This document shows positions 1-64,000 of a stretch of DNA of 64,000 nucleotides, piece after piece. The first letter of the stretch is position 1. The number at the start of each line of letters is the position of its first letter. Under the pieces are notes generated by a model. That model saw only the letters and a list, made by a program, of their open reading frames with translations. It was not told the DNA's origin and ran no database searches. The position numbers and the translations under genes were made by a program. Source of the stretch: Thomasclavelia cocleata (GTDB taxonomy: Bacteria; Bacillota_I; Bacilli_A; Erysipelotrichales; Coprobacillaceae); the NCBI RefSeq assembly GCF_900102365.1, contig NZ_FOIN01000003.1:1-64000 (forward strand), given 5' to 3'.

Positions 1-847
1 GTTCTACCAGCCACCATTTTCCTCCTGCATGACTTGGATCTATTACTATTGGCAAATGTGTCAGCTTTTTCACCACTGGTATCGCCTGCAGGTCTAATGT
101 ATTTCTTGTATATGTCTCAAACGTTCTTATCCCTCTTTCACATAATATCACATTTGGGTTACCATTTGCCATTATATATTCTGCTGACATGATCCATTCT
201 TCAAATGTTGCACTTAATCCTCTTTTCAACAGAATCGGTTTCTTTGTCCCTGCCCCTACTTTTTTCAACAGATCAAAGTTTTGCATATTTCTTGCTCCTA
301 TCTGAATCAAATCCACTTTTTCATTAAATTCATCCAGATACTGTACATCCATCAATTCCGAACAGATTGGCAGTCCTGTCGCCTCCTTTGCTGCTACTAA
401 AATATCCAGTCCAGATGATCCCATCCCCTGGAATGCATATGGTGAAGTTCTTGGCTTGAAAGCCCCGCCTCTTAAAATATTAGCACCAGCAGCTTTAGCA
501 GCTTTGGCAATTTCAATTACCTGTTCCTTGCTTTCAACTGAACACGGACCTGCAATCAAAGCCAGATTTTCTCCACCAACTTTAACTCCATCAACATCAA
601 CGATCGTATCATCAGGATGAAAAGCTCGATTAGCTAGTTTATACGGCTCTGATACTTTCATTACTTTTTCAACACATTCTTCTACTTCAATTATTTTAGG
701 ATCAATTTGTGTGGTATCTCCAATTATTCCAATAACAGATTGTCCTGTTCCATTTACTACACTAACTCTTAAGCCTTTATCAATTATAATTTTTGATACC
801 TTTTCTACATCTTTACTTGTTGCAGACATTTTCATTACAATAATCAT
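1..847 (-). CDS. aroF: 3-deoxy-7-phosphoheptulonate (DAHP) synthase, C-terminus cut by window edge
   Basis: Condenses phosphoenolpyruvate and erythrose 4-phosphate, the first step of the shikimate pathway to aromatic amino acids. Reading the minus strand from an ATG at 847 (SD AAAGGGGT just upstream) gives an open frame to base 1. Residues 1-70 look like the ferredoxin-like regulatory N-domain of the AroA-beta/KDOPS-type enzyme. The TIM-barrel follows with motifs LIAGPCSVES, GGAFKPRTSPYAFQG, RNMQNFDLL, PILLKRG, CERGIRT and PIVIDPSHAGGK. A T-box leader precedes it, so it should be induced when a cognate tRNA is uncharged. By eye the 3' half is more GC-rich and uses more CTG/CAG codons than neighbouring genes. 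The family call is secure; the exact symbol is less so. Confidence 0.93.
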   Translation of the reverse strand, partial: MIIVMKMSATSKDVEKVSKIIIDKGLRVSVVNGTGQSVIGIIGDTTQIDPKIIEVEECVEKVMKVSEPYKLANRAFHPDDTIVDVDGVKVGGENLALIAGPCSVESKEQVIEIAKAAKAAGANILRGGAFKPRTSPYAFQGMGSSGLDILVAAKEATGLPICSELMDVQYLDEFNEKVDLIQIGARNMQNFDLLKKVGAGTKKPILLKRGLSATFEEWIMSAEYIMANGNPNVILCERGIRTFETYTRNTLDLQAIPVVKKLTHLPIVIDPSHAGGKWWLVE

Positions 848-894
848 TTGTTATACCCCTTTGTTGTTTATTTCAACTCCTGTATATAAATAAA

Positions 895-1170
895 AGCTCT
901 CTTCCTTAAAGGACGAGAGCCTATGCTTCGTGATACCACCTTAGTTTATTAATATATTACTATATTAACCTCATCGAGTACGCTATCTATATAGTTCATA
1001 CTCTTACACGTTAACGGGTGTCACCGGAGAAACCTACTACTAACGATTCAGTCCTCTACTCCAAGATGAATTCAATATTATCTAGCAGACCCTTTTCCAC
1101 CAGCCAAGAGCTCTCTATTCCACTTCAAATATTTACTATTTCTTTTCACAGTATTTATACCAGATGTTGT
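895..1170 (-). promoter_or_regulatory. T-box riboswitch leader of DAHP synthase
   Basis: On the minus strand the leader has a Stem I distal-loop motif (GGCTGGTGGAAA near 1105), the antiterminator T-box core AAGGTGGTATCACG near 930-943, and a terminator hairpin at 895-920 (GCTCTCGTCC / GGAAGAGAGC) followed by T-rich sequence. T-boxes read the aminoacylation state of one tRNA. I could not place the specifier codon with confidence, so the sensed amino acid (Trp, Tyr or Phe expected from the gene) is open. Confidence 0.9.
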
Positions 1171-1177
1171 TGCAATT

Positions 1178-1206
1178 ATTGTATACAATAAAATTAATAA
1201 TGTCAA
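1178..1206 (-). promoter_or_regulatory. Sigma-A promoter for the DAHP synthase T-box transcript
   Basis: TTGACA (1201-1206) and TACAAT (1178-1183) with a 17-nt spacer sit immediately upstream of the T-box leader on the minus strand. Confidence 0.7.
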
Positions 1207-1253
1207 CATGTTTTATAAAAAGATTCTCAAGTTATTTATTTAAGTCTACATCA

Positions 1254-1280
1254 GTCTATATAATTCTGGCGGTTATAGAC
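1254..1280 (+). promoter_or_regulatory. Probable operator dyad upstream of XRE regulator
   Basis: GTCTATA (1254-1260) and TATAGAC (1274-1280) form a perfect inverted repeat with a 13-nt spacer. A related direct copy, GTCTACA, lies at 1244-1250. The dyad ends 12 nt upstream of a TATAAT at 1293-1298 and so covers the -35 region of the gene at 1320. This is the usual layout for autorepression by an XRE protein; binding is inferred. Confidence 0.5.
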
Positions 1281-1319
1281 AATTAAATACGATATAATTT
1301 TGGTAAGAGAGGAGGGGCC

Positions 1320-1739
1320 ATGAATAATATTGATACAACATTAATTGGTAAATACATCAAAAGTATTCGTCTTTCAAAAGGATGGTCACAAGCAAAACTA
1401 GAAAATTTATCAGGAATATCAGCATCTTCTATTAGTAATATTGAACATGGTAATAAAGGGATATCTTATAATATGTCAATTCCAGCAATTGTAAAAATTG
1501 CTCATGCTTTTCAAATGAGTTTTTATGATATTCTTAATAACTCTGGTTTTTTATCATATATAGGAGATCAGCAGTTTTCTCAAAACAAATCACAAATTTA
1601 CATAACCAATTATGAATTAATAAATTTGTTTAATCGTCTAAGTCCTAGTGACCAACAAACTTTTGTTAAAGAAATACATCATCGTATAGAAATATCAGAT
1701 AAACAAAAGCAACAACATATGTATAAAAAACTTAGATAG
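1320..1739 (+). CDS. XRE-family helix-turn-helix transcriptional regulator
   Basis: A 139-residue DNA-binding protein. Residues about 7-65 form an XRE/Cro-type HTH, with recognition region SQAKLENLSGISASSISNIE followed by GNKGISYNMSIPAIVKIAHAF. The C-terminal half (about 80-139) is polar and has no recognised ligand domain. The ATG at 1320 has SD GAGAGGAGGGG. The inverted repeat GTCTATA/TATAGAC just upstream suggests it represses its own gene. It is monocistronic and ends in a terminator, so its other targets are unknown. A second XRE protein of similar size is encoded at 7688-8041. Confidence 0.88.
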   Translation: MNNIDTTLIGKYIKSIRLSKGWSQAKLENLSGISASSISNIEHGNKGISYNMSIPAIVKIAHAFQMSFYDILNNSGFLSYIGDQQFSQNKSQIYITNYELINLFNRLSPSDQQTFVKEIHHRIEISDKQKQQHMYKKLR

Positions 1740-1790
1740 AAATATCATAAATAATCCCTACATTTAATTACAAGTTTTAAAATTCATTAA

Positions 1791-1820
1791 AAAAGATTTT
1801 TATCTACAAAAATCTTTTTT
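1791..1820 (+). terminator. Rho-independent terminator after XRE gene
   Basis: The arms AAAAGATTTTT and AAAAATCTTTT are followed by T-rich sequence. Confidence 0.7.
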
Positions 1821-2081
1821 ATTTTATTACAACCAAAATATCATTTACTATACTCCAGATTAAATCATTATCACATCTCAATTATTTTTGTTTTAACTAC
1901 AAATTAATACTTTATATACACAATAATTTATTCTTATTTATTTGCTTTTAATAAAAAAATGCAAAAAAAACCTTTTACAGTCATAATTCGACAAATTTTG
2001 TCATCTACAATATGTAATAATATATTTGTAAAGCATTACTGCTTTTAAATCTCATGAGATTAATAAATAATTTACGTTAAA
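1821..2081. other. AT-rich intergenic stretch, no gene seen
   Basis: No open frame with a ribosome-binding site, no convincing structured RNA and no repeat was seen between the XRE terminator and the tRNA terminator. Confidence 0.5.
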
Positions 2082-2108
2082 TAAAAAAGTCAACATAACA
2101 TGCTGACT
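2082..2108 (-). terminator. Terminator after tRNA-Leu
   Basis: On the minus strand GTCAGCAT / ATGTTGAC (2089-2107) forms a hairpin followed by a T run (2083-2088), just downstream of the tRNA 3' end. Confidence 0.75.
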
Positions 2109-2118
2109 CATCAACAAA

Positions 2119-2205
2119 TGGTGCCCAAGACCGGACTCGAACCGGTACAGTATCGCTACCGACGGATTTTGAGTCCGTTGCGTCTACCAATTTCGCCACT
2201 TGGGC
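2119..2205 (-). tRNA. tRNA-Leu, anticodon CAA
   Basis: An 87-nt tRNA with encoded CCA. The acceptor stem is GCCCAAG / CTTGGGC, the anticodon stem is ACGGA / TCCGT around loop CTCAAAA (anticodon CAA, reads UUG), there is a long variable arm typical of class II tRNA-Leu, and the T arm CCGGTTCGAGTCCGG is intact. Confidence 0.95.
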
Positions 2206-2317
2206 AACTACCGATAATTATTATATATAATTTAAACAATAAAATCAATAGTAAATTTTAAATAATTAAATATATATTAAAAAAATAAAAAAATATATTA
2301 AATTTATTAAAATAGTA

Positions 2318-2346
2318 TTGACGAATTGCATAAAATAACGTATTTT
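2318..2346 (+). promoter_or_regulatory. Candidate sigma-A promoter
   Basis: TTGACG (2318-2323), a 17-nt spacer and TATTTT (2341-2346) lie 36 nt upstream of the small ORF at 2382. Confidence 0.45.
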
Positions 2347-2381
2347 TAGAAGTAAATAAACTAGACAGATGGGGTAAACAT

Positions 2382-2591
2382 ATGGAACGTGACAAAATTT
2401 TAAGTGAGCTTAATGAAATAACTAATTCACTAGATGCAACTACAGAAACTTTAATCGGATTACAAGAAAATGCTAAATATGAAGAAGCAATCAAAAAAAT
2501 AGATATTGATTTATATCTTGATTTACCAATCCAGGAATTGAGTCGATTAGCTAATCGTTTAGCTAATCTTACTAACGAACTTTTAAAATAG
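2382..2591 (+). CDS. Small helical protein of unknown function
   Basis: A 69-residue acidic protein, predicted almost wholly helical with heptad-like spacing (LSELNEITNSLDATTETLIG, then LSRLANRLANLTNELL), so a coiled-coil or helical hairpin is likely. It has no Cys, no signal peptide and no membrane segment. The start follows a GGGG SD-like stretch and has a plausible promoter at 2318-2346. A strong terminator directly after the stop isolates it from rsmF. I do not recognise a family. It is not a clear XseB (exonuclease VII small subunit), which shares only the size and helicity. Confidence 0.6.
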   Translation: MERDKILSELNEITNSLDATTETLIGLQENAKYEEAIKKIDIDLYLDLPIQELSRLANRLANLTNELLK

Positions 2592-2612
2592 ACAAGCAGC
2601 TGCTTGTCTTTT
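2591..2612 (+). terminator. Terminator after small ORF
   Basis: The perfect palindrome GACAAGCAGCTGCTTGTC (2591-2608) is followed by TTTTA. Confidence 0.8.
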
Positions 2613-2640
2613 ACTTTAACTTATTACTAGAAGGTGAACT

Positions 2641-3963
2641 ATGAATAAACTATTTAAACAAAGAATGAAAATATTATTAAAAGATGACTATGATGATTTT
2701 ATCGAAGCTTTAACAAAAGATCCTATAAAAAGTTTTTATCTTAATCCTTTAAAAAAAGATATTATTTCACATTTAAATAAACAATATCTAACAGCTCATC
2801 CGTATATAAAAGATGCATATTTTTATGACTATAATCATTATCCACTTGGCAAACATCCATATTTTAACTGTGGTCTTTACTATATTCAAGAACCTAGTGC
2901 AATGGCAGTAGCAAATTGTGTAGATTTTAACGCTAATGACTATGTATTAGATATGTGTGCTGCCCCTGGAGGAAAAACTTGTTTTGTTGCTAGCAAACTA
3001 AATCAGCAGGGAATGATGATTGCCAATGACATTAATAAACTAAGAGCTGGAATTTTATCAGAAAATATTGAACGTTTTGGACTGAAAAATACTATTGTTA
3101 CTAACTGTGATCCTATAAAATTAGAGCAGCACTTTAATAATTTTTTTGATAAAATCATCCTTGATGCCCCATGTTCTGGTGAAGGAATGTTCCGTAAACT
3201 TGATCAAGCAATTGAAACATGGTCAATTGATAAAATAAATGAATGTGCTTATATCCAAAAAAAATTAATTGATAGTGCTTATAAAATGCTTAAAAATGAC
3301 GGGATTCTAATATATTCAACTTGTACATACTCATTAGAAGAAAATGAATTTCAAGTAGATTATATGGTTAATCAATTACAAATGGAATTGTTAGATATAA
3401 AAAAACACCCTGGCATGTCTCCTGGTTATCAAAATAATAAAGTTGTCCGAATGTATCCACACATTAATAAAGGTGAAGGTCAATTTATTGCTTTATTAAA
3501 AAAATATAGTCATGATAAAAGTAATAAAACTAAATTATTAAAACCAAATATAAATCGTGAACAACTTAAACTAATTAATCAATTTTATCAAAATAATTTA
3601 AAGATAAGTGTACCACCACATTTATATAACTCAAATAACCATATTTATGCAATTCTACCACATTTCCCTGAATTAAAAGGAATAAAAATTCTTCGTACTG
3701 GCTTATATTTAGGAGAATGTAAAAAAGGGCGTTTTGAACCTAGTCATTCTTTAGCACTAACACTCTCTAAAAATGATGTAAAACATTATTATAACTTTAA
3801 AGCTGATGATCTTGAGATAAGCAAATATATTCATGGAGAAACACTATCTGGAACAAATCAAAAAGGCTATGGACTAATATTAGTTGATGGTTATCCATTA
3901 TCTTTCTATAAAGAAAGTAATAATCAAGTAAAAAATTTATATCCTAAGGGGTTAAGAAGATGA
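2641..3963 (+). CDS. rsmF: rRNA (cytosine-5-)-methyltransferase, RsmF/NOL1-NOP2-Sun family
   Basis: A SAM-dependent RNA m5C methyltransferase of 440 residues, expected to act on 16S rRNA. The SAM-binding motif DMCAAPGGKT lies at about 104-113. Motif IV DAPCSGEG lies at 175-182 (Cys178, product-release cysteine). Motif VI STCTYSLEENE lies at 226-236 (catalytic Cys228). The extra C-terminal region (about 290-440), with RFEPSHSLAL, matches the RsmF-like RNA-binding extension found in Gram-positive members. The ATG at 2641 has SD AGAAGGTGA. The stop overlaps the start of the HD-domain gene by 4 nt, so the two are co-translated. Confidence 0.92.
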   Translation: MNKLFKQRMKILLKDDYDDFIEALTKDPIKSFYLNPLKKDIISHLNKQYLTAHPYIKDAYFYDYNHYPLGKHPYFNCGLYYIQEPSAMAVANCVDFNANDYVLDMCAAPGGKTCFVASKLNQQGMMIANDINKLRAGILSENIERFGLKNTIVTNCDPIKLEQHFNNFFDKIILDAPCSGEGMFRKLDQAIETWSIDKINECAYIQKKLIDSAYKMLKNDGILIYSTCTYSLEENEFQVDYMVNQLQMELLDIKKHPGMSPGYQNNKVVRMYPHINKGEGQFIALLKKYSHDKSNKTKLLKPNINREQLKLINQFYQNNLKISVPPHLYNSNNHIYAILPHFPELKGIKILRTGLYLGECKKGRFEPSHSLALTLSKNDVKHYYNFKADDLEISKYIHGETLSGTNQKGYGLILVDGYPLSFYKESNNQVKNLYPKGLRR

Positions 3964-4415
3964 ACCGTTTTCATATCATCAAAGATATAGTTTATGATAT
4001 CCTAAATAATGAATGTTTTGGCACTCATCGTAAAAATGGTTTAGAGCATTTATTTAATGTAGCAAATATGGCTAACCTATTAGCAAAAACAGAAAATCTT
4101 GATCAAGAAACAGCTGCTATTATCGGAATTCTACATGATTTAGCAACATATAAATTTCACACTAGTTTTGATCATGCTAATCGAAGCAGTATTTTAGCTA
4201 AAGATATTCTATCCAAGAGTAATCTTTTTAGTGATGCTGAAATAAACCTTATTATTACAGCAATAAAAAATCATTCTTTTAAAGAAAGAATTGATGATAA
4301 ATATAGTGAATTAATAAAAAATGCGGACTTATTAGTCCAGCATTTAAATGAACCAGATGCTCTTCTTTCTAAAAATAAACAAACTCGCTTAGATAACTTA
4401 TTTAACAAACGATAA
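3960..4415 (+). CDS. HD-domain phosphohydrolase
   Basis: A 151-residue metal-dependent phosphohydrolase of the HD superfamily. The metal ligands appear as His29 (LEHLFNVANMA), the HD doublet at 59-60 (GILHDLATYKF) and an Asp near 108 (KNADLLVQHL). Substrate is unknown; short HD proteins hydrolyse nucleotides or other phosphate esters. Its ATG overlaps the rsmF stop (ATGA), so it is the second gene of a two-gene operon. Its 3' end overlaps the convergent hydrolase gene by 18 nt. Confidence 0.82.
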   Translation: MNRFHIIKDIVYDILNNECFGTHRKNGLEHLFNVANMANLLAKTENLDQETAAIIGILHDLATYKFHTSFDHANRSSILAKDILSKSNLFSDAEINLIITAIKNHSFKERIDDKYSELIKNADLLVQHLNEPDALLSKNKQTRLDNLFNKR

Positions 4416-5051
4416 AATAATTGGAGCTAATTTAGTACTATTAATAACATAACTGCTATGATCCTCTTTTGGTAATATCAATAATTTACTGCCACTAATA
4501 TTATGAGCTATCTCAATTGTATGACTTTCTTTAATCATATCTTTACTACCCGCTAGAACTAATGTTCTAGCTTTTATTTTTTGTAATGTATAATGATTTA
4601 TATGTGGCTGATCTAACATTAACTTAATCTTAGGATCTTTTTTTATAATATAAGCTGCTTTCATTATATAATAAACATAGTCTTTTAATCCTCTTGGCTC
4701 AATATTTGCCCCACTAATAATTAAATCATTAATCAAATCACTCTGACTTGCAACTAATAACCCAACAATTCCTCCATCACTAAAGCCATAATATATCACA
4801 TCAGTTAATCCAAGTTTTTTTATAAAATCCATTATATCTTCAGCCATCGCTTGATAACTATATTTTTCAACCTTAGAACTTTCACCATGACCTCGACTAT
4901 CTATACAATAACAAGTATAATATTCTTTTAATACTTCTACTAACTGATCAAAAATATGATGCTCCTCACCATTACCATGAACTAAAATCATTGTTCTTCC
5001 TTGACCAGTTACTTTATAAAATAATTCACTTCCATTTACTACTATCTTCAT
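4398..5051 (-). CDS. Alpha/beta-fold hydrolase
   Basis: A 217-residue cytosolic alpha/beta hydrolase. The oxyanion motif HGNG lies at 25-28, the nucleophile elbow GFSDG at 89-93 (Ser91), a likely acid at Asp171 (GSKD) and the catalytic His198 (KEDHSSY). It lacks a large cap domain: only about 50 residues separate the nucleophile strand from the Asp. The exact ester or other substrate cannot be told from sequence. It overlaps the upstream TfoX_C gene by 4 nt, so they form an operon. Confidence 0.88.
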   Translation of the reverse strand: MKIVVNGSELFYKVTGQGRTMILVHGNGEEHHIFDQLVEVLKEYYTCYCIDSRGHGESSKVEKYSYQAMAEDIMDFIKKLGLTDVIYYGFSDGGIVGLLVASQSDLINDLIISGANIEPRGLKDYVYYIMKAAYIIKKDPKIKLMLDQPHINHYTLQKIKARTLVLAGSKDMIKESHTIEIAHNISGSKLLILPKEDHSSYVINSTKLAPIILSFVK

Positions 5052-5305
5052 AATTTATGATCCTCATAAAATTGTTTTAAATCTGCTTTAATCTCAAAAT
5101 CTAACTGAGACTTCTTAATCCCATCAACAGCTCCTTCTAAACCATATAAAAGGTTTAAACAAGCAGAATCATCTATTGCCTGTATTTTCAACCAAGCTTC
5201 TTTTGCTCCAATTGCTTTTAACTTTTCAGGACTTTCAATTCCAACTTGAATTAACTGTCGATATACAACTTTTCCAATATTAGGCAAATCTTCTAACCGT
5301 TCCAT
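5048..5305 (-). CDS. TfoX C-terminal domain protein
   Basis: An 85-residue protein made only of the TfoX C-terminal helix-hairpin-helix-like domain: LPNIGKVVYRQLIQVGI, then IGAKEAWLKI, then LNLLYGLEGAV. Stand-alone TfoX_C proteins are common in Firmicutes. The domain occurs in competence regulators, but a regulatory role for this short form is not shown. SD GGAGG precedes the ATG. It is the first gene of a pair with the hydrolase downstream. Confidence 0.8.
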   Translation of the reverse strand: MERLEDLPNIGKVVYRQLIQVGIESPEKLKAIGAKEAWLKIQAIDDSACLNLLYGLEGAVDGIKKSQLDFEIKADLKQFYEDHKL

Positions 5306-5457
5306 TATTACCTCCCATAATTATTTTAACACAAAAAACAAGTAAAACAGTTATATAATTTCTTATGATAAATTAGATATAATTAACATACCAAAATAAG
5401 TAAAAATATAATAATATAATTAAAACTTCAAATTTGTGTTAGCATACATAAAATAAA

Positions 5458-5495
5458 GCTAGGAGTATAGTCATTAATATTTTTATACTTCTAGC
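5458..5495 (-). terminator. Terminator of the thyA-folA-plsC operon
   Basis: On the minus strand the stems GCTAGAAGTATA (5484-5495) and TATACTCCTAGC (5458-5469) pair and are followed by TTTATTTT. Confidence 0.75.
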
Positions 5496-5533
5496 CATTT
5501 TGATACCATCTTAACTTAATGATATTGACATTT

Positions 5534-6250
5534 TTATCCTTTGTCATTTTTTTTGATACACTTTTCAATTTGATCATGGACTAACTTTGCAATATCATTA
5601 GTATGCATATCTTTATATTCTTCATAATAAATAGGTTTTAAATAATGAATCTGTGCAGTTGTTTTTCTAATTGTATTATTATCAAATACTTTATAACAAT
5701 CGATCAAAGCAACTGGCACGATTGGAGCTTTTGCTTTAGTAGCAATTTTAAAAGTTCCACCTTTAAACTCTAAAATATTATTACCATTACGACTTCTTGT
5801 ACCTTCAGGAAAAACAAAAAAGTTTTGTCCATTAGCAACTTCATTTGAAACATATTTAATAATCTTAGCTCCTTCACGTACATTACTACGATCCATTGGA
5901 ATAAATTCCAACATTTTAATAATATCCTTCACCAAAATTACTGACGCCAATTCCTTTTTTACTATTGCTCTAATTGGACGACTATGAGTTTGAAAAATAG
6001 CCAAAGGATCAAACAGTCCCTGATGATTTGGAGCCACAAAATATCCAGATTCTTTAGGTAGATTTTCAATCCCATAACATTCCAATTCTACCCGTCCCTT
6101 TCGTGTTACAATAGCTACAACTCGATGAATAAAACCATAACGTTCTTGTATGGAATATTCATCAATATGTTTATACTTATTAACCTTATATCCCCACCAG
6201 TAAGGTAATCTTAAAATAACCCTTATAACAATCAATGCAATTCTTTTCAT
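5534..6250 (-). CDS. plsC: 1-acyl-sn-glycerol-3-phosphate acyltransferase
   Basis: Acylates lysophosphatidic acid to phosphatidic acid at the inner membrane face. It has 238 residues with a hydrophobic N-terminus (about 4-20). Block I is NHQGLFD at 75-81 (His76-X4-Asp81), and block III FPEGTRSRNG lies at 147-156. The third gene after thyA and folA, it starts 3 nt after the folA stop, so all three are on one transcript. The C-terminus (DQIEKCIKKND) is basic. Family assignment is firm; acyl-donor preference is unknown. Confidence 0.92.
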   Translation of the reverse strand: MKRIALIVIRVILRLPYWWGYKVNKYKHIDEYSIQERYGFIHRVVAIVTRKGRVELECYGIENLPKESGYFVAPNHQGLFDPLAIFQTHSRPIRAIVKKELASVILVKDIIKMLEFIPMDRSNVREGAKIIKYVSNEVANGQNFFVFPEGTRSRNGNNILEFKGGTFKIATKAKAPIVPVALIDCYKVFDNNTIRKTTAQIHYLKPIYYEEYKDMHTNDIAKLVHDQIEKCIKKNDKG

Positions 6251-6253
6251 TAT

Positions 6254-6724
6254 CTACCCTCGCTTATATATTTGTAAAGTAAATGTTTCAAATGGTTTTT
6301 CTTCAATAAGTTGATAACCAAACTCTTTAAAACTTGGAAAATAAGTTTCTCCAACATGTTTACCAGGAATCCGTGAAATCAGTAATTGATCAGCAATTGG
6401 CAAACATTGTTTATATATTGAAGCTCCTCCAGAAATAAAAAGATCTTCTCCACTTTTACGGTATTCTTCAATTACTGTTTCTAATGAATTTCTAACTTCT
6501 ACTCGATCATCTTCAAACGGTTCTAAACTCACCACAATTGTTTTACGATTAGGTAATGGTCTACCAATTGCTTTATATGTAGTTAACCCCATTAAAATCG
6601 TCTTATTGACAGTAGTTGCTTTAAAATGCTTTAGATCTTCTGGTACATTCCAAGGCATTCCATTACTAGAATCTTTTTTTCCAATTAATAAATCTTCATC
6701 TGTTGCTACAATTATACTAATCAT
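6254..6724 (-). CDS. folA: Dihydrofolate reductase
   Basis: Reduces dihydrofolate to tetrahydrofolate with NADPH, restoring the cofactor that ThyA oxidises. It has 156 residues. Visible motifs are the N-terminal strand ISIIVATDEDLLIG, the substrate loop GMPWNVPEDLKHFKATT, and the NADPH motifs MGLTTYKAIG and FISGGASIYK. A 6-residue charged stretch (GKKDSS) extends the Met20-type loop. Its ATG overlaps the thyA stop by one base (TAATG), a classic coupled thyA-folA pair. Confidence 0.95.
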   Translation of the reverse strand: MISIIVATDEDLLIGKKDSSNGMPWNVPEDLKHFKATTVNKTILMGLTTYKAIGRPLPNRKTIVVSLEPFEDDRVEVRNSLETVIEEYRKSGEDLFISGGASIYKQCLPIADQLLISRIPGKHVGETYFPSFKEFGYQLIEEKPFETFTLQIYKRG

Positions 6725-7611
6725 TATACACTTACCTTTCCTACTAATTTTCCATGACTCTGATAATCTTCAAGTTTAATATCTTCAATCTTATAATCAA
6801 AAATAGATTTAACCTCAGGATTTAAAACAAGTTTACACTTTGGTAATGGCTCTCTTTCAATTTGTTGTTTAATAACCTCAAAATGATCTTTATAAATATG
6901 AGCATCTCCAATTGTATGAATAAATTCCTTAGCTTGATAACCACATGTCTTAGCTAACATCTCTACCATCAATGCATAAGATGCAATATTAAAAGGCACA
7001 CCTAAAAAAATATCAGCACTACGTTGATACAATTGACATGATAAATACTTTTTATCTGCACTTACATAGAATTGTAGAAATGAATGACATGGTGGTAATG
7101 CCATATTATCTACCTGAACAGGATTCCAGGCACAAATAATATGCCTTCTTGAAAAAGGATTATTTTTTAAACTATCTACTAATTTAGCCAACTGATCAAC
7201 TCCTTCATAATTAAAATTTCGCCATTGTGCCCCATACACAGGTCCTAAATCACCATATTTTAAAACAAAGGGATCATTTTCTGGTAATTCTTTAATTCTA
7301 GTTACAAATTCCTCAATTGTTTCACCTTGATAATCAGATGACTTTTTATAACTTTCATATGGCCATTCATTCCATATCTTAACATTACGATCAACTAGAT
7401 ATTTAATATTTGTATCACCTTTAATAAACCATAATAATTCTTCAGCAATTGGTCGAATAAACATTTTCTTTGTTGTCATTAAAGGAAAACCATCTCTTAA
7501 GTCATAACGAGTCTGATAACCAAATACACTTCGAGTACCAGTACCTGTACGATCTTTGCGATCTTCTCCATTTTTTAAAACATATTTACACATTTCTAAG
7601 TATTGTTTCAT
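6724..7611 (-). CDS. thyA: Thymidylate synthase
   Basis: Methylates dUMP to dTMP using methylene-tetrahydrofolate. It has 295 residues. Arg21 and the phosphate loop DRTGTGTRS start the protein, the catalytic Cys175 lies in LPPCHSFLQF, and the dUMP-binding motifs are RSADIFLGVPFNIASYA and HIYKDH. A medium-length insertion (about 86-120) puts it between the short E. coli type and the long Bacillus ThyA type. It is the first gene of the thyA-folA-plsC operon. Confidence 0.97.
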   Translation of the reverse strand: MKQYLEMCKYVLKNGEDRKDRTGTGTRSVFGYQTRYDLRDGFPLMTTKKMFIRPIAEELLWFIKGDTNIKYLVDRNVKIWNEWPYESYKKSSDYQGETIEEFVTRIKELPENDPFVLKYGDLGPVYGAQWRNFNYEGVDQLAKLVDSLKNNPFSRRHIICAWNPVQVDNMALPPCHSFLQFYVSADKKYLSCQLYQRSADIFLGVPFNIASYALMVEMLAKTCGYQAKEFIHTIGDAHIYKDHFEVIKQQIEREPLPKCKLVLNPEVKSIFDYKIEDIKLEDYQSHGKLVGKVSV

Positions 7612-7665
7612 TTTCTACACCTCGTTTGTTATTGTACAATAAAAACTCTCGTTAATAAACTAAAA

Positions 7666-7689
7666 AAACACTTTTATCAAAAAGTGTTT
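7666..7689 (-). terminator. Terminator after XRE gene
   Basis: The hairpin AAACACTTTT / AAAAGTGTTT is followed on the minus strand by TTTTTTAG. It overlaps the last codon of the gene at 7688. Confidence 0.75.
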
Positions 7690-8041
7690 ATGATTTAGTT
7701 ACCTTATTATATCGTCTTAAAGAAGTTTTTATCGACTTCATAATATCAATAATCAACTTCAATTCATTAGGATTACAATCAAGCAAAAGGCAATTAATCT
7801 CATCAATATAAATCCGTTCTGCTTCAACTAAACTGTCACATAGTAAAAAATCAGCAGATACAGCTAATGCATTAGCAATGCTTATCAAAGTAGGCAAACT
7901 CAGTTTTGTCGCCCCACGTTCAATATGTGATATATTCGTGGGAGAAATATTTGAAATCTCAGCTAGGGTCTGTTGAGAAAGATTTTGAGAAATCCGTTCT
8001 TCTCTTATTCTTTTGCCAATAAGTTTGTAATCTATTTCCAT
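7688..8041 (-). CDS. XRE-family transcriptional regulator
   Basis: A 117-residue protein. Residues about 7-66 are an XRE HTH (IGKRIREERISQNLSQQTLA, then ISPTNISHIERG, then LPTLISIANALAVSADFLL). The C-terminal tail (about 70-117: EAERIYIDEINCLLLDCNP, then LKLIIDIMKSIKTSL) resembles the short dimerisation tail of small clostridial regulators. It is monocistronic with its own terminator. It is divergent from the TIM-barrel gene at 8267, so it may control that gene, but no clear operator was found between them. Confidence 0.87.
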   Translation of the reverse strand: MEIDYKLIGKRIREERISQNLSQQTLAEISNISPTNISHIERGATKLSLPTLISIANALAVSADFLLCDSLVEAERIYIDEINCLLLDCNPNELKLIIDIMKSIKTSLRRYNKVTKS

Positions 8042-8266
8042 TGTGATTCCTCCAATGTTTTTATTGTATCTTCCAAAAAGATATCTTAAAATATATTCTA
8101 CATCCCATTAGGATACCTGATATATTATTCCCATTTATTATTATTTTTATTCATTCTTTTTTTGCCTATATATATTTAAATTTGTCTATGTTATAATAAA
8201 ATTACTTATTTCTAAATAAATAATTCTCACCCAAACATTAGGTAAAAATAGAAAGGAAATTAAAAA

Positions 8267-8944
8267 ATGAAAAAAGAAGCCCCAAAAATAAATACAACAT
8301 TACGCAGTCACACTATCCTTGTTCCAGAATGTATTCGTAATGCTAGCGGAATCATAATTAATGGCAAAAGAATAAAATCATTACTATTCTCTACAGATGT
8401 TGCTGTAATTTCAAATTGTAATGCCGATGCTGTTATTGCAGTATATCCATTTACTCCAACAATGCAAATAACCAGTGCTATCATCGACGTTGCTCAAAGA
8501 CCAGTTTTTGCTGGAGTTGGTGGAGGTACTACTGCTGGCCCTCGGGTTCGTGAAATTGCCTTAGATGCTGAATTACATGGTGCTACTGCAGTTGTTCTAA
8601 ATGCCCCAACAAAAACTGAATTTATTCAAGAATTATCTGATTATGTAGATATTCCTGTAGTTTTATCAATTGTTTCATTAGATGAAAATCTAGAAGAGAG
8701 GATGTTACATTCAGGTGCTACAATAGTTAATGTTTCAGGTGGAAAAAATACTACTGCAATTGTAAAAGAACTACGTAAGATTTCACCAGATTTTCCAATT
8801 ATTGCAACAGGTGGACCTACTACCCAAACAATTCAGGAAGTAATTGAAGCAGGTGCTAATGCAGTAACATATACACCTCCTTCAAATGGAGATATATTTA
8901 AACTAATGATGGAAGAATATCGACAACGTTGTCATTCAGACTAA
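8267..8944 (+). CDS. TIM-barrel fold protein of unknown substrate
   Basis: 225 residues with alternating beta/alpha pattern. Its C-terminal strands carry the phosphate-binding signature of TIM barrels: IIATGGPTTQTIQEVIEAGA and then AVTYTPPS. Another glycine-rich loop, FAGVGGGTTAGPR (about 84-96), probably lies near the active site. Similar proteins are annotated only as a putative hydrolase. The fold hints at a sugar-phosphate or thiamine/pyridoxine-type enzyme, but I do not assign one. SD AGAAAGGAA precedes the ATG. It lies divergent from an XRE gene and is closed by a bidirectional terminator shared with thrS. Confidence 0.7.
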   Translation: MKKEAPKINTTLRSHTILVPECIRNASGIIINGKRIKSLLFSTDVAVISNCNADAVIAVYPFTPTMQITSAIIDVAQRPVFAGVGGGTTAGPRVREIALDAELHGATAVVLNAPTKTEFIQELSDYVDIPVVLSIVSLDENLEERMLHSGATIVNVSGGKNTTAIVKELRKISPDFPIIATGGPTTQTIQEVIEAGANAVTYTPPSNGDIFKLMMEEYRQRCHSD

Positions 8945-8945
8945 A

Positions 8946-8967
8946 AAACCCTCACTTTGAGGGTTTT
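8946..8967. terminator. Bidirectional terminator between TIM-barrel gene and thrS
   Basis: AAACCCTC / GAGGGTTT with A/T tracts on both sides lies between two convergent genes. Confidence 0.8.
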
Positions 8968-8971
8968 AATA

Positions 8972-10705
8972 TTATTCTTTATTTTTAATTTGTTGATTTA
9001 ATATTGTCACAAATTCATCAAATGGAACAGTAATCTGTTTTTGCTGTCCATGTTTACGATATGTAACAGTTTTTTCATCACGTTCATTATTACCAAGTAC
9101 TAATAAATATGGAACTTTTTCCATTTGACCTTCACGAATACGATATCCTAATTTTTCTTCACGAGCATCCATTTCAACTTTAAAGCCATTTTTCTGCAAT
9201 AATTCAGTTACTTCTTTTACATACTCTAAATGATATTCATTATTAACTGGTAATACTTTGATTTGAACTGGAGCTAACCATAGTGGGAACACTCCTGCAA
9301 AGTGTTCAATTAAAATTCCAATAAATCTTTCAATCGAACCAAAAATAACTCGATGTAACATAACTGGACGGACTTTTTCACCTTTATCATCAACATAAGT
9401 AATATCAAATCTTTCAGGTAAATTCATATCTAATTGAATTGTTCCACATTGCCAAACTCTTCCTAATGAATCTTTAACATGAAAATCAAGTTTTGGTCCA
9501 TAGAAAGCTCCATCACCAGGATTAACTTTATAATCTTTTCCTGCTGCTTTACAAGCCGCTGCTAAAGCAGCTTCACTTTTTTCCCAGATTGCAAGATCAC
9601 CAATATATTTCTTTTCAGGACGTGTAGATAATTCAATTTCATAACTTAAATTTAAACTACCATAAACACGATCAATAAAATTAATCAATTTTATAATTTC
9701 GTCTTCTATTTGATCAGGAGTCATATAAATATGAGCATCATCTTGAGTAAAAGTTCGAACTCTAAATAAACCATTTAAAGCTCCACTTGCTTCATGACGA
9801 TGAACCTGTCCTAATTCTCCCATTCGAAGAGGTAAATCTTTATATGAATGTAAACTATTTTTATAAACTAATAGACTTCCTGGACAGTTCATTGGTTTAA
9901 TTGCAAATTCACGCTCATCAACCATACTTGTGTACATATTTTCTTTGTAATTATTCCAATGCCCACTAACTTCCCACAATTCTTGTGACATCATAATTGG
10001 TGTTTTAATAAATTCATAACCTTCTTTAGTATGTTCTTCATACCAGAACTGTTCTAAAGTATTTCGTAAAATCATCCCTTTAGGTAAGAAAAACGGCATT
10101 CCTGGAGCATATTCACTCATCATAAATAATCCTAATTCTTTACCTAATTTTTTATGATCACGACGTTTAGCTTCTTCTAATAATTCAAGATGCTTATCTA
10201 AGTCTTCAGGAGTTTCAAAACACACACCATAAATTCTTTGTAATACTTTATTTTCTTTATCACCTTTCCAATATGCCCCAGAGTGTTTTGTTAGTTTAAA
10301 ATTTTTACAAGCCTTAACTGTTTCTACATGAGGTCCACGGCATAAATCTACAAAATCACCTTGACGATAACAGCTAATAATTGTCCCATCTTCAAAATTA
10401 GAGATTAAATCTAATTTATATTCATCATCTTTGAACATTTCAACTGCTTCTTCTTTAGAGATTTCCTGACGTGTTATTCGTTTACCATCTTTGCAGATTT
10501 TTTTCATTTCTTTTTCAATTTTAGGTATATCATCATCTTTAACAACATCATCACCTAAATCAACATCATAATAAAATCCTTCACTAACAACTGGTCCTAC
10601 CCAAAATTTGGCATGAGGATATAAATGTTTAATAGCTTGAGCCATTACATGAGCACAAGAGTGGTTTAATACACTTAATTTTTCATCTTCTTTAAAATCA
10701 ATCAT
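8972..10705 (-). CDS. thrS: Threonyl-tRNA synthetase lacking the TGS domain
   Basis: Charges tRNA-Thr. It has 577 residues, while the usual bacterial enzyme has about 640. The missing part is the N-terminal TGS domain, because the protein begins at the editing domain (HSCAH at 15-19; the editing/zinc-type motif CRGPH at 122-126). The class II catalytic core follows: the zinc ligand Cys in MNCPG (about 272-276), motif 2 HRHEASGALNGLFRVR (302-317), QDDAH, then the anticodon-binding domain (APVQIKVLPV). Its start overlaps the GNAT stop (ATGA). A T-box leader at 11246-11455 controls the pair. Confidence 0.95.
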   Translation of the reverse strand: MIDFKEDEKLSVLNHSCAHVMAQAIKHLYPHAKFWVGPVVSEGFYYDVDLGDDVVKDDDIPKIEKEMKKICKDGKRITRQEISKEEAVEMFKDDEYKLDLISNFEDGTIISCYRQGDFVDLCRGPHVETVKACKNFKLTKHSGAYWKGDKENKVLQRIYGVCFETPEDLDKHLELLEEAKRRDHKKLGKELGLFMMSEYAPGMPFFLPKGMILRNTLEQFWYEEHTKEGYEFIKTPIMMSQELWEVSGHWNNYKENMYTSMVDEREFAIKPMNCPGSLLVYKNSLHSYKDLPLRMGELGQVHRHEASGALNGLFRVRTFTQDDAHIYMTPDQIEDEIIKLINFIDRVYGSLNLSYEIELSTRPEKKYIGDLAIWEKSEAALAAACKAAGKDYKVNPGDGAFYGPKLDFHVKDSLGRVWQCGTIQLDMNLPERFDITYVDDKGEKVRPVMLHRVIFGSIERFIGILIEHFAGVFPLWLAPVQIKVLPVNNEYHLEYVKEVTELLQKNGFKVEMDAREEKLGYRIREGQMEKVPYLLVLGNNERDEKTVTYRKHGQQKQITVPFDEFVTILNQQIKNKE

Positions 10706-11225
10706 TTCTCTTCTCCTATCCAGAAACGTAATATCGTTTCTTTTGTTTCTTCATTAAAATATTCATTTTTAAATTTGCCACCACATTTTTCAATTGTTTT
10801 TTTAGAAGCAATGTTCTTTTTATTACACGTTATTAAAATTGGATATATATCCCACTTTTTACAAATCTCAATCGCATCTTTTAACATTGCAGTTGCATAA
10901 CCTTTTTGTCTTTGACTTGGTAAAACACTATAACCAATATGACCACCTTTTTTTAATAAAAAATCATTTAAACAATGACGAATATTAATTGTTCCAATAA
11001 TTTGATCATTATCAATATAAAAATAGGTCGTTCCTGGTACATATCCTTCATCTAAATTAATGCCTAGATGATTTTGTTTTTCTTTTTTATCCATTGTGTA
11101 TAATCTTGATAAGTATGACATCCACCATCACCATTAATAAACAATTCCCCATAATCAAATGTCTCTTGAAGATATTTGTTCATTAACATCATATGAGAAA
11201 TATCTGGATATACTAATTTTGCCAC
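10702..11225 (-). CDS. GNAT-family N-acetyltransferase, reading frame interrupted at a slippery A AAA AAG site
   Basis: Together two overlapping frames encode one GNAT protein. The N-terminal part (AKLVYPDISHMMLMNKYLQ, ... NGDGGCHTYQDYTQW) is read from GTG at 11225, which has SD AAAGGAGG 5 nt upstream. It stops at about 11064. The C-terminal part (NHLGINLDEGYVPGTTYFY, then acetyl-CoA motif LPSQRQKGYATAMLKDAI and ITCNKKNIASKKTIEKCGG) is in the -1 frame. The frames meet at A AAA AAG (11088-11082), phased exactly as a -1 slippery heptamer. Either programmed slippage joins them or one A has been lost. It is the first gene of the thrS T-box operon. Confidence 0.75.
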
Positions 11226-11245
11226 CACTACCTCCTTTAAATAAA

Positions 11246-11455
11246 AAACCCTCATCCAAAGGACGAGAGTATCGTGGTACCACCTTAATTTGTTATAAAA
11301 TAACCTTAAATGCTATAACGCGCTACCGACAATCTCTTTCGAGTGTTGCATATTAGGGAGTACCTATATAATCTTGTCAAGACTTGCACCAACCGTCTTT
11401 TCTCTAGTTCAAAGTATTATCTAGACATATCCTAAATCATCGCATTTTATTTACT
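11246..11455 (-). promoter_or_regulatory. T-box riboswitch leader of the GNAT-thrS operon
   Basis: On the minus strand: a Stem I distal-loop motif (ACGGTTGGTGCAAG near 11385), the T-box core AAGGTGGTACCACG (about 11272-11285), and a terminator hairpin CTCTCGTCC / GGATGAGGG followed by TTTTTTA (about 11243-11269). It should sense uncharged tRNA-Thr because it drives thrS. The specifier was not fixed by eye. The ATG inside the terminator arm (11255) is not the start of the first gene. Confidence 0.92.
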
Positions 11456-11461
11456 CTTATA

Positions 11462-11489
11462 ATTTTACTCTTTTATAGATTAAAGTCAA
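11462..11489 (-). promoter_or_regulatory. Sigma-A promoter for the thrS T-box transcript
   Basis: TTGACT (11484-11489), a 16-nt spacer and TAAAAT (11462-11467) lie on the minus strand just upstream of the T-box leader. Confidence 0.65.
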
Positions 11490-11498
11490 TAAATTTAT

Positions 11499-11744
11499 TT
11501 ACTTTACTTTTTCATTTTGTTTTACTGAATATTCCATTTTAAGATTATCAGTTTCTTTTTTAAAAGCTCGATAAACATATTTAGAAGGCATTTTATCAAA
11601 CATCGTTAAAGTATCGCATTTTAAACAATATAAAGCTGAGATACCACGAATATTTATCTTTTTAATCCAATCTCCTTGTGCTTTGCATATTCCACATTCA
11701 ATCGTATTTTGTGGTTCAACTATTTGTATTCTCATTTTCATCAC
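11499..11744 (-). CDS. Small zinc-ribbon-like protein
   Basis: 81 residues with two Cys pairs, CGIC (about 18-21) and CLKC (about 40-43), spaced as in a zinc ribbon. A basic, charged tail (AFKKETDNLKMEYSVKQNEK) follows. There is no signal peptide or membrane segment, so it is cytosolic. It could bind nucleic acid or a protein partner. I do not recognise a named family. It follows the pseudouridine synthase gene by 62 nt on the same strand, so co-transcription is possible. The start may be either of two Met codons 3 residues apart. Confidence 0.6.
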   Translation of the reverse strand: MMKMRIQIVEPQNTIECGICKAQGDWIKKINIRGISALYCLKCDTLTMFDKMPSKYVYRAFKKETDNLKMEYSVKQNEKVK

Positions 11745-11806
11745 CCATCATACAGTATGCACTAATAAAATCAAAATAATTGTCAAACAAAGACAAATAA
11801 ATATTA

Positions 11807-12532
11807 CTACTTATCCGCATTAACCAATTTCTTTAAATCCTTTACTTCCTGTGGTTTTAAAATTCGATATTTACCAGGGGTCAATCCCTTTAAATTAACA
11901 CATCCAACACTTACACGATGTAATCTTTTAACAGGGTGTCCAACACTTTCAAACATCTTTTTAACCTGACGATTTTTACCTTCAACAAGTTTAATCATCA
12001 GCATTGTTGTTTTATGTTCTATATCCTTATTAACAACTTTAATTTTACAAGGAAGTGTTTTAGCCCCTTCTAAATAAATACCTTTTTCTAACTTATTCAA
12101 TGTTGGACCATTAATTAAGCCTTTAATTGAAACCTCATAGATTTTCTCTAAATGAGAGCGTGGATGCATAATCATATTTGCAAACTCACCATCGTTAGAC
12201 ATAATAATCAATCCAGTTGTATCAAAATCCAAACGACCTACTGGGTATATTCTTTCTTTTATATCAGTAAAATAATCTGTAATAATTGGTCGATCAAACT
12301 CATCATCTAAAGTACATACACACCCCTTAGGTTTATAGAAAACATAATATACTTTATTTTCACCAATAATTGGTTCTCCATCAATTGTAATAAAATCACC
12401 TTTTTTTACTTTAGTTCCTAATTTACAAACAATTTCACCATTTACTGCAACTCTACCTTGAACAATCAAATCTTCAGCTTTTCTTCTTGAGGTATAACCA
12501 CTTGCAGCAATCACCTTTTGTAATCTTTCCAT
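11807..12532 (-). CDS. rluB: Pseudouridine synthase, RsuA/RluB family
   Basis: Converts a specific uridine of rRNA to pseudouridine. It has 241 residues from the ATG at 12532. An upstream in-frame GTG is less likely because AGGTGA sits 5-6 nt before the ATG. The S4 RNA-binding domain covers about 1-57 (RLQKVIAASGYTSRRKAEDL). The catalytic domain carries GRLDFDTTGL with the catalytic Asp at about 102, and the C-terminal motif KNRQVKKMFESVGHPVKRL. The second RsuA-type protein of the window, at 62793-63512, is a different branch. Confidence 0.92.
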   Translation of the reverse strand: MERLQKVIAASGYTSRRKAEDLIVQGRVAVNGEIVCKLGTKVKKGDFITIDGEPIIGENKVYYVFYKPKGCVCTLDDEFDRPIITDYFTDIKERIYPVGRLDFDTTGLIIMSNDGEFANMIMHPRSHLEKIYEVSIKGLINGPTLNKLEKGIYLEGAKTLPCKIKVVNKDIEHKTTMLMIKLVEGKNRQVKKMFESVGHPVKRLHRVSVGCVNLKGLTPGKYRILKPQEVKDLKKLVNADK

Positions 12533-12632
12533 GTTTTTCACCTACTTCGACTACATTATACTGAAATGTAAATTAAAAGCAACTAAATCAAAGATTTAAT
12601 TTTAATATTTATTAAATAATTGGATACTCACT

Positions 12633-12660
12633 TTAACAAAATTTTTATTTAGGTTAAAAT
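12633..12660 (+). promoter_or_regulatory. Candidate sigma-A promoter of the hydrogenase gene
   Basis: TTAACA (12633-12638), a 16-nt spacer and TAAAAT (12655-12660) lie 30 nt upstream of the ATG. No perfect Rex palindrome is visible here. Confidence 0.5.
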
Positions 12661-12690
12661 ATAGTTGTAAATAGATTTGGAGGAACTATT

Positions 12691-14214
12691 ATGAGAGGAA
12701 TTTATTCATCGTTAACTAAAATTAGACGTAAAGTTTTTGTTGAAGTTGCTAAACTTGCTTATGAAGGAAATGATTATAGCCGAATTGAAAATTTACCCTA
12801 TAAAATAATTCCTGGTGAAGTTGCTACTTACCGTGACAGTATATTTTTAGAACGTGCTATAGTTGGAGAAAGACTTCGTTTAACAATGGGCTTATCATTG
12901 CGTCCAATTGATAAACCTGCACCAATTTCAAAAGGGATTGAAGACAGTATAATTGCAGATAAATATTATGAGCCGCCGCTTATTAATATTATTAAATTTG
13001 CCTGCAATAAATGTGCTGAAAAAAAATATGAGGTCAGTAACGGCTGTCAAGCGTGCCTTGCTCATCCATGTATGGAAATATGTCCTAAAAATGCCATTAG
13101 TTTTAAGGATGGTAAAGCATATATTGATCAAGATAAATGTATTAAATGTGGCTTATGTAAAAACAGCTGCCCTTATGATGCTATTTTAAAAAAAGAACGT
13201 CCATGTGCTAAAGCTTGTGGAATGAATGCTATCGAATCAGATGAATATGGAAATGCCCATATCAATTATGATAAATGTGTTTCTTGTGGTATGTGTCTAG
13301 TTAGTTGTCCATTTGGAGCTATTGCTGATAAAAGTCAAATATTCCAATTAATTCAAGCAATTAAAGAAGGTGATGAAGTCATTGCTGCTGTTGCACCAGC
13401 TTTTATTGGTCAGTTTGGACCAAAAGTAACACCAGAAATCTTAAAAAAAGCTATGCAGGAACTAGGCTTTAAAGATGTCATTGAAGTTGCAATTGGAGCA
13501 GACTTATGTACTATTGATGAAGCTAAAGATTTTTTAGAAAAAGTTCCTGATAAACAGCCTTTTATGGCTACTTCATGTTGTCCATCATGGTCAATGATGG
13601 CAAAAAAAGAATTTCCTGAATTTAAATCATATATCTCAATGGCTTTGACACCAATGGTGTTAACAGCTCGTTTAATTAAAGAAAAACATCCTAATAGCAG
13701 AGTTGTTTTTATTGGTCCTTGTGCCGCTAAAAAGTTAGAAGCCTCAAGAAAATCAGTGCGCAGTGAAGTTGATTTTGTTTTAACTTTTGAAGAAATTGGT
13801 GCAATGTTTGAAGCTAAAGAAATTGATTTTTCAAAACTTCAGCCAAATGATGCTGATACTTTTACTCAAGCCAGCAGTGATGGAAGAGGATTTGCAGTCA
13901 GTGGAGGTGTAGCTAAAGCTGTTGTTAACTGTATTAAAGCTAAAGAACCAAATCGTGAAGTATTAGTAGAATCTGCTGAGGGATTAGATAATTGTAAAAA
14001 AATGCTAAATGCTGCTAAAAAAGGTAAATATAATGGTTATTTATTAGAAGGAATGGCCTGCCCTGGAGGATGTGTAGCTGGAGCTGGAACACTTCTTCCA
14101 ATTAACCGTGCAGCTATGGCTGTTAAAAAATACACTAATTCATCTGATAAATTAAATGCTAATGATTCTAAATATAAAGAATATTTAGATTTATTAATTG
14201 AAAAATACAAGTAA
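12691..14214 (+). CDS. [FeFe]-hydrogenase-like protein, group-B-type
   Basis: A 507-residue iron-sulfur protein with the H-cluster signatures TSCCPSW (294-300), GPCAAKKLE (342-350) and EGMACPGGC (453-461). The N-terminal half holds an extra Cys cluster (CNKCAE at 105 to CMEICP at 131), then CIKCGLCKNSCP (150-161) and CVSCGMCLVSCP (196-207), so at least two classical [4Fe-4S] clusters plus a Cys-rich accessory region. The alanine after GPC and the GGCVAGAG ending are the pattern of group B enzymes rather than the well-studied group A. It is expected to exchange electrons with ferredoxin and evolve or sense H2. It stands alone: no hydEFG maturases lie in the window. Confidence 0.85.
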   Translation: MRGIYSSLTKIRRKVFVEVAKLAYEGNDYSRIENLPYKIIPGEVATYRDSIFLERAIVGERLRLTMGLSLRPIDKPAPISKGIEDSIIADKYYEPPLINIIKFACNKCAEKKYEVSNGCQACLAHPCMEICPKNAISFKDGKAYIDQDKCIKCGLCKNSCPYDAILKKERPCAKACGMNAIESDEYGNAHINYDKCVSCGMCLVSCPFGAIADKSQIFQLIQAIKEGDEVIAAVAPAFIGQFGPKVTPEILKKAMQELGFKDVIEVAIGADLCTIDEAKDFLEKVPDKQPFMATSCCPSWSMMAKKEFPEFKSYISMALTPMVLTARLIKEKHPNSRVVFIGPCAAKKLEASRKSVRSEVDFVLTFEEIGAMFEAKEIDFSKLQPNDADTFTQASSDGRGFAVSGGVAKAVVNCIKAKEPNREVLVESAEGLDNCKKMLNAAKKGKYNGYLLEGMACPGGCVAGAGTLLPINRAAMAVKKYTNSSDKLNANDSKYKEYLDLLIEKYK

Positions 14215-14228
14215 ATATCTAGATAACT

Positions 14229-14270
14229 AAAGGGCTGTAACGAGTAAATGACTCATTTCAGCCCCTTTTG
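14229..14270 (+). terminator. Hairpin after hydrogenase gene; also left end of IS remnant
   Basis: AGGGCTG...CGAGT / ACTCA...CAGCCCCTTTT forms a long stem ending in a T run, so it can terminate the hydrogenase transcript. Its outer 15 nt (14229-14243) are an inverted copy of 15980-15996, so it also looks like the terminal repeat of the element described at 14229-15996. Confidence 0.65.
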
Positions 14271-14375
14271 ACATTTTATATACTATTCGAACTCGAAAAT
14301 TAAAGTTTAGTACCATACTTTTTTGTATGAGTGTTGTTATACATTTTGATTCCATTTAGTTCCAGTTATTCAAAT

Positions 14376-14400
14376 AGTATAGGCTCGTCTATACTTTTTT
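14376..14400 (+). terminator. Terminator-like hairpin inside the IS remnant
   Basis: AGTATAG / CTATACT with a 6-nt loop (GCTCGT) is followed by TTTTTT. No intact plus-strand gene lies directly upstream. It may be a relic of the element. The rest of 14271-14567 shows no gene. Confidence 0.5.
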
Positions 14401-14567
14401 AACGACTCAGCAACTTACATAAAAGCTTTCTTCTGTTCATTAGAATACATCATTAATTGTTCCTCTTTCGTACTCAAAAATACTATTTAATTCCTTTTTT
14501 TCAAACACATAATGTTACATGAATAACCACTATCCTATTGTTTATTTCGAAATATTTAATTAGAAAC

Positions 14568-14789
14568 TTACTTCTTTTTCGTTACTTTCGTTTCAACAAC
14601 CGTACCATTAGGATACTGTGTTGCACTATATTTAGAATTACCATTATCTGTTGATACTTTTAACACTTTCCTATTTGAATCTGTAACACGTGCCTCTAAT
14701 CTATCTCCTGGCTTATTCAAAATTCCCGATGTTTTAACGACACCAAAATTATCATATTTTCTTCCAAATATATCTAATATATTTTTCAT
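14568..14789 (-). CDS. Small basic protein of unknown function
   Basis: 73 residues, basic, rich in Val/Lys/Asn. It has no Cys, no signal peptide and no membrane segment. The central part (DRLEARVTDSNRKVLKVST, then YPNGTVVETKVTKK) looks like short beta strands with a lysine-rich tail. It lies 40 nt downstream of the RelE/ParE toxin on the same strand, inside the decayed IS element, so it could be a third cargo gene. I do not recognise it. Confidence 0.5.
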   Translation of the reverse strand: MKNILDIFGRKYDNFGVVKTSGILNKPGDRLEARVTDSNRKVLKVSTDNGNSKYSATQYPNGTVVETKVTKKK

Positions 14790-14829
14790 TTCATCTGCAC
14801 CTCATCATACAATAATTATTTTTTCTATA

Positions 14830-15129
14830 TCACTCAAAAATTCTGGTTATATCCTGATACCGATTCACCACCCGATATATTTCCACATACTCTGCTCCAA
14901 CTTTATAAATAATTACATAATCATTCCAAACTGCATACTTATAATCAGTTCGGAAACTAACACGTTTAGAAAGATCAGCGCCCATACCAGGAAATAACTG
15001 TATATTTTCAAACTTTCCATAAATCTTGTCTATGGTTTCGACTGCTTTTTCTATATTGTCTTCCGCAATAAAATTACGAATTTCTTTCAAATCAGTAGCC
15101 ACTAATGGATTAATTCGTAGCTTCATCAT
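14830..15129 (-). CDS. Type II toxin, RelE/ParE family
   Basis: A 99-residue toxin-fold protein. The family pattern is clear: LRINPLVATDLKEIRNFIAE (helix 1), IQLFPGMGADLSKRVSFRTD (central strand), YKYAVWNDYVIIYKV and VEIYRVVNRYQDITRIF (C-terminal strands with Arg and Tyr typical of this fold). RelE members cleave ribosome-bound mRNA and ParE members poison gyrase; sequence alone does not decide. It starts 3 nt after the antitoxin stop, so it is co-expressed with it. It lies inside the IS1182-type remnant. Confidence 0.85.
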   Translation of the reverse strand: MMKLRINPLVATDLKEIRNFIAEDNIEKAVETIDKIYGKFENIQLFPGMGADLSKRVSFRTDYKYAVWNDYVIIYKVGAEYVEIYRVVNRYQDITRIFE

Positions 15130-15132
15130 AGG

Positions 15133-15387
15133 CTATTCTCCCATTGCTGCTTTTAACTCATCCAAACTAAGCCATCCTTCCCCATCCTTTACAGCTTCTT
15201 CTGCTTCCTGTAATTTCATCAACAGTTTCTTTTCTGCTCTATCTTTTTCATAATCTTCAATATCAAGCACTACAAATCTTCCTCTTCCATTCTTAGTAAG
15301 AAAGACTGGTTCCCCTACCTGACAGTTCTTCAAAACTTCATTGTAATTTCTTAAATCTGATACTGGTAAGATATTTGGCATATGCAT
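15133..15387 (-). CDS. Type II antitoxin, Phd/YefM family
   Basis: An 84-residue antitoxin. The N-terminal DNA-binding fold reads MPNILPVSDLRNYNEVLKNC and then PVFLTKNGRGRFVVLDIEDYE, a standard Phd/YefM pattern. The acidic C-terminus (LQEAEEAVKDGEGWLSLDEL) is the segment that wraps the toxin. It is the first gene of the pair and should repress its own promoter together with the toxin. Neutralisation of the adjacent toxin is inferred from order and family. Confidence 0.87.
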   Translation of the reverse strand: MHMPNILPVSDLRNYNEVLKNCQVGEPVFLTKNGRGRFVVLDIEDYEKDRAEKKLLMKLQEAEEAVKDGEGWLSLDELKAAMGE

Positions 15388-15663
15388 TCTCCCTTCTCAA
15401 TAATATTCTTATCTACTATTAGTATACACCAAACGCTGTAAAATTCAACGTGAAATTTTGCAACATTTGCTTTTAATTATCTTCTACACAATCAATTTCT
15501 TCTATAATTTCAACAACTATTATATTTTCGTCTTCTGTCACTTGATGATTTGAGTTACTTAACAGCGTGTCCCGCAACGATGTCTTTAACTGTTAATTAC
15601 TAAAGAATCAGCTGTATATTAATCAAATTAGATTAATAAGTTGATTCCTTTTATGTGAAATAA

Positions 15664-15819
15664 TATGATAAAGGATATAACAGATTACGCCAAAGAGGAG
15701 AATCTGGTGTGAAATTGGAAATATATATGATAGCAATAGGACAAAATATTAGAAAATATCACCGAAGAAAAATAGAAAACAGGAAAAAGGCAGAAAAGTT
15801 ATTGTCAGTATTAAATTAA
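15664..15819 (+). pseudogene. IS1182-family transposase, C-terminal remnant
   Basis: An open stretch of 51 codons between a TAA at 15661 and a TAA at 15817, with no proper start. It reads YDKGYNRLRQRGESGVKLEI and then YMIAIGQNIRKYHRR, the usual end of IS1182-type transposases (R-R-G-x-x-x-V-K-x-E then a G-x-N-I-x-K helix). Nothing upstream in 15388-15660 continues the frame. It marks the right half of the element whose inverted repeats are at 14229 and 15980. Confidence 0.6.
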
Positions 15820-15934
15820 AGAGCCAATTTTTTTGAAAAAGAGCAAGTTATTTTTAAGTGCGTCAAAAATTCATAAAAGTTATTCACAATGAAACAACTT
15901 CTATGGATTTTTTTATATGAAAGGGATTAACAAA

Positions 15935-15955
15935 AGAAAAAGAGCTGAACGCTCT
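15935..15955 (-). terminator. Terminator of the ribU operon
   Basis: On the minus strand AGAGC / GCTCT with a 5-nt loop is followed by TTTTTCTTTT. It lies about 40 nt after the stop at 15995. Confidence 0.6.
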
Positions 15956-15994
15956 AAATAATTGATAAAAATTACTTAGTCGTTACAGCCCCTT

Positions 15995-16450
15995 TTAGTC
16001 ATATTTCTTTATTTTTACAGTTTGTTTATCAAAATCAATAAATGTTTGAAATGCATAACGATTTTCATCTTCATCCCAAATTTCAACAAATTTAGGAGTA
16101 ACTTCAATCAATATTTCACTTTCTTCATGACTATATGCATTATAACTTTGCCATAAATATTTTTTATATAACTTTTCAAATCTACGTCCTTCTTCATTTA
16201 TTACTAATCCTAAGTTTTTAGCTATTCCCTCAACTTGTACACCACCAGTACATAAAGCAACTTGTGGGTTTTTAAATAACTGTTGTGTCTTTCTAAAATT
16301 CTTATCTGTTTTAAAATATATTTTATCATCATAAAATAAACAACTAACATTTCTAACCATTACATAATCATTAACACTTGAAGCTAAAGCCATAATTTTC
16401 CAATCGCCTAATTTTTTAAATAATAAAGCTTTTCCATCTTCAAAATTCAT
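15995..16450 (-). CDS. Pyridoxamine 5'-phosphate oxidase-like FMN-binding split-barrel protein
   Basis: 151 residues of the PNPOx-like split-barrel family. The N-terminal half reads WKIMALASSVNDYVMVRNVSC, then DDKIYFKTDKNFRKTQQLFKNPQVALC, the strand-helix pattern that binds FMN or F420; FMN is expected here. Substrate is unknown; many family members are flavin reductases or heme-related. It begins 12 nt after the riboflavin transporter gene and so shares its FMN-riboswitch control, which supports a flavin cofactor. SD GGAGGAAAG precedes the ATG. Confidence 0.85.
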   Translation of the reverse strand: MNFEDGKALLFKKLGDWKIMALASSVNDYVMVRNVSCLFYDDKIYFKTDKNFRKTQQLFKNPQVALCTGGVQVEGIAKNLGLVINEEGRRFEKLYKKYLWQSYNAYSHEESEILIEVTPKFVEIWDEDENRYAFQTFIDFDKQTVKIKKYD

Positions 16451-16462
16451 CTTTCTTTCCTC

Positions 16463-17062
16463 CTATTTTGTATATCGTTTAATGATGGGACTAATTTTTT
16501 TATAGATTACAAATGTAATCAAACAAACAATAGCATTTTTAATTAAATTAAAGGGTACAATACCTAATAAAACTAATTTTAAAGTACTATCAACATAAGG
16601 ATTAACAGCTCTACTCATCTCAATGATCATCCCCATATCCATACCATATAATGAAATATAAAAAGGAATAATAATCACCAAATTAGTAAATACTGCTACT
16701 ATTACATTCATAAATGTACCTATTACCATTGCTTTAACTGCACCCTGCTTTGTATTATTTCTTTGATAAACTAATGAAGCAGGTAATACAAGTGCTATAC
16801 TTAACATTAAACTTTGCAATTCACCAGTAAACATCGAATTAGTACCTGCTAAAGCTAATTGAAGAATAATTCTCACTACAATAATAAATATCCCTGCTAT
16901 TGGACCTAATGTAAAAGCACCAATCAATTCTGGAATACCTGCAAAATCGAAACTTAAAAACGGGGGCATAAAGGGTAATGGAAACCTAAACACCATCAAA
17001 ACTGCTGATAAAGCTGATAAAACAGCTATCAATACTAACTTCCTTGTTTTTTCACTTTTCAT
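16463..17062 (-). CDS. ribU: ECF transporter S-component, riboflavin-specific (RibU)
   Basis: The substrate-binding membrane subunit of an energy-coupling factor transporter, 199 residues with about six hydrophobic segments. The start KTRKLVLIAVLSALSAVLMV, the loop FPLPFMPPFLSFDFAGIPEL and the motif GPIAGIFIIVVRI are typical of RibU. It needs the shared EcfA/A'/T module, which is not in this window. Identification as the riboflavin transporter rests on the family plus the FMN riboswitch directly upstream. ATG with SD AGGAGG. Confidence 0.9.
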   Translation of the reverse strand: MKSEKTRKLVLIAVLSALSAVLMVFRFPLPFMPPFLSFDFAGIPELIGAFTLGPIAGIFIIVVRIILQLALAGTNSMFTGELQSLMLSIALVLPASLVYQRNNTKQGAVKAMVIGTFMNVIVAVFTNLVIIIPFYISLYGMDMGMIIEMSRAVNPYVDSTLKLVLLGIVPFNLIKNAIVCLITFVIYKKISPIIKRYTK

Positions 17063-17082
17063 TTTTACCTCCTAAAATAAAA

Positions 17083-17109
17083 ACCTGAAAACAATATAAG
17101 TCTTCAGGT
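17083..17109 (-). terminator. Attenuator terminator of the FMN riboswitch
   Basis: On the minus strand ACCTGAA / TTCAGGT is followed by TTTTTA, between the aptamer and the ribU ATG. Its formation would stop transcription when FMN is bound. Confidence 0.75.
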
Positions 17110-17124
17110 ATAATTCTAGAAAAT

Positions 17125-17240
17125 GTCTTTTCTCATCCGGACTTTAACCGTCGGTGTTAGAATTTCACTAACTCAACCATATATTGATATGGGTCATGGA
17201 CTATAACCATCGGTAGGGACTTTCACCCCGCCACAAAGAC
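17125..17240 (-). promoter_or_regulatory. FMN riboswitch (RFN element)
   Basis: Reading the minus strand, the conserved blocks GGCGGGGTGAAAGTCCC, ACCGATGGTTATAGTCC, GTGAAATTCTAACACCGACGG and TTAAAGTCCGGATGAGA are present in order, the complete RFN aptamer. It controls ribU and the split-barrel gene. Confidence 0.96.
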
Positions 17241-17282
17241 TATATTAAATTTTTGATGATAGAAACATTATCTATTAATAAT

Positions 17283-17311
17283 ATTTTATACCTCTTTAAT
17301 AATAAATGCAA
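17283..17311 (-). promoter_or_regulatory. Candidate promoter of the FMN riboswitch operon
   Basis: TTGCAT (17306-17311), a 17-nt spacer and TAAAAT (17283-17288) lie on the minus strand about 45 nt upstream of the aptamer. Confidence 0.55.
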
Positions 17312-17381
17312 ATATTATATTATCAAATAATCACATTCTAAATTTTATTTCTAATGCATAGAATTATAGGGGTGATTAAAA

Positions 17382-18398
17382 TTGAACTATATAAAAATTA
17401 TTGGTTTAATAATTTCTTTAACTTTTATACCATTAGATAGCATTAAAACAATTCCTTTCCAAGGAAAAAGTTATATCGTTATGGAAGCAAGTAATCAAAT
17501 TGTTATTGAAGGCAGCAACCAGGATTACATTCAAAGTGTTGCTTCAATATCAAAAATCATGACTTGTATAATAGCAATTGAAAACATGGAACTCGATACT
17601 ATTGTTACTGTTGATGATACTATCAATGAAGCATGGGGAAGCGGAATCTATATACATATAGGCGATAAAATCAGCTTACGTGATCTTCTATATGGATTGA
17701 TGCTTAGAAGCGGTAATGATGCTGCTGTTATGATAGCTAAAGCAGTAGCTAAAGATATACCCAAATTTGTTGATATGATGAATGATAAAGCTAGAGAATT
17801 AGAGCTTCATAGTACAACTTTCTCTAATCCTACCGGCTTAGATGAAGAGGATAATGGTAATCAGTCATCTGTTTATGATATGGCAAGATTGATGGCCTAT
17901 TGCCATCAAAATCCAATTTTTAATGAAATAGTTAGTACAGAAAAATATATCCGTGAAGATGGTAATGGTACTTGGCACAATAAAAATAAACTATTAACTA
18001 ATTATGAGTATTGTATTGGTGGTAAAACTGGATTTACAAAAAAAGCTAAACGAACTTTAATAACAATGGCTCGAAAAGATGATCTTGATTTAATCATTGT
18101 AACTTTTAATTGTGGTAATGATTTTGAGTTTCATCAAAATAAGTATGAAGAATGTTTTGATTTACTTAAAGAAACTAAACTATTCTCTAGAGGAATAATT
18201 GAATTTAAGCAAAAACAGTATTATCTAGATTTCGATATTTGTGTTAATAAAAAACCTACTGACAAAGTTGACGTGTCTTTTACTAATAATGAAATCGTTA
18301 TTTCATTAAATAACCAGCCTGTTAGTAAACAAAAAGTTGTCCCTTATAATTATTTTCTTGGTTTTAAAATGATTTTAAAGGATTTATTTTATGGCTAA
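17382..18398 (+). CDS. dacB: D-alanyl-D-alanine carboxypeptidase, sporulation type
   Basis: A penicillin-binding protein that trims peptidoglycan side chains. 338 residues with an N-terminal hydrophobic segment (IKIIGLIISLTFIPL). The active-site motifs are SISK (55-58), SGN (110-112) and KTG (215-217). The start is TTG at 17382 with SD AGGGGTGA; no in-frame ATG fits better. It overlaps spmA by 8 nt. The dacB-spmA-spmB order is the same as the mother-cell operon of Bacillus subtilis, where the products adjust cortex cross-linking and spore-core dehydration. A sigma-E-type promoter was not identified convincingly. Confidence 0.9.
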   Translation: MNYIKIIGLIISLTFIPLDSIKTIPFQGKSYIVMEASNQIVIEGSNQDYIQSVASISKIMTCIIAIENMELDTIVTVDDTINEAWGSGIYIHIGDKISLRDLLYGLMLRSGNDAAVMIAKAVAKDIPKFVDMMNDKARELELHSTTFSNPTGLDEEDNGNQSSVYDMARLMAYCHQNPIFNEIVSTEKYIREDGNGTWHNKNKLLTNYEYCIGGKTGFTKKAKRTLITMARKDDLDLIIVTFNCGNDFEFHQNKYEECFDLLKETKLFSRGIIEFKQKQYYLDFDICVNKKPTDKVDVSFTNNEIVISLNNQPVSKQKVVPYNYFLGFKMILKDLFYG

Positions 18399-18963
18399 GG
18401 TTTTTAAATATGGCTTAATTTTCTTTGTATTAACAGCTTTTGCAACTAACAGACAGGATGAAATGTTTAAAGCTATTCTAAGTTCCCCTAATCAAGTTTT
18501 CGAGTTAATTAAAATATTAGTATTATCGGCTTGTTTATGGAATGGGTTTTTAAATATCATCAAAGCTTCTGGTTTAATAAAACAATTATCTTTTTTATTA
18601 AAACCAATCTTAAAGCTAATTTATGGAAAAGCAGTTGAAGATGAACAAATATATTTATATCTATCAACTAATTTTATTGCTAATCTATTAGGTGTAGGTT
18701 CTTTAGCCTCAATTAGTGGGCTTAAAGCAATGAAATCATTAACTAAATATCAAAGTAACCCAAAAGTTCCTTGTAAAGAAATGATGTTACTAGTTATTAT
18801 GAATACTACTGGATTATCTATTATTCCTACAACAATGATGACATTAAGACAAAGTTATGGCAGTCATGATATTTTAGGTTTTTTTAGTTACAGCCTTACT
18901 ATTGGGTTAATTATTACAATAATTGGTATTATTACAAGTAAGGTGATTGAACATTATGGATAG
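18391..18963 (+). CDS. spmA: Spore maturation protein A
   Basis: A 190-residue polytopic membrane protein of the nucleoside-transporter-gate-like SpmA family. The motif NFIANLLGVGSLASISGLKAM (split about 89-108) and the following NTTGLSIIPTTMM are typical. It begins inside the end of dacB and overlaps spmB by 17 nt, so the three are translationally coupled. In B. subtilis it is needed for full spore-core dehydration and heat resistance. The presence of this operon shows that the organism, or its recent ancestor, makes spores. Confidence 0.93.
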   Translation: MAKVFKYGLIFFVLTAFATNRQDEMFKAILSSPNQVFELIKILVLSACLWNGFLNIIKASGLIKQLSFLLKPILKLIYGKAVEDEQIYLYLSTNFIANLLGVGSLASISGLKAMKSLTKYQSNPKVPCKEMMLLVIMNTTGLSIIPTTMMTLRQSYGSHDILGFFSYSLTIGLIITIIGIITSKVIEHYG

Positions 18964-19465
18964 TATAATCTTAATAATTATTTTAATTGCCTTAATTGAA
19001 TCTGCATTTAAAAAAGTAGATATTTTTAATGAATTTATTGAAGGTGTAAAAGAAGGCAGTAAGCTATTAATGACACTTTTTCCTACAATGATGGCTTTTA
19101 CATTATGGGTAACCTGTTTTCAAAGTTGTGGCATTATAAATATATTAGAATTATTTTTCAAAAATATTTTCCAGTTTCTAAATATTCCTATTGATATTTT
19201 TATGATGATGATTGTAAGACCTTTTTCTTCTAATGGATCTTTAACAGTTTTAAATAATGTATTTTTAAAATTTGGTGTTGATCATCCTTATAGTATTCTT
19301 GGCTCAATTATCCAAACTGGCAGTGATACAACCTTTTATGTTGTCACATTATATTTTGGTAGTATCAAGCTGCAAAACAATCGCTACGCTTTAAAATTAG
19401 GTCTATGGTTAGATATCATTGCCTGTTTATTAGCAATCATTTGTTTTTTATTGTTTATTAATTAA
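18947..19465 (+). CDS. spmB: Spore maturation protein B
   Basis: A 172-residue membrane protein and partner of SpmA. Typical motifs are EGVKEGSKLLMTLFPTMM (about 34-51), MIVRPFSSNGSL (helical gate motif), and IIQTGSDTTFYVVTLYFGSI near the C-terminus. It is the last gene of dacB-spmA-spmB. Its stop codon overlaps the convergent glycerophosphodiesterase gene by 8 nt, and the shared terminator falls inside coding sequence of that gene. Confidence 0.93.
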   Translation: MNIMDSIILIIILIALIESAFKKVDIFNEFIEGVKEGSKLLMTLFPTMMAFTLWVTCFQSCGIINILELFFKNIFQFLNIPIDIFMMMIVRPFSSNGSLTVLNNVFLKFGVDHPYSILGSIIQTGSDTTFYVVTLYFGSIKLQNNRYALKLGLWLDIIACLLAIICFLLFIN

Positions 19466-21566
19466 TAATGGGTTGAAGTGACCCATTATTAATTATTTGA
19501 TAAGGATAATACTGATGATTTTTTTCAAGATATTTTTTTACAACCTCATAACTACGATCTGGATAATTAGTTATAATACCACTAACACCAATATCTAAAT
19601 ATTGATCCATTTTTATCTTGTCATCAACACTCCATACATATATAGGAATCCAATTAGAGTTAGCTTTATCAACAAAATTGACTGTAATCATATTTTCCTC
19701 AACCGCTAAAAAATCTATTTTAAGTTTCCAAATTGATGCATCAATTTGACCAGCACTACCATATATACAATAACCAATCCACCATTCTGGTCTTTTCTCC
19801 TGAAGGAATTCTACTATCTCATAATCTAATGACATATATATAGTTCGATTTTCGAAATTATTTTGTTCAACTATGTTAATAACTTTTTCACTTAATTCAA
19901 TTTGATTATTATCTGCTTTTAACTCAATTAAAAGTTTTATTTTTTCTTTTTTCAATTTTTTAAGTAAATGATCTAATGTTATGATATTCCCTTGATATTG
20001 TCTTTCATAAACAGTTACCTTTTCTAATTCATTTGCAGTCATAGAACTAACTTCTCTATCTAAATGCGCCAAACGTAATAAATTAGTATCATGAATAACA
20101 ACAGGAATACCATCTTTAGATAACTGAACATCTATTTCTGCATAATCACTATGATTATTTTGTGCCTTTATTATTGCCTCATATGTATTTTCTACTCCAT
20201 ATTTTGAACCACGATGTCCAATTATTATTGGCTGGTGTATTTTACCTGGTAATTGTAAATACATACTAATTAATAGCCCTGACATAGTTATTAATATAAA
20301 ACTAATTATTTTAGGATGTTTCTTATATAATTTAGATTGACTTAAATAACGTTTAATAATCTGATAAGGATAAAATATAGCTGAATTACGATTGTCTAAA
20401 ATACTACTTTTACCAGTTGTTTTCAATTCATAAAAATTATAGATACTTGCAATAAAATATAGAAAAAGAATAATTATTAATAAAACAGAAATTAAATATA
20501 TAGAATCAGAAAATAAACAAGTTATTAAAATAACGACAGATATTATTAAAATAGTATTTATAATAAACGTATGTTTTAGATAAAATTTATTAGTTAAAAT
20601 ATATTTATTAATAAATTTTGTTAGATTACTAGCTTTTAATTTTGTTTGAATTAATGTATTATCTAATTTTTGACTAATTTCATGATCTAAATTTACATTT
20701 AATAATTCTTGATCATATTTATTAATAATTTTCAGATAAAAGTAATAAAAAAAATACATACCTATAATCGTAATAAATGTATAGACCAGATATTCAAAGA
20801 AATATATTCTAAATCTTGCTGAAATAATCATATTTCTAAGAAAAAAACGATTAAAATCAGTGTTTTTAATTACCGCATCTGGTAAAAGCATAATTATTTT
20901 CGTTTCGACAATAAACCATATTACCAAAATAGCAATTAAAATAAATCGATCTTTAATCTCTAATTTTTTATATAACGCAAAATTATCTTTAAAAGCTTTA
21001 ATAAAGTTTTCCTTTTTTAAAATCATATAAAAAGGAACAAACAATAACAACAAGTATACTCCATAATACAAAAGATAAATTAAAACAATTAAAATATTTC
21101 CACTAAAAGTTAGTGATAATTCCCCAAAAATAAAATTAGGAACTTTAAAACTTGGAATCAAAGCATTAAGATAACCAATATGAGCCAATGGTAAAATCAA
21201 TAAATAATATAATCCACAAATAATAATACTGGGATGTTTTAATCCTTTTAAATTAATAAAAGATACTTTCATTACCTCATAAATACGAAAAGGTCTCTGT
21301 TTAACATACAAAGAGATCATATTAATAATTACACTATATTCATATAAAACAATTAACAAACTGTATACCAATAAAAATAAAACCACTAAAATGCCTTTAA
21401 AACTAAAAAAACCAAACAATATATTTTGATTAAATACTATTCCAACTGCAGAATGATTATTTAAATACATCTGAAGCACTTTATTTAAAAATGGTAATAA
21501 GATAATAATCGTAATTATTTTATAAAATATCTCAAATTTTAATATTTTTATAAAATTATTTTTCAT
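19458..21566 (-). CDS. Membrane-bound glycerophosphodiester phosphodiesterase
   Basis: 702 residues in two parts. Residues 1-440 hold about eight or nine membrane segments (GPDPase membrane domain, with a cytosolic stretch near 280-320). Residues 446-690 are the catalytic GDPD TIM barrel: IIGHRGSKYGVENT (HRG at 451-453), EIDVQLSKDG (477-486), VIHD (His492), IKLLIELKAD (Glu in the metal site). It hydrolyses glycerophosphodiesters, or lipoteichoic-acid-type polymers, to glycerol phosphate. The catalytic domain should face outside, as for related Gram-positive enzymes. Monocistronic; convergent with spmB. Confidence 0.92.
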   Translation of the reverse strand: MKNNFIKILKFEIFYKIITIIILLPFLNKVLQMYLNNHSAVGIVFNQNILFGFFSFKGILVVLFLLVYSLLIVLYEYSVIINMISLYVKQRPFRIYEVMKVSFINLKGLKHPSIIICGLYYLLILPLAHIGYLNALIPSFKVPNFIFGELSLTFSGNILIVLIYLLYYGVYLLLLFVPFYMILKKENFIKAFKDNFALYKKLEIKDRFILIAILVIWFIVETKIIMLLPDAVIKNTDFNRFFLRNMIISARFRIYFFEYLVYTFITIIGMYFFYYFYLKIINKYDQELLNVNLDHEISQKLDNTLIQTKLKASNLTKFINKYILTNKFYLKHTFIINTILIISVVILITCLFSDSIYLISVLLIIILFLYFIASIYNFYELKTTGKSSILDNRNSAIFYPYQIIKRYLSQSKLYKKHPKIISFILITMSGLLISMYLQLPGKIHQPIIIGHRGSKYGVENTYEAIIKAQNNHSDYAEIDVQLSKDGIPVVIHDTNLLRLAHLDREVSSMTANELEKVTVYERQYQGNIITLDHLLKKLKKEKIKLLIELKADNNQIELSEKVINIVEQNNFENRTIYMSLDYEIVEFLQEKRPEWWIGYCIYGSAGQIDASIWKLKIDFLAVEENMITVNFVDKANSNWIPIYVWSVDDKIKMDQYLDIGVSGIITNYPDRSYEVVKKYLEKNHQYYPYQIINNGSLQPIIN
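19463..19491. terminator. Bidirectional terminator inside overlapping gene ends
   Basis: AATAATGGGT / ACCCATTATT with a 7-nt loop. It lies across the spmB stop and the last codons of the glycerophosphodiesterase gene. Confidence 0.7.
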
Positions 21567-21640
21567 AATCCCACCTCTATATTAGATTATTCTACCACTA
21601 ATATCTTATTTATTTTTCTAAATAATTCTTAATAAAATAT

Positions 21641-21681
21641 AAAAAAAGAGCAATCAAAGACTTTAGACTTATAATTACTCT
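21641..21681 (-). terminator. Terminator after the interrupted gene at 21772
   Basis: On the minus strand AGAGTAAT / ATTGCTCT pair (one G-T) around an inner AAGTCTAAAGTCTT and are followed by TTTTTTT. Confidence 0.6.
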
Positions 21682-21771
21682 ATTTTTAACCAAAATTAGC
21701 CTGAATTAAAAATTCTAATCTCTTACCCTTCTAAAAAATAATTATAAACACTTAAAAACTATCTCTTGCTT

Positions 21772-22248
21772 TTAAAATATTTTAAAATTTAACACAATCA
21801 TTACTAATACAGCTATTATTAAAACAATAGTTATATTGAATAGATTTCGCCTATTTTGTTTTTTATATCTCACATTTTCTAATATCTGTTTATCTTGATG
21901 TATAGATAGTTTTTCTTTTGTCAAATGCTTTTGTTTCATCATGTAAAGAAGTGCTAAAGAATCTTTCCTGTTTAAAATTTGTTGGTAAAATTCCTTAAGT
22001 GACTGTAAATCTTCTAATGAGCAATCAGTTTCTTCAAGATTATGAACGATTGTATTTCTTAACCATCTTAAATGTTTAAGTGTATAATAATCTGTATTCC
22101 ATTTATCTATCAAATATCTCCCTTCATTAGAAAACACTTCCATACGATTAATATATTCAGTTACTCCCTGTGAAGCAGCATACATATCCTAACAAAGTTT
22201 ATCTAATTTTTTATATTCATCTAAAAATTCAATTTCTATTTTTTGCAT
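21772..22248 (-). pseudogene. Tail-anchored helical protein with an in-frame TAG near the start
   Basis: From ATG at 22248 the frame reads MQKIEIEFLDEYKKLDKLC, then TAG at 22191-22189, then DMYAASQGVTEYINRME and on to a stop at 21772. The reading continues across the TAG as one protein of about 157 residues: a helical domain with YYTLKHLRWLRNTIVH, a basic linker, and one C-terminal membrane helix (NITIVLIIAVLVMIVLNF). A single CAG-to-TAG change would explain it. The part after the TAG could still start at ATG 22185, which lacks a good SD. I recall similar uncharacterised Firmicute proteins but give no function. Confidence 0.6.
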
Positions 22249-22411
22249 TATTTTAACCCTAAATACCTATACTATTATTATTTAATAATCTAATTTTAAC
22301 TTTTTATAATACTTCACCATATTTAATGCAAATTATCATTAAAAAATAATTTTAGAATTTAACACCATTAAAAAGCAAGTTACTAACAATTTAAAACTAT
22401 CTTAAACTAAT

Positions 22412-23785
22412 TTACTTAATAAAAAATGAATAATAACCTTGTATAAAAATAAATATAATCACACATGGTAAAACGTATTTTAAATATACTCTAGTCCACT
22501 TAGGAAATTTAATTCCTTTACCAGTATTAGCTTCTTTAATAAAATTATCAAATCCCCAGCCATATCTACAAGTACAAAAAATTAAATATGCTAAAGATCC
22601 TAGTGGTAAAAAGTTATAAGTTACTAAAAAATCTTCTAAATCTTGAATCGTAGATCCTGCTCCAAATGGGGCAAAATCACTTAAAATATTAAATCCTAAA
22701 GCACAAGGTAAAGATAAAACCATTATCAAAATCAAATTAATAATAACAGCTTTTTTTCGACTCCAATTAAATAAATCCATTCCAAATGAAATGATATTTT
22801 CAAATACTGCAATAATTGTAGATAAAGCCGCAAAACTCATAAATACAAAAAATAATGTACCCCAAACTTGACCTAACCACATTTCATTAAAAATACTAGG
22901 TAACGTTATAAATACTAACCCTGGCCCACTACCAGGATTAACCCCAAAAGCAAAACAAGCTGGAAAAATTATTAATCCTGATAATAAAGCTACTAATGTA
23001 TCTAATGTACAAACACTGATCGTTTCCCCAAATAAACGACGATTTTTATCAATATAGCTTCCAAAAATAGCAATTGCACCAATACCTAAACTTAATGTAA
23101 AAAAAGCTTGTCCCATTGCCGCAAAAATTATTTCTAATAAACCATACTGCTTAATAGCATCAAAATTTGGAATCAAATAAAATGACAACCCTTCACTTCC
23201 TCCTGGTAATGTGACTGCTCTAATTACTAATATTAAAATTATAACTAGTAATGAACTCATCATAATTTTAGTTATCTTTTCAACTCCATTTTGTAGCCCT
23301 AATGAACAAATTCCAAAACCTAAAGCTACTACTACAACCATCCAAAATACCTGTAATAGTGGATCTTGTAAAGAATTATTGAATATACTTTCAACTTGCT
23401 GTGGAGTGATTCCTACAAAATCACCCTTTATCATCTTAATAAAATATGATAACATCCAACCACCAACAGTTGTATAAAACATCATTAAAACATAATTACC
23501 TAACATTTGAAATTTTCCTAACCAATTCCAAACTTTACCTTTAGTCTGTAATGTCTGAAATGCTAGTGCTGCACTTTTTTGACTAGCTCTACCTACAGAA
23601 AATTCCATTGTCATAATTGGTGCCCCTAATACAACTAGAAAAAACAAATAAATTAAAACAAATAATGCTCCACCATATTGCCCTACAACATATGGAAACC
23701 GCCAAACATTTCCAAGTCCAATAGCACAACCTGCAGAGATTAGTATAAATCCTAATCTTGATGAAAATTTTTCTCTCTCTTTCAT
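22412..23785 (-). CDS. Sodium-dependent transporter, neurotransmitter:sodium symporter (SNF) family
   Basis: 457 residues, about eleven to twelve membrane helices, typical of bacterial NSS transporters such as MhsT/LeuT that import amino acids with Na+. The N-terminal signature SRLGFILISAGCAIGLGNVW (about 8-27) with WRFPYV is the unwound helix 1 that forms the substrate and Na+ site. The motif ENIISFGMDL lies in the later half. Substrate is unknown, but a hydrophobic amino acid is most likely. Monocistronic. No obvious terminator follows. Confidence 0.93.
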   Translation of the reverse strand: MKEREKFSSRLGFILISAGCAIGLGNVWRFPYVVGQYGGALFVLIYLFFLVVLGAPIMTMEFSVGRASQKSAALAFQTLQTKGKVWNWLGKFQMLGNYVLMMFYTTVGGWMLSYFIKMIKGDFVGITPQQVESIFNNSLQDPLLQVFWMVVVVALGFGICSLGLQNGVEKITKIMMSSLLVIILILVIRAVTLPGGSEGLSFYLIPNFDAIKQYGLLEIIFAAMGQAFFTLSLGIGAIAIFGSYIDKNRRLFGETISVCTLDTLVALLSGLIIFPACFAFGVNPGSGPGLVFITLPSIFNEMWLGQVWGTLFFVFMSFAALSTIIAVFENIISFGMDLFNWSRKKAVIINLILIMVLSLPCALGFNILSDFAPFGAGSTIQDLEDFLVTYNFLPLGSLAYLIFCTCRYGWGFDNFIKEANTGKGIKFPKWTRVYLKYVLPCVIIFIFIQGYYSFFIK

Positions 23786-23913
23786 AATACTCTAACCCTT
23801 CTTTTAATCATTACTATTTAATTCTAGCTTAGAATTTATGATATTTCAATAAATTGTTTTAAAAGATATTCAATCTTTTATTAATGATAGAATATATGTA
23901 AAGGAGAATTGAG

Positions 23914-24212
23914 ATGAAATATACTTATACAGTAATTGCTGTTGCAGATATAAAAACAGCTAGAAAATTTTATGAAGATTTAGCTCAATTTCTAAAAAAT
24001 ACTCTAATATCAATTATTTAAGCGATGTAATTGAACATGATTGAGAACAATATGTAATAAGATTTTATGATCTAGATGGTCATATTATTAAAGTTAGAGA
24101 AAATATGAAAATTGTTATTAAACGTTTTCTTGATTCTGGGATGTCAATAAAAGCAATCCCTCTAAAAATGGATGCTTCTATTGAGAATTTAACAAAATTA
24201 TTAAATGATTAA
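23914..24212 (+). pseudogene. VOC (glyoxalase/bleomycin-resistance) protein, decayed
   Basis: The frame starts well (SD AAGGAGA, then MKYTYTVIAVADIKTARKFY, the usual beginning of a VOC protein). It then breaks in a run of A near 23990 and stops at a TAA. Pieces of the rest follow in other frames: YLSDVIEHD, an in-frame TGA, then YVIRFYDLDGHIIKVRENM and a final helix ending IENLTKLLND. The central metal-binding part is missing. At least one deletion or frameshift and one nonsense change are present, so it is a pseudogene. Confidence 0.75.
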
Positions 24213-24217
24213 TTAAA

Positions 24218-24250
24218 ATACCTTTAAATGAATGATTATTTAAAGGTATT
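24218..24250. terminator. Bidirectional terminator
   Basis: ATACCTTTAAAT / ATTTAAAGGTAT with an 8-nt loop lies between the VOC pseudogene and the convergent small gene. Confidence 0.75.
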
Positions 24251-24259
24251 TATATTTAG

Positions 24260-24427
24260 CTAGCACACTAAATTAGCTTTATTTATACTAACATATTTCC
24301 AATATGAACGATATTTTCCTTTACAAGCAATTACAGGATAATTAGTATATCCAAATTCTCTTGCTATAGTTCCTTTAGGAACCTTGTTAACATGCGTAAG
24401 TTTTCCATTTACAATTGCATACTTCAT
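24260..24427 (-). CDS. Small protein of unknown function (55 residues)
   Basis: The start is ATG 24427, because AAAGGAGGAACTAAAA precedes it; a longer frame upstream has no SD. The product MKYAIVNGKLTHVNKVPKGT... is basic, with several aromatic residues (YTNYPVIACKGKYRSYWKYV) and two Cys. No signal peptide or membrane segment is present. The SD is strong and the gene is closed by a terminator, so it is probably expressed. No family is recognised. Confidence 0.6.
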   Translation of the reverse strand: MKYAIVNGKLTHVNKVPKGTIAREFGYTNYPVIACKGKYRSYWKYVSINKANLVC

Positions 24428-24475
24428 TTTTAGTTCCTCCTTTATTATATTTATATTATAGAGGAATTTGCTCAT

Positions 24476-25149
24476 CTTTGCCTTGACTCTACCCTGTTTT
24501 AAAACCTAAAAAACGGATTTAAAATCATTTTTTTATAAAATATCAATTATTTTTACTATCATAACTAATTTAATTTGAAATATATAAACTACATTTTTAT
24601 ATTAAATTCTTTAAAAGAAAAATTACCAAAAACTTCATAGAATAAAGTAATTGGACTTTTATAAATATATATATAATTTTAATTACTTCTTCTAAAAGGT
24701 ATTTATAAATGCCTTTCTTTTTAAAATCTGTATGTTCTAAATGAAATCTTTTCCATTTCATTGAAATCTAATAAATAGTGTATGAGCCTTATTATTTAAT
24801 ACAATTGAATTTCTTCATTTATTTAATATTATGAATTTGTCTATATATATCACATAAATTTTCTGTTTTCTAGATTCATTTAATTACTAGTTTACTTCTC
24901 AACAGCCTTTATTTAGATACAAAAATAAAAGCCCATTATCTTTAATCAGAAGTAACATCTGTTATAGATATTTCTATTTGATTTTCAAGTAGCCTTAAAT
25001 ATTTATAATCTTTAATACATAGTAACTTAATATTATTGTTATCTATGATTAAATTTTGATAAATAATTCAATAATATACTAATCTATTAAACAAAATTTT
25101 CTTATTTTAAAATACTTATAAAATATGTAGTACATTCCATAATATATAA
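24476..25149. other. Long AT-rich intergenic stretch, no gene supported
   Basis: About 670 nt without a credible gene. On the minus strand a 41-codon open stretch with no start near 25075-24950 (reading IKLLCIKDYKYLRLLENQIE) could be a protein relic but is too short to name. No structured RNA or repeat was recognised. Confidence 0.45.
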
Positions 25150-25171
25150 AACCCATCCTGATGGATGGGTT
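25150..25171 (-). terminator. Terminator of the large surface protein gene
   Basis: ACCCATCC / GGATGGGT with a short loop, followed on the minus strand by a T-rich stretch. Confidence 0.8.
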
Positions 25172-25198
25172 ATTTTAAATATTACTTATAATTATATG

Positions 25199-28100
25199 TT
25201 AATCTTCTTTTTTTCTTTTTAACACTAAAGCTAATCCAGAAATTATTGTTAATGAACCAAACAAAGCAACTGATGAATTATCACTAGTTTCAACACCTGA
25301 TTTTGTAGATTCTGCAAGTTTTACTTCAGGTGCGATTACAGGTGTAATTGCATCATCTTCAACCTTTGCTGTAGTAACAGCATCAGGCCAATTATCTTGG
25401 TTAACAATTACTCTTTCCCCAGTTTTAGCATTTACATACCAGCCTTGAGCAATTGAAGTTACAATATTTTTATAATTAACATTTGCAGGTGTACCTGCTT
25501 TAATTGTTGCTTTAAAAATAACTTCTCTAGTTTCTTCAGGTTCAATTGATACACTTGCTTTATTTGTATCAACAAATTCAAAATATTCAGCATTTACAAA
25601 AACATCTTCTAAATCAATATCTAAAGTAATATCACCAATATTTACCAATGTTACTTTATAATCAATAACTTGGCCAGTTCCTGCATAGAAACCATCTAAA
25701 CCTTTATCAGGATCAGTAATTCTTTCTTTAGTCATTGTATAACCAATTACAGGTTCTAAATAATGAACAATTTCTTCTGTATCAATTTCATTACCATATT
25801 TATTAGTTAATAAATCTTTTACTTTTAAATTTGCTTTATTTAAAACTGTATTACTCTCATGATCTTTATTATTGAAAGAGTCAATAACAGTAACTGGTAT
25901 TTCAAATATTAACTCACCATTAGCTTCAATCTTACCTTCATAACTCCCATTCCAAGCTTCATGTTGTGATTTTCCATTAATTAAATAATCATCATTAGCT
26001 TCTACTTGTTTAGGTAATACGTCAGATACTAAGATATCTCTAGCTATACTATAAGGATTTGTTACAACAAGAGTGTAAATAATCTCATCACCTTTACTAA
26101 TAAAACTTTGTGATTTAATATCACTTGTTTTAATAATTGTTGGATCACCAACTACAATTACTGGAGTATAAGCATTAGATTCAATGATTGCTTCATTCCA
26201 TTTTACTAAATTATCTTCACTATAACCAATACCATGATCTTTATCAACTATTTTCTTTTCATTACTTTCTGCATCTATATATGTTGTATTAGCAATAGAA
26301 GTTACTGTATTTAAATAACCCTTTTTCAATTCTTCAGGTGTACCAACATTAACTGTTGCTTTAAAAATTACATCCTTACTTTTACATGCTTTAACTTCTA
26401 CATTTATTTCATCGCCATCAACGAATGTGAAATATCCACTATTCTTAAATACATCTTTTAAATTAATATTTAAATCAAGATCACCTGTATTTTCAAGAGT
26501 TACTTTATAATCAATTACTTCACCAGCTCCAGCAATAAATCCTTTTAAATCATCTTTAGGTTCAGTAACTCTTTCTTTTTTCATTGTATAACTTATTTTA
26601 GGATCTAAATAATGAATAACCTCAGCGGTTTCTTTAGATTCACCATATTTATTATCCGTTAAATTCATAGTTTGTAAACTAGCTTTATTCTTAATTACAT
26701 TATTAACAGTATTTGTATTATCAAAATCCTTTGTAACACGAACAACAATTGTAAATATCCTTTTTGCAGGTTCTATAACTTTACCATTTTCATCTATAGT
26801 CGCTCCAGGTATAGTACCTTTCCATTCGCCATTCCAAGTTTCACCAGTTAAGGCACCATCCAAAGAATAGCTCCCTACAGGAATAGTACCTTTAGGTAAT
26901 TCATCTTTAACAATAATATTTCTTTCTTCTTTATAATTATTTGTTACAGTTAAATTATATGTAATAAAACCATCTTTTGTAACATGAGTTGGTGTACTAC
27001 TTGTCTTAGTAATTACTGGATCTTTTGGCTTATAATTAACTAAGCCATTTTCACCAAAACCTTTACCACTAATTGTTGTGGCACCCTTATCATTAATAGT
27101 GATTGTATAAACTGAATCATTTTGTTCATAACCATTAGGTACCTTAGTTTCTTTCATATAATAAGTTGCTGTTTTTCCAGCTTGAGGCATGCGTAAAGTA
27201 GATAACTCTACAATTCCATCATCTTTAGATGTTCCTGAACCTTTTACTTCCTTACAATCAGCATCTTCATATACAGTAAATTCAGCACCAGCAACAGGTT
27301 TACTTTCTTCATCTACTTTCATAAATGTTACGTTTTTACCATATTCTACTGTAATATGAGTTTTACCACCAACTATATTTGTAGCTACATCCGTTGCATT
27401 TCCAGTACCAGATAAAGGATCTGCTACTTTAATATCAGTTTTCATTATTACTATACTATCATCAAAAGTTGTTCCATTAATTTTATAACTAGCCCCATAT
27501 CCTAACAAAATTTGATCAGTAGTACCTTCAGGAGCAATATAACTATTTTCAAAATCATTTGAAATCTTACCATTTCTCAAAAATTCTTTATTAGTATCTT
27601 TAATTAATGGTACATTAACAGTATTATTCCCCCCTAAATTTGGTGTACCACCTGCATTTAGAGGTTTAATATCTACTGTATATCTAACTTTCATAGGTGC
27701 ATTAAAAAACCAAGATCCATTATTTGATGTATACTTTTGAGTTCCTTCAGTATTTATATATCCAACCTCTGGAGTATATGCAAATTCTTTTGACTTAAAA
27801 GTATAGCCGTTTTTTAATGCTTCATTATCAAACAAAGAATGTAAATTAGCAATATTTACCATTGTATTAGAATATCCTTCTAAACGAGAAGATTCAAAAT
27901 TCCAACCTTTATCATTTTCTTCACACTCACCAAAGAAAAATGGAACAGGAATATTAAACGATTCAGGTACTTTATTTATAAATGTATATTCATCTAAGTT
28001 ACGTCTTACTTGTTCATTCCATTCAAAAGCAAAATTATACGTATTATCCAATTTTATCTTAGTCTCATATCTTTTCTTAATTGGATTATTTTCAGTACCA

Positions 28101-28351
28101 TAAATAGTGCTATTTGATAGAGCTAAATTAATTTTACTATTATTTGTAAAGTGTACTTCTTTAGTAGTTATATCGTTAACAAACTTTTCATCTGCTTCTG
28201 ATATAGAAATTGAATTAGAATCCAAATCAACATCTTTCCCACCAAATTGTACTATATTAGCTGCAAAACTTGTTATACCTGCTATAGAAAATATAGTTGC
28301 TATAGCAAGACCAAAAATTAATAATCTTTTGAAACCTTTTACTTTTTTCAT
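25199..28351 (-). CDS. Large cell-surface protein with SpaA-type and repeated DUF11-like domains
   Basis: 1050 residues. A signal peptide (about 1-31, LLIFGLAIATIFSIAGITSFA) leads to an N-terminal backbone region (32-335), one SpaA/prealbumin-like domain (340-432: VTFMKVDEESKPVAGAEFTV...MKETKVPNGYEQ), then two tandem repeats of about 280 residues (443-730 and 736-1006). Each repeat has a DUF11-like part beginning P-x-I-x-K-T-S and a part with YTM-x-KER followed by VIDYKVTL. The end is a hydrophobic helix plus KRKKED. The expected LPXTG is replaced by GVETSDN (1019-1025). It is likely wall- or membrane-anchored, and may form isopeptide bonds. It has a solo transcription unit. Confidence 0.88.
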   Translation of the reverse strand: MKKVKGFKRLLIFGLAIATIFSIAGITSFAANIVQFGGKDVDLDSNSISISEADEKFVNDITTKEVHFTNNSKINLALSNSTIYGTENNPIKKRYETKIKLDNTYNFAFEWNEQVRRNLDEYTFINKVPESFNIPVPFFFGECEENDKGWNFESSRLEGYSNTMVNIANLHSLFDNEALKNGYTFKSKEFAYTPEVGYINTEGTQKYTSNNGSWFFNAPMKVRYTVDIKPLNAGGTPNLGGNNTVNVPLIKDTNKEFLRNGKISNDFENSYIAPEGTTDQILLGYGASYKINGTTFDDSIVIMKTDIKVADPLSGTGNATDVATNIVGGKTHITVEYGKNVTFMKVDEESKPVAGAEFTVYEDADCKEVKGSGTSKDDGIVELSTLRMPQAGKTATYYMKETKVPNGYEQNDSVYTITINDKGATTISGKGFGENGLVNYKPKDPVITKTSSTPTHVTKDGFITYNLTVTNNYKEERNIIVKDELPKGTIPVGSYSLDGALTGETWNGEWKGTIPGATIDENGKVIEPAKRIFTIVVRVTKDFDNTNTVNNVIKNKASLQTMNLTDNKYGESKETAEVIHYLDPKISYTMKKERVTEPKDDLKGFIAGAGEVIDYKVTLENTGDLDLNINLKDVFKNSGYFTFVDGDEINVEVKACKSKDVIFKATVNVGTPEELKKGYLNTVTSIANTTYIDAESNEKKIVDKDHGIGYSEDNLVKWNEAIIESNAYTPVIVVGDPTIIKTSDIKSQSFISKGDEIIYTLVVTNPYSIARDILVSDVLPKQVEANDDYLINGKSQHEAWNGSYEGKIEANGELIFEIPVTVIDSFNNKDHESNTVLNKANLKVKDLLTNKYGNEIDTEEIVHYLEPVIGYTMTKERITDPDKGLDGFYAGTGQVIDYKVTLVNIGDITLDIDLEDVFVNAEYFEFVDTNKASVSIEPEETREVIFKATIKAGTPANVNYKNIVTSIAQGWYVNAKTGERVIVNQDNWPDAVTTAKVEDDAITPVIAPEVKLAESTKSGVETSDNSSVALFGSLTIISGLALVLKRKKED

Positions 28352-28461
28352 TTTTTTCCAAATAAATACTAATCATATAACCTTTACTCATTATATTTTC
28401 GTAAATATTTTATTAATCCCCTTTCTTTTAAATTTTATTACTTGTTACTGGTTATGTAATA

Positions 28462-28521
28462 TGTGTCCGATTATTAAACGGTCACACAACCTCATTATAG
28501 CATTGAGCTTTTTCAAGTCAA
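28462..28521 (-). promoter_or_regulatory. Strong promoter and dyad upstream of the surface protein
   Basis: TTGACT (28516-28521), a 16-nt spacer and TATAAT (28494-28499) form a near-consensus sigma-A promoter on the minus strand. A dyad TGTGTGACCG...CGGACACA (28462-28488) begins at about +1, where a repressor would block transcription or where a hairpin would cap the mRNA. The 5' leader is about 135 nt long. The remaining 28522-28768 shows no gene. Confidence 0.6.
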
Positions 28522-28768
28522 ATGCTCAAAAAGATAATAAATATCAAAATATTTATATTTTTTAAAACATGACAAAAAATACTAAAAACGATTAAAACAT
28601 TGTTCAAAAAACCTTAAAAACAATGATTTAATCAAATAAATTTCATTTTAAATAATTTAACTTTTTGAATCTTTTAATCATTAATTTTTTTATATTCATC
28701 ACAACAATATCATAAATTTTAAAGGAAATCCTGTTTTGCGCTAAATCCGCTAATTTTGCACAAAAAAA

Positions 28769-28785
28769 GATAGCTTTAAGCTATC
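28769..28785 (-). terminator. Terminator of the phosphoesterase-dehydrogenase operon
   Basis: On the minus strand GATAGC / GCTATC with a 5-nt loop is followed by TTTTTTTG, directly after the stop. Confidence 0.75.
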
Positions 28786-30171
28786 CTATAGAGTACATAC
28801 GTTTCTTAACTTATTAGTTTTAAATCCCTCAATATTTAAACAAACCTCATCAATAACTCGATTACGGGTTTCGATTGGAGCCCAAGCTATATGTGGTGTC
28901 ATAATCAATTTAGTTGCATCTTTAATTGATAAAAGCGGATTATTATTGTTAAATGGTTCATGTTCAAAAACATCTAAACCAGCACCAGCAATACTATGAT
29001 TTTTTATAGCTTCTGCTAAATCATTTTCATTTACAATCTTACCTCTACCTACATTAATTAGATAGGCAGTAGATTTCATTTTTTCAAAAGAATCTTTATT
29101 AAATAGGTTTTCTGTTTGTTTATTCAGTGGTGCATGAATAGAAATAATATCGCTTGTTTTTAATAAAGTATCAAAATCAACTTGTTGATAATTCTGTTGA
29201 TTATTTTTTCCACTAGTTGAATAATATTGCACTTTACAATCAAAAGCACTTGCAATTGCTGCTACTTTACGTCCAATATCCCCCATACCAACAATTCCCC
29301 ATGTTTTATTTGCTAATTCATGAAAAGTATGTCCTAAATGTGTAAACATTGAACTTGAAGAATAGTTTCCTGAATCAATATAATCATGATAATAATGATT
29401 CTTGTTATAAAGATCTAAAAGTAATGCAAAAGTATGCTGAGCAACAGCATTAGTTGAATACCCTTTAACATTACATACAGTAATACCAGCTTTTTTACAA
29501 TATTCTAAATCAATATTATTTACTCCTGTGGCTGTCACACAAATTACTTTCAACTGTAATGCATCTTTTAATTCTTCTTCGCCTAAATAATGTTTATTAG
29601 TTATTACAACATTAGCATTTTGTATTCGACTTTTAATCTCATCTTTGTCTGTTTGATGATAAATTGTCACTGCGCCTAATTTTTCTAGCTTCATCAAATC
29701 AATATCATCCCCTAATGTCTCACTATCTAAAAAAACAATTTTAAAATCAGCTTGAAGAATTTCAATTACATCGCTTAAACTTTTACCAGCTAACATTTCC
29801 CCTAATATAATTGCTTCATTTAAATCTAAAATCTTTGATGGATTACAATTTCCTGTCATAATACTATCATTAATTTCAAAACTTAAATCTTTATTCAATA
29901 AAGTAAGTCCTAAAGCACGATTAGTTATCTCATCCAATCTATCAAGTTCCTCTAAAACACAATCAACAAACTTAGCATCTTTTTCCAAACAAGATTTAAC
30001 ACACAAAGAAAAATCATTAAATTTACTTACTTCTTCTCTAAAAATATCATTATATAACAATGGCAAAACAATATTATATAGTTCCATTGGAACTGAACCA
30101 TACCCTTTAGTAAAACAATATAATATTGCACTACCTAATTTTTCATCTTTCATTCCATCTACTAGCTTCAT
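28786..30171 (-). CDS. D-2-hydroxyacid dehydrogenase with an extra N-terminal helical domain
   Basis: 461 residues, while the family usually has about 320. Residues 143-461 are a complete D-isomer-specific 2-hydroxyacid dehydrogenase: GMGDIG (295-300) binds NAD(P)H, and Arg376 (NVGRG), Glu405 (FEHEP) and His427 (MTPHIA) match the conserved residues. Residues 1-140 are an added helical domain: LGSAILYCFTKGY, VPMELYNIVLPLLY, TNRALGLTLL. Its pattern resembles the middle component of three-component ABC (ABC-3C) systems, but that is a weak, by-eye match. It begins 9 nt after the metallophosphoesterase gene, so the two form an operon. Confidence 0.8.
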   Translation of the reverse strand: MKLVDGMKDEKLGSAILYCFTKGYGSVPMELYNIVLPLLYNDIFREEVSKFNDFSLCVKSCLEKDAKFVDCVLEELDRLDEITNRALGLTLLNKDLSFEINDSIMTGNCNPSKILDLNEAIILGEMLAGKSLSDVIEILQADFKIVFLDSETLGDDIDLMKLEKLGAVTIYHQTDKDEIKSRIQNANVVITNKHYLGEEELKDALQLKVICVTATGVNNIDLEYCKKAGITVCNVKGYSTNAVAQHTFALLLDLYNKNHYYHDYIDSGNYSSSSMFTHLGHTFHELANKTWGIVGMGDIGRKVAAIASAFDCKVQYYSTSGKNNQQNYQQVDFDTLLKTSDIISIHAPLNKQTENLFNKDSFEKMKSTAYLINVGRGKIVNENDLAEAIKNHSIAGAGLDVFEHEPFNNNNPLLSIKDATKLIMTPHIAWAPIETRNRVIDEVCLNIEGFKTNKLRNVCTL

Positions 30172-30180
30172 TTTCTTCTC

Positions 30181-31644
30181 CTAAAACATATTTACTATAA
30201 TTCTTTGCCGATCCTGTAAAGTCATATCGTCATATACAATAAAACAATATTTGAAACACTTATAACGATGACTATATTTTAAAACATTATAACTTAAATA
30301 ACGACTATCACTTTCTTTAGCTCCACTACCACAAGAAGAACCTGCCGCAATAACATACATCCCATCATGATTATTAAAAAATGGTAAATGTTTATGACCA
30401 TGTAAAACATATTGAATTTGATGCTTTCTAAGCCACCACACCAATTCTTGACTATCAACTAAAGCTTTAGAACTATCCATGATTTTACCTACAAATACCT
30501 TTTCACGCCATCTTTGCTTTAAAAACTCGTCACGAGTAATTCGAAAAAGATGATGGTGTAACATTGCTACTAGAGTATATTCTTGTAAGTTAGGAATATT
30601 TTCTAATTCTTCATCAATATCAGATAATTGCTTTTGTCCTACTTTACCACGAGCTAAATTACCTTCAACAGTTGAATCAATCTTAATTAGTATAATTTTT
30701 TCTTCTTCAAAAACTTTAATACTTTCATTTAGTAAAAAAGCAATAACTTTACTTTTCTGTCTTTTAAAAACATTAAAACCATTTACAATAACATCATGGT
30801 TACCTAATATAAACGAAACATCACCACTATATTTATTCTTTAATAATTTCATAAAGCCCGATGCTTCATACATATTTTTGCGATTTGGTGAATTCATCAA
30901 GTCACCAGTTATTAAAAATTTTAATTGGTAATATGAACGTAATTGTTTACAAGTTTCGTCCAAACTTTCTTCCAAAGCTAAACGTCCTTGGTTTTTCCTT
31001 TTACTTCCTAAATGCAAATCACTTAATTGAACAAAATAACTATCATAAGGACTAAGATATTTGCTTGAAAAAACTGTATCATGATTAATTTTAAACATAA
31101 CTTCTTGAATATCCTTAATTGTATATACTGGTACAAAAGAACAATCTTCACCCTTAAATATTAATAATCCTGGCCAACGATCAATTTGATACAAGGCACT
31201 GACAAAATGCTTAAAAGGACCATAAAAAGTTAAATCATCTTTTTCTAATAAGCTATGACAATTAATTATACTTACTTTATCATTACTAAAGTCTTTAATT
31301 ATTTGTTTTGATGTCAAATAAATATTAATTGATTCATTATAATCAAAACTGGATAATACTACAATTTGATATTTATCTCTTTCAATATTAATATAATCAA
31401 TTAATTCCTGAAGATGTCTTGGATCTATTCTTTCAGTAATCTGATCTATTCTTTTTGCCTTACTAATAGCCATAAATGTATCATAATCAATATTTTCAAT
31501 TGCATTTAAATTTATATTACGTTTACGCATCCATTCTTTAAACTGACACAGTCCATGATATCCATCAAGAATGCGATTAAAATAAGTTATGCTATCATCA
31601 AAAATCAAATTTAAATAACAATTGATTAAATCATACTCATTCAT
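30181..31644 (-). CDS. Calcineurin-like metallophosphoesterase with a novel N-terminal domain
   Basis: 487 residues. The catalytic core starts near 203 with all metallophosphoesterase motifs in order: DLHLG (209-213), GDL (247-249), GNHD (281-284), a HHH motif (MLHHHLF) and GHKH. The first 200 residues are a separate domain that I do not recognise (alpha/beta pattern, IVVLSSFDYNES, VSIINCHSLLE). Substrate is unknown: nucleotide, nucleic acid or phosphoprotein are all possible. It is the first gene of a two-gene operon with the extended dehydrogenase. A -10-like TATAAT lies just before the SD AAGGAGG. Confidence 0.85.
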   Translation of the reverse strand: MNEYDLINCYLNLIFDDSITYFNRILDGYHGLCQFKEWMRKRNINLNAIENIDYDTFMAISKAKRIDQITERIDPRHLQELIDYINIERDKYQIVVLSSFDYNESINIYLTSKQIIKDFSNDKVSIINCHSLLEKDDLTFYGPFKHFVSALYQIDRWPGLLIFKGEDCSFVPVYTIKDIQEVMFKINHDTVFSSKYLSPYDSYFVQLSDLHLGSKRKNQGRLALEESLDETCKQLRSYYQLKFLITGDLMNSPNRKNMYEASGFMKLLKNKYSGDVSFILGNHDVIVNGFNVFKRQKSKVIAFLLNESIKVFEEEKIILIKIDSTVEGNLARGKVGQKQLSDIDEELENIPNLQEYTLVAMLHHHLFRITRDEFLKQRWREKVFVGKIMDSSKALVDSQELVWWLRKHQIQYVLHGHKHLPFFNNHDGMYVIAAGSSCGSGAKESDSRYLSYNVLKYSHRYKCFKYCFIVYDDMTLQDRQRIIVNMF

Positions 31645-31681
31645 TTTATCGCCTCCTTATATATTATACCGCATCATGAGA

Positions 31682-31707
31682 AAAAGCCTATTAAAATATA
31701 GGCTTTT
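31682..31707 (-). terminator. Terminator after asnS
   Basis: AAAAGCCTA / TAGGCTTTT flanked by T's on the minus strand, immediately after the asnS stop. Confidence 0.8.
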
Positions 31708-31708
31708 G

Positions 31709-33094
31709 TTAGAACTTTAAGTTTCTTGGAGTTCTTGGGAAAGGTTCAACATCGCGAATATTTTGCATACCAGTTAAATACATTAAGAAACGATCAAATC
31801 CTAGACCAAATCCAGCATGTTTACATCCACCAAAACGACGTAGATCCATATACCACTGTAATCCTTCCTTGCTCATTTGTTTTTCATCCATAATTCTTTC
31901 TAGAACATCATATCTTTCTTCACGCTGACTACCACCAACTAATTCTCCAATTCCTGGAACCAATAAATCACAAGCAGCAACAGTCTTATTATCATCATTT
32001 AAACGCATATAAAAAGCCTTGATTTCTTTTGGATAATCAGTTAAAAATACTGGTCCTTTAACAACTTCTTCACAAATATAACGCTCATGCTCACTGTTTA
32101 AATCCATTCCCCATGATACTTTATTGTTAAATTTAACATCTGCTTTTTCTAAAATTTCAATTGCCTCAGTATATGTCATCCGTTTAAAATCACTATTTCT
32201 TACTTTAGTAATTCGATTAATACAATCTTTATCAATCATTGAAGCAAAAAATTCCATTTCTGCAGGGGCATTATTTAAAACATAATCAATACAGTATTTT
32301 ACCATATCTTCAATTAAATCCATATCATCTTCAAGATCAGCAAAAGCTATTTCTGGCTCAATCATCCAAAATTCACTAGCGTGTCTAGATGTATTAGAAT
32401 TTTCTGCTCTAAACGCTGGTCCAAATGTATATACATCTCTAAACGCCATCGCAAAAGCTTCTACGTGCAATTGACCTGTAACAGTTAAAAAAGCTTCTTT
32501 TTCAAAGAAATCATCTTCAAAATTTGTACCATCAATTGTTGTAGCTCTAAACATTTCTCCAGCACCCTCACCATCATTACCGGTAATGATTGGTGTATGA
32601 ACATATACAAATCCTTGTGATTGGAAAAATTCATGAATCGCCATTGATAAAACACTTCTTAATCTAAAAATTGCATAAAAAGTATTTGCTCTTGGTCTTA
32701 AATGAGGAATTTCTCGCATATATTCAAAAGAATGACGTTTCTTTTGTAATGGAAAATCTTCTTCACATCTTCCTTCAATTTCAATTTCAGTTGCTTCTAC
32801 TTCAAAAGGCTGTTTACCTTCAGGTGTTAACTTTAATTTACCAACTACCCTTATAGAGCTACCAGTTGATAATTTATCAACCTCTACATAATTTTCAATC
32901 CCCTGTTCAGTATAAACAACTTGTAAATTTTTAAAATATGTACCATCGTTTAATGCAATAAATCCCAATTTACCACTATTACGATTAGTACGGACCCATC
33001 CCTCAAGTTCAACATACTCATAACCTTCTAAATCCATCAGTTGGTTACTTAAAAACATTTCATATAGTTCTCTAACCGTTATAAATTCAAACAT
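31709..33094 (-). CDS. asnS: Asparaginyl-tRNA synthetase
   Basis: 461 residues, class IIb. The N-terminal OB-fold anticodon domain ([20 protein letters not shown], about 26-45) is followed by the catalytic core with motif 2 ([21 protein letters not shown]) in two parts and motif 3 [15 protein letters not shown] near the C-terminus. The NTSRHxSEFW signature separates AsnRS from AspRS. It charges tRNA-Asn directly, so the genome does not need the transamidation route for Asn. Monocistronic, 55 nt downstream of rex. Confidence 0.96.
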
Positions 33095-33149
33095 ATTAAT
33101 CCTCCTAGTTTTTCATATTATATACTTTATTTCCCCTACTATTCAAGTA

Positions 33150-33779
33150 TTATTGCTGATTTGAATCCATCTTAATTACTAATTCTTGAATTGCCACTAC
33201 AACATCGACTTGTTGAACTTCTACACCAGGTTTAACTGTAAAATGAGTATGAGTGAAATCAACAATTCCTTTTATCCCTAAATCCATTAATCGATCAACT
33301 GTTGATTGAACATTTTCAGAAATAGCTAAAATTGCAATCTTACAATCTTTAGGAAACGTTTTTTCTAAATCATCAATATTATATAATTTGACCCCAAAAC
33401 GTTCCCCTTCTTTATTTTTATCCTGGTCATATCCACATACGATCTTACCAACTGTATATTGCCAACGATTATACTTTAAAATAGCACTACCTAAATTCCC
33501 AATTCCAATTAAAATAATAGATTCATCTAAGCCTAGACCTAATACTTCACTTAATCCATCTATCAAGTGCTTAACATCATATCCTTTACCACGTTGCCCA
33601 AAGTTATCTGTTTTCGACAAATAAGTAAAATCTCGACGAATCGTTGTATCCTGGATATTAGTTAACTCAGATAATTCACTTGATAAACAATTTTCTTTAC
33701 CTTCGTGCTGCATCTTTCTTAATGCTTTTAAGTATATTGGATAACGAGACATTGTTGCATTAGAAATTTTCTTATCCAT
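33150..33779 (-). CDS. rex: Redox-sensing transcriptional repressor Rex
   Basis: A repressor of fermentative and anaerobic genes that leaves DNA when NADH rises. It has 209 residues. The N-terminal winged-helix carries SELTNIQDTTIRRDFTYL, and the Rossmann domain carries IGIGNLGSAILKY (about 92-104) with the NADH-binding pattern GxGxxG. It overlaps the tsaD stop by 8 nt and ends the t6A operon. It could control ackA and the hydrogenase of this window, but no clear Rex palindrome was seen at either promoter. Confidence 0.95.
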   Translation of the reverse strand: MDKKISNATMSRYPIYLKALRKMQHEGKENCLSSELSELTNIQDTTIRRDFTYLSKTDNFGQRGKGYDVKHLIDGLSEVLGLGLDESIILIGIGNLGSAILKYNRWQYTVGKIVCGYDQDKNKEGERFGVKLYNIDDLEKTFPKDCKIAILAISENVQSTVDRLMDLGIKGIVDFTHTHFTVKPGVEVQQVDVVVAIQELVIKMDSNQQ

Positions 33780-34806
33780 TTCTATTTACCTCACTAAAAG
33801 ACTCATTTTCGAGATCTATATTAGGTTTTATACCCAAAGACAAATCACTAAACATTTTCAAATCATACATCTCTTTAGCCGCTAAAGCAATCATCATTGC
33901 ATTATCAGTACAGCAGCTCATTGGTGGAAGCAAAAGTTCCACTTCATCTAATTTATTAACTGCTATTTCCATAGCTTTTCTTAATCCTCGATTAGCACTG
34001 ACTCCTCCAGCTAACATTACCTGTTTCACTCCATAAGCTTTAGCCCCACGAATCGTCTTATTAACTAAAATCTCAATTACAACATCTTGAAAAGAAGTCG
34101 CTAAATCATCTTTATTAATTATTTCACCACGTTGATTAGCTTTATGATTCAAATTAATCACTGCTGATTTTAAACCACTAAAACTAAAATTATAACTATC
34201 ATCATCTAAAGGAATAGGCAAATCATATATATGATTACCCATGCTTGCCATCTTATCAATTACTGGTCCTCCAGGATATGGTAAATTTAATACCCGACCA
34301 ACTTTATCATAAGCTTCTCCAACAGCATCATCCAAAGTAGTTCCTATAACTTCAAATTCAAAAGGAGCCTTTAATAAAACCAATTCACTATGACCACCAC
34401 TCACCACCAAACACAAACTTGGATAGATCATATCCTGCTCATAGTTATTAGCATATATATGCCCTGCAATGTGATGAACCCCTATCAATGGTTTATGATA
34501 AGCCATTGCAATTGTTTTAGCTGCCTGTAAACCAATATGTAATGAGCCAACTAATCCTGGTCCCTTAGTAACAGCTACAGCATCAATTTCATCAATCGAA
34601 ATTTTAGCCTGCTTCAAAGTTTCCTTTAATACCAAACTTACACACTCTACATGTTTTCTACTAGCAATTTCTGGAACGACCCCACCATATAAAGCATGAA
34701 CATCAATTTGTGAAGCTACTACACTTGATAAAAACTCTCGTTTATCTTTTAAAACAGCCATTGCCATTTCATCGCAGCTTGATTCAATCGCTAAAATCAA
34801 TGACAT
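33772..34806 (-). CDS. tsaD: tRNA N6-threonylcarbamoyltransferase catalytic subunit TsaD
   Basis: Transfers the threonylcarbamoyl group to A37 of tRNAs reading ANN codons. 344 residues of the Kae1/YgjD fold. ESSCDEMAMAV is the N-terminal nucleotide motif, HHIAGH (metal-binding His pair) lies near 113-118, VSGGHSELV near 134, and the C-terminal LAGGVSANRGLR and CCTDNAMMIA. It acts with TsaB and TsaE, which lie just upstream. It overlaps rex by 8 nt and begins 2 nt after the rimI stop. Confidence 0.96.
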   Translation of the reverse strand: MSLILAIESSCDEMAMAVLKDKREFLSSVVASQIDVHALYGGVVPEIASRKHVECVSLVLKETLKQAKISIDEIDAVAVTKGPGLVGSLHIGLQAAKTIAMAYHKPLIGVHHIAGHIYANNYEQDMIYPSLCLVVSGGHSELVLLKAPFEFEVIGTTLDDAVGEAYDKVGRVLNLPYPGGPVIDKMASMGNHIYDLPIPLDDDSYNFSFSGLKSAVINLNHKANQRGEIINKDDLATSFQDVVIEILVNKTIRGAKAYGVKQVMLAGGVSANRGLRKAMEIAVNKLDEVELLLPPMSCCTDNAMMIALAAKEMYDLKMFSDLSLGIKPNIDLENESFSEVNRNG

Positions 34807-34808
34807 CT

Positions 34809-35252
34809 CTACACCTCCATTTTTTTAATCATTAGATATGCATCTTCATGATTATCTTGATAATAATTTTTTCGTATTGTAACAATCTTAAAACCATATT
34901 TTTTATATAAATTAATAGCTTTTTGATTTGATATCCGTACTTCCAAATTTATATTTCTATAACCTAAATGTTTTGTAACCTCCACACATTTATCCATTAA
35001 CATTTTAGCATAACCATTTCTTTGATACTCTTTCTTTACCCCTAGAGTCGTAATTTGAGTCTGATCACCCAACAGCCACATTCCTATATACCCTAATATT
35101 TCTCCATCTTCTTCTAAAACCAGGATAGATGAAAAAACATTTTTACCTAATTCATATTCAAATGCATCTTTTTCCCATGGTGTACTAAATAGTTTATGTT
35201 CTAATGCTACTACTGTATCAATATCAGGCCAAACCATTTGCCTTATTAGCAT
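34809..35252 (-). CDS. rimI: Ribosomal-protein-alanine acetyltransferase RimI
   Basis: 147 residues, GNAT fold. IRQMVWPDIDTVVALEHKLF is the typical RimI N-terminus. The acetyl-CoA site GVKKEYQRNGYAKMLMDKC (about 72-90) follows, and the end has NLEVRISNQKAINLYKKYGF, the standard RimI motif. The product of the rimI-tsaB-tsaD neighbourhood acetylates the N-terminus of S18 in E. coli; the target in Firmicutes is less certain. It overlaps tsaB by 7 nt. Confidence 0.93.
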   Translation of the reverse strand: MLIRQMVWPDIDTVVALEHKLFSTPWEKDAFEYELGKNVFSSILVLEEDGEILGYIGMWLLGDQTQITTLGVKKEYQRNGYAKMLMDKCVEVTKHLGYRNINLEVRISNQKAINLYKKYGFKIVTIRKNYYQDNHEDAYLMIKKMEV

Positions 35253-35848
35253 AGTTTTTTAGCCTCAACATCTTTTAAATAATGAGGTACTAGGCTATCA
35301 ACATCAATAATAAAATCAACACTTTTAGCTGCCTGATAGATATTTTCACTTAAATCAATTTCAATCTTATCATAACCTACTATCTCATTATCACCTATTA
35401 CAGGATAATCACTATATTGCTGCTTAAAAGTCTCAAAATCATCAATCAACATTATTTGATCTTCAATAATACTATGATTATTATCATACACTCCAACAAA
35501 AATTTTATTACTTCTGGCATCAATAACACTGATTGCTTTATTTTTACCTGCATAACCATGTAAAGATGATACTGCTTTTATTTTTATTTTACTTATTGTG
35601 GCTAATGTTTTAGCAATCGTCAAAGCTACCCTTTGTCCTGTATAAGATCCTGGTCCAATAGTAATAATCATTTGTTCAACATCTAACATATCAATATTAT
35701 TTTTAATCAACATCTCATTTAAATATGTCAAAGCATATTCTGATTGTCTTTTATTCCCATTCTCTTGATATTTATCAATACATTTATCATTTTCATACAA
35801 AGCAATTACTAAATATGTATTTGATGTATCCATTACAATTGCTTTCAT
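35246..35848 (-). CDS. tsaB: tRNA threonylcarbamoyladenosine biosynthesis protein TsaB
   Basis: A non-catalytic partner of TsaD in t6A synthesis, 200 residues of the same ASKHA fold. MKAIVMDTSNTYLVIALYEN starts the fold, and ITIGPGSYTGQRVALTIAKT (about 63-82) is the TsaB signature. The C-terminus has SLVPHYLKDVEAKKL. It overlaps tsaE by 4 nt and rimI by 7 nt. Confidence 0.94.
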   Translation of the reverse strand: MKAIVMDTSNTYLVIALYENDKCIDKYQENGNKRQSEYALTYLNEMLIKNNIDMLDVEQMIITIGPGSYTGQRVALTIAKTLATISKIKIKAVSSLHGYAGKNKAISVIDARSNKIFVGVYDNNHSIIEDQIMLIDDFETFKQQYSDYPVIGDNEIVGYDKIEIDLSENIYQAAKSVDFIIDVDSLVPHYLKDVEAKKLC

Positions 35849-36297
35849 TTAAAATCCTCCATTAATTGTTCATATCTATGACCAATTGCCTTAAACGTAA
35901 ACTCCCGTACACTTTCGTCAATTTTCTTTATTATGATTTCTAAACGCTGAACAGGTAAAATTTCTTCAATATAATTTGCCCACTCAACTACACATATATC
36001 ATCACTATCAAAAATTTCTTCAAATCCTAAATCATCATCTTGTCCTTCTAAACGATAAGCATCAAAATGTGATAATTTTAATCTACCAGAATATTGTTTT
36101 AAGATGGTAAAAGTAGGACTATTAATAATCTTTTTAATCTCTAATCCTTGACCAATTCCTTTAGTAAAGGTAGTTTTACCAGCTCCTAAATCACCACTTA
36201 AAGTAATCAACATATTTGGCTTTAATACTCTACCTAACCTATTTCCTAATTCAATTGTTTCCTCTAGACTATTAATTCTAATTACTTTTTCCATCAT
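35845..36297 (-). CDS. tsaE: tRNA threonylcarbamoyladenosine biosynthesis ATPase TsaE
   Basis: 150 residues. The Walker A motif GDLGAGKTTFTKGI lies at about 35-48, and SPTFTILKQY follows as in all TsaE proteins. LSHFDAYRL and VVEWANYI complete the core. It hydrolyses ATP to reset the TsaB-TsaD complex. It is the first gene of the tsaE-tsaB-rimI-tsaD-rex operon and follows the DUF402 gene by 6 nt, so that gene may be on the same transcript. Confidence 0.95.
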   Translation of the reverse strand: MMEKVIRINSLEETIELGNRLGRVLKPNMLITLSGDLGAGKTTFTKGIGQGLEIKKIINSPTFTILKQYSGRLKLSHFDAYRLEGQDDDLGFEEIFDSDDICVVEWANYIEEILPVQRLEIIIKKIDESVREFTFKAIGHRYEQLMEDFK

Positions 36298-36303
36298 TAC
36301 CTC

Positions 36304-36837
36304 CTATCCTTGAGTTAGATCTTCATAAACATGATACCAGTGTTTCGTAAAAGCTTCATCAAATGGTCCTGCTCTTTTTGAAGCTAAATCAATTAATATA
36401 TCTAACTGTTTTTTTAATATTTCATCTAATTCTTTAGAATAATTCATTTGTTTAGCATGTTGCCGATACTCTTCTTCATCTAAAATCCGGTAATTCCCAT
36501 CTGGAAATACTTTTAAATCCAAATCATAATCAATATATTTTAAAGCTTCGCCATCATATAGTGTTGGTGAAGCAATATTACAATAATAATAAACTCCTGT
36601 TTTACGAATCATACAAATAACATTATACCATTTTTTCTTAGGAAAATAACAGATTGCTGGCTCCCTTGTATGCCACATTCTTCCATCAGCTTCTGTAACT
36701 AAGGTACGATTATTTATTGCAATAAAATGATCATCATTTTCATCTAAGATGAATCCCTTGGACCAGCACCGATGAATACTACCATTGTGCTTATAACAAT
36801 GAATTAATACTTTTTTTCCTACTAGGGAATTTGACAT
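36304..36837 (-). CDS. ntdP: DUF402 nucleoside tri/diphosphate phosphatase (NtdP-like)
   Basis: 177 residues of the DUF402 family, with the usual length and motifs of Bacillus NtdP/YgaC: KGFILDENDDHFIAINNRT, REPAICYFPKKKWYNVICMI, YYCNIASPTLYDGEALKYID, DYDLDLKVFPDG and the C-terminal helix. NtdP hydrolyses nucleoside di- and triphosphates with metal ions. Asp and Tyr of the YYCNIASP and DYDLDL strands are expected in the active site. SD GAGAGGTAG precedes the ATG. It lies 6 nt before tsaE. Confidence 0.87.
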   Translation of the reverse strand: MSNSLVGKKVLIHCYKHNGSIHRCWSKGFILDENDDHFIAINNRTLVTEADGRMWHTREPAICYFPKKKWYNVICMIRKTGVYYYCNIASPTLYDGEALKYIDYDLDLKVFPDGNYRILDEEEYRQHAKQMNYSKELDEILKKQLDILIDLASKRAGPFDEAFTKHWYHVYEDLTQG

Positions 36838-36958
36838 CTTTTACTACCTCTCTTTATAACAGTACTATTATACACAAATTAAAGTTGTTTTTAAAGCTGA
36901 AACTTGAATTCTTAAATTTCTCTAATTTTTTTACAATATCATTTTATCATAAATAAAA

Positions 36959-36985
36959 ATTGACAGGTATAGAGTTCCTGTCAAT
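36959..36985 (-). terminator. Terminator after thiT
   Basis: ATTGACAGG / CCTGTCAAT with a 9-nt loop, followed by a T-rich stretch on the minus strand. Confidence 0.75.
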
Positions 36986-36991
36986 AAAATA

Positions 36992-37519
36992 TTATATTCT
37001 TATCATTTTCTTTAAACGTGGATACAAAATTATAAATAAAATAAAACATGTCAATAATGTTGCTAGATTATATGGTACATTATATGTTAAATTTGCTACT
37101 AATGGTGTAGCAAAAGCATACCATCCAGAAATTAAATGACAGATTGTTTTTAACACCATTACAATTATTATTCCAATCGGAAAATCAAACTTATTAACTT
37201 TTAAAAACGGAATAAAACCAATTAATCCAACAATTGCAAGTGGTAGCAAATAATCAAATATTAATGATAATGGACCATAAAATGTTGCTAAACCTAAAAC
37301 AAAATGTAATCCTACACATACTAATGAAACCACTAATCCATAACATGCTCCCATTAAATAACTACACATCATCAATGCTACTAATGAAAATGAAATATTT
37401 CCTCCATTTGGCATTGTCGGTGTGAATTGTGTCAAATACTCTAAGACGATCTGCAAAGCAGCAAATATGGCCATATAAGCCATTGTTTTGGTACTAATCT
37501 CAAATTTTTTGTTTTTCAT
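36992..37519 (-). CDS. thiT: ECF transporter S-component for thiamine (ThiT)
   Basis: 175 residues from ATG 37519, chosen because SD AAAGGGGAAA precedes it; the longer frame to 37555 has no SD and runs into the riboswitch. About six membrane segments. The N-terminal KTMAYMAIFAALQIVLEYL and MPNGGNISFSLVALMM are the ThiT signature, and GWYAFATPLVANLTYN lies in the later part. It imports thiamine with the shared EcfAA'T unit. Control by the TPP riboswitch just upstream confirms the substrate. Confidence 0.93.
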   Translation of the reverse strand: MKNKKFEISTKTMAYMAIFAALQIVLEYLTQFTPTMPNGGNISFSLVALMMCSYLMGACYGLVVSLVCVGLHFVLGLATFYGPLSLIFDYLLPLAIVGLIGFIPFLKVNKFDFPIGIIIVMVLKTICHLISGWYAFATPLVANLTYNVPYNLATLLTCFILFIILYPRLKKMIRI

Positions 37520-37566
37520 TCTTTGTTTCCCCTTTCTTATAAAAGAGCCAAACAAAATTAAAAAAT

Positions 37567-37590
37567 GCTTTTTTACAAGCGTAAAAAAGC
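37567..37590 (-). terminator. Attenuator terminator of the TPP riboswitch
   Basis: GCTTTTTTAC / GTAAAAAAGC followed on the minus strand by ATTTTTTA, between the aptamer and thiT. Confidence 0.8.
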
Positions 37591-37606
37591 AAACTATTTT
37601 AACATT

Positions 37607-37686
37607 GCTCTCTCTACGCTGGCATTACCCAGTTCAGATCATAAGGGTAAGGTTAGACCTTTCTCAGCAAAATGCACCCCTGGCTC
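37607..37686 (-). promoter_or_regulatory. TPP riboswitch (thi box)
   Basis: On the minus strand the conserved GGGGTGC, GCTGAGA, ACCCTTATGATCTGAACT and GGGTAATGCCAGCGTAG blocks are all present in order. It regulates thiT. Confidence 0.97.
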
Positions 37687-37692
37687 AACTAT

Positions 37693-37720
37693 ATTATAAA
37701 AGTTATTTGCAAAATATCAA
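37693..37720 (-). promoter_or_regulatory. Sigma-A promoter of the TPP riboswitch
   Basis: TTGATA (37715-37720), a 16-nt spacer and TATAAT (37693-37698) on the minus strand start just upstream of the aptamer. Confidence 0.65.
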
Positions 37721-37769
37721 GGAAAAATTGATAAAGCTATAGCATATAGCTAGAAAATTTATAAAATAG

Positions 37770-37778
37770 TGATATAAT
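37770..37778 (+). promoter_or_regulatory. Extended -10 promoter of ackA
   Basis: TGATATAAT gives an extended -10 (TG, one base, TATAAT), 27 nt before the ATG. There is no clear -35 box. Confidence 0.5.
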
Positions 37779-37805
37779 GACCATAGATTAAGGAGGCTTT
37801 ATAAA

Positions 37806-38996
37806 ATGGCAAAAATTATTTCTGTAAATGCAGGTAGTTCATCATTAAAATTTCAATTATTTGAAATGGATGATGAATCTGTTATTACATCAGGTGTAAT
37901 CGAAAGAATTGGTTTAGATGACTCAATTTTTACGATTAAATATAACGGAAAAAAAACTGTTACAACTAGTCCAATTAAAGATCATAAAGTTGCTGTTGAA
38001 CTTTTACTAGATACTTTAATTGAAAAAGGAATTGTTAAAAACCTAGATGAAATCAAAGGTGTTGGACATCGAGTAGTTCAAGGAGGAGCATACTTTAGCT
38101 CATCAGCTATTATTGATGAAGATGTTGTCAATAAAATTGATGAATTAAAATCATTGGCTCCATTACACAATCCAGCTCACTTAACTGGATATTATGCATT
38201 TAAAGAGGCTATTCCTAATGCTGGTGCTGTAGCTGTATTTGATACAGCTTTCCATCAAACATTGGAACCAAAATGCTATATCTATCCAATCCCATATAAA
38301 TATTACACTGATTACAAAGTACGTAAATATGGGGCTCATGGTACTAGTCATTACTATGTTTCTCAACGTTGCAACGAAATGTTAGGAAACCCTGAACATT
38401 CAAAAATCATTGTTGCTCACTTAGGTGCAGGAGGATCTTTAAGCGCTGTTAAAGATGGTAAATCAGTAAATACTTCAATGGGATTTACACCACTTGCTGG
38501 AATTATGATGGGAACTCGTAGTGGTGATGTTGATCCTTCTGTAATTGATTATTTGATTGAAGAAGTTGGCATGGATATGAAAGAAGTAATTACGATGTTA
38601 AATAAAGAATCAGGTCTACTTGGTATTTCTGGAGTTTCTAGTGATTTTAGAGATGTTCAAAATGCTGCTTTAGAAGGTAATGAACGTGCTCAATTAGCAA
38701 TTGATATTTTTTATCGTCGGGTTATTGCTTATATTGGACGTTATTTTATTGCGTTAGGTGGAGTTGATGCAATTTGTTTTACAGCTGGAATTGGTGAAAA
38801 TTCATTCTTTGCAAGAAAAGGAATTTGTGATCTGTTAAAAGATGCTTTAGGTATTGAAATAGATGAAGATGCAAATGTCAATGGTCAAGGAGATCGTTTA
38901 ATAAGTACTCCTAATTCAAAAGTTAAAGTCTTTGTTATCCCAACTAATGAAGAATTAGTTATCGCTCGCGATACTAAACGTTTATTAAAATTATAA
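37806..38996 (+). CDS. ackA: Acetate kinase
   Basis: Makes ATP and acetate from acetyl phosphate, the energy-yielding step of mixed-acid fermentation. 396 residues. The N-terminal SVNAGSSSLKFQLFEM, the motif HRVVQGG, the catalytic VFDTAFH, GAHGTSHYYV, HLGAGGSL, and FTAGIGENS are all intact. No pta gene is adjacent, unlike many genomes. It has its own promoter (37770-37778) and a strong terminator at 39001-39026. Confidence 0.97.
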   Translation: MAKIISVNAGSSSLKFQLFEMDDESVITSGVIERIGLDDSIFTIKYNGKKTVTTSPIKDHKVAVELLLDTLIEKGIVKNLDEIKGVGHRVVQGGAYFSSSAIIDEDVVNKIDELKSLAPLHNPAHLTGYYAFKEAIPNAGAVAVFDTAFHQTLEPKCYIYPIPYKYYTDYKVRKYGAHGTSHYYVSQRCNEMLGNPEHSKIIVAHLGAGGSLSAVKDGKSVNTSMGFTPLAGIMMGTRSGDVDPSVIDYLIEEVGMDMKEVITMLNKESGLLGISGVSSDFRDVQNAALEGNERAQLAIDIFYRRVIAYIGRYFIALGGVDAICFTAGIGENSFFARKGICDLLKDALGIEIDEDANVNGQGDRLISTPNSKVKVFVIPTNEELVIARDTKRLLKL

Positions 38997-39000
38997 AAAT

Positions 39001-39026
39001 AACATGTAGCTAAAAAGCTACATGTT
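39001..39026 (+). terminator. Terminator after ackA
   Basis: AACATGTAGCT / AGCTACATGTT with an AAAA loop, followed by T's. Confidence 0.8.
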
Positions 39027-39033
39027 TTAGTGT

Positions 39034-39699
39034 ATGAAAATCAAAAATTATTTTAAAGCAACGATTCATGAGTCATTGCTTATTGGCATATTACTTGCCT
39101 TAGTTGGGGGTTTTTTAGATATTTATACATATATTCTAAAGGGAAATGTTTTTGCTAATGCCCAAACTGGAAATATAGTTCTAATGGGGTTAAAATTAGC
39201 TAATCAAGATTATTTGGGGGCTATCTATTATTTAATTCCTATTTCCACTTTTTTTCTAGGAATTATTATTAGTGAATATATAAAACATAAATTAAGTAAA
39301 GTACAGTATATGGAATGGCAACATTTAATAATAATTATTGAAACAATTTTCTTAGCCTTAATTGCTTTCATTCCTGAGAACATCCCAAATCTTTTTTGTA
39401 ATGCTGCAATTGGTTTAGTTTGTTCCTTGCAAGTTAATACATTTAAAACTATAAATAAATTACCCTATGCATCTACAATGTGCACTGGAAATTTACGATC
39501 TGCTGGACAAAAATTATCTGCCTTTTTGTATCAAAAAGATAAAAATTCTTTAAATCATTGTTTTAATTATTTAATAATCATTTCTTCTTTTATTTTAGGA
39601 GCAATAATTGCAACTATATTAATTAACTTATTTAATCAAATAGCCCTTTTATTCTGTTGTTTTATTTTAATCATTACTCTACTTATTTTAGTTTATTAG
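39034..39699 (+). CDS. YoaK family (DUF1275) small membrane permease
   Basis: 221 residues with five to six predicted membrane helices. The family motif GGFLDIYTYILKGNVFANAQ (about 22-41), followed by TGNIVLMGL, is typical of YoaK/DUF1275 proteins. The motif NLRSAGQKL in the middle is also shared. Function is unknown; no substrate is proven for the family. The ATG at 39034 follows the ackA terminator by only a few bases and has no clear SD, so expression may be weak or start elsewhere. Confidence 0.85.
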   Translation: MKIKNYFKATIHESLLIGILLALVGGFLDIYTYILKGNVFANAQTGNIVLMGLKLANQDYLGAIYYLIPISTFFLGIIISEYIKHKLSKVQYMEWQHLIIIIETIFLALIAFIPENIPNLFCNAAIGLVCSLQVNTFKTINKLPYASTMCTGNLRSAGQKLSAFLYQKDKNSLNHCFNYLIIISSFILGAIIATILINLFNQIALLFCCFILIITLLILVY

Positions 39700-39721
39700 C
39701 CTATTATATAGGCTTTTTTTA
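39698..39721 (+). terminator. Terminator after the YoaK gene
   Basis: AGCCTAT / ATAGGCT followed by TTTTTTT, overlapping the stop codon. Confidence 0.8.
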
Positions 39722-40237
39722 TTTTAATAAATGCTCTTCTACATATTGAACAATTTCTTGACGATCACTTAAAACTTCACAAAATTGTTTTCTTAAATCT
39801 AAACGTTGCATATCAACACAACGAATTTCACTTAACTGTAAACGGCTTTTTGTTCTCGTATTAGACATCATCACATCAACGTCTAATTCAAACTCAGGAT
39901 TACATCCTGTTCCTTTCAAAGAAGTACATGGTATAATCAGCATTTTATAACCTAAATCCTTTAGAATATAACACCAATGTCCATCCATCAATTCTTTTGG
40001 AAATCCTCTACCAATATTGAAATATGCTAATTGGTGAACCTTAGGTCGATTAGGTAAATGGTAATATGTATTATCAATATCTCGTCCTCCATCTTTAACT
40101 AAATGGCAATAAAAATATTCTAACTGATTAGTTAAATGCTTTAATGAACAACTGTATTTTTCAACATCATAAATTCCTGTTTCTTCTAAGTTTTCCAATG
40201 ATTTACTAATCTCTGCTAGATTATCATGAACACTCAT
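39719..40237 (-). CDS. MazF/PemK-like toxin-domain protein with no adjacent antitoxin
   Basis: 172 residues. The C-terminal 105 residues look like the PemK/MazF ribonuclease fold: YFNIGRGFPKELMDGHWCYI, LIIPCTSLKGTGCNPEFELDV, KSRLQLSEIRCVDMQRLDL. The first 60 residues are helical (DNLAEISKSLENLEETG, SLKHLTNQLEYFYCHLVKDG) and might act as a linked regulatory part. MazF toxins cut mRNA, but this longer type is not characterised and may not be toxic. No antitoxin ORF is next to it. A promoter and SD AGGAGG precede the ATG. Confidence 0.7.
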   Translation of the reverse strand: MSVHDNLAEISKSLENLEETGIYDVEKYSCSLKHLTNQLEYFYCHLVKDGGRDIDNTYYHLPNRPKVHQLAYFNIGRGFPKELMDGHWCYILKDLGYKMLIIPCTSLKGTGCNPEFELDVDVMMSNTRTKSRLQLSEIRCVDMQRLDLRKQFCEVLSDRQEIVQYVEEHLLK

Positions 40238-40389
40238 ATATCTTACCTCCTATTATCTTTTACATTTTTTAGCTGTAAAATTACTTTTATTCTTTACAAC
40301 TTTTCTTTATTTATTCATATTTGTATTATTTTTTATAAATTTTATATATTTGATAACGTTTTCATTGAAAAAAAATATAATAATATAGG

Positions 40390-40417
40390 TTGCTTTTTAT
40401 TTTTATTTGTATATAAT
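40390..40417 (+). promoter_or_regulatory. Sigma-A promoter of the glmS transcript
   Basis: TTGCTT (40390-40395), a 16-nt spacer and TATAAT (40412-40417) lie just upstream of the ribozyme. Confidence 0.6.
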
Positions 40418-40442
40418 AGCAACTGTTATTAAAAGGAGACAT

Positions 40443-40590
40443 GTTAAAAATAGCGCCAGAACTAATTCAATTAGTTGACGAGGACTAGGTTTATCGAAAA
40501 ATTCGGCGGGTGACCTAGAGGTATGATACTACCTAAACAATGAACAAAAATAGTGAGTGATCATTAAACAAATTCATTCGGTATCCTCCA
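40443..40590 (+). ncRNA. glmS ribozyme (glucosamine-6-phosphate-activated)
   Basis: The core AGCGCCAGAACT (from 40452) follows a short leader, with expected self-cleavage just before G40453. TTGACGAGGACTAGGTTTAT, GGCGGGTGACCTAGAGG and the closing ATTCATTCGGTATCC match the known catalytic core and its 3' helices. Cleavage by glucosamine-6-phosphate destabilises the glmS mRNA, giving feedback control. Confidence 0.96.
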
Positions 40591-40630
40591 TTAATAACAT
40601 AATAAAATTTAATATTATGGAGGAATTTTT

Positions 40631-42448
40631 ATGTGTGGAATTACTGCGTTTTCTGGTAAAGAAGATGCTTTACCATTTTTATTGCAAGGACTTTCTAAAT
40701 TAGAGTATCGAGGTTATGATTCAGCAGGAGTTACTCTTGTTGATAATAATAAACTCTTTACTCTTAAAACCAAAGGAAGACTTCAAAATCTTATTGATCA
40801 ACTTGATCATGATGCTCCAACTGGTTTAGTGGGAATTGGGCATACTCGCTGGGCAACCCATGGTATCCCTTCAAATCTTAATTCTCATCCCCATACCAAT
40901 AATAACAATACGATTTCATTAGTGCATAATGGAATTATTGAAAATTATCGTGATTTAAAAGAAAAACTATTAGCTCAAGGTTATACTTTTAAAAGTGAGA
41001 CTGATAGTGAAGTTGTTGTTCATCTATTAGACTCTTATTATCATGGAAATATGCTTGAAGCATTAAAAAAAGTAATTAGTCAAATTCAAGGAAGCTATGC
41101 TTTGTGTATTGTTTCAACTTTAGAACCAGACACAGTTTATGTAACTAAAAAAGACAGTCCATTAGTTCTAGGAAAAAGTGAACATGCTAGTTTTGGTGCA
41201 AGTGATATTCCTGCTCTATTAGACTATACTAAAGATGTTTATTTTATTGAAGACTACGAGATTGCCAGATTATGTAAAGATAAAATAACTTTTTATAATA
41301 TAGATGGCACTGAGATATACAAAGAAATTACTCATATTCCTTATGATAGCGAGGCTGCACAAAAAGATGGCTATGATACATTCATGTTAAAAGAGATTCA
41401 TGAACAGCCACATGCAATTAGTGAAACCCTTAGAGGCCGTATTGAAAACAAAGAACGTATTATTTTACCAGAACTTGATGTTATAAAAAGCCGTTTTAAA
41501 ACTTTTAACAAAGCATATTTTATCGCTTGTGGTACTGCTTACCATGCCTGTTTATCAGGTGCTAATATCTTAGAAAGACTAACTGGTATCCCAACATCTA
41601 CTCAAGCAGCCTCTGAATTTAGGTATGGTGAACCAATTATTGATGAAAAAACTTTATGTATTTTTGTCTCTCAATCAGGAGAAACTGCTGATACGTTGGC
41701 AGCTTTAAGATTAGCAAAAGCAAAAAAAGCAACTGTAATCGCTGTAGCAAACGTACTTGGTTCAACAATTTCTCGTGAAGCTACAGCTACAATTTACACA
41801 TGTGCTGGACCTGAAATTGCTGTAGCTAGTACTAAAGCATATACTACTCAAGTTATTGTTTTATTACTGCTAGCTATGTATATTGCTCAAACCTTAGGTA
41901 AGAAAAGTGAAATTTACAGAGATATTATTAAAGATATCATCCTATTGCCTAAGCAAATTAAAAATATCTTGAAAGATGAAAAAATATTTGAAAAATATGC
42001 TAATTATTTAAAAAAACAACATGATGCTTATTATATTGGACGCAATCTTGATTATGCATCTGTTTTAGAAGGAGCTCTAAAACTAAAAGAAGTTTCTTAT
42101 ATTCATGCAGATGCTTATATTGCAGGAGAATTAAAACATGGACCAATTGCTCTAATTGAAAAAGGAAGCGTAGTTATTGCAGTTGCTACTCAACCTCATA
42201 TTGCTACTAAAACAATTAGTAATATTCAAGAAACTATTGCTAGAGGAGCAAAAGTTATCTTATTTACTTTATCTAATGAAGAGGCTGGAAATGTTGATGA
42301 AATCTATTATATGCCTAACATAAATCCAATTCTTCAAGCCATTTTAGTAGCTGTTCCATTACAACTTATTGCATATTATGCTGCAAAACTTAAAGGCTGT
42401 GATGTTGATAAGCCTCGTAATCTTGCTAAATCTGTTACTGTTGAATAA
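40631..42448 (+). CDS. glmS: Glutamine-fructose-6-phosphate aminotransferase (isomerizing)
   Basis: Makes glucosamine 6-phosphate for cell-wall and capsule sugars. 605 residues. Cys2 (MCGITAFSG) is the nucleophile of the glutaminase domain, with GHTRWATHG near 74. Two sugar-isomerase domains follow (YFIACGTAYHACLSGANILE and SQSGETADTLAA), and the end is NLAKSVTVE, the conserved C-tail. The ribozyme upstream senses its product. Confidence 0.98.
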   Translation: MCGITAFSGKEDALPFLLQGLSKLEYRGYDSAGVTLVDNNKLFTLKTKGRLQNLIDQLDHDAPTGLVGIGHTRWATHGIPSNLNSHPHTNNNNTISLVHNGIIENYRDLKEKLLAQGYTFKSETDSEVVVHLLDSYYHGNMLEALKKVISQIQGSYALCIVSTLEPDTVYVTKKDSPLVLGKSEHASFGASDIPALLDYTKDVYFIEDYEIARLCKDKITFYNIDGTEIYKEITHIPYDSEAAQKDGYDTFMLKEIHEQPHAISETLRGRIENKERIILPELDVIKSRFKTFNKAYFIACGTAYHACLSGANILERLTGIPTSTQAASEFRYGEPIIDEKTLCIFVSQSGETADTLAALRLAKAKKATVIAVANVLGSTISREATATIYTCAGPEIAVASTKAYTTQVIVLLLLAMYIAQTLGKKSEIYRDIIKDIILLPKQIKNILKDEKIFEKYANYLKKQHDAYYIGRNLDYASVLEGALKLKEVSYIHADAYIAGELKHGPIALIEKGSVVIAVATQPHIATKTISNIQETIARGAKVILFTLSNEEAGNVDEIYYMPNINPILQAILVAVPLQLIAYYAAKLKGCDVDKPRNLAKSVTVE

Positions 42449-42477
42449 AAACGTGATTAACTCTAATCACGTTTTTT
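42447..42477 (+). terminator. Terminator after glmS
   Basis: AAAACGTGATT / AATCACGTTTTTT with a 7-nt loop. Confidence 0.85.
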
Positions 42478-42543
42478 GTATGATACCAGCCCTTGCCTTG
42501 TAATCTTAAATGCATAATTTATAGTAAGAAAGGAGATGACATA

Positions 42544-42897
42544 ATGGAATCATGTGACAATAACTATTGTATAAATGATTGTTGTAATGATAATTGCTGT
42601 AATGAAGATTGGTGTAATGATGATTGGTGTTGCGATACAATATGTTGTGACGAGAGATGTGCTTTAGCATCAATCATTCAATCTGTTGCGATGATAGAAG
42701 CCTCTCTATCTTCAATTATCTGTGCTGAAGGGTTGAAAATTAAAAAAGCAGTATGTCTTGCAAACAATTTAAATGAATTAATCAGAATCAATGAATCTGT
42801 TAGGGAAACAATTGAAATCATCAGTCAATTAGAAGAAGCCTTGAAACAAAAAGCTGTTTATGCAATTGAAGCATTAAAAGAACTAAAAACTGATTAA
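42544..42897 (+). CDS. Cys-rich protein with spore-surface-like helical C-domain
   Basis: 117 residues from ATG 42544 with SD AGAAAGGAG. The first 40 residues are almost only Cys, Asn and Asp: repeats of NxxCC and DDWCC type (NDCCNDNCC, NEDWCNDDWCC, CDERC). The rest is helical: ALASIIQSVAMIEASLSSII, CAEGLKIKKAV, LIRINESVRETIEIISQLEE. This matches a helix set that I recall from clostridial/Bacillus exosporium-type and other spore surface proteins. The Cys block could cross-link by disulfides or bind metal. A spore-coat role is inferred from this and from the spore operon nearby. Confidence 0.6.
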   Translation: MESCDNNYCINDCCNDNCCNEDWCNDDWCCDTICCDERCALASIIQSVAMIEASLSSIICAEGLKIKKAVCLANNLNELIRINESVRETIEIISQLEEALKQKAVYAIEALKELKTD

Positions 42898-42933
42898 AAA
42901 AGAAATTGTAATAAAATAAACAGTCCTAAATAA

Positions 42934-42980
42934 AAAATACGATTTGAATCAGTAACTGATACTGAAGCAAATCGTATTTT
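42934..42980 (+). terminator. Terminator after the Cys-rich gene
   Basis: AAATACGATTT / AAATCGTATTTT with an inner CAGTAACTGATACTG pairing. Confidence 0.7.
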
Positions 42981-43133
42981 AATATAAAGCTAATTTAAAC
43001 TACTCATATATTATAGGTGACTAAAATCTCCCACTCCATTACAATCTCTTAAATATTTAACATACTATAATTGAGGATAATAAAACCTATCATCATTATT
43101 AAAACAAAATTTATTAGTAACATTATATTAATA

Positions 43134-44087
43134 TTAAATTACTACTGTCTCCTTTGTTTTTACAAAAATATTATAATCTTCATTAGGAGTAATATCAAAC
43201 ATCTTCAATAATTTAGTATCATGTAATGAATCTTTTTGAAATTCTGGAATAAAAACATAATTATAATCAATTTTATTATTTAGATAACTTTTAATTGACA
43301 AATATTTTATACAACGATAATTATATTTAGCTTTACTAGCAATAGAAGCTGTAACCAATTGAGGAATGACATAATTAGAACAATAATTACTTTTTTTCTT
43401 ATTCACTCTAATACTACATGCCATTAATAATAGTAATTTTAACATTGCTACTTTTATCTTCGTTACTGATAACTGATTAAGATTTTTCAAAAATGTTGGT
43501 GTTAAATCAAAATACTTAATAGAATTATTAACTTTAAAGTCACCAATAAAAAAATTATGTGACAATTCAGTAATTTCTAATTCAGCCTTAACTCCATCTA
43601 TACTATTAGCTAAATATAAACAAGGAAAACCAGAAATACTATATCTTTCATTTGCAACCAAATTCCTTTTATCAAAAGGAATATGAAATATTTGTAAAAT
43701 AAATTCATCAATACTACCAATAACTGAGTGATCATTTATAATTCGTCCACGATATAAAGTATTAACAAAATTATTTTTTTCAAATTCTGTACATAAAGTA
43801 TGACCTAAATATTTATTCGAAAAAAGAAGATTATAAATAATATTTCCTGCACTTCTAATATCACCTTTTTCATATGTTCGCCAAGCTCTTGTAATACTAT
43901 CTCTTACACGATTAAAGATTTTTATATATGCTTCATCAAAAAGATTATCATATTCCATAATTATCTTCTTTAGTTGTAAAGTTTTAGATAAATATGTTTT
44001 ATAACTTTGATAATCAAAATCACATTTAAGGACTATAAAATTATTTTTAATAATTTTATTTTCAAAAGATAATTTCATCTTATCCAT
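43134..44087 (-). CDS. RES-domain-like protein (possible NAD-degrading toxin), no adjacent antitoxin
   Basis: 317 residues. The central part looks like a RES domain: LYRGRI (111-116), IFHIPFDKRNLV, then RYSISGFPCLYLANSIDGV (148-166) followed by a Glu (about 169). In RES toxins the Arg, Tyr and a Ser/Glu near these places bind NAD and the domain breaks it down. The call is by pattern only. No Xre-MbcA-type antitoxin gene adjoins it. The long N-terminal helical part (about 1-100) is not explained by the RES domain. SD AGAGGAGG precedes the ATG. Confidence 0.55.
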   Translation of the reverse strand: MDKMKLSFENKIIKNNFIVLKCDFDYQSYKTYLSKTLQLKKIIMEYDNLFDEAYIKIFNRVRDSITRAWRTYEKGDIRSAGNIIYNLLFSNKYLGHTLCTEFEKNNFVNTLYRGRIINDHSVIGSIDEFILQIFHIPFDKRNLVANERYSISGFPCLYLANSIDGVKAELEITELSHNFFIGDFKVNNSIKYFDLTPTFLKNLNQLSVTKIKVAMLKLLLLMACSIRVNKKKSNYCSNYVIPQLVTASIASKAKYNYRCIKYLSIKSYLNNKIDYNYVFIPEFQKDSLHDTKLLKMFDITPNEDYNIFVKTKETVVI

Positions 44088-44109
44088 CTTCTTTTCCTCC
44101 TCTAGAAAA

Positions 44110-44136
44110 AGAAGATTATCGTAACGATAATCTTCT
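44110..44136 (-). terminator. Terminator after the nucleotidyltransferase gene
   Basis: GAAGATTATCG / CGATAATCTTC with a 3-nt loop, followed on the minus strand by TTTTTC. Confidence 0.8.
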
Positions 44137-45053
44137 TAATACAATTTATTTGGATATACCCCATCCATAATCAATTCCTTAATACTATCAATTACAGACT
44201 GCTTATCTTCTTTGTATGTAACACCAAACCAATTATCTTGAGATTTTAATACAGTTACATCTACTAAATCTTCCTTTAACAAATCGCCAATTATTGTAGG
44301 CAATAAATATTCTGCTTTCAAATCATCTTGACACAATTTTTCTAAAAAGATTTTAAATTTCTCATCTAATACATTAAAGATTGCAGGTTGTAAAGCCCAC
44401 ATATTCATTGACACTGGTACATTTAAATCAATATCTATTACCCTATCACCATCTTTTACAAAAGCACTGTTATCACCTTTTTCAATATTGTGTGTTTCAA
44501 CAATATTAATTAAATGATTGTCTTCATTCACACTACAAATCCCTCTTGTTACACCACCATTATCACTTAAAGTGTTTTTTAAAATAAAGCTAACCATTGC
44601 AATTTGCTGTTTATCAGTATTCATTTGGTCATTAGCTAGATACTCATATGCTTCTTGATATGCCTGTTTACCATAATAATCATCTGCATTAATTACTAGA
44701 AATGGTTCCTTAACTACATCTTTACAACATAATATAGCTTGTCCAGTACCCCAAGGTTTAGTTCTTTGTTTAAACATTTCAAGATAATCATTAGGTATAT
44801 TATCTAATTCTTGAAATACATATTCAACATCAATTATTTCTTTTATTCTAGAACCAATTATTCGATCAAATTCTTCCTCAATGTCTTTTCTAATCACAAA
44901 AACAACTTTATTAAAACCTGCTTTTTTAGCATCATAAATAGAATAATCCATGATAATTTCACCATTTGGTCCTACTGGTGCTAATTGCTTAATCCCCCCA
45001 CCAAATCGACTACCAATACCAGCCGCCATGATAACCAATGTAATATTTTTCAT
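44136..45053 (-). CDS. Sugar-phosphate nucleotidyltransferase family protein
   Basis: 305 residues from ATG 45053 (SD GAGGG). The nucleotide loop LVIMAAGIGSRFGGGIKQL (about 5-23) and the lysine typical of NTP-transferases, followed by GQAILCCKD and INADDYYG, a metal-binding Asp pair, show the fold. It should couple an NTP to a sugar or choline phosphate, giving a nucleotide-activated precursor for surface polymers. The substrate is not decided. It is monocistronic and close to glmS and the capsule locus, which fits a cell-envelope role. Confidence 0.85.
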   Translation of the reverse strand: MKNITLVIMAAGIGSRFGGGIKQLAPVGPNGEIIMDYSIYDAKKAGFNKVVFVIRKDIEEEFDRIIGSRIKEIIDVEYVFQELDNIPNDYLEMFKQRTKPWGTGQAILCCKDVVKEPFLVINADDYYGKQAYQEAYEYLANDQMNTDKQQIAMVSFILKNTLSDNGGVTRGICSVNEDNHLINIVETHNIEKGDNSAFVKDGDRVIDIDLNVPVSMNMWALQPAIFNVLDEKFKIFLEKLCQDDLKAEYLLPTIIGDLLKEDLVDVTVLKSQDNWFGVTYKEDKQSVIDSIKELIMDGVYPNKLY

Positions 45054-45173
45054 ACTATCCCTCATTTCTTAGCGTTATCAAAATAATTATACACTATAAT
45101 AATTTCTTTTTCTAGCTAATGTCATATCTTGTCAAAATAATATGTATAAAATATTACTTCCCCTTTTTATAAT

Positions 45174-45509
45174 TTAGTACTCATATAAATCTATAATATT
45201 TTCCCCTTGAATCATAATAATATCTACAAAGTTTATTTTTTTATCAATCAAAATAAGTGATTTTAAATTATAATCTATATTAGTAATAACACCACATAAC
45301 TTTTGATATTCTTGATTTTCATAATACATTAATTCTACAACCATTCCCTTTTTTAATTGAGCTAACTTATATGATAGATTAGCTTGCTCATCTTTAAAAA
45401 AAATTTTTTTATTCACAGATAATCTTTCTTTTTCTTTTAATGCCTCATCTAATCCTTTTAATGCTTCAAAAGCTAAGAATTGTTTAGCACGATCAATATT
45501 ATTATTCAC
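45174..45509 (-). CDS. YolD-like protein
   Basis: 111 residues. NNIDRAKQFLAFEALKGLDE begins the YolD-like fold, and VSG-like strands (LKKGMVVELMYYENQEYQKL, GVITNIDY) complete it. YolD-like proteins usually sit beside Y-family polymerases (UvrX/YqjW) and are thought to modulate them, as a clamp adaptor or UmuD-like helper. It overlaps the polymerase stop by 8 nt, which supports that link. Confidence 0.85.
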   Translation of the reverse strand: MNNNIDRAKQFLAFEALKGLDEALKEKERLSVNKKIFFKDEQANLSYKLAQLKKGMVVELMYYENQEYQKLCGVITNIDYNLKSLILIDKKINFVDIIMIQGENIIDLYEY

Positions 45510-46764
45510 TATTATGTCCCCCTATCAATTTATTTCTCATTTTGGTTGTTGCTTTATTTTGAAGATTCATTCCCTTTAAGATAGAATTCTTACCATACTT
45601 ATTTTTAATTTCAAGAATTGTTTCTTGAATTTTTTTCTCTTTTTCTCTTTTTTGATAATCTGTAAATAAATCAACTGATTCATATATATCATCCTTTAAT
45701 TCATTAAAAGAAATCATTATTTTTCTAATTGAATAATTAGGATTAGTCGTTTTTTTATACAAGTAGTTGAAGCTCTCAATTAAAATTTGATATGAATTAG
45801 TAATCTCATTGATCTTTATTGAACCACCCGTTGATTTAATAGCATGCTTTGAATAGCTAACTCTAAGCGTAATATTATTCGTAACCAAATGTTTATCTGC
45901 CAGTTCTAAACATTTTAATTCTACCATTTCTTTAACAACTAATAATCCATCATCATAATTATAATCTTCAAATAAAACCTGCCCACTAGATATCGAATTA
46001 GATCTTGGTTTATATGCTTTAATATCACTAATTAATGTAGGTTCTTTACCCCAAGCATGATCTATTAAATATTGAGCATTAATCCCAAATTCCTGATATA
46101 ACTCACTTTCACCAGCATGAGCAAGATCATACATATTAAAAATCCTAAGTCGATTTAATCTTTTTGATATTCCTTTTCCAATCTGCCAAAAATCAGTTAG
46201 TGGCTGATGATACCAAAGTGTCTCTTGATAAAGCTGTTCATTTAAATAACCCATATTATTTTTAGTATGTTTAGCAGCGATATCTAGAGCTACTTTAGCT
46301 AAATACAAATTTGTTCCTATTCCAACTGTAGCTGTAATACCTGTCGTATTTAAAACATCATCAACTATTTTCTTTGCTAACCCCTCAGCACTTAACTGGT
46401 ATAATTTCAAATATTTAGTAATATCTAAAAAGCATTCGTCTATTGAATATACATGAATATCTTCTTTAGCAATATACTTTAAATAAACAGCATATATATT
46501 TGCAGAATATTCAATATACTTCTTCATTCTTGGTTTTGCAACTATATATTCAATTTCTTCAGGTATTTCATAAATACGACATCTATTTTTAATTCCTGCT
46601 GATTTTAATTTTGGACTAATTGCCAAACAAATAGTGCCTTTACCTCTTGAAGGATCAGCTACTACTAAATTAGTATTAAAGGGATCTAAATTTCTTTCAA
46701 CACATTCAACTGAAGCATAAAACGTTTTTAAATCAATACATAAAAAAATCCTATCTTCCATCAT
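45502..46764 (-). CDS. Y-family DNA polymerase (UmuC/UvrX-type)
   Basis: Translesion DNA polymerase. 420 residues from ATG 46764 (SD AAAGGAAG; a GTG 2 codons upstream is less likely). CIDLKTFYASVECVERNLDP carries the first metal Asp and the steric-gate aromatic region, and YSIDECFLDIT carries the catalytic Asp-Glu pair (about 107-117). The thumb motif GIGTNLYLAKVALDIAAKH and the little-finger domain follow. It forms a unit with YolD downstream, and this type is usually SOS-induced; no LexA-type box was searched for with certainty. Confidence 0.93.
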   Translation of the reverse strand: MMEDRIFLCIDLKTFYASVECVERNLDPFNTNLVVADPSRGKGTICLAISPKLKSAGIKNRCRIYEIPEEIEYIVAKPRMKKYIEYSANIYAVYLKYIAKEDIHVYSIDECFLDITKYLKLYQLSAEGLAKKIVDDVLNTTGITATVGIGTNLYLAKVALDIAAKHTKNNMGYLNEQLYQETLWYHQPLTDFWQIGKGISKRLNRLRIFNMYDLAHAGESELYQEFGINAQYLIDHAWGKEPTLISDIKAYKPRSNSISSGQVLFEDYNYDDGLLVVKEMVELKCLELADKHLVTNNITLRVSYSKHAIKSTGGSIKINEITNSYQILIESFNYLYKKTTNPNYSIRKIMISFNELKDDIYESVDLFTDYQKREKEKKIQETILEIKNKYGKNSILKGMNLQNKATTKMRNKLIGGHNSE

Positions 46765-47006
46765 TCCCACTTCCTTTAATTAAATTATACCAGTTTTTAT
46801 TTTTTTAAATCGTTTTAAAATGCATTTAAACACCGTATTTTAGGTGTTTAAATAAAAAATATCCAATATTATTAATTCCATTGGATGTTTTTCTAGTATA
46901 TCAACAAAATCTAAAACCTTAGATACATTAATTTTTTATAAAAAAATTAAAATAAAATATCAAAACCCTAAATTTCTCTTTTTTGCTTTTACTAAAATAT
47001 AAAAAA

Positions 47007-47051
47007 GCTGTATAACAAAGCAAGCTTAAAAAACCGACTTTGTTATACAGC
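47007..47051 (-). terminator. Terminator of the CapD-type gene; region 46765-47123
   Basis: On the minus strand GCTGTATAACAAAG / CTTTGTTATACAGC (perfect 14-bp stem, 17-nt loop) is followed by TTTTTTATATTTT. The rest of 46765-47006 is AT-rich with small hairpins (AAACACC/GGTGTTT near 46833; ATCCAA/TTGGAT near 46860-46890) but no gene. Confidence 0.85.
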
Positions 47052-47123
47052 ATAATATATTTCCTTACTAATTAACTTTCACAATATAATTATCATACAT
47101 GACAATTATTTCTGATAATCTTT

Positions 47124-49028
47124 TTAAATTTCCACTTTTGATTTGCTTTCTGGCACTTTTCTTTTAAATGGTTTTTTATATGTATATGTTGGTACTAATT
47201 CTTGAACAAATGGTTTGATATCTTCTACTTCATTATAAGCTTCTTCTTTCAAATCTTTTAATCTTTCAAAGAATACTTCTTCATTCATTTCAATTGGCTT
47301 GCCTATATGAATCAGATTATTTGGTGTCTCCTGTAATCCTTCTTCTTTCATTAACAGTTCTTCATACAGTTTCTCACCTGGTCGAAGTCCAGTATACTCA
47401 ATCTTAATATCTACATCTGGTTCATAACCTGACAACTTAATCAAGTTTCTTGCCATATCTGCTATTTTAACTGGTTTCCCCATATCCAGAATAAATATTT
47501 CTCCACCTTTTGCATATGCCCCTGCCTGCAATACTAGTGATACCGCCTCTGGTATTGTCATAAAATAACGAATAATATCTGGATGGGTTACAGTTACTGG
47601 CCCACCTTCTTTTATTTGTTTTTTAAATAACGGTATTACTGATCCGTTTGATCCTAAGACATTTCCAAATCTTACTGCTACAAATTCTGTCTTTGATTTT
47701 CTATTAAATGATTGGATAATCATTTCACAGATTCTCTTTGTTGCTCCCATTACATTTGTTGGATTTACTGCCTTGTCTGTCGATATTAGAATAAAACGTT
47801 TTGCTCCATATCTATCAGCTACCCTTGCTGTATTCAAAGTTCCAAAAACATTGTTCTTTACTGCCTCATTTGGTGAATCCTCCATCAGCGGTACATGCTT
47901 ATGAGCTGCTGCATGATATACAATTTCTGGATGATATCTTGCAAACAAGCATTCCATTCTCTTTGTATTTCTTACTGATGCTATCATTACTTCTAAATTT
48001 AAATTTTGATACTTTTTTTGTAATTCCAATTGAATTTCATAAGCATTATTTTCATAAATATCTACAATAATTAACTGTTTAGGTTTGTTAGCTGCTATTT
48101 GACGACATAACTCACTTCCAATTGATCCTCCACCACCAGTTACCATAACAACCTTGTCAGTTACATACCCCATGATATCTTCTAGATTGACCTCTATAGG
48201 ATCACGACCTAGTAGATCCTGAACCTCAACTTCCTTAAAATCACCGATACTGATATCTCCATTTAATAACTGATAAATTCCTGGCAGTCTTTTTATTTTA
48301 CATTTAGTTTCCTTACAAATATTTAAAATATTTGCAAGTTCTTTTTTATCAGCTGAAGGTATTGCTACTAGAATTTCTTCTATTCCAAACTTTTCAGCTG
48401 CTTTAATAATTTTATCTCTACCACCATAAATAATTACACCATGAACAGTTCTCCCCCATTTAGAAGGAGCATCATCAATAAAGCACATTACTTGTTTATA
48501 GACTTCACTAGAATTAACTATTTCACGATAAACCTTTTCACCAGCTAGACCAGCCCCAACAATCATTACTTTTTCTAATTCTCTTCTTTCTTTAACTAAC
48601 CCGAAAACTGTCTGCCTTTTTTTCATTCTCAACAGTCTATAAGTAAATCTGCCTCCCCCAATAAACATTGTCAACAGCATAAAATAAATAAAATAACTGC
48701 TACGAGGCAAATCTTTACCAGATAATTCAAGAATACAGATATTTAAAAGACTATCTATAACTGTAGCACAAAGAATATTTTTAAGTTCTGAAATTGAAGC
48801 AAACTGCCACAAACTATGATATAATTTAAAATAGTAAAAAGTTATTAAACCACATACAATTATTGGCACAAGCATAACAGTTAAATTATTAAAGTACATA
48901 TTAGGTATAGGACCATTGAACCTAAGTAATAAAGCAATATATCCTGCTAATACAATACACAAAACATCTAATAATATTAAAATAATTCTTCTAAAACTCA
49001 ACTGAAACTTTTCTTTTGTCTCACCCAT
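47124..49028 (-). CDS. Nucleoside-diphosphate sugar 4,6-dehydratase/epimerase, CapD/FlaA1 family
   Basis: 634 residues. Four N-terminal membrane helices (about 10-125) anchor it. A first Rossmann region has VMIVGAGLAGEKVYREIV (about 153-170) and the catalytic SDR region has VVMVTGGGGSIGSELCRQIA (about 290-309). The active motif is STDKAVNPTNVMGATKR, with Met in place of the usual Tyr before GATK, as is normal for this membrane branch. It modifies a UDP-GlcNAc-type sugar to start a capsule or glycan unit. It is divergent from the wzz-cpsB-cpsD operon. Confidence 0.92.
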   Translation of the reverse strand: MGETKEKFQLSFRRIILILLDVLCIVLAGYIALLLRFNGPIPNMYFNNLTVMLVPIIVCGLITFYYFKLYHSLWQFASISELKNILCATVIDSLLNICILELSGKDLPRSSYFIYFMLLTMFIGGGRFTYRLLRMKKRQTVFGLVKERRELEKVMIVGAGLAGEKVYREIVNSSEVYKQVMCFIDDAPSKWGRTVHGVIIYGGRDKIIKAAEKFGIEEILVAIPSADKKELANILNICKETKCKIKRLPGIYQLLNGDISIGDFKEVEVQDLLGRDPIEVNLEDIMGYVTDKVVMVTGGGGSIGSELCRQIAANKPKQLIIVDIYENNAYEIQLELQKKYQNLNLEVMIASVRNTKRMECLFARYHPEIVYHAAAHKHVPLMEDSPNEAVKNNVFGTLNTARVADRYGAKRFILISTDKAVNPTNVMGATKRICEMIIQSFNRKSKTEFVAVRFGNVLGSNGSVIPLFKKQIKEGGPVTVTHPDIIRYFMTIPEAVSLVLQAGAYAKGGEIFILDMGKPVKIADMARNLIKLSGYEPDVDIKIEYTGLRPGEKLYEELLMKEEGLQETPNNLIHIGKPIEMNEEVFFERLKDLKEEAYNEVEDIKPFVQELVPTYTYKKPFKRKVPESKSKVEI

Positions 49029-49295
49029 TAATTTTTACCCTCCACTTCAAGATAAGTTATCAATTATTACTCAAAAATTATAATATGACAAAAATCATTT
49101 TTATTATCATAAATTTATTGTAATAAATCAAGTGCTTTTTTCATTATTTCTTATCTTTCTTAACATTTTCTTTTTTCTTTGAAAAATTTAATATTAAGCA
49201 AATTTTTACTTTTTATCCTAATTTATTATAATTGTTCTTATATTTGTCCATAAAATTATTAAAATAAATTTTTTTAATTTTTTAATGATTATATC

Positions 49296-49324
49296 TTGCA
49301 ATTTATCTGTTCATAAAGCATAAT
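49296..49324 (+). promoter_or_regulatory. Candidate promoter of the capsule/sortase operon
   Basis: TTGCAA (49296-49301), a 17-nt spacer and CATAAT (49319-49324) lie 31 nt before the wzz-like ATG (49356), in the divergent 327-nt gap. The rest of 49029-49295 is AT-rich and shows no gene. Confidence 0.55.
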
Positions 49325-49355
49325 ACTTCTTGAGACAAATTATTTAGGAGGACTT

Positions 49356-50054
49356 ATGGACAAAACAGAATTAAATGATGAAGTTCAAATAGACTTATCA
49401 GAATTATTTAAACTTATAAAAAAACATCTTAAACTAATTATTATATTTATGTTAGTTGGAATTATTATCGCAGGTTCTTATACAACTTTTATGATTGAAA
49501 AGAAATATTCTTCACAAGGAACAATTCTTTTAAAAGCACAAGTAGTAGATGGAACAACAGTTGATTCGTCTCAATTAAATTCAAATAAATCAATGATTGC
49601 TAACTACATAAAACTATTACAAGGGAATAACATTCAAGATAAAATTGCTAAAAATCTAGATATTTCAACAGGCTTGGTTCGTGGCGCATTACGAATATCA
49701 AATACTGAAGATACCCAAATTATTGAAATTGGTGCTGTTACAAATGATCCTGGCTTATCTAAACGAATCGTTGATGAAACCATTAGTGTATTTACAGAAA
49801 CAGTTAAAGAAATGTTAGATATCTCCAATATTATCATCGTTGATAAAGCAGAAATTAATACTGGTCCTGTTTCTCCAAATCTTAAAAAGAATATGCTTTT
49901 AGGTGCAATTGCAGGAGTTGCAATATCTTTAGGCTATATTTTACTAGCATATTTATTAGATAGTAAAATCAAAAATAGTGAAACTGCTGAACAAGTATTA
50001 GGTTTACCAGTATTAGGAATAATTCCTTATTTTGAAGATCAATCTGAGGATTAA
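49356..50054 (+). CDS. Wzz/YveK-type polysaccharide co-polymerase (capsular chain-length protein)
   Basis: 232 residues with two membrane helices: LIIIFMLVGIIIAGSYTTFM (about 28-47) and MLLGAIAGVAISLGYILLAYLL (about 179-200). The periplasmic-type loop between carries a YSSQGTILLKAQVVDG strand and TGPVSPNLKKNM before helix 2, all usual for Wzz/CpsC. The C-terminus ends in a short cytosolic tail (about 30 residues) without tyrosine kinase, as for Gram-positive CpsC. It pairs with CpsD at 50819 to activate the tyrosine kinase. SD AGGAGG; the next gene starts 2 nt after its stop. Confidence 0.92.
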   Translation: MDKTELNDEVQIDLSELFKLIKKHLKLIIIFMLVGIIIAGSYTTFMIEKKYSSQGTILLKAQVVDGTTVDSSQLNSNKSMIANYIKLLQGNNIQDKIAKNLDISTGLVRGALRISNTEDTQIIEIGAVTNDPGLSKRIVDETISVFTETVKEMLDISNIIIVDKAEINTGPVSPNLKKNMLLGAIAGVAISLGYILLAYLLDSKIKNSETAEQVLGLPVLGIIPYFEDQSED

Positions 50055-50056
50055 TA

Positions 50057-50818
50057 ATGGAGTTTATCGATATTCATAGTCATTATGCTTGGGATATTGA
50101 CGATGGTATAGCCAGTTTAGAAGATGCTAAAAAAGCTTTAGCAAAAGCAAGTAAACAAGGAATAAAACAAATTATTGCTACTCCCCATATTATACCAGGG
50201 ACTACTAATAATATTGATTTTATCAAAGAAAGAATTAAAGAATTTATCAAACTTGCTAAAAACTATGATATTAAAGGATATTATGGCAGTGAAGTAATGC
50301 TTAATAGTGATTGTTTGACATCGTTAAAAAATGATGAATTTATCTCATTAAACAATGGACCATATTTATTAGTAGAATTTAATCTTACTCAAAGTATTAA
50401 TGAAGATTGTTATGATCGTCTTTATGAATACTCTTTAAAGCATAAATTAATAATTGCTCATGTTGAAAGATACTTTCACAATAAATTAAATTTACAACTA
50501 ATACAATCATGGATAAAAGATGGTCATATCATCCAAGTAAATAGTTCAAGTTTTCTTGGTGAAAATGGTAAAAAAGTTAAAAATAATGCTTACACATTAT
50601 TAGAAAATGGGTTAATTCATGTTATTGCAAATGATACTCATCGAATTACCAAACACAGATATCCAAATCTTAATGATACATATGAACTACTTATAAAGAA
50701 ATATTCATCTGATCAAATAAAGAAATTAATGTATGATAACCCATTAGCTATTATTAATGGGGAAGATATATTACCTATAGAAATTGATAAAATACCTTGG
50801 TTTAAAAGGAGAAAATAA
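50057..50818 (+). CDS. Tyrosine-protein phosphatase, CpsB/YwqE (PHP) family
   Basis: Removes phosphate from the CpsD tyrosine cluster and so tunes polysaccharide synthesis. 253 residues of the PHP fold, with metal ligands at DIHSHYAWDIDDG (about 5-17), TPHI, YGSEVMLN, IAHVERY and NDTHR. The usual LPGIDDG of the family is YAWDIDDG here, a mild change in a loop. It lies between the wzz-like gene and cpsD, the standard order. The start ATG follows the previous stop by 2 nt. Confidence 0.92.
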   Translation: MEFIDIHSHYAWDIDDGIASLEDAKKALAKASKQGIKQIIATPHIIPGTTNNIDFIKERIKEFIKLAKNYDIKGYYGSEVMLNSDCLTSLKNDEFISLNNGPYLLVEFNLTQSINEDCYDRLYEYSLKHKLIIAHVERYFHNKLNLQLIQSWIKDGHIIQVNSSSFLGENGKKVKNNAYTLLENGLIHVIANDTHRITKHRYPNLNDTYELLIKKYSSDQIKKLMYDNPLAIINGEDILPIEIDKIPWFKRRK

Positions 50819-51550
50819 ATGTTCAAGAAAAAAACAAAACATGAAAGTAAATCTACTTTATTAATAACTAATCCTAAACAAAAAAATAATAAAATTGATT
50901 ATAAAGAAATTTATCGTCATATCAGAACTAATATTGAATATTCAACAGTTGGTCAAAACATAAAAACAATAAATATTACATCTGCTGTTCCAACTGAATC
51001 TAAAAGTACTACCGCATTAAATCTATCAATGATTTATGCTACTAAATATCCCAAAATTTTGTTAATAGACGCTGATTTAAGAAAACCTGTACAGCACAAA
51101 TATTTGAATATATCTAATAGTACTGGTCTCACTAATGCGCTAATTGATTTCGGGAAAACAAAACAGATTAATCAATCATATTTTCAAAAAATAAAAGATT
51201 CATCTTTTGTAAGTGATTTAACAGTTTTAACATCAGGAGTTAAAGTTCCAAATCCTTCTGAATTATTAAGTAATCCTGTATTTGAGGATTTTATAAAAAA
51301 ATTGAAAGAAAGTTATGATTTTATTATTATTGATTGTCCTCCAGTTATGATGGTTAGTGATGCAATTCCAGTTGGTAATGTTGTCGATGGAACAATTTTT
51401 GTTTGTTCATCAAAATCTACAAATCGTAAGGATGCCAAAGCAGCAGTCGAAGTATTACAAAAAAATAACGTCAATATTATTGGTACTTTATTGACACAAG
51501 TTGAAAATGGTGGCACAAATTCTGGATATTATTACTACTATTACTACTAA
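50819..51550 (+). CDS. CpsD-type tyrosine autokinase
   Basis: 243 residues of the BY-kinase family. The kinase core has the nucleotide loop SAVPTESKSTTALNL (55-69), LLIDADLRKP (81-90) and FIIIDCPPVMM. The loop lacks the Gly normally found before the Lys (P-T-E-S-K-S-T where P-G-E-G-K-S-T is common). The C-terminus is Gly-Tyr7, a dense tyrosine cluster that is the phosphorylation site. Its gene stops at TAATGG and overlaps the next ATG by 1 nt. It acts with the Wzz protein and is undone by CpsB. Confidence 0.9.
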   Translation: MFKKKTKHESKSTLLITNPKQKNNKIDYKEIYRHIRTNIEYSTVGQNIKTINITSAVPTESKSTTALNLSMIYATKYPKILLIDADLRKPVQHKYLNISNSTGLTNALIDFGKTKQINQSYFQKIKDSSFVSDLTVLTSGVKVPNPSELLSNPVFEDFIKKLKESYDFIIIDCPPVMMVSDAIPVGNVVDGTIFVCSSKSTNRKDAKAAVEVLQKNNVNIIGTLLTQVENGGTNSGYYYYYYY

Positions 51551-52602
51551 TGGATCAAAAGAAAAATAGTATTGTCTTTATTGTTGTTGTTTTAATTTTA
51601 TGTGCCATCATTGCTTCAATTTTCTATTATGATCGTAACAGAACACAAAACTTTATTAGTAAATTTACTGATAATAGCAGTGAAGTTGCAAAGAATAATG
51701 AAACTGAAGAAACTAACAAAACAGACAACACTGATAAAAAAGATAATACAGATAAAAAGGATAATAACTCTAAAGTTAATACTACAAGCCCAACTATATA
51801 TTGTGTAGGTGACAGCACTACTTTAGGAACTGAAAATCAAAACAATTCTTATCCAACCTATTTAAACGATTTAGCAAATTTCAACATAAAAACAATTGGT
51901 GATAAAAAAATTACCAGCTCTGGATTACTTGTAAAGTTAGGAGTTACACCAGTATATGTTGATAAACTAACAATTCCTGCTTCTACCACCCCTACTCCAA
52001 TTGTATTTTTAAATCAGGGTGGTAAAGCTAATAACGAACTCTTAAAATGCCAAGGTTCAATAGATAGTGTTACAATTAATGGCGTTACTGGTAAAATTAC
52101 TTATCGCTATGAAGGTAATACATTATTATTTACTCGTGATCAACCAGGTGAACAAACAATTGTTAATTCGCCTACTTTGATACAAGTGAATAATAATGTA
52201 GAACCAAATAGCATTTTGATCCTATATACTGGTGCATATGAAAAAAGTATAAAAGGTAGTTTAGTTAACTATCAAAAAGAAATTATTCAAGCTTTTAACA
52301 CTGAAAATTATCTTGTTGTATCCTTAACTCAAAATGATCGTAATGAAACTAACGAGTCATTAAGAACAGCTCATGGAGAACACTATTTAGACTTTAAAGG
52401 ATATTTGTTATCAAATGGTCTAGCGGATGCTGGGATAACTCCTACCGATCAAGATTTACAAGCTATTGCTGAAAATAAAATACCAACAAGTCTTCTTGTA
52501 AATGAAATAAATGGTAATGATAAATATTCTCAATTATTATCAAAACAAATTTTAGATAAATTAACTACATTAAAGTATATAAATAAAAATATTATTAAAT
52601 AA
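51550..52602 (+). CDS. Membrane-anchored SGNH-like protein with a degenerate active site
   Basis: 350 residues. One N-terminal membrane helix (8-26), a charged linker with NTDKKDNTDKKDN (60-72), and an SGNH/GDSL-type fold from about 80. Block I is CVGDSTTLG (85-93, Ser89 as nucleophile). The final block that normally reads D-x-x-H is NEIN (318-321), so both Asp and His seem replaced by Asn. Thus it may bind rather than cut a glycan acyl group. No other Ser-His pair is obvious. It overlaps cpsD by 1 nt, so it is part of the capsule operon. Confidence 0.7.
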   Translation: MDQKKNSIVFIVVVLILCAIIASIFYYDRNRTQNFISKFTDNSSEVAKNNETEETNKTDNTDKKDNTDKKDNNSKVNTTSPTIYCVGDSTTLGTENQNNSYPTYLNDLANFNIKTIGDKKITSSGLLVKLGVTPVYVDKLTIPASTTPTPIVFLNQGGKANNELLKCQGSIDSVTINGVTGKITYRYEGNTLLFTRDQPGEQTIVNSPTLIQVNNNVEPNSILILYTGAYEKSIKGSLVNYQKEIIQAFNTENYLVVSLTQNDRNETNESLRTAHGEHYLDFKGYLLSNGLADAGITPTDQDLQAIAENKIPTSLLVNEINGNDKYSQLLSKQILDKLTTLKYINKNIIK

Positions 52603-52676
52603 TGCAAAAAATCCTTGTTATTTACTAATAAAAAGGATATTATTAAGTATATGGTATCTCAAAAGGAGGAAGAAAA

Positions 52677-53234
52677 ATGAAAAAATTAATAAGTTCATTA
52701 CTCATAGTTTGTCTTCTTGTAATAACAACTATCACACCTACATGGGCAGTGGGTTATCTAAATGATAATGAAAAAGAATTACTTGTTGCTTTAAAATCTA
52801 CTGTAAAAGTTGATGGAGCTACACTTTGTTTACAAGCTGCTGATATCAATACAGCTGAAAATTATATGATGCAAGACGGATTTGATTTAACTACTGAGCA
52901 AAAAAATATTATTATTAATAACATTGAAGCAACTAAAGCTTATTTACAAGCTAATCATATTAAAGATTTTAGTTCAATTACAAGAAAACAAGCTTATGAT
53001 ATTTTAGTATTTCTTCAAGCAGCTGCAAATGCAATTGGTTTAACAGTTAAATTAAATGCTGCTGATAGAACAATTTCATTCTATGATGGTGATAAATTAG
53101 TTTATGTAACAACACAAGTTATTAAAAGAACTGGTTATGATATAACTCAAACTGTAGTTATTGGAGCTAGTTTAGTTGTAGTTTTACTAGGTGCAGGATA
53201 TTACGCTAAAAAGAAACATCTATTTGCCAAATAA
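52677..53234 (+). CDS. Small secreted sortase substrate with an IKRTG-type sorting signal
   Basis: 185 residues. A signal peptide (1-24, LLIVCLLVITTITPTWA) precedes a helical mature domain (26-145), and the end is a sorting-like tail: IKRTGYD (149-155), a membrane helix (159-175) and a positive tail KKKHLFAK. The usual LPXTG would be IKRTG. It stands next to a sortase gene (ATG overlaps its stop), and similar partner pairs are known beside clostridial sortases, so it is likely that enzyme's substrate. SD AAAGGAGGAAG is strong. Function is unknown, possibly a wall-linked scaffold for the capsule. Confidence 0.75.
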   Translation: MKKLISSLLIVCLLVITTITPTWAVGYLNDNEKELLVALKSTVKVDGATLCLQAADINTAENYMMQDGFDLTTEQKNIIINNIEATKAYLQANHIKDFSSITRKQAYDILVFLQAAANAIGLTVKLNAADRTISFYDGDKLVYVTTQVIKRTGYDITQTVVIGASLVVVLLGAGYYAKKKHLFAK

Positions 53235-53902
53235 TGAAATTCAATCATAAACAACGTAAAATAATGGCACTAATTTTAGTGCCATTATCTTTTACATTTG
53301 TTTGCTATATAACATTATACTTACTAATCAGTCCGGCAATTGAGCCTTTGATGTCTATCTATAGCTTAATTTCTAGTGACTATGCACCTACCTTAAATGA
53401 TGAAAATTCTACTGATTTATATGCAAATAAATTAGTTGCATCCGATATTATTAAAGCATCTCAAATAATTCAACCAACATATGGTGATTTATTTGGAAAA
53501 TTATCAATTGATTCTGTAAATATAAGAGTAAATCTATATTATGGTGACGGAAGAGAACAACTGCGTAATGGAGTAGGTTTATTTGGTGGATCATTTCTTC
53601 CAGGTTTCAACCGAACTATATTAATTGCAGGTCACTCTATCCCCTATTTTGAACCTTTAGGAGATATCAAAATAGGCGATATAATTAAAGTATCTACGCA
53701 CTATGGTGATTTTGAGTATAAGATAACTGATACTAAAATTACTGATGCTAATGATAGCTCTAACTATGATTTAGAGCAAAAAGAACAAGAAAAATTAATT
53801 TTATATACTTGTTATCCATTTGAAATAATTGGTTATAAATCTCAACGTTTATTTGTTTATGCAGATAAAATAAGTGGACCAACTATATTGGAGGAACAAT
53901 AA
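53234..53902 (+). CDS. Sortase
   Basis: Transpeptidase that joins surface proteins to the wall. 222 residues. An N-terminal membrane helix (about 10-33), then the sortase barrel with catalytic His134 (IAGHSIPYFEPL), Cys193 (LYTCYPF) and Arg205 (SQRLFVY). The class looks like the short D-type with TCYPF. The start ATG overlaps the stop of the substrate gene by 1 nt (TAATG), and it is followed by a membrane protein gene after 1 nt. It is the only sortase in the window, so it might also serve the big surface protein at 25199. Confidence 0.93.
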   Translation: MKFNHKQRKIMALILVPLSFTFVCYITLYLLISPAIEPLMSIYSLISSDYAPTLNDENSTDLYANKLVASDIIKASQIIQPTYGDLFGKLSIDSVNIRVNLYYGDGREQLRNGVGLFGGSFLPGFNRTILIAGHSIPYFEPLGDIKIGDIIKVSTHYGDFEYKITDTKITDANDSSNYDLEQKEQEKLILYTCYPFEIIGYKSQRLFVYADKISGPTILEEQ

Positions 53903-53903
53903 T

Positions 53904-54725
53904 ATGAGTAAAAGAAGTAATCGTACTAATATATCATTTTTATTGGCTTTATTATTAACAATCTTTATTAGTATATTTATTGTAATCACTGTTACTAGAG
54001 TAACTATTATGAATCCTAGTTATTTGATCTCTAAAATGGAAAGTGCTGATTTTTATCAACAGTCTATAGTTAATTTAAATAAACAGATTCAGCAAGAAAC
54101 TCAATCAACTGGATTTCCTTTAGAAATGTTTGAAAATTACATCGATGAAAAGTCAGCTGATGAAATTATGAAAAATTATATTCAAACTGCTTTTTCTACA
54201 GGTAATACAGATATTAGTACAACTAAATTTGAAACAAAATTATCTGAAGATATTGATGAATATCTTAAATCTGCTAATATTATCATTAATAGCGAAGAAA
54301 AAACAGCTATTTCAACCTTAAAAACAAATCTAGTTGATTACTTTAAAACATACTTAACATTTCCTTATTTAGACTTAGTTATTAAACTTATTGATTCTTA
54401 CAATACATATTATTATATTATAGCTGCAATTTTATTGATACTTATTATAACTGCTGGATTTCTTTTATATCGCTTATATAGTCATTATCGTGGTAGAAGA
54501 AGATATTTTGCTTATACATTATCTAGTGCTGGGTTAATCTGTTTAGCTCTGCCAGGATTTATATACTTTGGTAATTTTGTTAATAAAATCAGTTTATCAC
54601 CAAAATACTTTTATGATTTTGTTACTTCAACTATAAATAATTATTTACTTATTTATATTATTATTGGTATTTTAATGATAATAGCTGGTAATTGTATTGC
54701 TTATCTAAAATTCAAAAAGAGATAA
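53904..54725 (+). CDS. Membrane protein of unknown function in the sortase cluster
   Basis: 273 residues from ATG 53904 (SD TTGGAGGA inside the sortase gene). One N-terminal helix (about 10-33) precedes an extracytoplasmic helical domain (34-155), and three C-terminal helices (about 168-190, 203-223, 245-265) with a RGRRR loop. This is an unusual 1+3 topology. No family is recognised. The position directly after sortase and the terminator after it mark it as the end of the capsule-sortase operon. It might be a partner of the sortase substrate. Confidence 0.75.
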   Translation: MSKRSNRTNISFLLALLLTIFISIFIVITVTRVTIMNPSYLISKMESADFYQQSIVNLNKQIQQETQSTGFPLEMFENYIDEKSADEIMKNYIQTAFSTGNTDISTTKFETKLSEDIDEYLKSANIIINSEEKTAISTLKTNLVDYFKTYLTFPYLDLVIKLIDSYNTYYYIIAAILLILIITAGFLLYRLYSHYRGRRRYFAYTLSSAGLICLALPGFIYFGNFVNKISLSPKYFYDFVTSTINNYLLIYIIIGILMIIAGNCIAYLKFKKR

Positions 54726-54730
54726 ATAAA

Positions 54731-54750
54731 AAGATGTCATTTGACATCTT
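54731..54750. terminator. Terminator closing the capsule-sortase operon and rpsO
   Basis: AAGATGTCA / TGACATCTT, flanked by A and T runs, lies between convergent genes. Confidence 0.8.
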
Positions 54751-54761
54751 TTTTAAATAAA

Positions 54762-55028
54762 TTATTTTCTTAAACCTAAGCTTTCACAAAGACTTGAATA
54801 TCTTTCAATATCTTTATTTTTTAAATATTTTAATAAATCTCTTCTACGTCCAACTTTTTTTAGTAAACCTCTATTTGAATGTTTATCTTTTGGATGTTGT
54901 TTAAAATGTCCATTTAATTTGTTAATATCTGCAGTTAATACTGCGATTTGTACTTCTGGAGATCCTGTATCTCCTTCTTTAGTAGCATACTTTTGCATAA
55001 TAGCTGTTTTTTCTGCTTTAGATAACAT
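54762..55028 (-). CDS. rpsO: 30S ribosomal protein S15
   Basis: 88 residues, full length. [40 protein letters not shown] and the [20 protein letters not shown] motif are diagnostic. S15 binds 16S rRNA early in small-subunit assembly. SD GAGGAGG precedes the ATG. The leader (about 55029-55110) contains AGCT-type self-complementary parts and may be the S15 autoregulatory leader, but the structure was not worked out. Confidence 0.97.
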
Positions 55029-55143
55029 AATCTATAATCCTCCTCTATTTTAACTTAGCTAACTCCAAGCTATACGTCGAGTATTCGTATATCCTAGATG
55101 TTGCCGCAATTAATATTTTATCAAATATTATGATAAAGTCAAG

Positions 55144-55896
55144 TTAATTATTTTTTTCTCGAATAAAAATAAAATTATTTTGATCAGATTTTTCATGATA
55201 AAAATAATATCCCAACTCTTTAAATTCTTTTACTTGTTCAAAGTTTGTAACTCTATTTTTTATTAAAAAGCGTATCATTTCTCCACGAGCCTGTTTTACA
55301 TATACACCTATTTCTTTAAAAACATTCCCTTCTTTTTCCATAAAATAACATTTAACATAATTAATATTTTGATCTAAATATCTTTTTAATATCCTAGTAT
55401 ATTGTTTTGCCCCCAAGTCTAAAATTTCATAGTCATCTTTAATTAACTCTTGATACATTTTATTCCCCCAAAACTGATATAAATTATTATATCCTTCAAA
55501 AGCTAACTTATTATTTAATTCTAAGCGATATGGTACTACACCATCAAATGGTTTTAAAACACCATAAAAACCTGAAAGTATTCGTACATATTTTTTAGTA
55601 TACTCATAATCTTCATTTGTTAAAATATGTGCTGCTAGACTATTATACTGAATTCCATCATAAGCTAATAAAGCAGGTACAGTATTACTTTTCAAATCAA
55701 TTTGTTGATAATTTTCATAAGCCTCCTGAGCAATTTTATCACTACATTTTAATAATTGTTTAACCTCATATATACTTAATTTTTTTAAATATTTTAAAAT
55801 AATTTCAGTTTCTTTTAAAAATACTGGTTCACTTTCAACTTCAAGATAATTAATATCATCTTTCATTCTTTTAGCTGGTGTTATTACTATCTTCAT
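55144..55896 (-). CDS. yaaA: Peroxide stress protein YaaA (UPF0246)
   Basis: 250 residues from ATG 55896 (SD TAGGTGA). The family pattern is clear: MKIVITPAKRMKDD, ALLAYDGIQYNSL, RILSGFYGVLKPFDGVVPYR, YQFWGNKMY and YVKQARGEMIRFLI. YaaA lowers free intracellular iron under peroxide stress in E. coli and binds DNA; the role in Firmicutes is assumed from that. Monocistronic. Confidence 0.92.
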   Translation of the reverse strand: MKIVITPAKRMKDDINYLEVESEPVFLKETEIILKYLKKLSIYEVKQLLKCSDKIAQEAYENYQQIDLKSNTVPALLAYDGIQYNSLAAHILTNEDYEYTKKYVRILSGFYGVLKPFDGVVPYRLELNNKLAFEGYNNLYQFWGNKMYQELIKDDYEILDLGAKQYTRILKRYLDQNINYVKCYFMEKEGNVFKEIGVYVKQARGEMIRFLIKNRVTNFEQVKEFKELGYYFYHEKSDQNNFIFIREKNN

Positions 55897-55902
55897 TATC
55901 AA

Positions 55903-56365
55903 TCACCTATAATATTTAACCTCTTCCTTTTTATTAATCAACATTAAAATATCTAATTTTAATAATGTTCTATTTTAATTAATTCTAACATGCTAAACAA
56001 TTATTTTAAAGAATTACAAAAACAGAATAATAATTTTAAAATATTTAAATATATCTAATTATTTTATTTCATAATCATTCTTAAGAAAGTAAAGATTATT
56101 AATAAAAGATCAATTAATATAAGAAATTAATTTTCAAAGTTAGAAAATATTGAAAGTATCTTATATTTTAAAATAAATAGCTGTTTTTCTTCCTCTATAA
56201 AAAGATTTATACCAAATTATTACCAATTATTATATTAGAATAAAAAGCGCTGATACGTTAAATATAAGATTATTAATTTGTTTATTAAATTTTTAAATAC
56301 ATAATAAAATTTTAGCAGTTACTGACAGAATCGTAAAATGATTAGAAATATTGTCCTTGTAAAAA
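55903..56365. other. AT-rich intergenic region, no gene seen
   Basis: About 460 nt. It is unusually AT-rich, with many stops in all frames. No SD-linked ORF, riboswitch pattern or repeat was found. It separates two genes on the minus strand and probably holds the yaaA terminator region. Confidence 0.45.
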
Positions 56366-56399
56366 AGTACCTAAACTCTAATGAATTCAAGTACTATCT
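56366..56399 (-). terminator. Weak terminator after the esterase gene
   Basis: On the minus strand AGTACTTGAA / TTTAGGTACT pair with G-T wobbles and run into TTTTTT. Confidence 0.5.
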
Positions 56400-56408
56400 T
56401 AAATTTAC

Positions 56409-57155
56409 TCATTTCCATAAATAATTTAAATAAACAATATTTTCCTTTTGCCAAGAAGCTTCATTATGTTCTCCATTCTCCGCTATTAATATATAACAGC
56501 TAGCCCCTAACCTAATAAAATAATCATTAAAGACTAAAATATTTTTAAGAGTTTTATCAACATTATATACCTCTTTTTTTCCAAAACTAAAATATACCCT
56601 AGTATCGCTACTAATCTCTTGATCATTTAATTCAAGCTTTAACTCTTTCATGCATAATGAAATCGCAGGTGAAATACATGCAGCTTTAGAAAAATATTGA
56701 TTATATTTTATTACTGTATATAAAGCCATCAATCCACCCATTGAACTACCTGCAATTCCTGTACATTCTCTAAATGGATAAGTTCGATATTTTTTATCAA
56801 TCATTGGTTTTAACTCACTTATCAACCAATCCATCAGCTGCTTACCTTTACCAGTAATTGGTCCAAAATAACCATTTTTTATATCATATGGACAATACTC
56901 ATTTAAACGCTCATTACCACTATGATTACATTCAATTCCAACAATAATTAGTGGTTTATCATAATTATCCATAAATTCTCTTAATCCCCACGACTTACCA
57001 TATGTAGCATCTTCATCATAAAATAAGTTATGTCCATCAAACATATACATAACTGGATACCTATCATTATTTAATAAATATCCATCAGGTAAATATACAT
57101 GAATTGTTCTAATTAAATCAAACGGTGTTATCTTAACATTAAATTTTTCAACCAT
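56409..57155 (-). CDS. Alpha/beta hydrolase, esterase D/Fes type
   Basis: 248 residues. The N-terminal VYLPDGYLLNNDRYPVMYMF is the usual start of an EstD/Fes-like esterase. GIAGSSMGGLMAL (about 129-141) carries the nucleophile Ser. The acid/His triad partners are probably Asp near 221 and His near 230 (AENGEHNEASW). Such enzymes cut esters of sugars, siderophores or acetyl-xylan. Substrate unknown. It begins 8 nt after the aldo/keto reductase gene and so shares its transcript. Confidence 0.85.
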   Translation of the reverse strand: MVEKFNVKITPFDLIRTIHVYLPDGYLLNNDRYPVMYMFDGHNLFYDEDATYGKSWGLREFMDNYDKPLIIVGIECNHSGNERLNEYCPYDIKNGYFGPITGKGKQLMDWLISELKPMIDKKYRTYPFRECTGIAGSSMGGLMALYTVIKYNQYFSKAACISPAISLCMKELKLELNDQEISSDTRVYFSFGKKEVYNVDKTLKNILVFNDYFIRLGASCYILIAENGEHNEASWQKENIVYLNYLWK

Positions 57156-57163
57156 AACTTCTC

Positions 57164-58312
57164 CTAATATCCAAATATTTCTACTGCTTTTTTCATTTTT
57201 TTAATAATTTCCACTCCAAAAGGACAATTTTTTTCACAACTTCTACATCTTATACACTCACTTGCATGATGTTTCAATACAGCATAATGTTCTCTTACTG
57301 TTTCAACTACCTCTTTTTTTGCAATACACAAATCAGTAAACTTATTAATATCAGCAACTGAAATTCCTTTTATACATGGCGCACAATGTCCACAATAAAC
57401 ACAATTACCAATAAAAGAATGTTTAGGAATATTTGCAAGAATATTAGCATAATCTTTTTGACTTAATTCTGCTTTTTCATATTCTAATGCTTCCAGCAAT
57501 TCATCAATTGTACGACTTCCAGCCATTACCGATACCACTCCTGGTCTTGTCAAAGAATAATGAATACATTGTAAAGGAGTCATTTTCACTTTAAATGGTG
57601 ATAATTTTTCATCTAATAAATCTCCTCCACCAAAAGCCTTCATTACAGTAATAGCAACCCCCTGACTTTGACATAACTCATATAATTCTTGTCGAACAGG
57701 ATCAATATTTATTAACGGTTTTTCATAATTTTTATCATCCCATAAATCATCTACTTCTTCACTTGGAGGCAGCATATCATAACATGGATTAATTGAAAAC
57801 AAAATAACATCGATTAATCCAGTTTTAACTGCTTTAATAGCTATATCAGGATTATGTGAACTAATTCCAAGATGCTTTATAATTCCCTGTTTTTTTAATT
57901 CTAATGCATATTCAATAATTTCACCAGTAAATACATTATTGAAATCACTTTCAGCATCAATATAATGAATCATTCCAACATCTATGTAATTAGTTTGTAA
58001 TCTCTTTAAAAGATCAATAAACCCTTCTTTGACCTCATCAATCTTACGAGTCCTTAAATATTGATCATTTTTCCAAATAGTACAAAGATGCCCCTCAATT
58101 ATCCACTGCTCACGTCTACCTTCTATTGCTTTACCAAAAGCTTCACGAGCATTAGGATTTGATGAATAAAAATCAATAAAATTAATCCCATTTTCATATG
58201 CTTTATCAACAAACAATTTTACTTCATCAATACTTTTATTTACAAATCCTTCACAACCAAGTGCAATCTCACTTACTTTGATTCCTGTTCTTCCTAATAT
58301 ACGATACTTCAT
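57164..58312 (-). CDS. Aldo/keto reductase with a C-terminal 4Fe-4S ferredoxin domain
   Basis: 382 residues. An AKR TIM barrel (1-285) with MKYRILGRTGIKVSEIALG, catalytic Asp and Tyr near 47-52 (FIDFYSSN), HLGISSHNPD and VMAGSRT. The C-terminal 95 residues hold CVYCGHCAPC and CIRCRSCEKNCPFGV, two [4Fe-4S] motifs. It should use ferredoxin with NAD(P)H to reduce an aldehyde or quinone. It is the first gene of a two-gene unit with the esterase. A MerR-type promoter (58330-58360) lies just upstream, which suggests stress or electrophile induction. Confidence 0.92.
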   Translation of the reverse strand: MKYRILGRTGIKVSEIALGCEGFVNKSIDEVKLFVDKAYENGINFIDFYSSNPNAREAFGKAIEGRREQWIIEGHLCTIWKNDQYLRTRKIDEVKEGFIDLLKRLQTNYIDVGMIHYIDAESDFNNVFTGEIIEYALELKKQGIIKHLGISSHNPDIAIKAVKTGLIDVILFSINPCYDMLPPSEEVDDLWDDKNYEKPLINIDPVRQELYELCQSQGVAITVMKAFGGGDLLDEKLSPFKVKMTPLQCIHYSLTRPGVVSVMAGSRTIDELLEALEYEKAELSQKDYANILANIPKHSFIGNCVYCGHCAPCIKGISVADINKFTDLCIAKKEVVETVREHYAVLKHHASECIRCRSCEKNCPFGVEIIKKMKKAVEIFGY

Positions 58313-58329
58313 ATTATCACCTCCATTAT

Positions 58330-58360
58330 ATTTTACATGTTAAAGTCAACTTTATGTCAA
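58330..58360 (-). promoter_or_regulatory. MerR-type promoter with 19-bp spacer and central dyad
   Basis: On the minus strand TTGACA (58355-58360), a 19-nt spacer and TAAAAT (58330-58335). The spacer contains AAAGTTGACTTT, a near-perfect palindrome. A 19-bp spacer with a central dyad is the hallmark of MerR-family activated promoters. No merR gene is in the window, so the regulator is elsewhere. Confidence 0.6.
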
Positions 58361-58655
58361 GCGAATATATATCATTTATAAAAATATCAAAAGTTTATTC
58401 CACTATGATTTTCTTGTCTGCTCTGCTGAATCAACATATGACATCAATATTTCCTCTCTTACCTTCGTTTTTTATTATAAAAAGCTTTACAATAATAAAT
58501 CATTAACATCTTAAGTTACCAACATTGTGATAAAATCAACTTTTTTTGTATTATTCACCAATCATTATACCTTGATCTTTTTAAAGAATGATATTTCTAA
58601 ATATAAACACTATTTAAACCTATTAAATATTTCATAACTTTAGCTTTTTCTAATA
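58361..58655. other. Intergenic region without a gene
   Basis: About 295 nt. No open frame with SD and no clear terminator for the glycerate-kinase operon was found, although T-rich stretches occur near 58640. Confidence 0.4.
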
Positions 58656-59183
58656 CTATCTTTTTTGATAACAAATCTCCATCATTCCATTATAATAATC
58701 CCTTGCAACTAATTTTAGTTTTATCTCATTATTATTCTCTTCAAATAACTTAATACCTGCACCTAATATAATTGGTATAATAGTGATACGATATTCATCA
58801 ATCAAATTAAGCCTAATTAGCTGATTAACAATACTTGCTCCTCCACAAATCCAGATATTTTTACCTTTAGTTTTCTTTAACCTTTGAATTAGATCAAATA
58901 ATTTTTCATTTGTAAAAATAATTTCCTCTTGATTTGAAAGCAAGCGGTGAGTAATAACATAAGTCATTATACCTTTATATGGCCAGTTATCTTTTGCTAG
59001 AACATTTATTACTTGATGGTAAGTTGTATATCCCATTATAATTGTATCAATGCTTTTAACAAACTTATCATAACTACTTTCTTGATTATTTAAATCATCA
59101 CCATTCATCCAATCTACTTTCATATCTTTATCTGCAATATATCCATCTAAACTCATCCCAATATACAAAATTACTTTTTTCAT
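58656..59183 (-). CDS. Dihydrofolate-reductase-fold protein (RibD C-terminal type)
   Basis: 175 residues from ATG 59183 (SD GGGAAGATC). KVILYIGMSLDGYIADKDMK is the typical start of RibD_C/YwjB-like reductases. MGYTTYHQVI binds NADPH and ICGGASIVNQLIRLNLI is the second nucleotide motif. The substrate is not dihydrofolate in these proteins; it is unknown. It overlaps the stop of the glycerate kinase gene (ATGA), so it is the last gene of that operon. Confidence 0.88.
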   Translation of the reverse strand: MKKVILYIGMSLDGYIADKDMKVDWMNGDDLNNQESSYDKFVKSIDTIIMGYTTYHQVINVLAKDNWPYKGIMTYVITHRLLSNQEEIIFTNEKLFDLIQRLKKTKGKNIWICGGASIVNQLIRLNLIDEYRITIIPIILGAGIKLFEENNNEIKLKLVARDYYNGMMEICYQKR

Positions 59184-60328
59184 ATATGATCTTCCCTTAT
59201 TTTCCACAACCTGAAAACTTGTTCTACAGTATTTGTTATGTTCTCTTTTGCTCTTTCTTTATTCATTGCTTCAGGTAAAGTAACAATATTTCTTAAAATT
59301 GAAAAATATGCATTTATTCCTGCATTATTACATATATTTGCATCATTTGAAATTGAACCAGCAAAAGCAATTACTGGCAAATTATACTTTTTAGCTAATT
59401 TAGCCACTCCAATTGGCGCCTTACCCATTGTTGTTTGAAAATCGAGACTCCCCTCACCTGTTATTATAAGATTTGCATCTTTAACTTCCTCTTCAAAATT
59501 TATTTCTTGTAATATCAATTTAATTCCTGAATCTAACTTTGCGTTTAAAAAAGTTAAAAAAGCAAATCCTAATCCTCCAGCTGCTCCAGCTCCTGGATAA
59601 TTCATATTAGCTAAAGGACATATTTCTTTTGATAAAATTGCATACTCATTTAACCATTTATCCATTTGCACTATTAATTCCTTATTGGCACCTTTTTGAG
59701 ATCCATATACATAACTAGAACCTAAAGGACCACATAGAGGATTATTGACATCACAAGCAATCATAAAATCACATTCTTTTATAACTGGTAATACTTTACT
59801 AGTTTTAATTATTTTAAGTTGTTTTAATCCCAAAGCTCCAAAATCAACCTGTTTACCATCTTCGTCTAATAATTCAAAACCTAAAGCTTGAAGCATGCCA
59901 ATTCCCCCATCATTAGTAGCACTGCCGCCAATACCAATAATAAAACGCCGACATCCCTGATTTATTGCATCTTTGATAACTTGACCTAATCCATATGTAG
60001 TTGTATACAAAGGATTTCTTTTAGATTCAGGAACTAAAGTTAATCCTGATGACTGTGCCATTTCAATAACTGCCATAGTTTTAGATTCAATAATTCCATA
60101 GCAACAATCAACCATCTCGCCTAAAGGACCAGCAACTTTTATTGTTCGTAATTTTCCATTTAAATCAGCTATTAAAGCTTCAACTGTTCCTTCACCACCA
60201 TCAGCTAACGGTTTTACTACAATTTCACTATTTAAATATACTCGTCTAATTCCTTCTTCAATTGCTTTACCAGCTTCAATTGAAGATAAGCTTCCTTTAA
60301 ATGAATCTACTGCAATTACAATTTTCAT
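59180..60328 (-). CDS. glxK: Glycerate kinase
   Basis: Phosphorylates D-glycerate, feeding it into glycolysis. 382 residues of the GckA/GlxK family: VIAVDSFKGSLSSIEAGKAI at the start, KPLADGGEGTVEALI, IEMAQSSGLTL, GIGGSATNDGGIGMLQALG, and ITGEGSLDFQT near 294. All these are diagnostic. It starts 5 nt after the stop of the EFR1-type gene, so an operon of three is likely (flavodoxin/ferredoxin, glxK, DHFR-like). Confidence 0.94.
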   Translation of the reverse strand: MKIVIAVDSFKGSLSSIEAGKAIEEGIRRVYLNSEIVVKPLADGGEGTVEALIADLNGKLRTIKVAGPLGEMVDCCYGIIESKTMAVIEMAQSSGLTLVPESKRNPLYTTTYGLGQVIKDAINQGCRRFIIGIGGSATNDGGIGMLQALGFELLDEDGKQVDFGALGLKQLKIIKTSKVLPVIKECDFMIACDVNNPLCGPLGSSYVYGSQKGANKELIVQMDKWLNEYAILSKEICPLANMNYPGAGAAGGLGFAFLTFLNAKLDSGIKLILQEINFEEEVKDANLIITGEGSLDFQTTMGKAPIGVAKLAKKYNLPVIAFAGSISNDANICNNAGINAYFSILRNIVTLPEAMNKERAKENITNTVEQVFRLWKIREDHI

Positions 60329-60333
60329 ATTTT

Positions 60334-61107
60334 CTACTCAACCTCAAAAAATAATTGATTCTCTTTTCTTAAAGAACAAGATTTAGCCATTAATTTACCA
60401 GCAAGTTTTAATAGTAATGGATTTATTTGTCGAGCATAATTTGGACAAACATTAACACAACGCATGCATGAAATACACTTATTTTTATCAACTATTTTTG
60501 ATGATTCTAATGAAATAGCCTGGGTTGGACATGCTCTAGCACATATCCCACATCCATTACAACGTTTATTCGCTTTAGGTTTAAAGGGTACTCCTTTATA
60601 TTGATGATACGGAAAATTACCTGGTACTTTTAAATCATCATACTTCTCTTTAGTATCAACTAAATGCATGATTTCTTTACTAAAAACTTCTAATTGCATT
60701 TTATCCATTTCATTAGGACGATCACTTGCAAATTGATTCATAATTGAATGCTTAGCTACTGCACTGATTGCTGCAATTGAATTAAATCCATTATCTTTCA
60801 TTACATCTTTGAGCTCAAGCAAAGTATCCTCATAATCACGATTACCATAAACAACAATTAAAATTGTTCGTGTATAATCACCTTTAATCTTTGCTAATCT
60901 GTTGATTACAATCTCAGGAACCCTTCCTCCATAAGAAGGCACAGCTATCATACATAAATCATTACGATCTAACTGATATCTTTGATCAAAGCCCTGAACT
61001 GATAAATCAATCATTTCCTTTTCATTCTGCCATTCATTTATTAAAATATCTAATACCTTTTTAGTTCCACCTGTAGGACTAAAATATATACCATATAACT
61101 TCATCAA
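60334..61107 (-). CDS. EFR1-type flavodoxin-ferredoxin fusion protein
   Basis: 257 residues. A flavodoxin-like N-domain with the FMN phosphate loop YFSPTGGTKKVLDIL (about 8-22) and PSYGGRVPE is followed by two ferredoxin motifs, CNGCGICARACP (about 184-195) and CISCMRCVNVCP (about 213-224). It can hand electrons between FMN and FeS centres. The exact partner is unknown. It is the first gene of the glxK operon. Confidence 0.9.
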   Translation of the reverse strand: MMKLYGIYFSPTGGTKKVLDILINEWQNEKEMIDLSVQGFDQRYQLDRNDLCMIAVPSYGGRVPEIVINRLAKIKGDYTRTILIVVYGNRDYEDTLLELKDVMKDNGFNSIAAISAVAKHSIMNQFASDRPNEMDKMQLEVFSKEIMHLVDTKEKYDDLKVPGNFPYHQYKGVPFKPKANKRCNGCGICARACPTQAISLESSKIVDKNKCISCMRCVNVCPNYARQINPLLLKLAGKLMAKSCSLRKENQLFFEVE

Positions 61108-61219
61108 ATTATCACCTCTTACTATTTATACCTACACCATTAATTATATGCTACTATTTTTATTCACGCTATAATAAAATAAAGAATAAACAATTTATTT
61201 GACCTCTAATAAAACAAAA

Positions 61220-61247
61220 AGATGTTAAAATACATTATTTAACATCT
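61220..61247 (-). terminator. Terminator after the SPFH gene
   Basis: AGATGTTAAA / TTTAACATCT followed on the minus strand by TTTTTG. Confidence 0.8.
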
Positions 61248-61257
61248 AATCAATATT

Positions 61258-62559
61258 TTAATGTTTATCATTATCATCAAAAATATCACCACATTCAGGG
61301 CAGAATTTTGGTGGATGATGAGGATCTTCAGGTTCCCAGCCACATTTATCACATTTATACAATGGAGCATCTACAGGTTTAGGTTTACCACACTCGCTAC
61401 AAAATTTTCCCTTATTAATATTACCGCATGAACACAACCAGCCTTCTGTTTTTGGCTTACCGCATTCCACACAAAATCTACCATTATTTTTTGTCCCACA
61501 AGCACATGTCCATTCATTAGGATTTGATTTTGCTTCATCCATTTGAGATGAGGTTTGAGACATCTTATATAGATCCTGAGCATTTATTCCACCTGCATTT
61601 TGAGCCATATTCATCCCCATAAACCCAACCATAGCACCACCTTCATTACTAGCAGCACCTTTCAAAGCTTCACTTTGTGCTTCAACAAGTGTTGCTGCTG
61701 CCATTGATGGATTTTTAAAGATTGCTGTTCGTTGAGCATTTTTAATTAGTTCTTCATCTTCCTTATTTGCAACAATTGAATTAACTGCCATTGAAGCAAT
61801 TTTAATTCCTCGTAATTGATACCATTTTTTATCTAAAATTTCATTTAAGGCATCAACAATTTCAGTAGTGTGCCCAGGAAGAGCGCTATAACGAATTCCT
61901 AGTTGGGAAATTTTAGCAAAAGCTGGCTGTAATGCAGTAAGTAATTCAGCCTTTAAAGTACTATCTATTTCTTCACGATTAAATTCATTACTTATATTTC
62001 CACAAACATTAGTATAAAAAAGTAATGGGTCGACTATTTTATATGAATAAGTTCCATGACAGCGTATTGAAATATCAATATCTAAGCCAATATTAGCATC
62101 AACAACTCTAAATGGCACAGGATTAGCTGTCCCATATTTATTATCCATTATCTCCTTTAAATTAAAATAATAAATTCTTTGATCCTTTCCAGTATCACCG
62201 CCATAAGTAAATCTACGCCACATTGTTTCAAACGTTTTATAAATACTTTCACCCAGATTTCCCACAAAAATACTCGGTTCACTTGAGCTATCAAATATAA
62301 ATTGTCCAGGTTCCGCACAAACTTCGATAATCTTACCTTGTTCAACAATAATCATACATTGACCATCTGCTACTGCAATACCACTACCATTAGAAATAAT
62401 ATTTTCTTCACCTTTTTGATTAGATGAACGATCAGAAGTCTTCTTTCGCCCTTTTGCAACTAAAACATCTTTATCAATAGCATCACAATAAAAAAATTCT
62501 TTCCATTGATCTGCAAAGGTTCCTCCAATCGCTCCTATTCCAGCTTTAATTAATCCCAT
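61258..62559 (-). CDS. SPFH-domain protein with C-terminal zinc ribbons (YdjI-like)
   Basis: 433 residues from ATG 62559 (SD AAGGAGA). The N-terminal half is an SPFH/virion-core-type scaffold: WKEFFYCDAIDKDVLVAKGR, IVEQGKIIEVCAEPGQFIFD, IDISIRCHGTYSYKI. A short Gly/Ala/Met-rich linker (MVGFMGMNMAQNAGG) leads to three or four zinc-ribbon motifs: CACGTKNNGRFCVECG, CSCGNINKGKFCSECG, CDKCGW with CPECGD. YdjI-like proteins recruit the PspA/YdjH-type membrane stress response in Bacillus. The relatives YdjF-H are not nearby. It probably acts at the membrane as a scaffold. Confidence 0.87.
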   Translation of the reverse strand: MGLIKAGIGAIGGTFADQWKEFFYCDAIDKDVLVAKGRKKTSDRSSNQKGEENIISNGSGIAVADGQCMIIVEQGKIIEVCAEPGQFIFDSSSEPSIFVGNLGESIYKTFETMWRRFTYGGDTGKDQRIYYFNLKEIMDNKYGTANPVPFRVVDANIGLDIDISIRCHGTYSYKIVDPLLFYTNVCGNISNEFNREEIDSTLKAELLTALQPAFAKISQLGIRYSALPGHTTEIVDALNEILDKKWYQLRGIKIASMAVNSIVANKEDEELIKNAQRTAIFKNPSMAAATLVEAQSEALKGAASNEGGAMVGFMGMNMAQNAGGINAQDLYKMSQTSSQMDEAKSNPNEWTCACGTKNNGRFCVECGKPKTEGWLCSCGNINKGKFCSECGKPKPVDAPLYKCDKCGWEPEDPHHPPKFCPECGDIFDDNDKH

Positions 62560-62792
62560 AAAATAATCTCCTTCCATTCATATTTAATACTTAATTCTAT
62601 TACTAATTTTTTATCATCTAGTACTTTTATTTTTAAACATTTAAAGAATAATTTTATAATTCTTTATCTTACTTTCTAATGTATTTATTTTAACATATAT
62701 ATTAAAGCTTTACTATTATTGTCGAATCTAATTTAAGTATTAAAATACAATATTCCATTATAGTTATATTAAATACTTTCACTTTATTAATA

Positions 62793-63512
62793 CTATTTTA
62801 TAAGTGATATTAGTTCTTCATTAGTTAGAGAGCGATATTGACCAAAATCTAAGGTTAGATCTAATTTTATTTGACCAAACTCAATTCTCTTTAATGACTC
62901 GACTTTATTTTCACATGATAAAAACATCTTTTTTATTTGGTGATATTTACCTTCACTAATTGCTACATAACAGTGATATTTATCAATAATTTCTATATCA
63001 GCTGGTAAACATTTTATCTTTCTATCAATAATAATCCCTTGATTAAAACATATTACTAAATCATCTGTTAATTCATATTTTGTAGAAACTAAATATTTCT
63101 TTTGAACATGATTTTGTGGTAACAATAATTTCTTTGAAATAGTTGGATCATCTGTTATTATTAATAATCCTGTTGTATCTTTATCCAATCTTCCTAAGCA
63201 GTAACAATCTTTATTATCTATCAAATCAATAACACATTTTTCTTTAATATCCTTGTTAGCACAAATATAACCTGCTGGCTTATTCATCATATAATAGCTG
63301 AATGGCTGAGCATTTAACTGTATTTCTTTATATGTGATAATATCATTAATTTTTACTAAATATTTATAATCCTTAATAACTGTATTATTTACTTTAATTA
63401 AACCATGTTTGATTAAAGTTCTGCATTCTTTAGCATTACCTAATTTATTTTTCATTAAAATATAATATAGTTCTTTAATACTATCACCCCTATTACAATT
63501 ACTTTTCTTCAA
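62793..63512 (-). CDS. Pseudouridine synthase, RsuA family
   Basis: About 239 residues if read from TTG 63512. The S4 domain (about 12-60, ELYYILMKNKLGNAKECRTL) leads to the catalytic domain with GRLDKDTTGLLII (catalytic Asp near 134) and ISEGKYHQIKKMF. It modifies a uridine of 16S rRNA. Start is unclear: TTG 63512 has no SD, whereas SD AGGGGTGA (63484-63491) sits 4 nt before an ATT at 63479, which would start the S4 domain at its usual place. So an ATT start is possible. The gap to the SPFH gene (62560-62792) shows nothing else. Confidence 0.88.
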   Translation of the reverse strand: MKKSNCNRGDSIKELYYILMKNKLGNAKECRTLIKHGLIKVNNTVIKDYKYLVKINDIITYKEIQLNAQPFSYYMMNKPAGYICANKDIKEKCVIDLIDNKDCYCLGRLDKDTTGLLIITDDPTISKKLLLPQNHVQKKYLVSTKYELTDDLVICFNQGIIIDRKIKCLPADIEIIDKYHCYVAISEGKYHQIKKMFLSCENKVESLKRIEFGQIKLDLTLDFGQYRSLTNEELISLIK

Positions 63513-63613
63513 ATCTTATTTACTTATTATACAATTCTTTTAAATAAAATGAAATCGTAAATTAGTTAATGTAAGATACTAGATAACATTGTCTCAAATT
63601 ATACCAGCCATCT

Positions 63614-63640
63614 AAAAAACGTCTACAATCTTTGTAGACG
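63614..63640 (-). terminator. Terminator after the DUF4143 ATPase
   Basis: On the minus strand CGTCTACA / TGTAGACG with a 5-nt loop is followed by TTTTTTAG. Confidence 0.8.
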
Positions 63641-63746
63641 CCTATAATCTCAATATTTAATCCTAAAATTTTTGCTTAGATAATTCGCTCCTAAATATCT
63701 TTTTAAGCCTGATTTTAATCTATTATCCCTTTCTCATACTCATAAA

Positions 63747-64000
63747 TTAATAATCCTCAGTTAATAGAAAATCAGCCAGATGTACAATTTTTACACCATT
63801 GATATTGCCTGTAGCAAGCTCATCAAGTGTTACAACATACTTAGGGTAGTGATCCTTGATTTCAAGCAGATTAGCAACCTCACGATTAGATTCCTCTGGC
63901 AGATTGCGACATACTTGTACATAAATGCGCTCATCACGTCGTACTGCTACAAAATCAATTTCTTTCGTTTCATTTTTACCTATATACACCTCATAGCCTT
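63747..64000 (-). CDS. DUF4143-type ATPase, C-terminal end only
   Basis: The frame is open to the window edge. The visible 84 residues read GYEVYIGKNETKEIDFVAVR, then IYVQVCRNLPEESNREVANL, then LLEIKDHYPKYVVTLDEL, and end in VKIVHLADFLLTED. This is the typical nuclease-like DUF4143 C-domain of the large AAA proteins often found near mobile DNA. The ATPase part lies beyond base 64000. By eye it is somewhat more GC-rich than its neighbours, so transfer is possible. A GTG inside (63989) should not be taken as the start. Confidence 0.85.
   Translation of the reverse strand, partial: GYEVYIGKNETKEIDFVAVRRDERIYVQVCRNLPEESNREVANLLEIKDHYPKYVVTLDELATGNINGVKIVHLADFLLTEDY

What the first reader, a model, noticed from the sequence alone, without database searches (positions are those of the whole stretch)
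28786..31644. Two-gene operon: metallophosphoesterase with a new N-domain and a dehydrogenase fused to an ABC-3C-like helical domain
The dehydrogenase has about 140 extra N-terminal residues whose pattern (LPLLY, TNRALGL) recalls the middle component of three-component ABC conflict systems. Its partner has a complete phosphoesterase core behind about 200 unexplained residues. They are 9 nt apart with their own terminator. This could be an undescribed defence or stress unit, for instance one that senses a nucleotide or metabolite.
Basis: inference. Interest (0 to 1): 0.58.

Follow-up and report, generated by a model that had tools for sequence, protein, structure and literature searches.

The report
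Immune-type adaptor fused to metabolic dehydrogenase
A conserved gene pair in gut bacteria joins an adaptor domain otherwise known from antiviral and antiplasmid defence complexes to an ordinary-looking metabolic enzyme, next to a phosphate-cutting enzyme, and it looks like a defence part put to everyday use rather than a defence island.

Summary
The window comes from a Thomasclavelia-like genome (Coprobacillaceae). The dehydrogenase's first 140 residues are a Lamassu/ABC-3C middle component (LmuC, Pfam MC3). Pfam MC3 is hit by 23 of 26 relatives (best E 1.6e-8). A confident model (pLDDT 93) matches solved LmuC chains at Z 15.5-17 over 134-135 of 140 residues; the first unrelated entry is at 7.7. 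The remainder is a D-2-hydroxyacid dehydrogenase with its motifs intact. The partner is a metallophosphoesterase with its motifs intact; its 200 extra residues model as a thioredoxin-like fold without CxxC (moderate confidence). The pair is core: 32 of 37 family genomes carry it intact and adjacent, behind asnS in nearly all loci checked. PE is absent from 23 order-level relatives. All domains are under purifying selection, and the middle-component domain was lost in one subclade. There is no SMC-like LmuB at the locus, no island context, and no viral or plasmid copy was found. Most likely it is an exapted adaptor docking a dehydrogenase to the phosphoesterase or another partner, in a vertically inherited metabolic or regulatory unit. 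Docking partner and substrates are inferred, not shown.

The parts
31051..31644 (-). PE N-terminal domain (residues 1-198): helical segment plus thioredoxin-like fold, no CxxC, conserved WPG before a beta hairpin
   Evidence: AF2 pLDDT 87.3; Foldseek and VIA lists dominated by thioredoxin-fold chains, best Z 6.2; no convincing Pfam match; Cys positions 9, 33, 129, 168
30184..31038 (-). PE metallophosphoesterase (calcineurin-like) domain, residues 203-487, with SDLH, GD, GNHD, HHH, HGH motifs
   Evidence: Pfam Metallophos 2.5e-9; motifs; their metal-motif residues invariant in 24 relatives
29752..30171 (-). LmuC/ABC-3C middle-component-like domain (residues 1-140) of the fused dehydrogenase
   Evidence: MC3 in 23 of 26 members; model pLDDT 93.2; LmuC Z 17.0/16.8/15.5
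28789..29745 (-). D-2-hydroxyacid dehydrogenase (residues 143-461), GMGDIG nucleotide motif, motifs carrying the usual Arg/Glu/His (NVGRG, LDVFEHEP, TPH)
   Evidence: 2-Hacid_dh_C 2.1e-57; PRK08410 432.9 bits over cut-off 389; motifs
28767..28787 (-). terminator-like hairpin at the end of the operon
   Evidence: read directly
31681..31707 (-). hairpin plus T run after asnS, followed at 31668-31663 by TATAAT and at 31657-31652 by an AGGAGG Shine-Dalgarno; suggests a transcript of its own
   Evidence: read; not scored by the pattern scan, so inference

Best explanation
A middle-component (LmuC-type) docking domain from an ABC-3C/Lamassu conflict system was fused once to a D-2-hydroxyacid dehydrogenase in the ancestor of the Coprobacillaceae and has been kept as part of a core two-gene operon with a metallophosphoesterase. 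The domain no longer has an SMC-like partner at the locus. It most likely works as a protein-docking arm that holds the dehydrogenase on a partner, first of all the phosphoesterase made from the same message, so that hydroxyacid/NAD(H) binding and phosphoester cleavage are coupled. Shown: domain identities, intact catalytic motifs, synteny, single origin with later loss, purifying selection. Inferred: the docking partner, the coupling, the substrates, the cellular role (metabolic or stress regulation rather than phage defence).
For: MC identity: 23 of 26 members hit Pfam MC3, best 1.6e-8. LmuC 9hqu_D is the top PDB sequence hit, aligned over 6-141, but only at E 0.23. The three Foldseek hits with probability 1.00 are LmuC chains. 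VIA Z 17.0/16.8/15.5 over 134-135 residues, a fourth LmuC entry at 9.5, first unrelated entry 7.7. Core operon: PE in 36 of 37 and MC-DH in 33 of 37 family genomes, adjacent in 32; 0 of 23 order-level relatives have PE. Tight coupling: in 23 loci measured the junction runs from -29 to +18 nt, 15 of 23 overlapping (starts taken from homology). Same place after asnS across genera, while in 9 of the 10 outside genomes fetched asnS has no PE or MC-DH beside it on the sequence seen; the tenth contig ends 0.2 kb after asnS. One origin: the 39 operon dehydrogenase domains form one branch (SH-aLRT 98), with the MC-less G015 and G031 genes nested inside it. MC domain dN/dS 0-0.26 in the 10 of 11 pairs with usable dS. 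The published list of Lamassu effector domains includes a 'double-Rossmann dehydrogenase' (PMC10586767, section 9 read), so dehydrogenases are already known next to this adaptor.
Against: No interaction was shown. Mirror-tree analysis gave no excess covariation between the MC and PE N-domains once asnS, DH and the PE core are taken out (partial r -0.20, 1954 of 2000 permutations at least as high); MC-DH 0.24, MC-MPP 0.13. DH covaries more with PE-N (0.47) and with MPP (0.54), which could as well be linkage. In G010 (Beduini) PE and MC-DH are on different contigs, and G015 and G031 keep PE beside an MC-less dehydrogenase, so the MC domain is not needed for co-inheritance.
Confidence: 0.45

Rival explanations
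1. Two ordinary metabolic enzymes share an operon. The MC domain is only an oligomerisation or stability extension of a glycerate/hydroxypyruvate-type dehydrogenase and couples nothing.
For: Housekeeping locus and vertical inheritance; MC lost without loss of the gene pair in G015 and G031; no MC-PE covariation signal; PRK08410 equivalog score over cut-off.
Against: The MC domain stays under purifying selection (dN/dS 0-0.26 in 10 of 11 pairs) and in frame in 33 of 37 genomes; LmuC domains in solved complexes are subunits of an assembly (entry titles).
Confidence: 0.28
2. A resident anti-phage unit: PE as a nucleotide- or second-messenger-cutting effector gated by the MC-dehydrogenase, akin to DS-9 or a stripped-down Lamassu.
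For: All 24 PE members score against the DS-9 phosphoesterase model, best 7.9e-23; DS-9 needs its metallophosphatase residues for defence (PMC13092281, passages read); MC domain of ABC-3C type.
Against: DS9_1 score 71 bits against a cut-off of 420; only the phosphoesterase core aligns to a DS-9A-like protein, not the N-domain. Partner is a dehydrogenase, not a HAD phosphatase. Core and syntenic, not patchy. No match in plasmids or viral contigs beyond generic phosphoesterases and dehydrogenases. No LmuB.
Confidence: 0.15
3. The MC domain still does what LmuC does: it sits on an SMC/Rad50-type ATPase, now the housekeeping SMC-ScpAB or SbcC, and brings the dehydrogenase and PE to the chromosome.
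For: In solved Lamassu complexes LmuC is in one assembly with the SMC-like LmuB (entry titles; PMC10586767 section 9). scpA follows within 1.6 kb in 8 of 36 distinct loci looked at (L064-L068, L074, L108, L110), at 5.8-6.6 kb in 5 more (L073, L099, L100, L103, L104), not seen in 23, two of which (L101, L107) have under 1 kb of sequence there (L076 left out as the same locus as L114). Own genome has SMC, SbcC and a JetC part.
Against: scpAB is not near in the window's own genus and gene order may be incidental; spoVA and other genes occupy the same place in other genera. G015 has scpAB next door but no MC domain. No interface evidence.
Confidence: 0.1

Closest known systems
Lamassu / DdmABC / ABC-3C middle component LmuC (Pfam MC3, PF20131; PDB 9hqu, 9uxh, 9ny5, 9nyg)
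   Same: Same fold over nearly the whole domain (Z 15.5-17 for three entries) and a profile match; pattern 'LGxAL..F..GY...P.P....vLP' shared in the alignment to LmuC
   Different: Fused to a metabolic dehydrogenase; no LmuB, no LmuA-type nuclease; core chromosomal gene pair instead of a patchy defence cassette
DS-9 (metallophosphatase + HAD phosphatase, DefensePredictor, PMC13092281)
   Same: PE core related to DS-9A (71 bits; hhalign 98.6% over the core)
   Different: N-domain not shared, partner is not a HAD phosphatase, score far under the family cut-off
D-2-hydroxyacid dehydrogenase PRK08410 / glycerate dehydrogenase-like enzymes
   Same: Complete catalytic domain, 432.9 bits over cut-off 389; nearest solved 5tx7
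   Different: 140-residue MC domain in front; of 2842 plasmid records with a related dehydrogenase none covers 80% of the query
ABC-3C/Lamassu effectors with a double-Rossmann dehydrogenase (listed in PMC10586767, section 9)
   Same: A dehydrogenase associated with an ABC-3C middle component
   Different: There the dehydrogenase is the LmuA effector in a system with LmuB; here it is fused to the middle component itself and LmuB is absent

Membership tests
ABC-3C / Lamassu | Middle component (LmuC/MC) present | tested here: met
   MC3 in 23 of 26 members; fold Z 15.5-17 to three LmuC entries. The window's own protein stays under Pfam's cut-off (20.9 against 23.2 bits); 7 family genomes exceed it
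ABC-3C / Lamassu | SMC/Rad50-like ATPase LmuB in the operon | tested here: not met
   Operon ends with the dehydrogenase and a terminator. Own genome's best LmuB-model match is the 981-aa SMC; only 3 of 41 family genomes (G023, G013, G016) have frames of about 650 aa matching the model, on other contigs or far from the pair
ABC-3C / Lamassu | LmuA-type effector with docking C-terminal domain | tested here: inconclusive
   PE could play the effector, but its extra domain is N-terminal and thioredoxin-like; no ABC-3C CTD match in Pfam for it
ABC-3C / Lamassu | Patchy, mobile or defence-island context (usual, not strictly defining) | tested here: not met
   Family-wide synteny after asnS; no plasmid or viral copies
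DS-9 | Score over the NCBIfam DS9_1 cut-off | tested here: not met
   71 bits against 420
DS-9 | HAD phosphatase partner gene | tested here: not met
   Partner is MC-dehydrogenase; nothing else in the operon
D-2-hydroxyacid dehydrogenase (PRK08410) | Score over cut-off and catalytic motifs | tested here: met
   432.9 over 389 bits; motifs
D-2-hydroxyacid dehydrogenase (PRK08410) | Enzyme activity and substrate | not testable with these tools
   needs assay
Calcineurin-like metallophosphoesterase | Metal-binding motifs | tested here: met
   SDLH, GD, GNHD, HHH, HGH, conserved in A2
Thioredoxin-like fold (PE N-domain) | Fold match | tested here: inconclusive
   Foldseek E 0.012 and up with probability 0.9-1.00 for most thioredoxin-fold chains listed; VIA Z at most 6.2 over about 100 of 198 residues, in the range that may be common arrangement

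The most novel reading that the evidence does not exclude
A conflict-system adaptor (LmuC) has been domesticated as a general docking arm that ties a redox or hydroxyacid-sensing enzyme and a phosphoesterase to an SMC/Rad50-type ATPase of the cell, giving a direct link between NAD(H)/carbon state and chromosome or nucleotide handling in Coprobacillaceae.
Probability: 0.08. Interest if true: 0.85.

Novelty: new variant of a known kind. Interest (0 to 1): 0.52.

Why it matters
Middle components of Lamassu/ABC-3C systems are known from three-gene defence cassettes. A strictly conserved one in a core operon, welded to a metabolic enzyme and without its SMC-like motor, would show that this adaptor can work outside immunity. 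It gives a small, family-wide system in which to ask what the domain binds and whether the phosphoesterase is controlled by a dehydrogenase. In the held library I found no description of such a fusion (searches); most subscription papers, among them the original ABC-3C classification, were not found there.

Tried and rejected
Defence-island idea: neighbours are housekeeping genes in nearly every locus looked at; rejected. DS-9 membership: core-only similarity; rejected. A second MC3 system in the phylum: the only non-family MC3 hit (G270) has five in-frame stops and lies between dnaN-like and parA-like genes (names from recall); taken as chance. PE N-domain by sequence: no convincing Pfam match; PDB sequence hits to protein A helices read as composition; the fold search gives thioredoxin-like at modest Z only. 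No LmuA-like chain was among the listed fold matches for the PE N-domain, which excludes nothing. LmuB in trans: only weak matches to SMC, SbcC and a JetC part in the own genome. Covariation of the MC and PE N-domains: negative. The viral structure library was not searched.

Choices and dropped rows. One search was a failed script; one search repeated it after dropping L111 (PE N-domain not aligned) and L101 (asnS cut short), leaving 28 rows. In one search the label 'window_noMC' is a labelling slip of my script (the window has the MC domain), and the chosen outgroup was not one side of a branch. A1 holds 26, A2 and A3 24 and A4 34 rows, chosen by hand from the loci at hand. In one search, 11 pairs were chosen; MC dS was saturated in one. 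In one search, 41 genomes of the family were searched, so it includes six not in the 37, and lacks G007 and G008.

Full report
What is there. Two ORFs lie on the minus strand: PE, 30181-31644 (487 aa), then MC-DH, 28786-30171 (461 aa), 9 nt apart. A terminator-like hairpin sits at the MC-DH stop. Upstream, asnS (31709-33094) is followed by a hairpin with a T run, then TATAAT and AGGAGG just before PE (read), so the pair may have its own transcript; this is inference. The own genome is 2.96 Mb in 88 contigs. The closest named relatives are Thomasclavelia saccharogumia and others of the Coprobacillaceae (lineage labels).

The dehydrogenase. Residues 143-461 are a D-2-hydroxyacid dehydrogenase: PF02826 2.1e-57, PRK08410 432.9 bits over the cut-off of 389, nearest solved protein 5tx7. 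The nucleotide motif GMGDIG and the motifs NVGRG, LDVFEHEP and TPH are present (that these carry the catalytic Arg, Glu and His is recalled).

Its N-domain. With the whole protein, Pfam MC3 is hit at 0.0029. With the 140 residues alone it is 2.7e-4, 20.9 bits, still under the cut-off of 23.2. Of 26 family members 23 hit MC3, best 1.6e-8. In 392 genomes of the phylum MC3 rings at E up to 0.001 in 10: nine of this family and one chance match with in-frame stops (checked). The profile's best PDB sequence match is LmuC of Salmonella Lamassu, 9hqu_D, aligned over nearly its whole length but at E 0.23, not significant alone. The AlphaFold2 model is confident (pLDDT 93.2, pTM 0.88). Foldseek gives three matches with probability 1.00, all LmuC (9hqu_D E 3.3e-4, 9uxh_D 1.1e-3, 9ny5_C 0.019). 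VIA-align gives Z 17.0, 16.8 and 15.5 at rmsd 2.4-2.6 over 134-135 residues, 9.5 for a fourth LmuC entry, and 7.7 for the best unrelated chain. Sequence and structure agree: this is a middle-component domain of LmuC type.

The phosphoesterase. PE has the calcineurin-like core (PF00149 2.5e-9) with SDLH, GD, GNHD, HHH and HGH motifs, conserved in 24 relatives. All 24 relatives score on the DS-9 phosphoesterase model (best 7.9e-23), but the window's protein reaches 71 bits against a cut-off of 420. A DS-9A-like protein from a Klebsiella plasmid, followed by a HAD gene and Hachiman genes, aligns only over the core (183-430). The first 198 residues match no Pfam family convincingly. Their model (pLDDT 87.3, pTM 0.84) finds mostly thioredoxin-fold chains (Foldseek E 0.012 and up; VIA Z at most 6.2 over about 100 residues). 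The order of elements after residue 90 and a conserved WPG before a beta hairpin fit a thioredoxin-like fold, and there is no CxxC. I call it thioredoxin-like with moderate confidence and non-redox by inference.

Distribution. Among 37 genomes of the family (G000-G036) PE is found in 36 and MC-DH with its N-domain in 33; the two are adjacent in 32. Exceptions: G009 (69% complete, neither), G010 (both, on different contigs), G015 and G031 (PE next to a dehydrogenase without the MC domain), G017 (PE followed by scpA, no dehydrogenase beside it). None of 23 order-level relatives has PE. A wider sample gave the MC profile in 10 of 295 genomes and full-length PE in 17 of 392, all of the same family; seven others matched only pieces of the generic phosphoesterase core. 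A scan of the named genome collection with the N-domain profile returned 25 loci, all of this group as far as named. No plasmid or viral copy was found; plasmid and phage matches to PE were partial, at 23-29% identity.

Locus. In nearly all loci the order is tsaE, tsaB, rimI, tsaD, rex, asnS, PE, MC-DH (these gene names are recalled from the sequences). Exceptions are L111, where two other ORFs lie between asnS and PE, L105, where no asnS was seen in 5 kb upstream, and Beduini (L112), where MC-DH is elsewhere. In 9 of 10 outside genomes fetched, asnS has rex and/or the tsa genes beside it but no PE or MC-DH after it; the tenth (L179) ends 0.2 kb after asnS. So the pair was added behind asnS in the family's ancestor. 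scpA follows within 1.6 kb in 8 of 36 distinct loci and at 5.8-6.6 kb in 5 more; in others spoVA genes or a DEAD helicase follow. In 23 loci where it could be measured the PE/MC-DH junction is -29 to +18 nt, 15 overlapping.

Evolution. In a quick tree of 51 dehydrogenase domains the 39 operon sequences form one branch (SH-aLRT 98), and the MC-less genes of G015 and G031 are nested inside it next to MC-bearing G023. So the fusion is ancestral and the domain was lost later in that subclade. dN/dS of the MC domain is 0-0.26 in the 10 of 11 close pairs with usable dS, that of the dehydrogenase domain 0.04-0.15: the domain is maintained. A distance-matrix test over 28 genomes showed no special tie between the MC and PE N-domains (partial r -0.20), a weak one between MC and its own dehydrogenase (0.24, 42 of 2000 permutations as high), and stronger ones between the dehydrogenase and both parts of PE (0.47, 0.54, 0 of 2000). 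This speaks for two enzymes evolving together but not for the MC domain touching the PE N-domain.

Missing partner. ABC-3C/Lamassu systems have an SMC-like ATPase LmuB, an effector LmuA and usually the middle component (PMC10586767, section 9 read). Here no ATPase gene adjoins. Three of 41 family genomes have frames of about 650 aa matching LmuB, not tied to this locus.

Interpretation. The most economical reading is exaptation: an adaptor made to hold subunits together in a conflict system now serves a conserved dehydrogenase-phosphoesterase unit. The same review lists a 'double-Rossmann dehydrogenase' among Lamassu effectors, so an ancestral cassette with a dehydrogenase is plausible; that is a lead, not a demonstration. 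Which protein the MC domain binds is open; PE is my first guess because of translational coupling and co-inheritance, with the covariation test as evidence against. Substrates are unknown; hydroxypyruvate/glycerate-type 2-oxoacids for the dehydrogenase and cyclic or nucleotide phosphoesters for PE are guesses from the families.

Papers: PMC13092281, PMC7159879 and PMC12409362 were read as passages only; PMC10586767 as passages plus section 9; all others were seen in search listings only. The original ABC-3C classification and the Lamassu structure papers did not turn up in the held library; what I say of them comes from the review and from PDB titles.

Noticed in passing
L152 (own genome G000:C65:6500-11500), 147-3136 and 3212-4915: Wadjet genes JetA, JetB and a 476-aa JetC that matches only the first half of the model (1-490 of 1097), followed by a 567-aa ORF: possibly a split JetC.
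   Followed up: partly
L067 (G031:C269), 2974-4841: Two MC-less dehydrogenases in tandem after PE, the second broken into two frames.
   Followed up: partly
L064-L068, L074, L108, L110: scpA, in most with scpB, follows closely downstream of PE-(MC-)DH in several genera, a recurring neighbour of an SMC-complex operon.
   Followed up: partly
L138 (Klebsiella plasmid NZ_AP021931.1), 2993-5475: DS-9-like metallophosphoesterase plus HAD gene directly upstream of Hachiman genes.
   Followed up: no
window 25199-28351: 1050-aa protein with repeated domains and a C-terminal hydrophobic stretch plus KRKKED tail, surface-anchor-like; its counterpart in L090 is in two ORFs.
   Followed up: no
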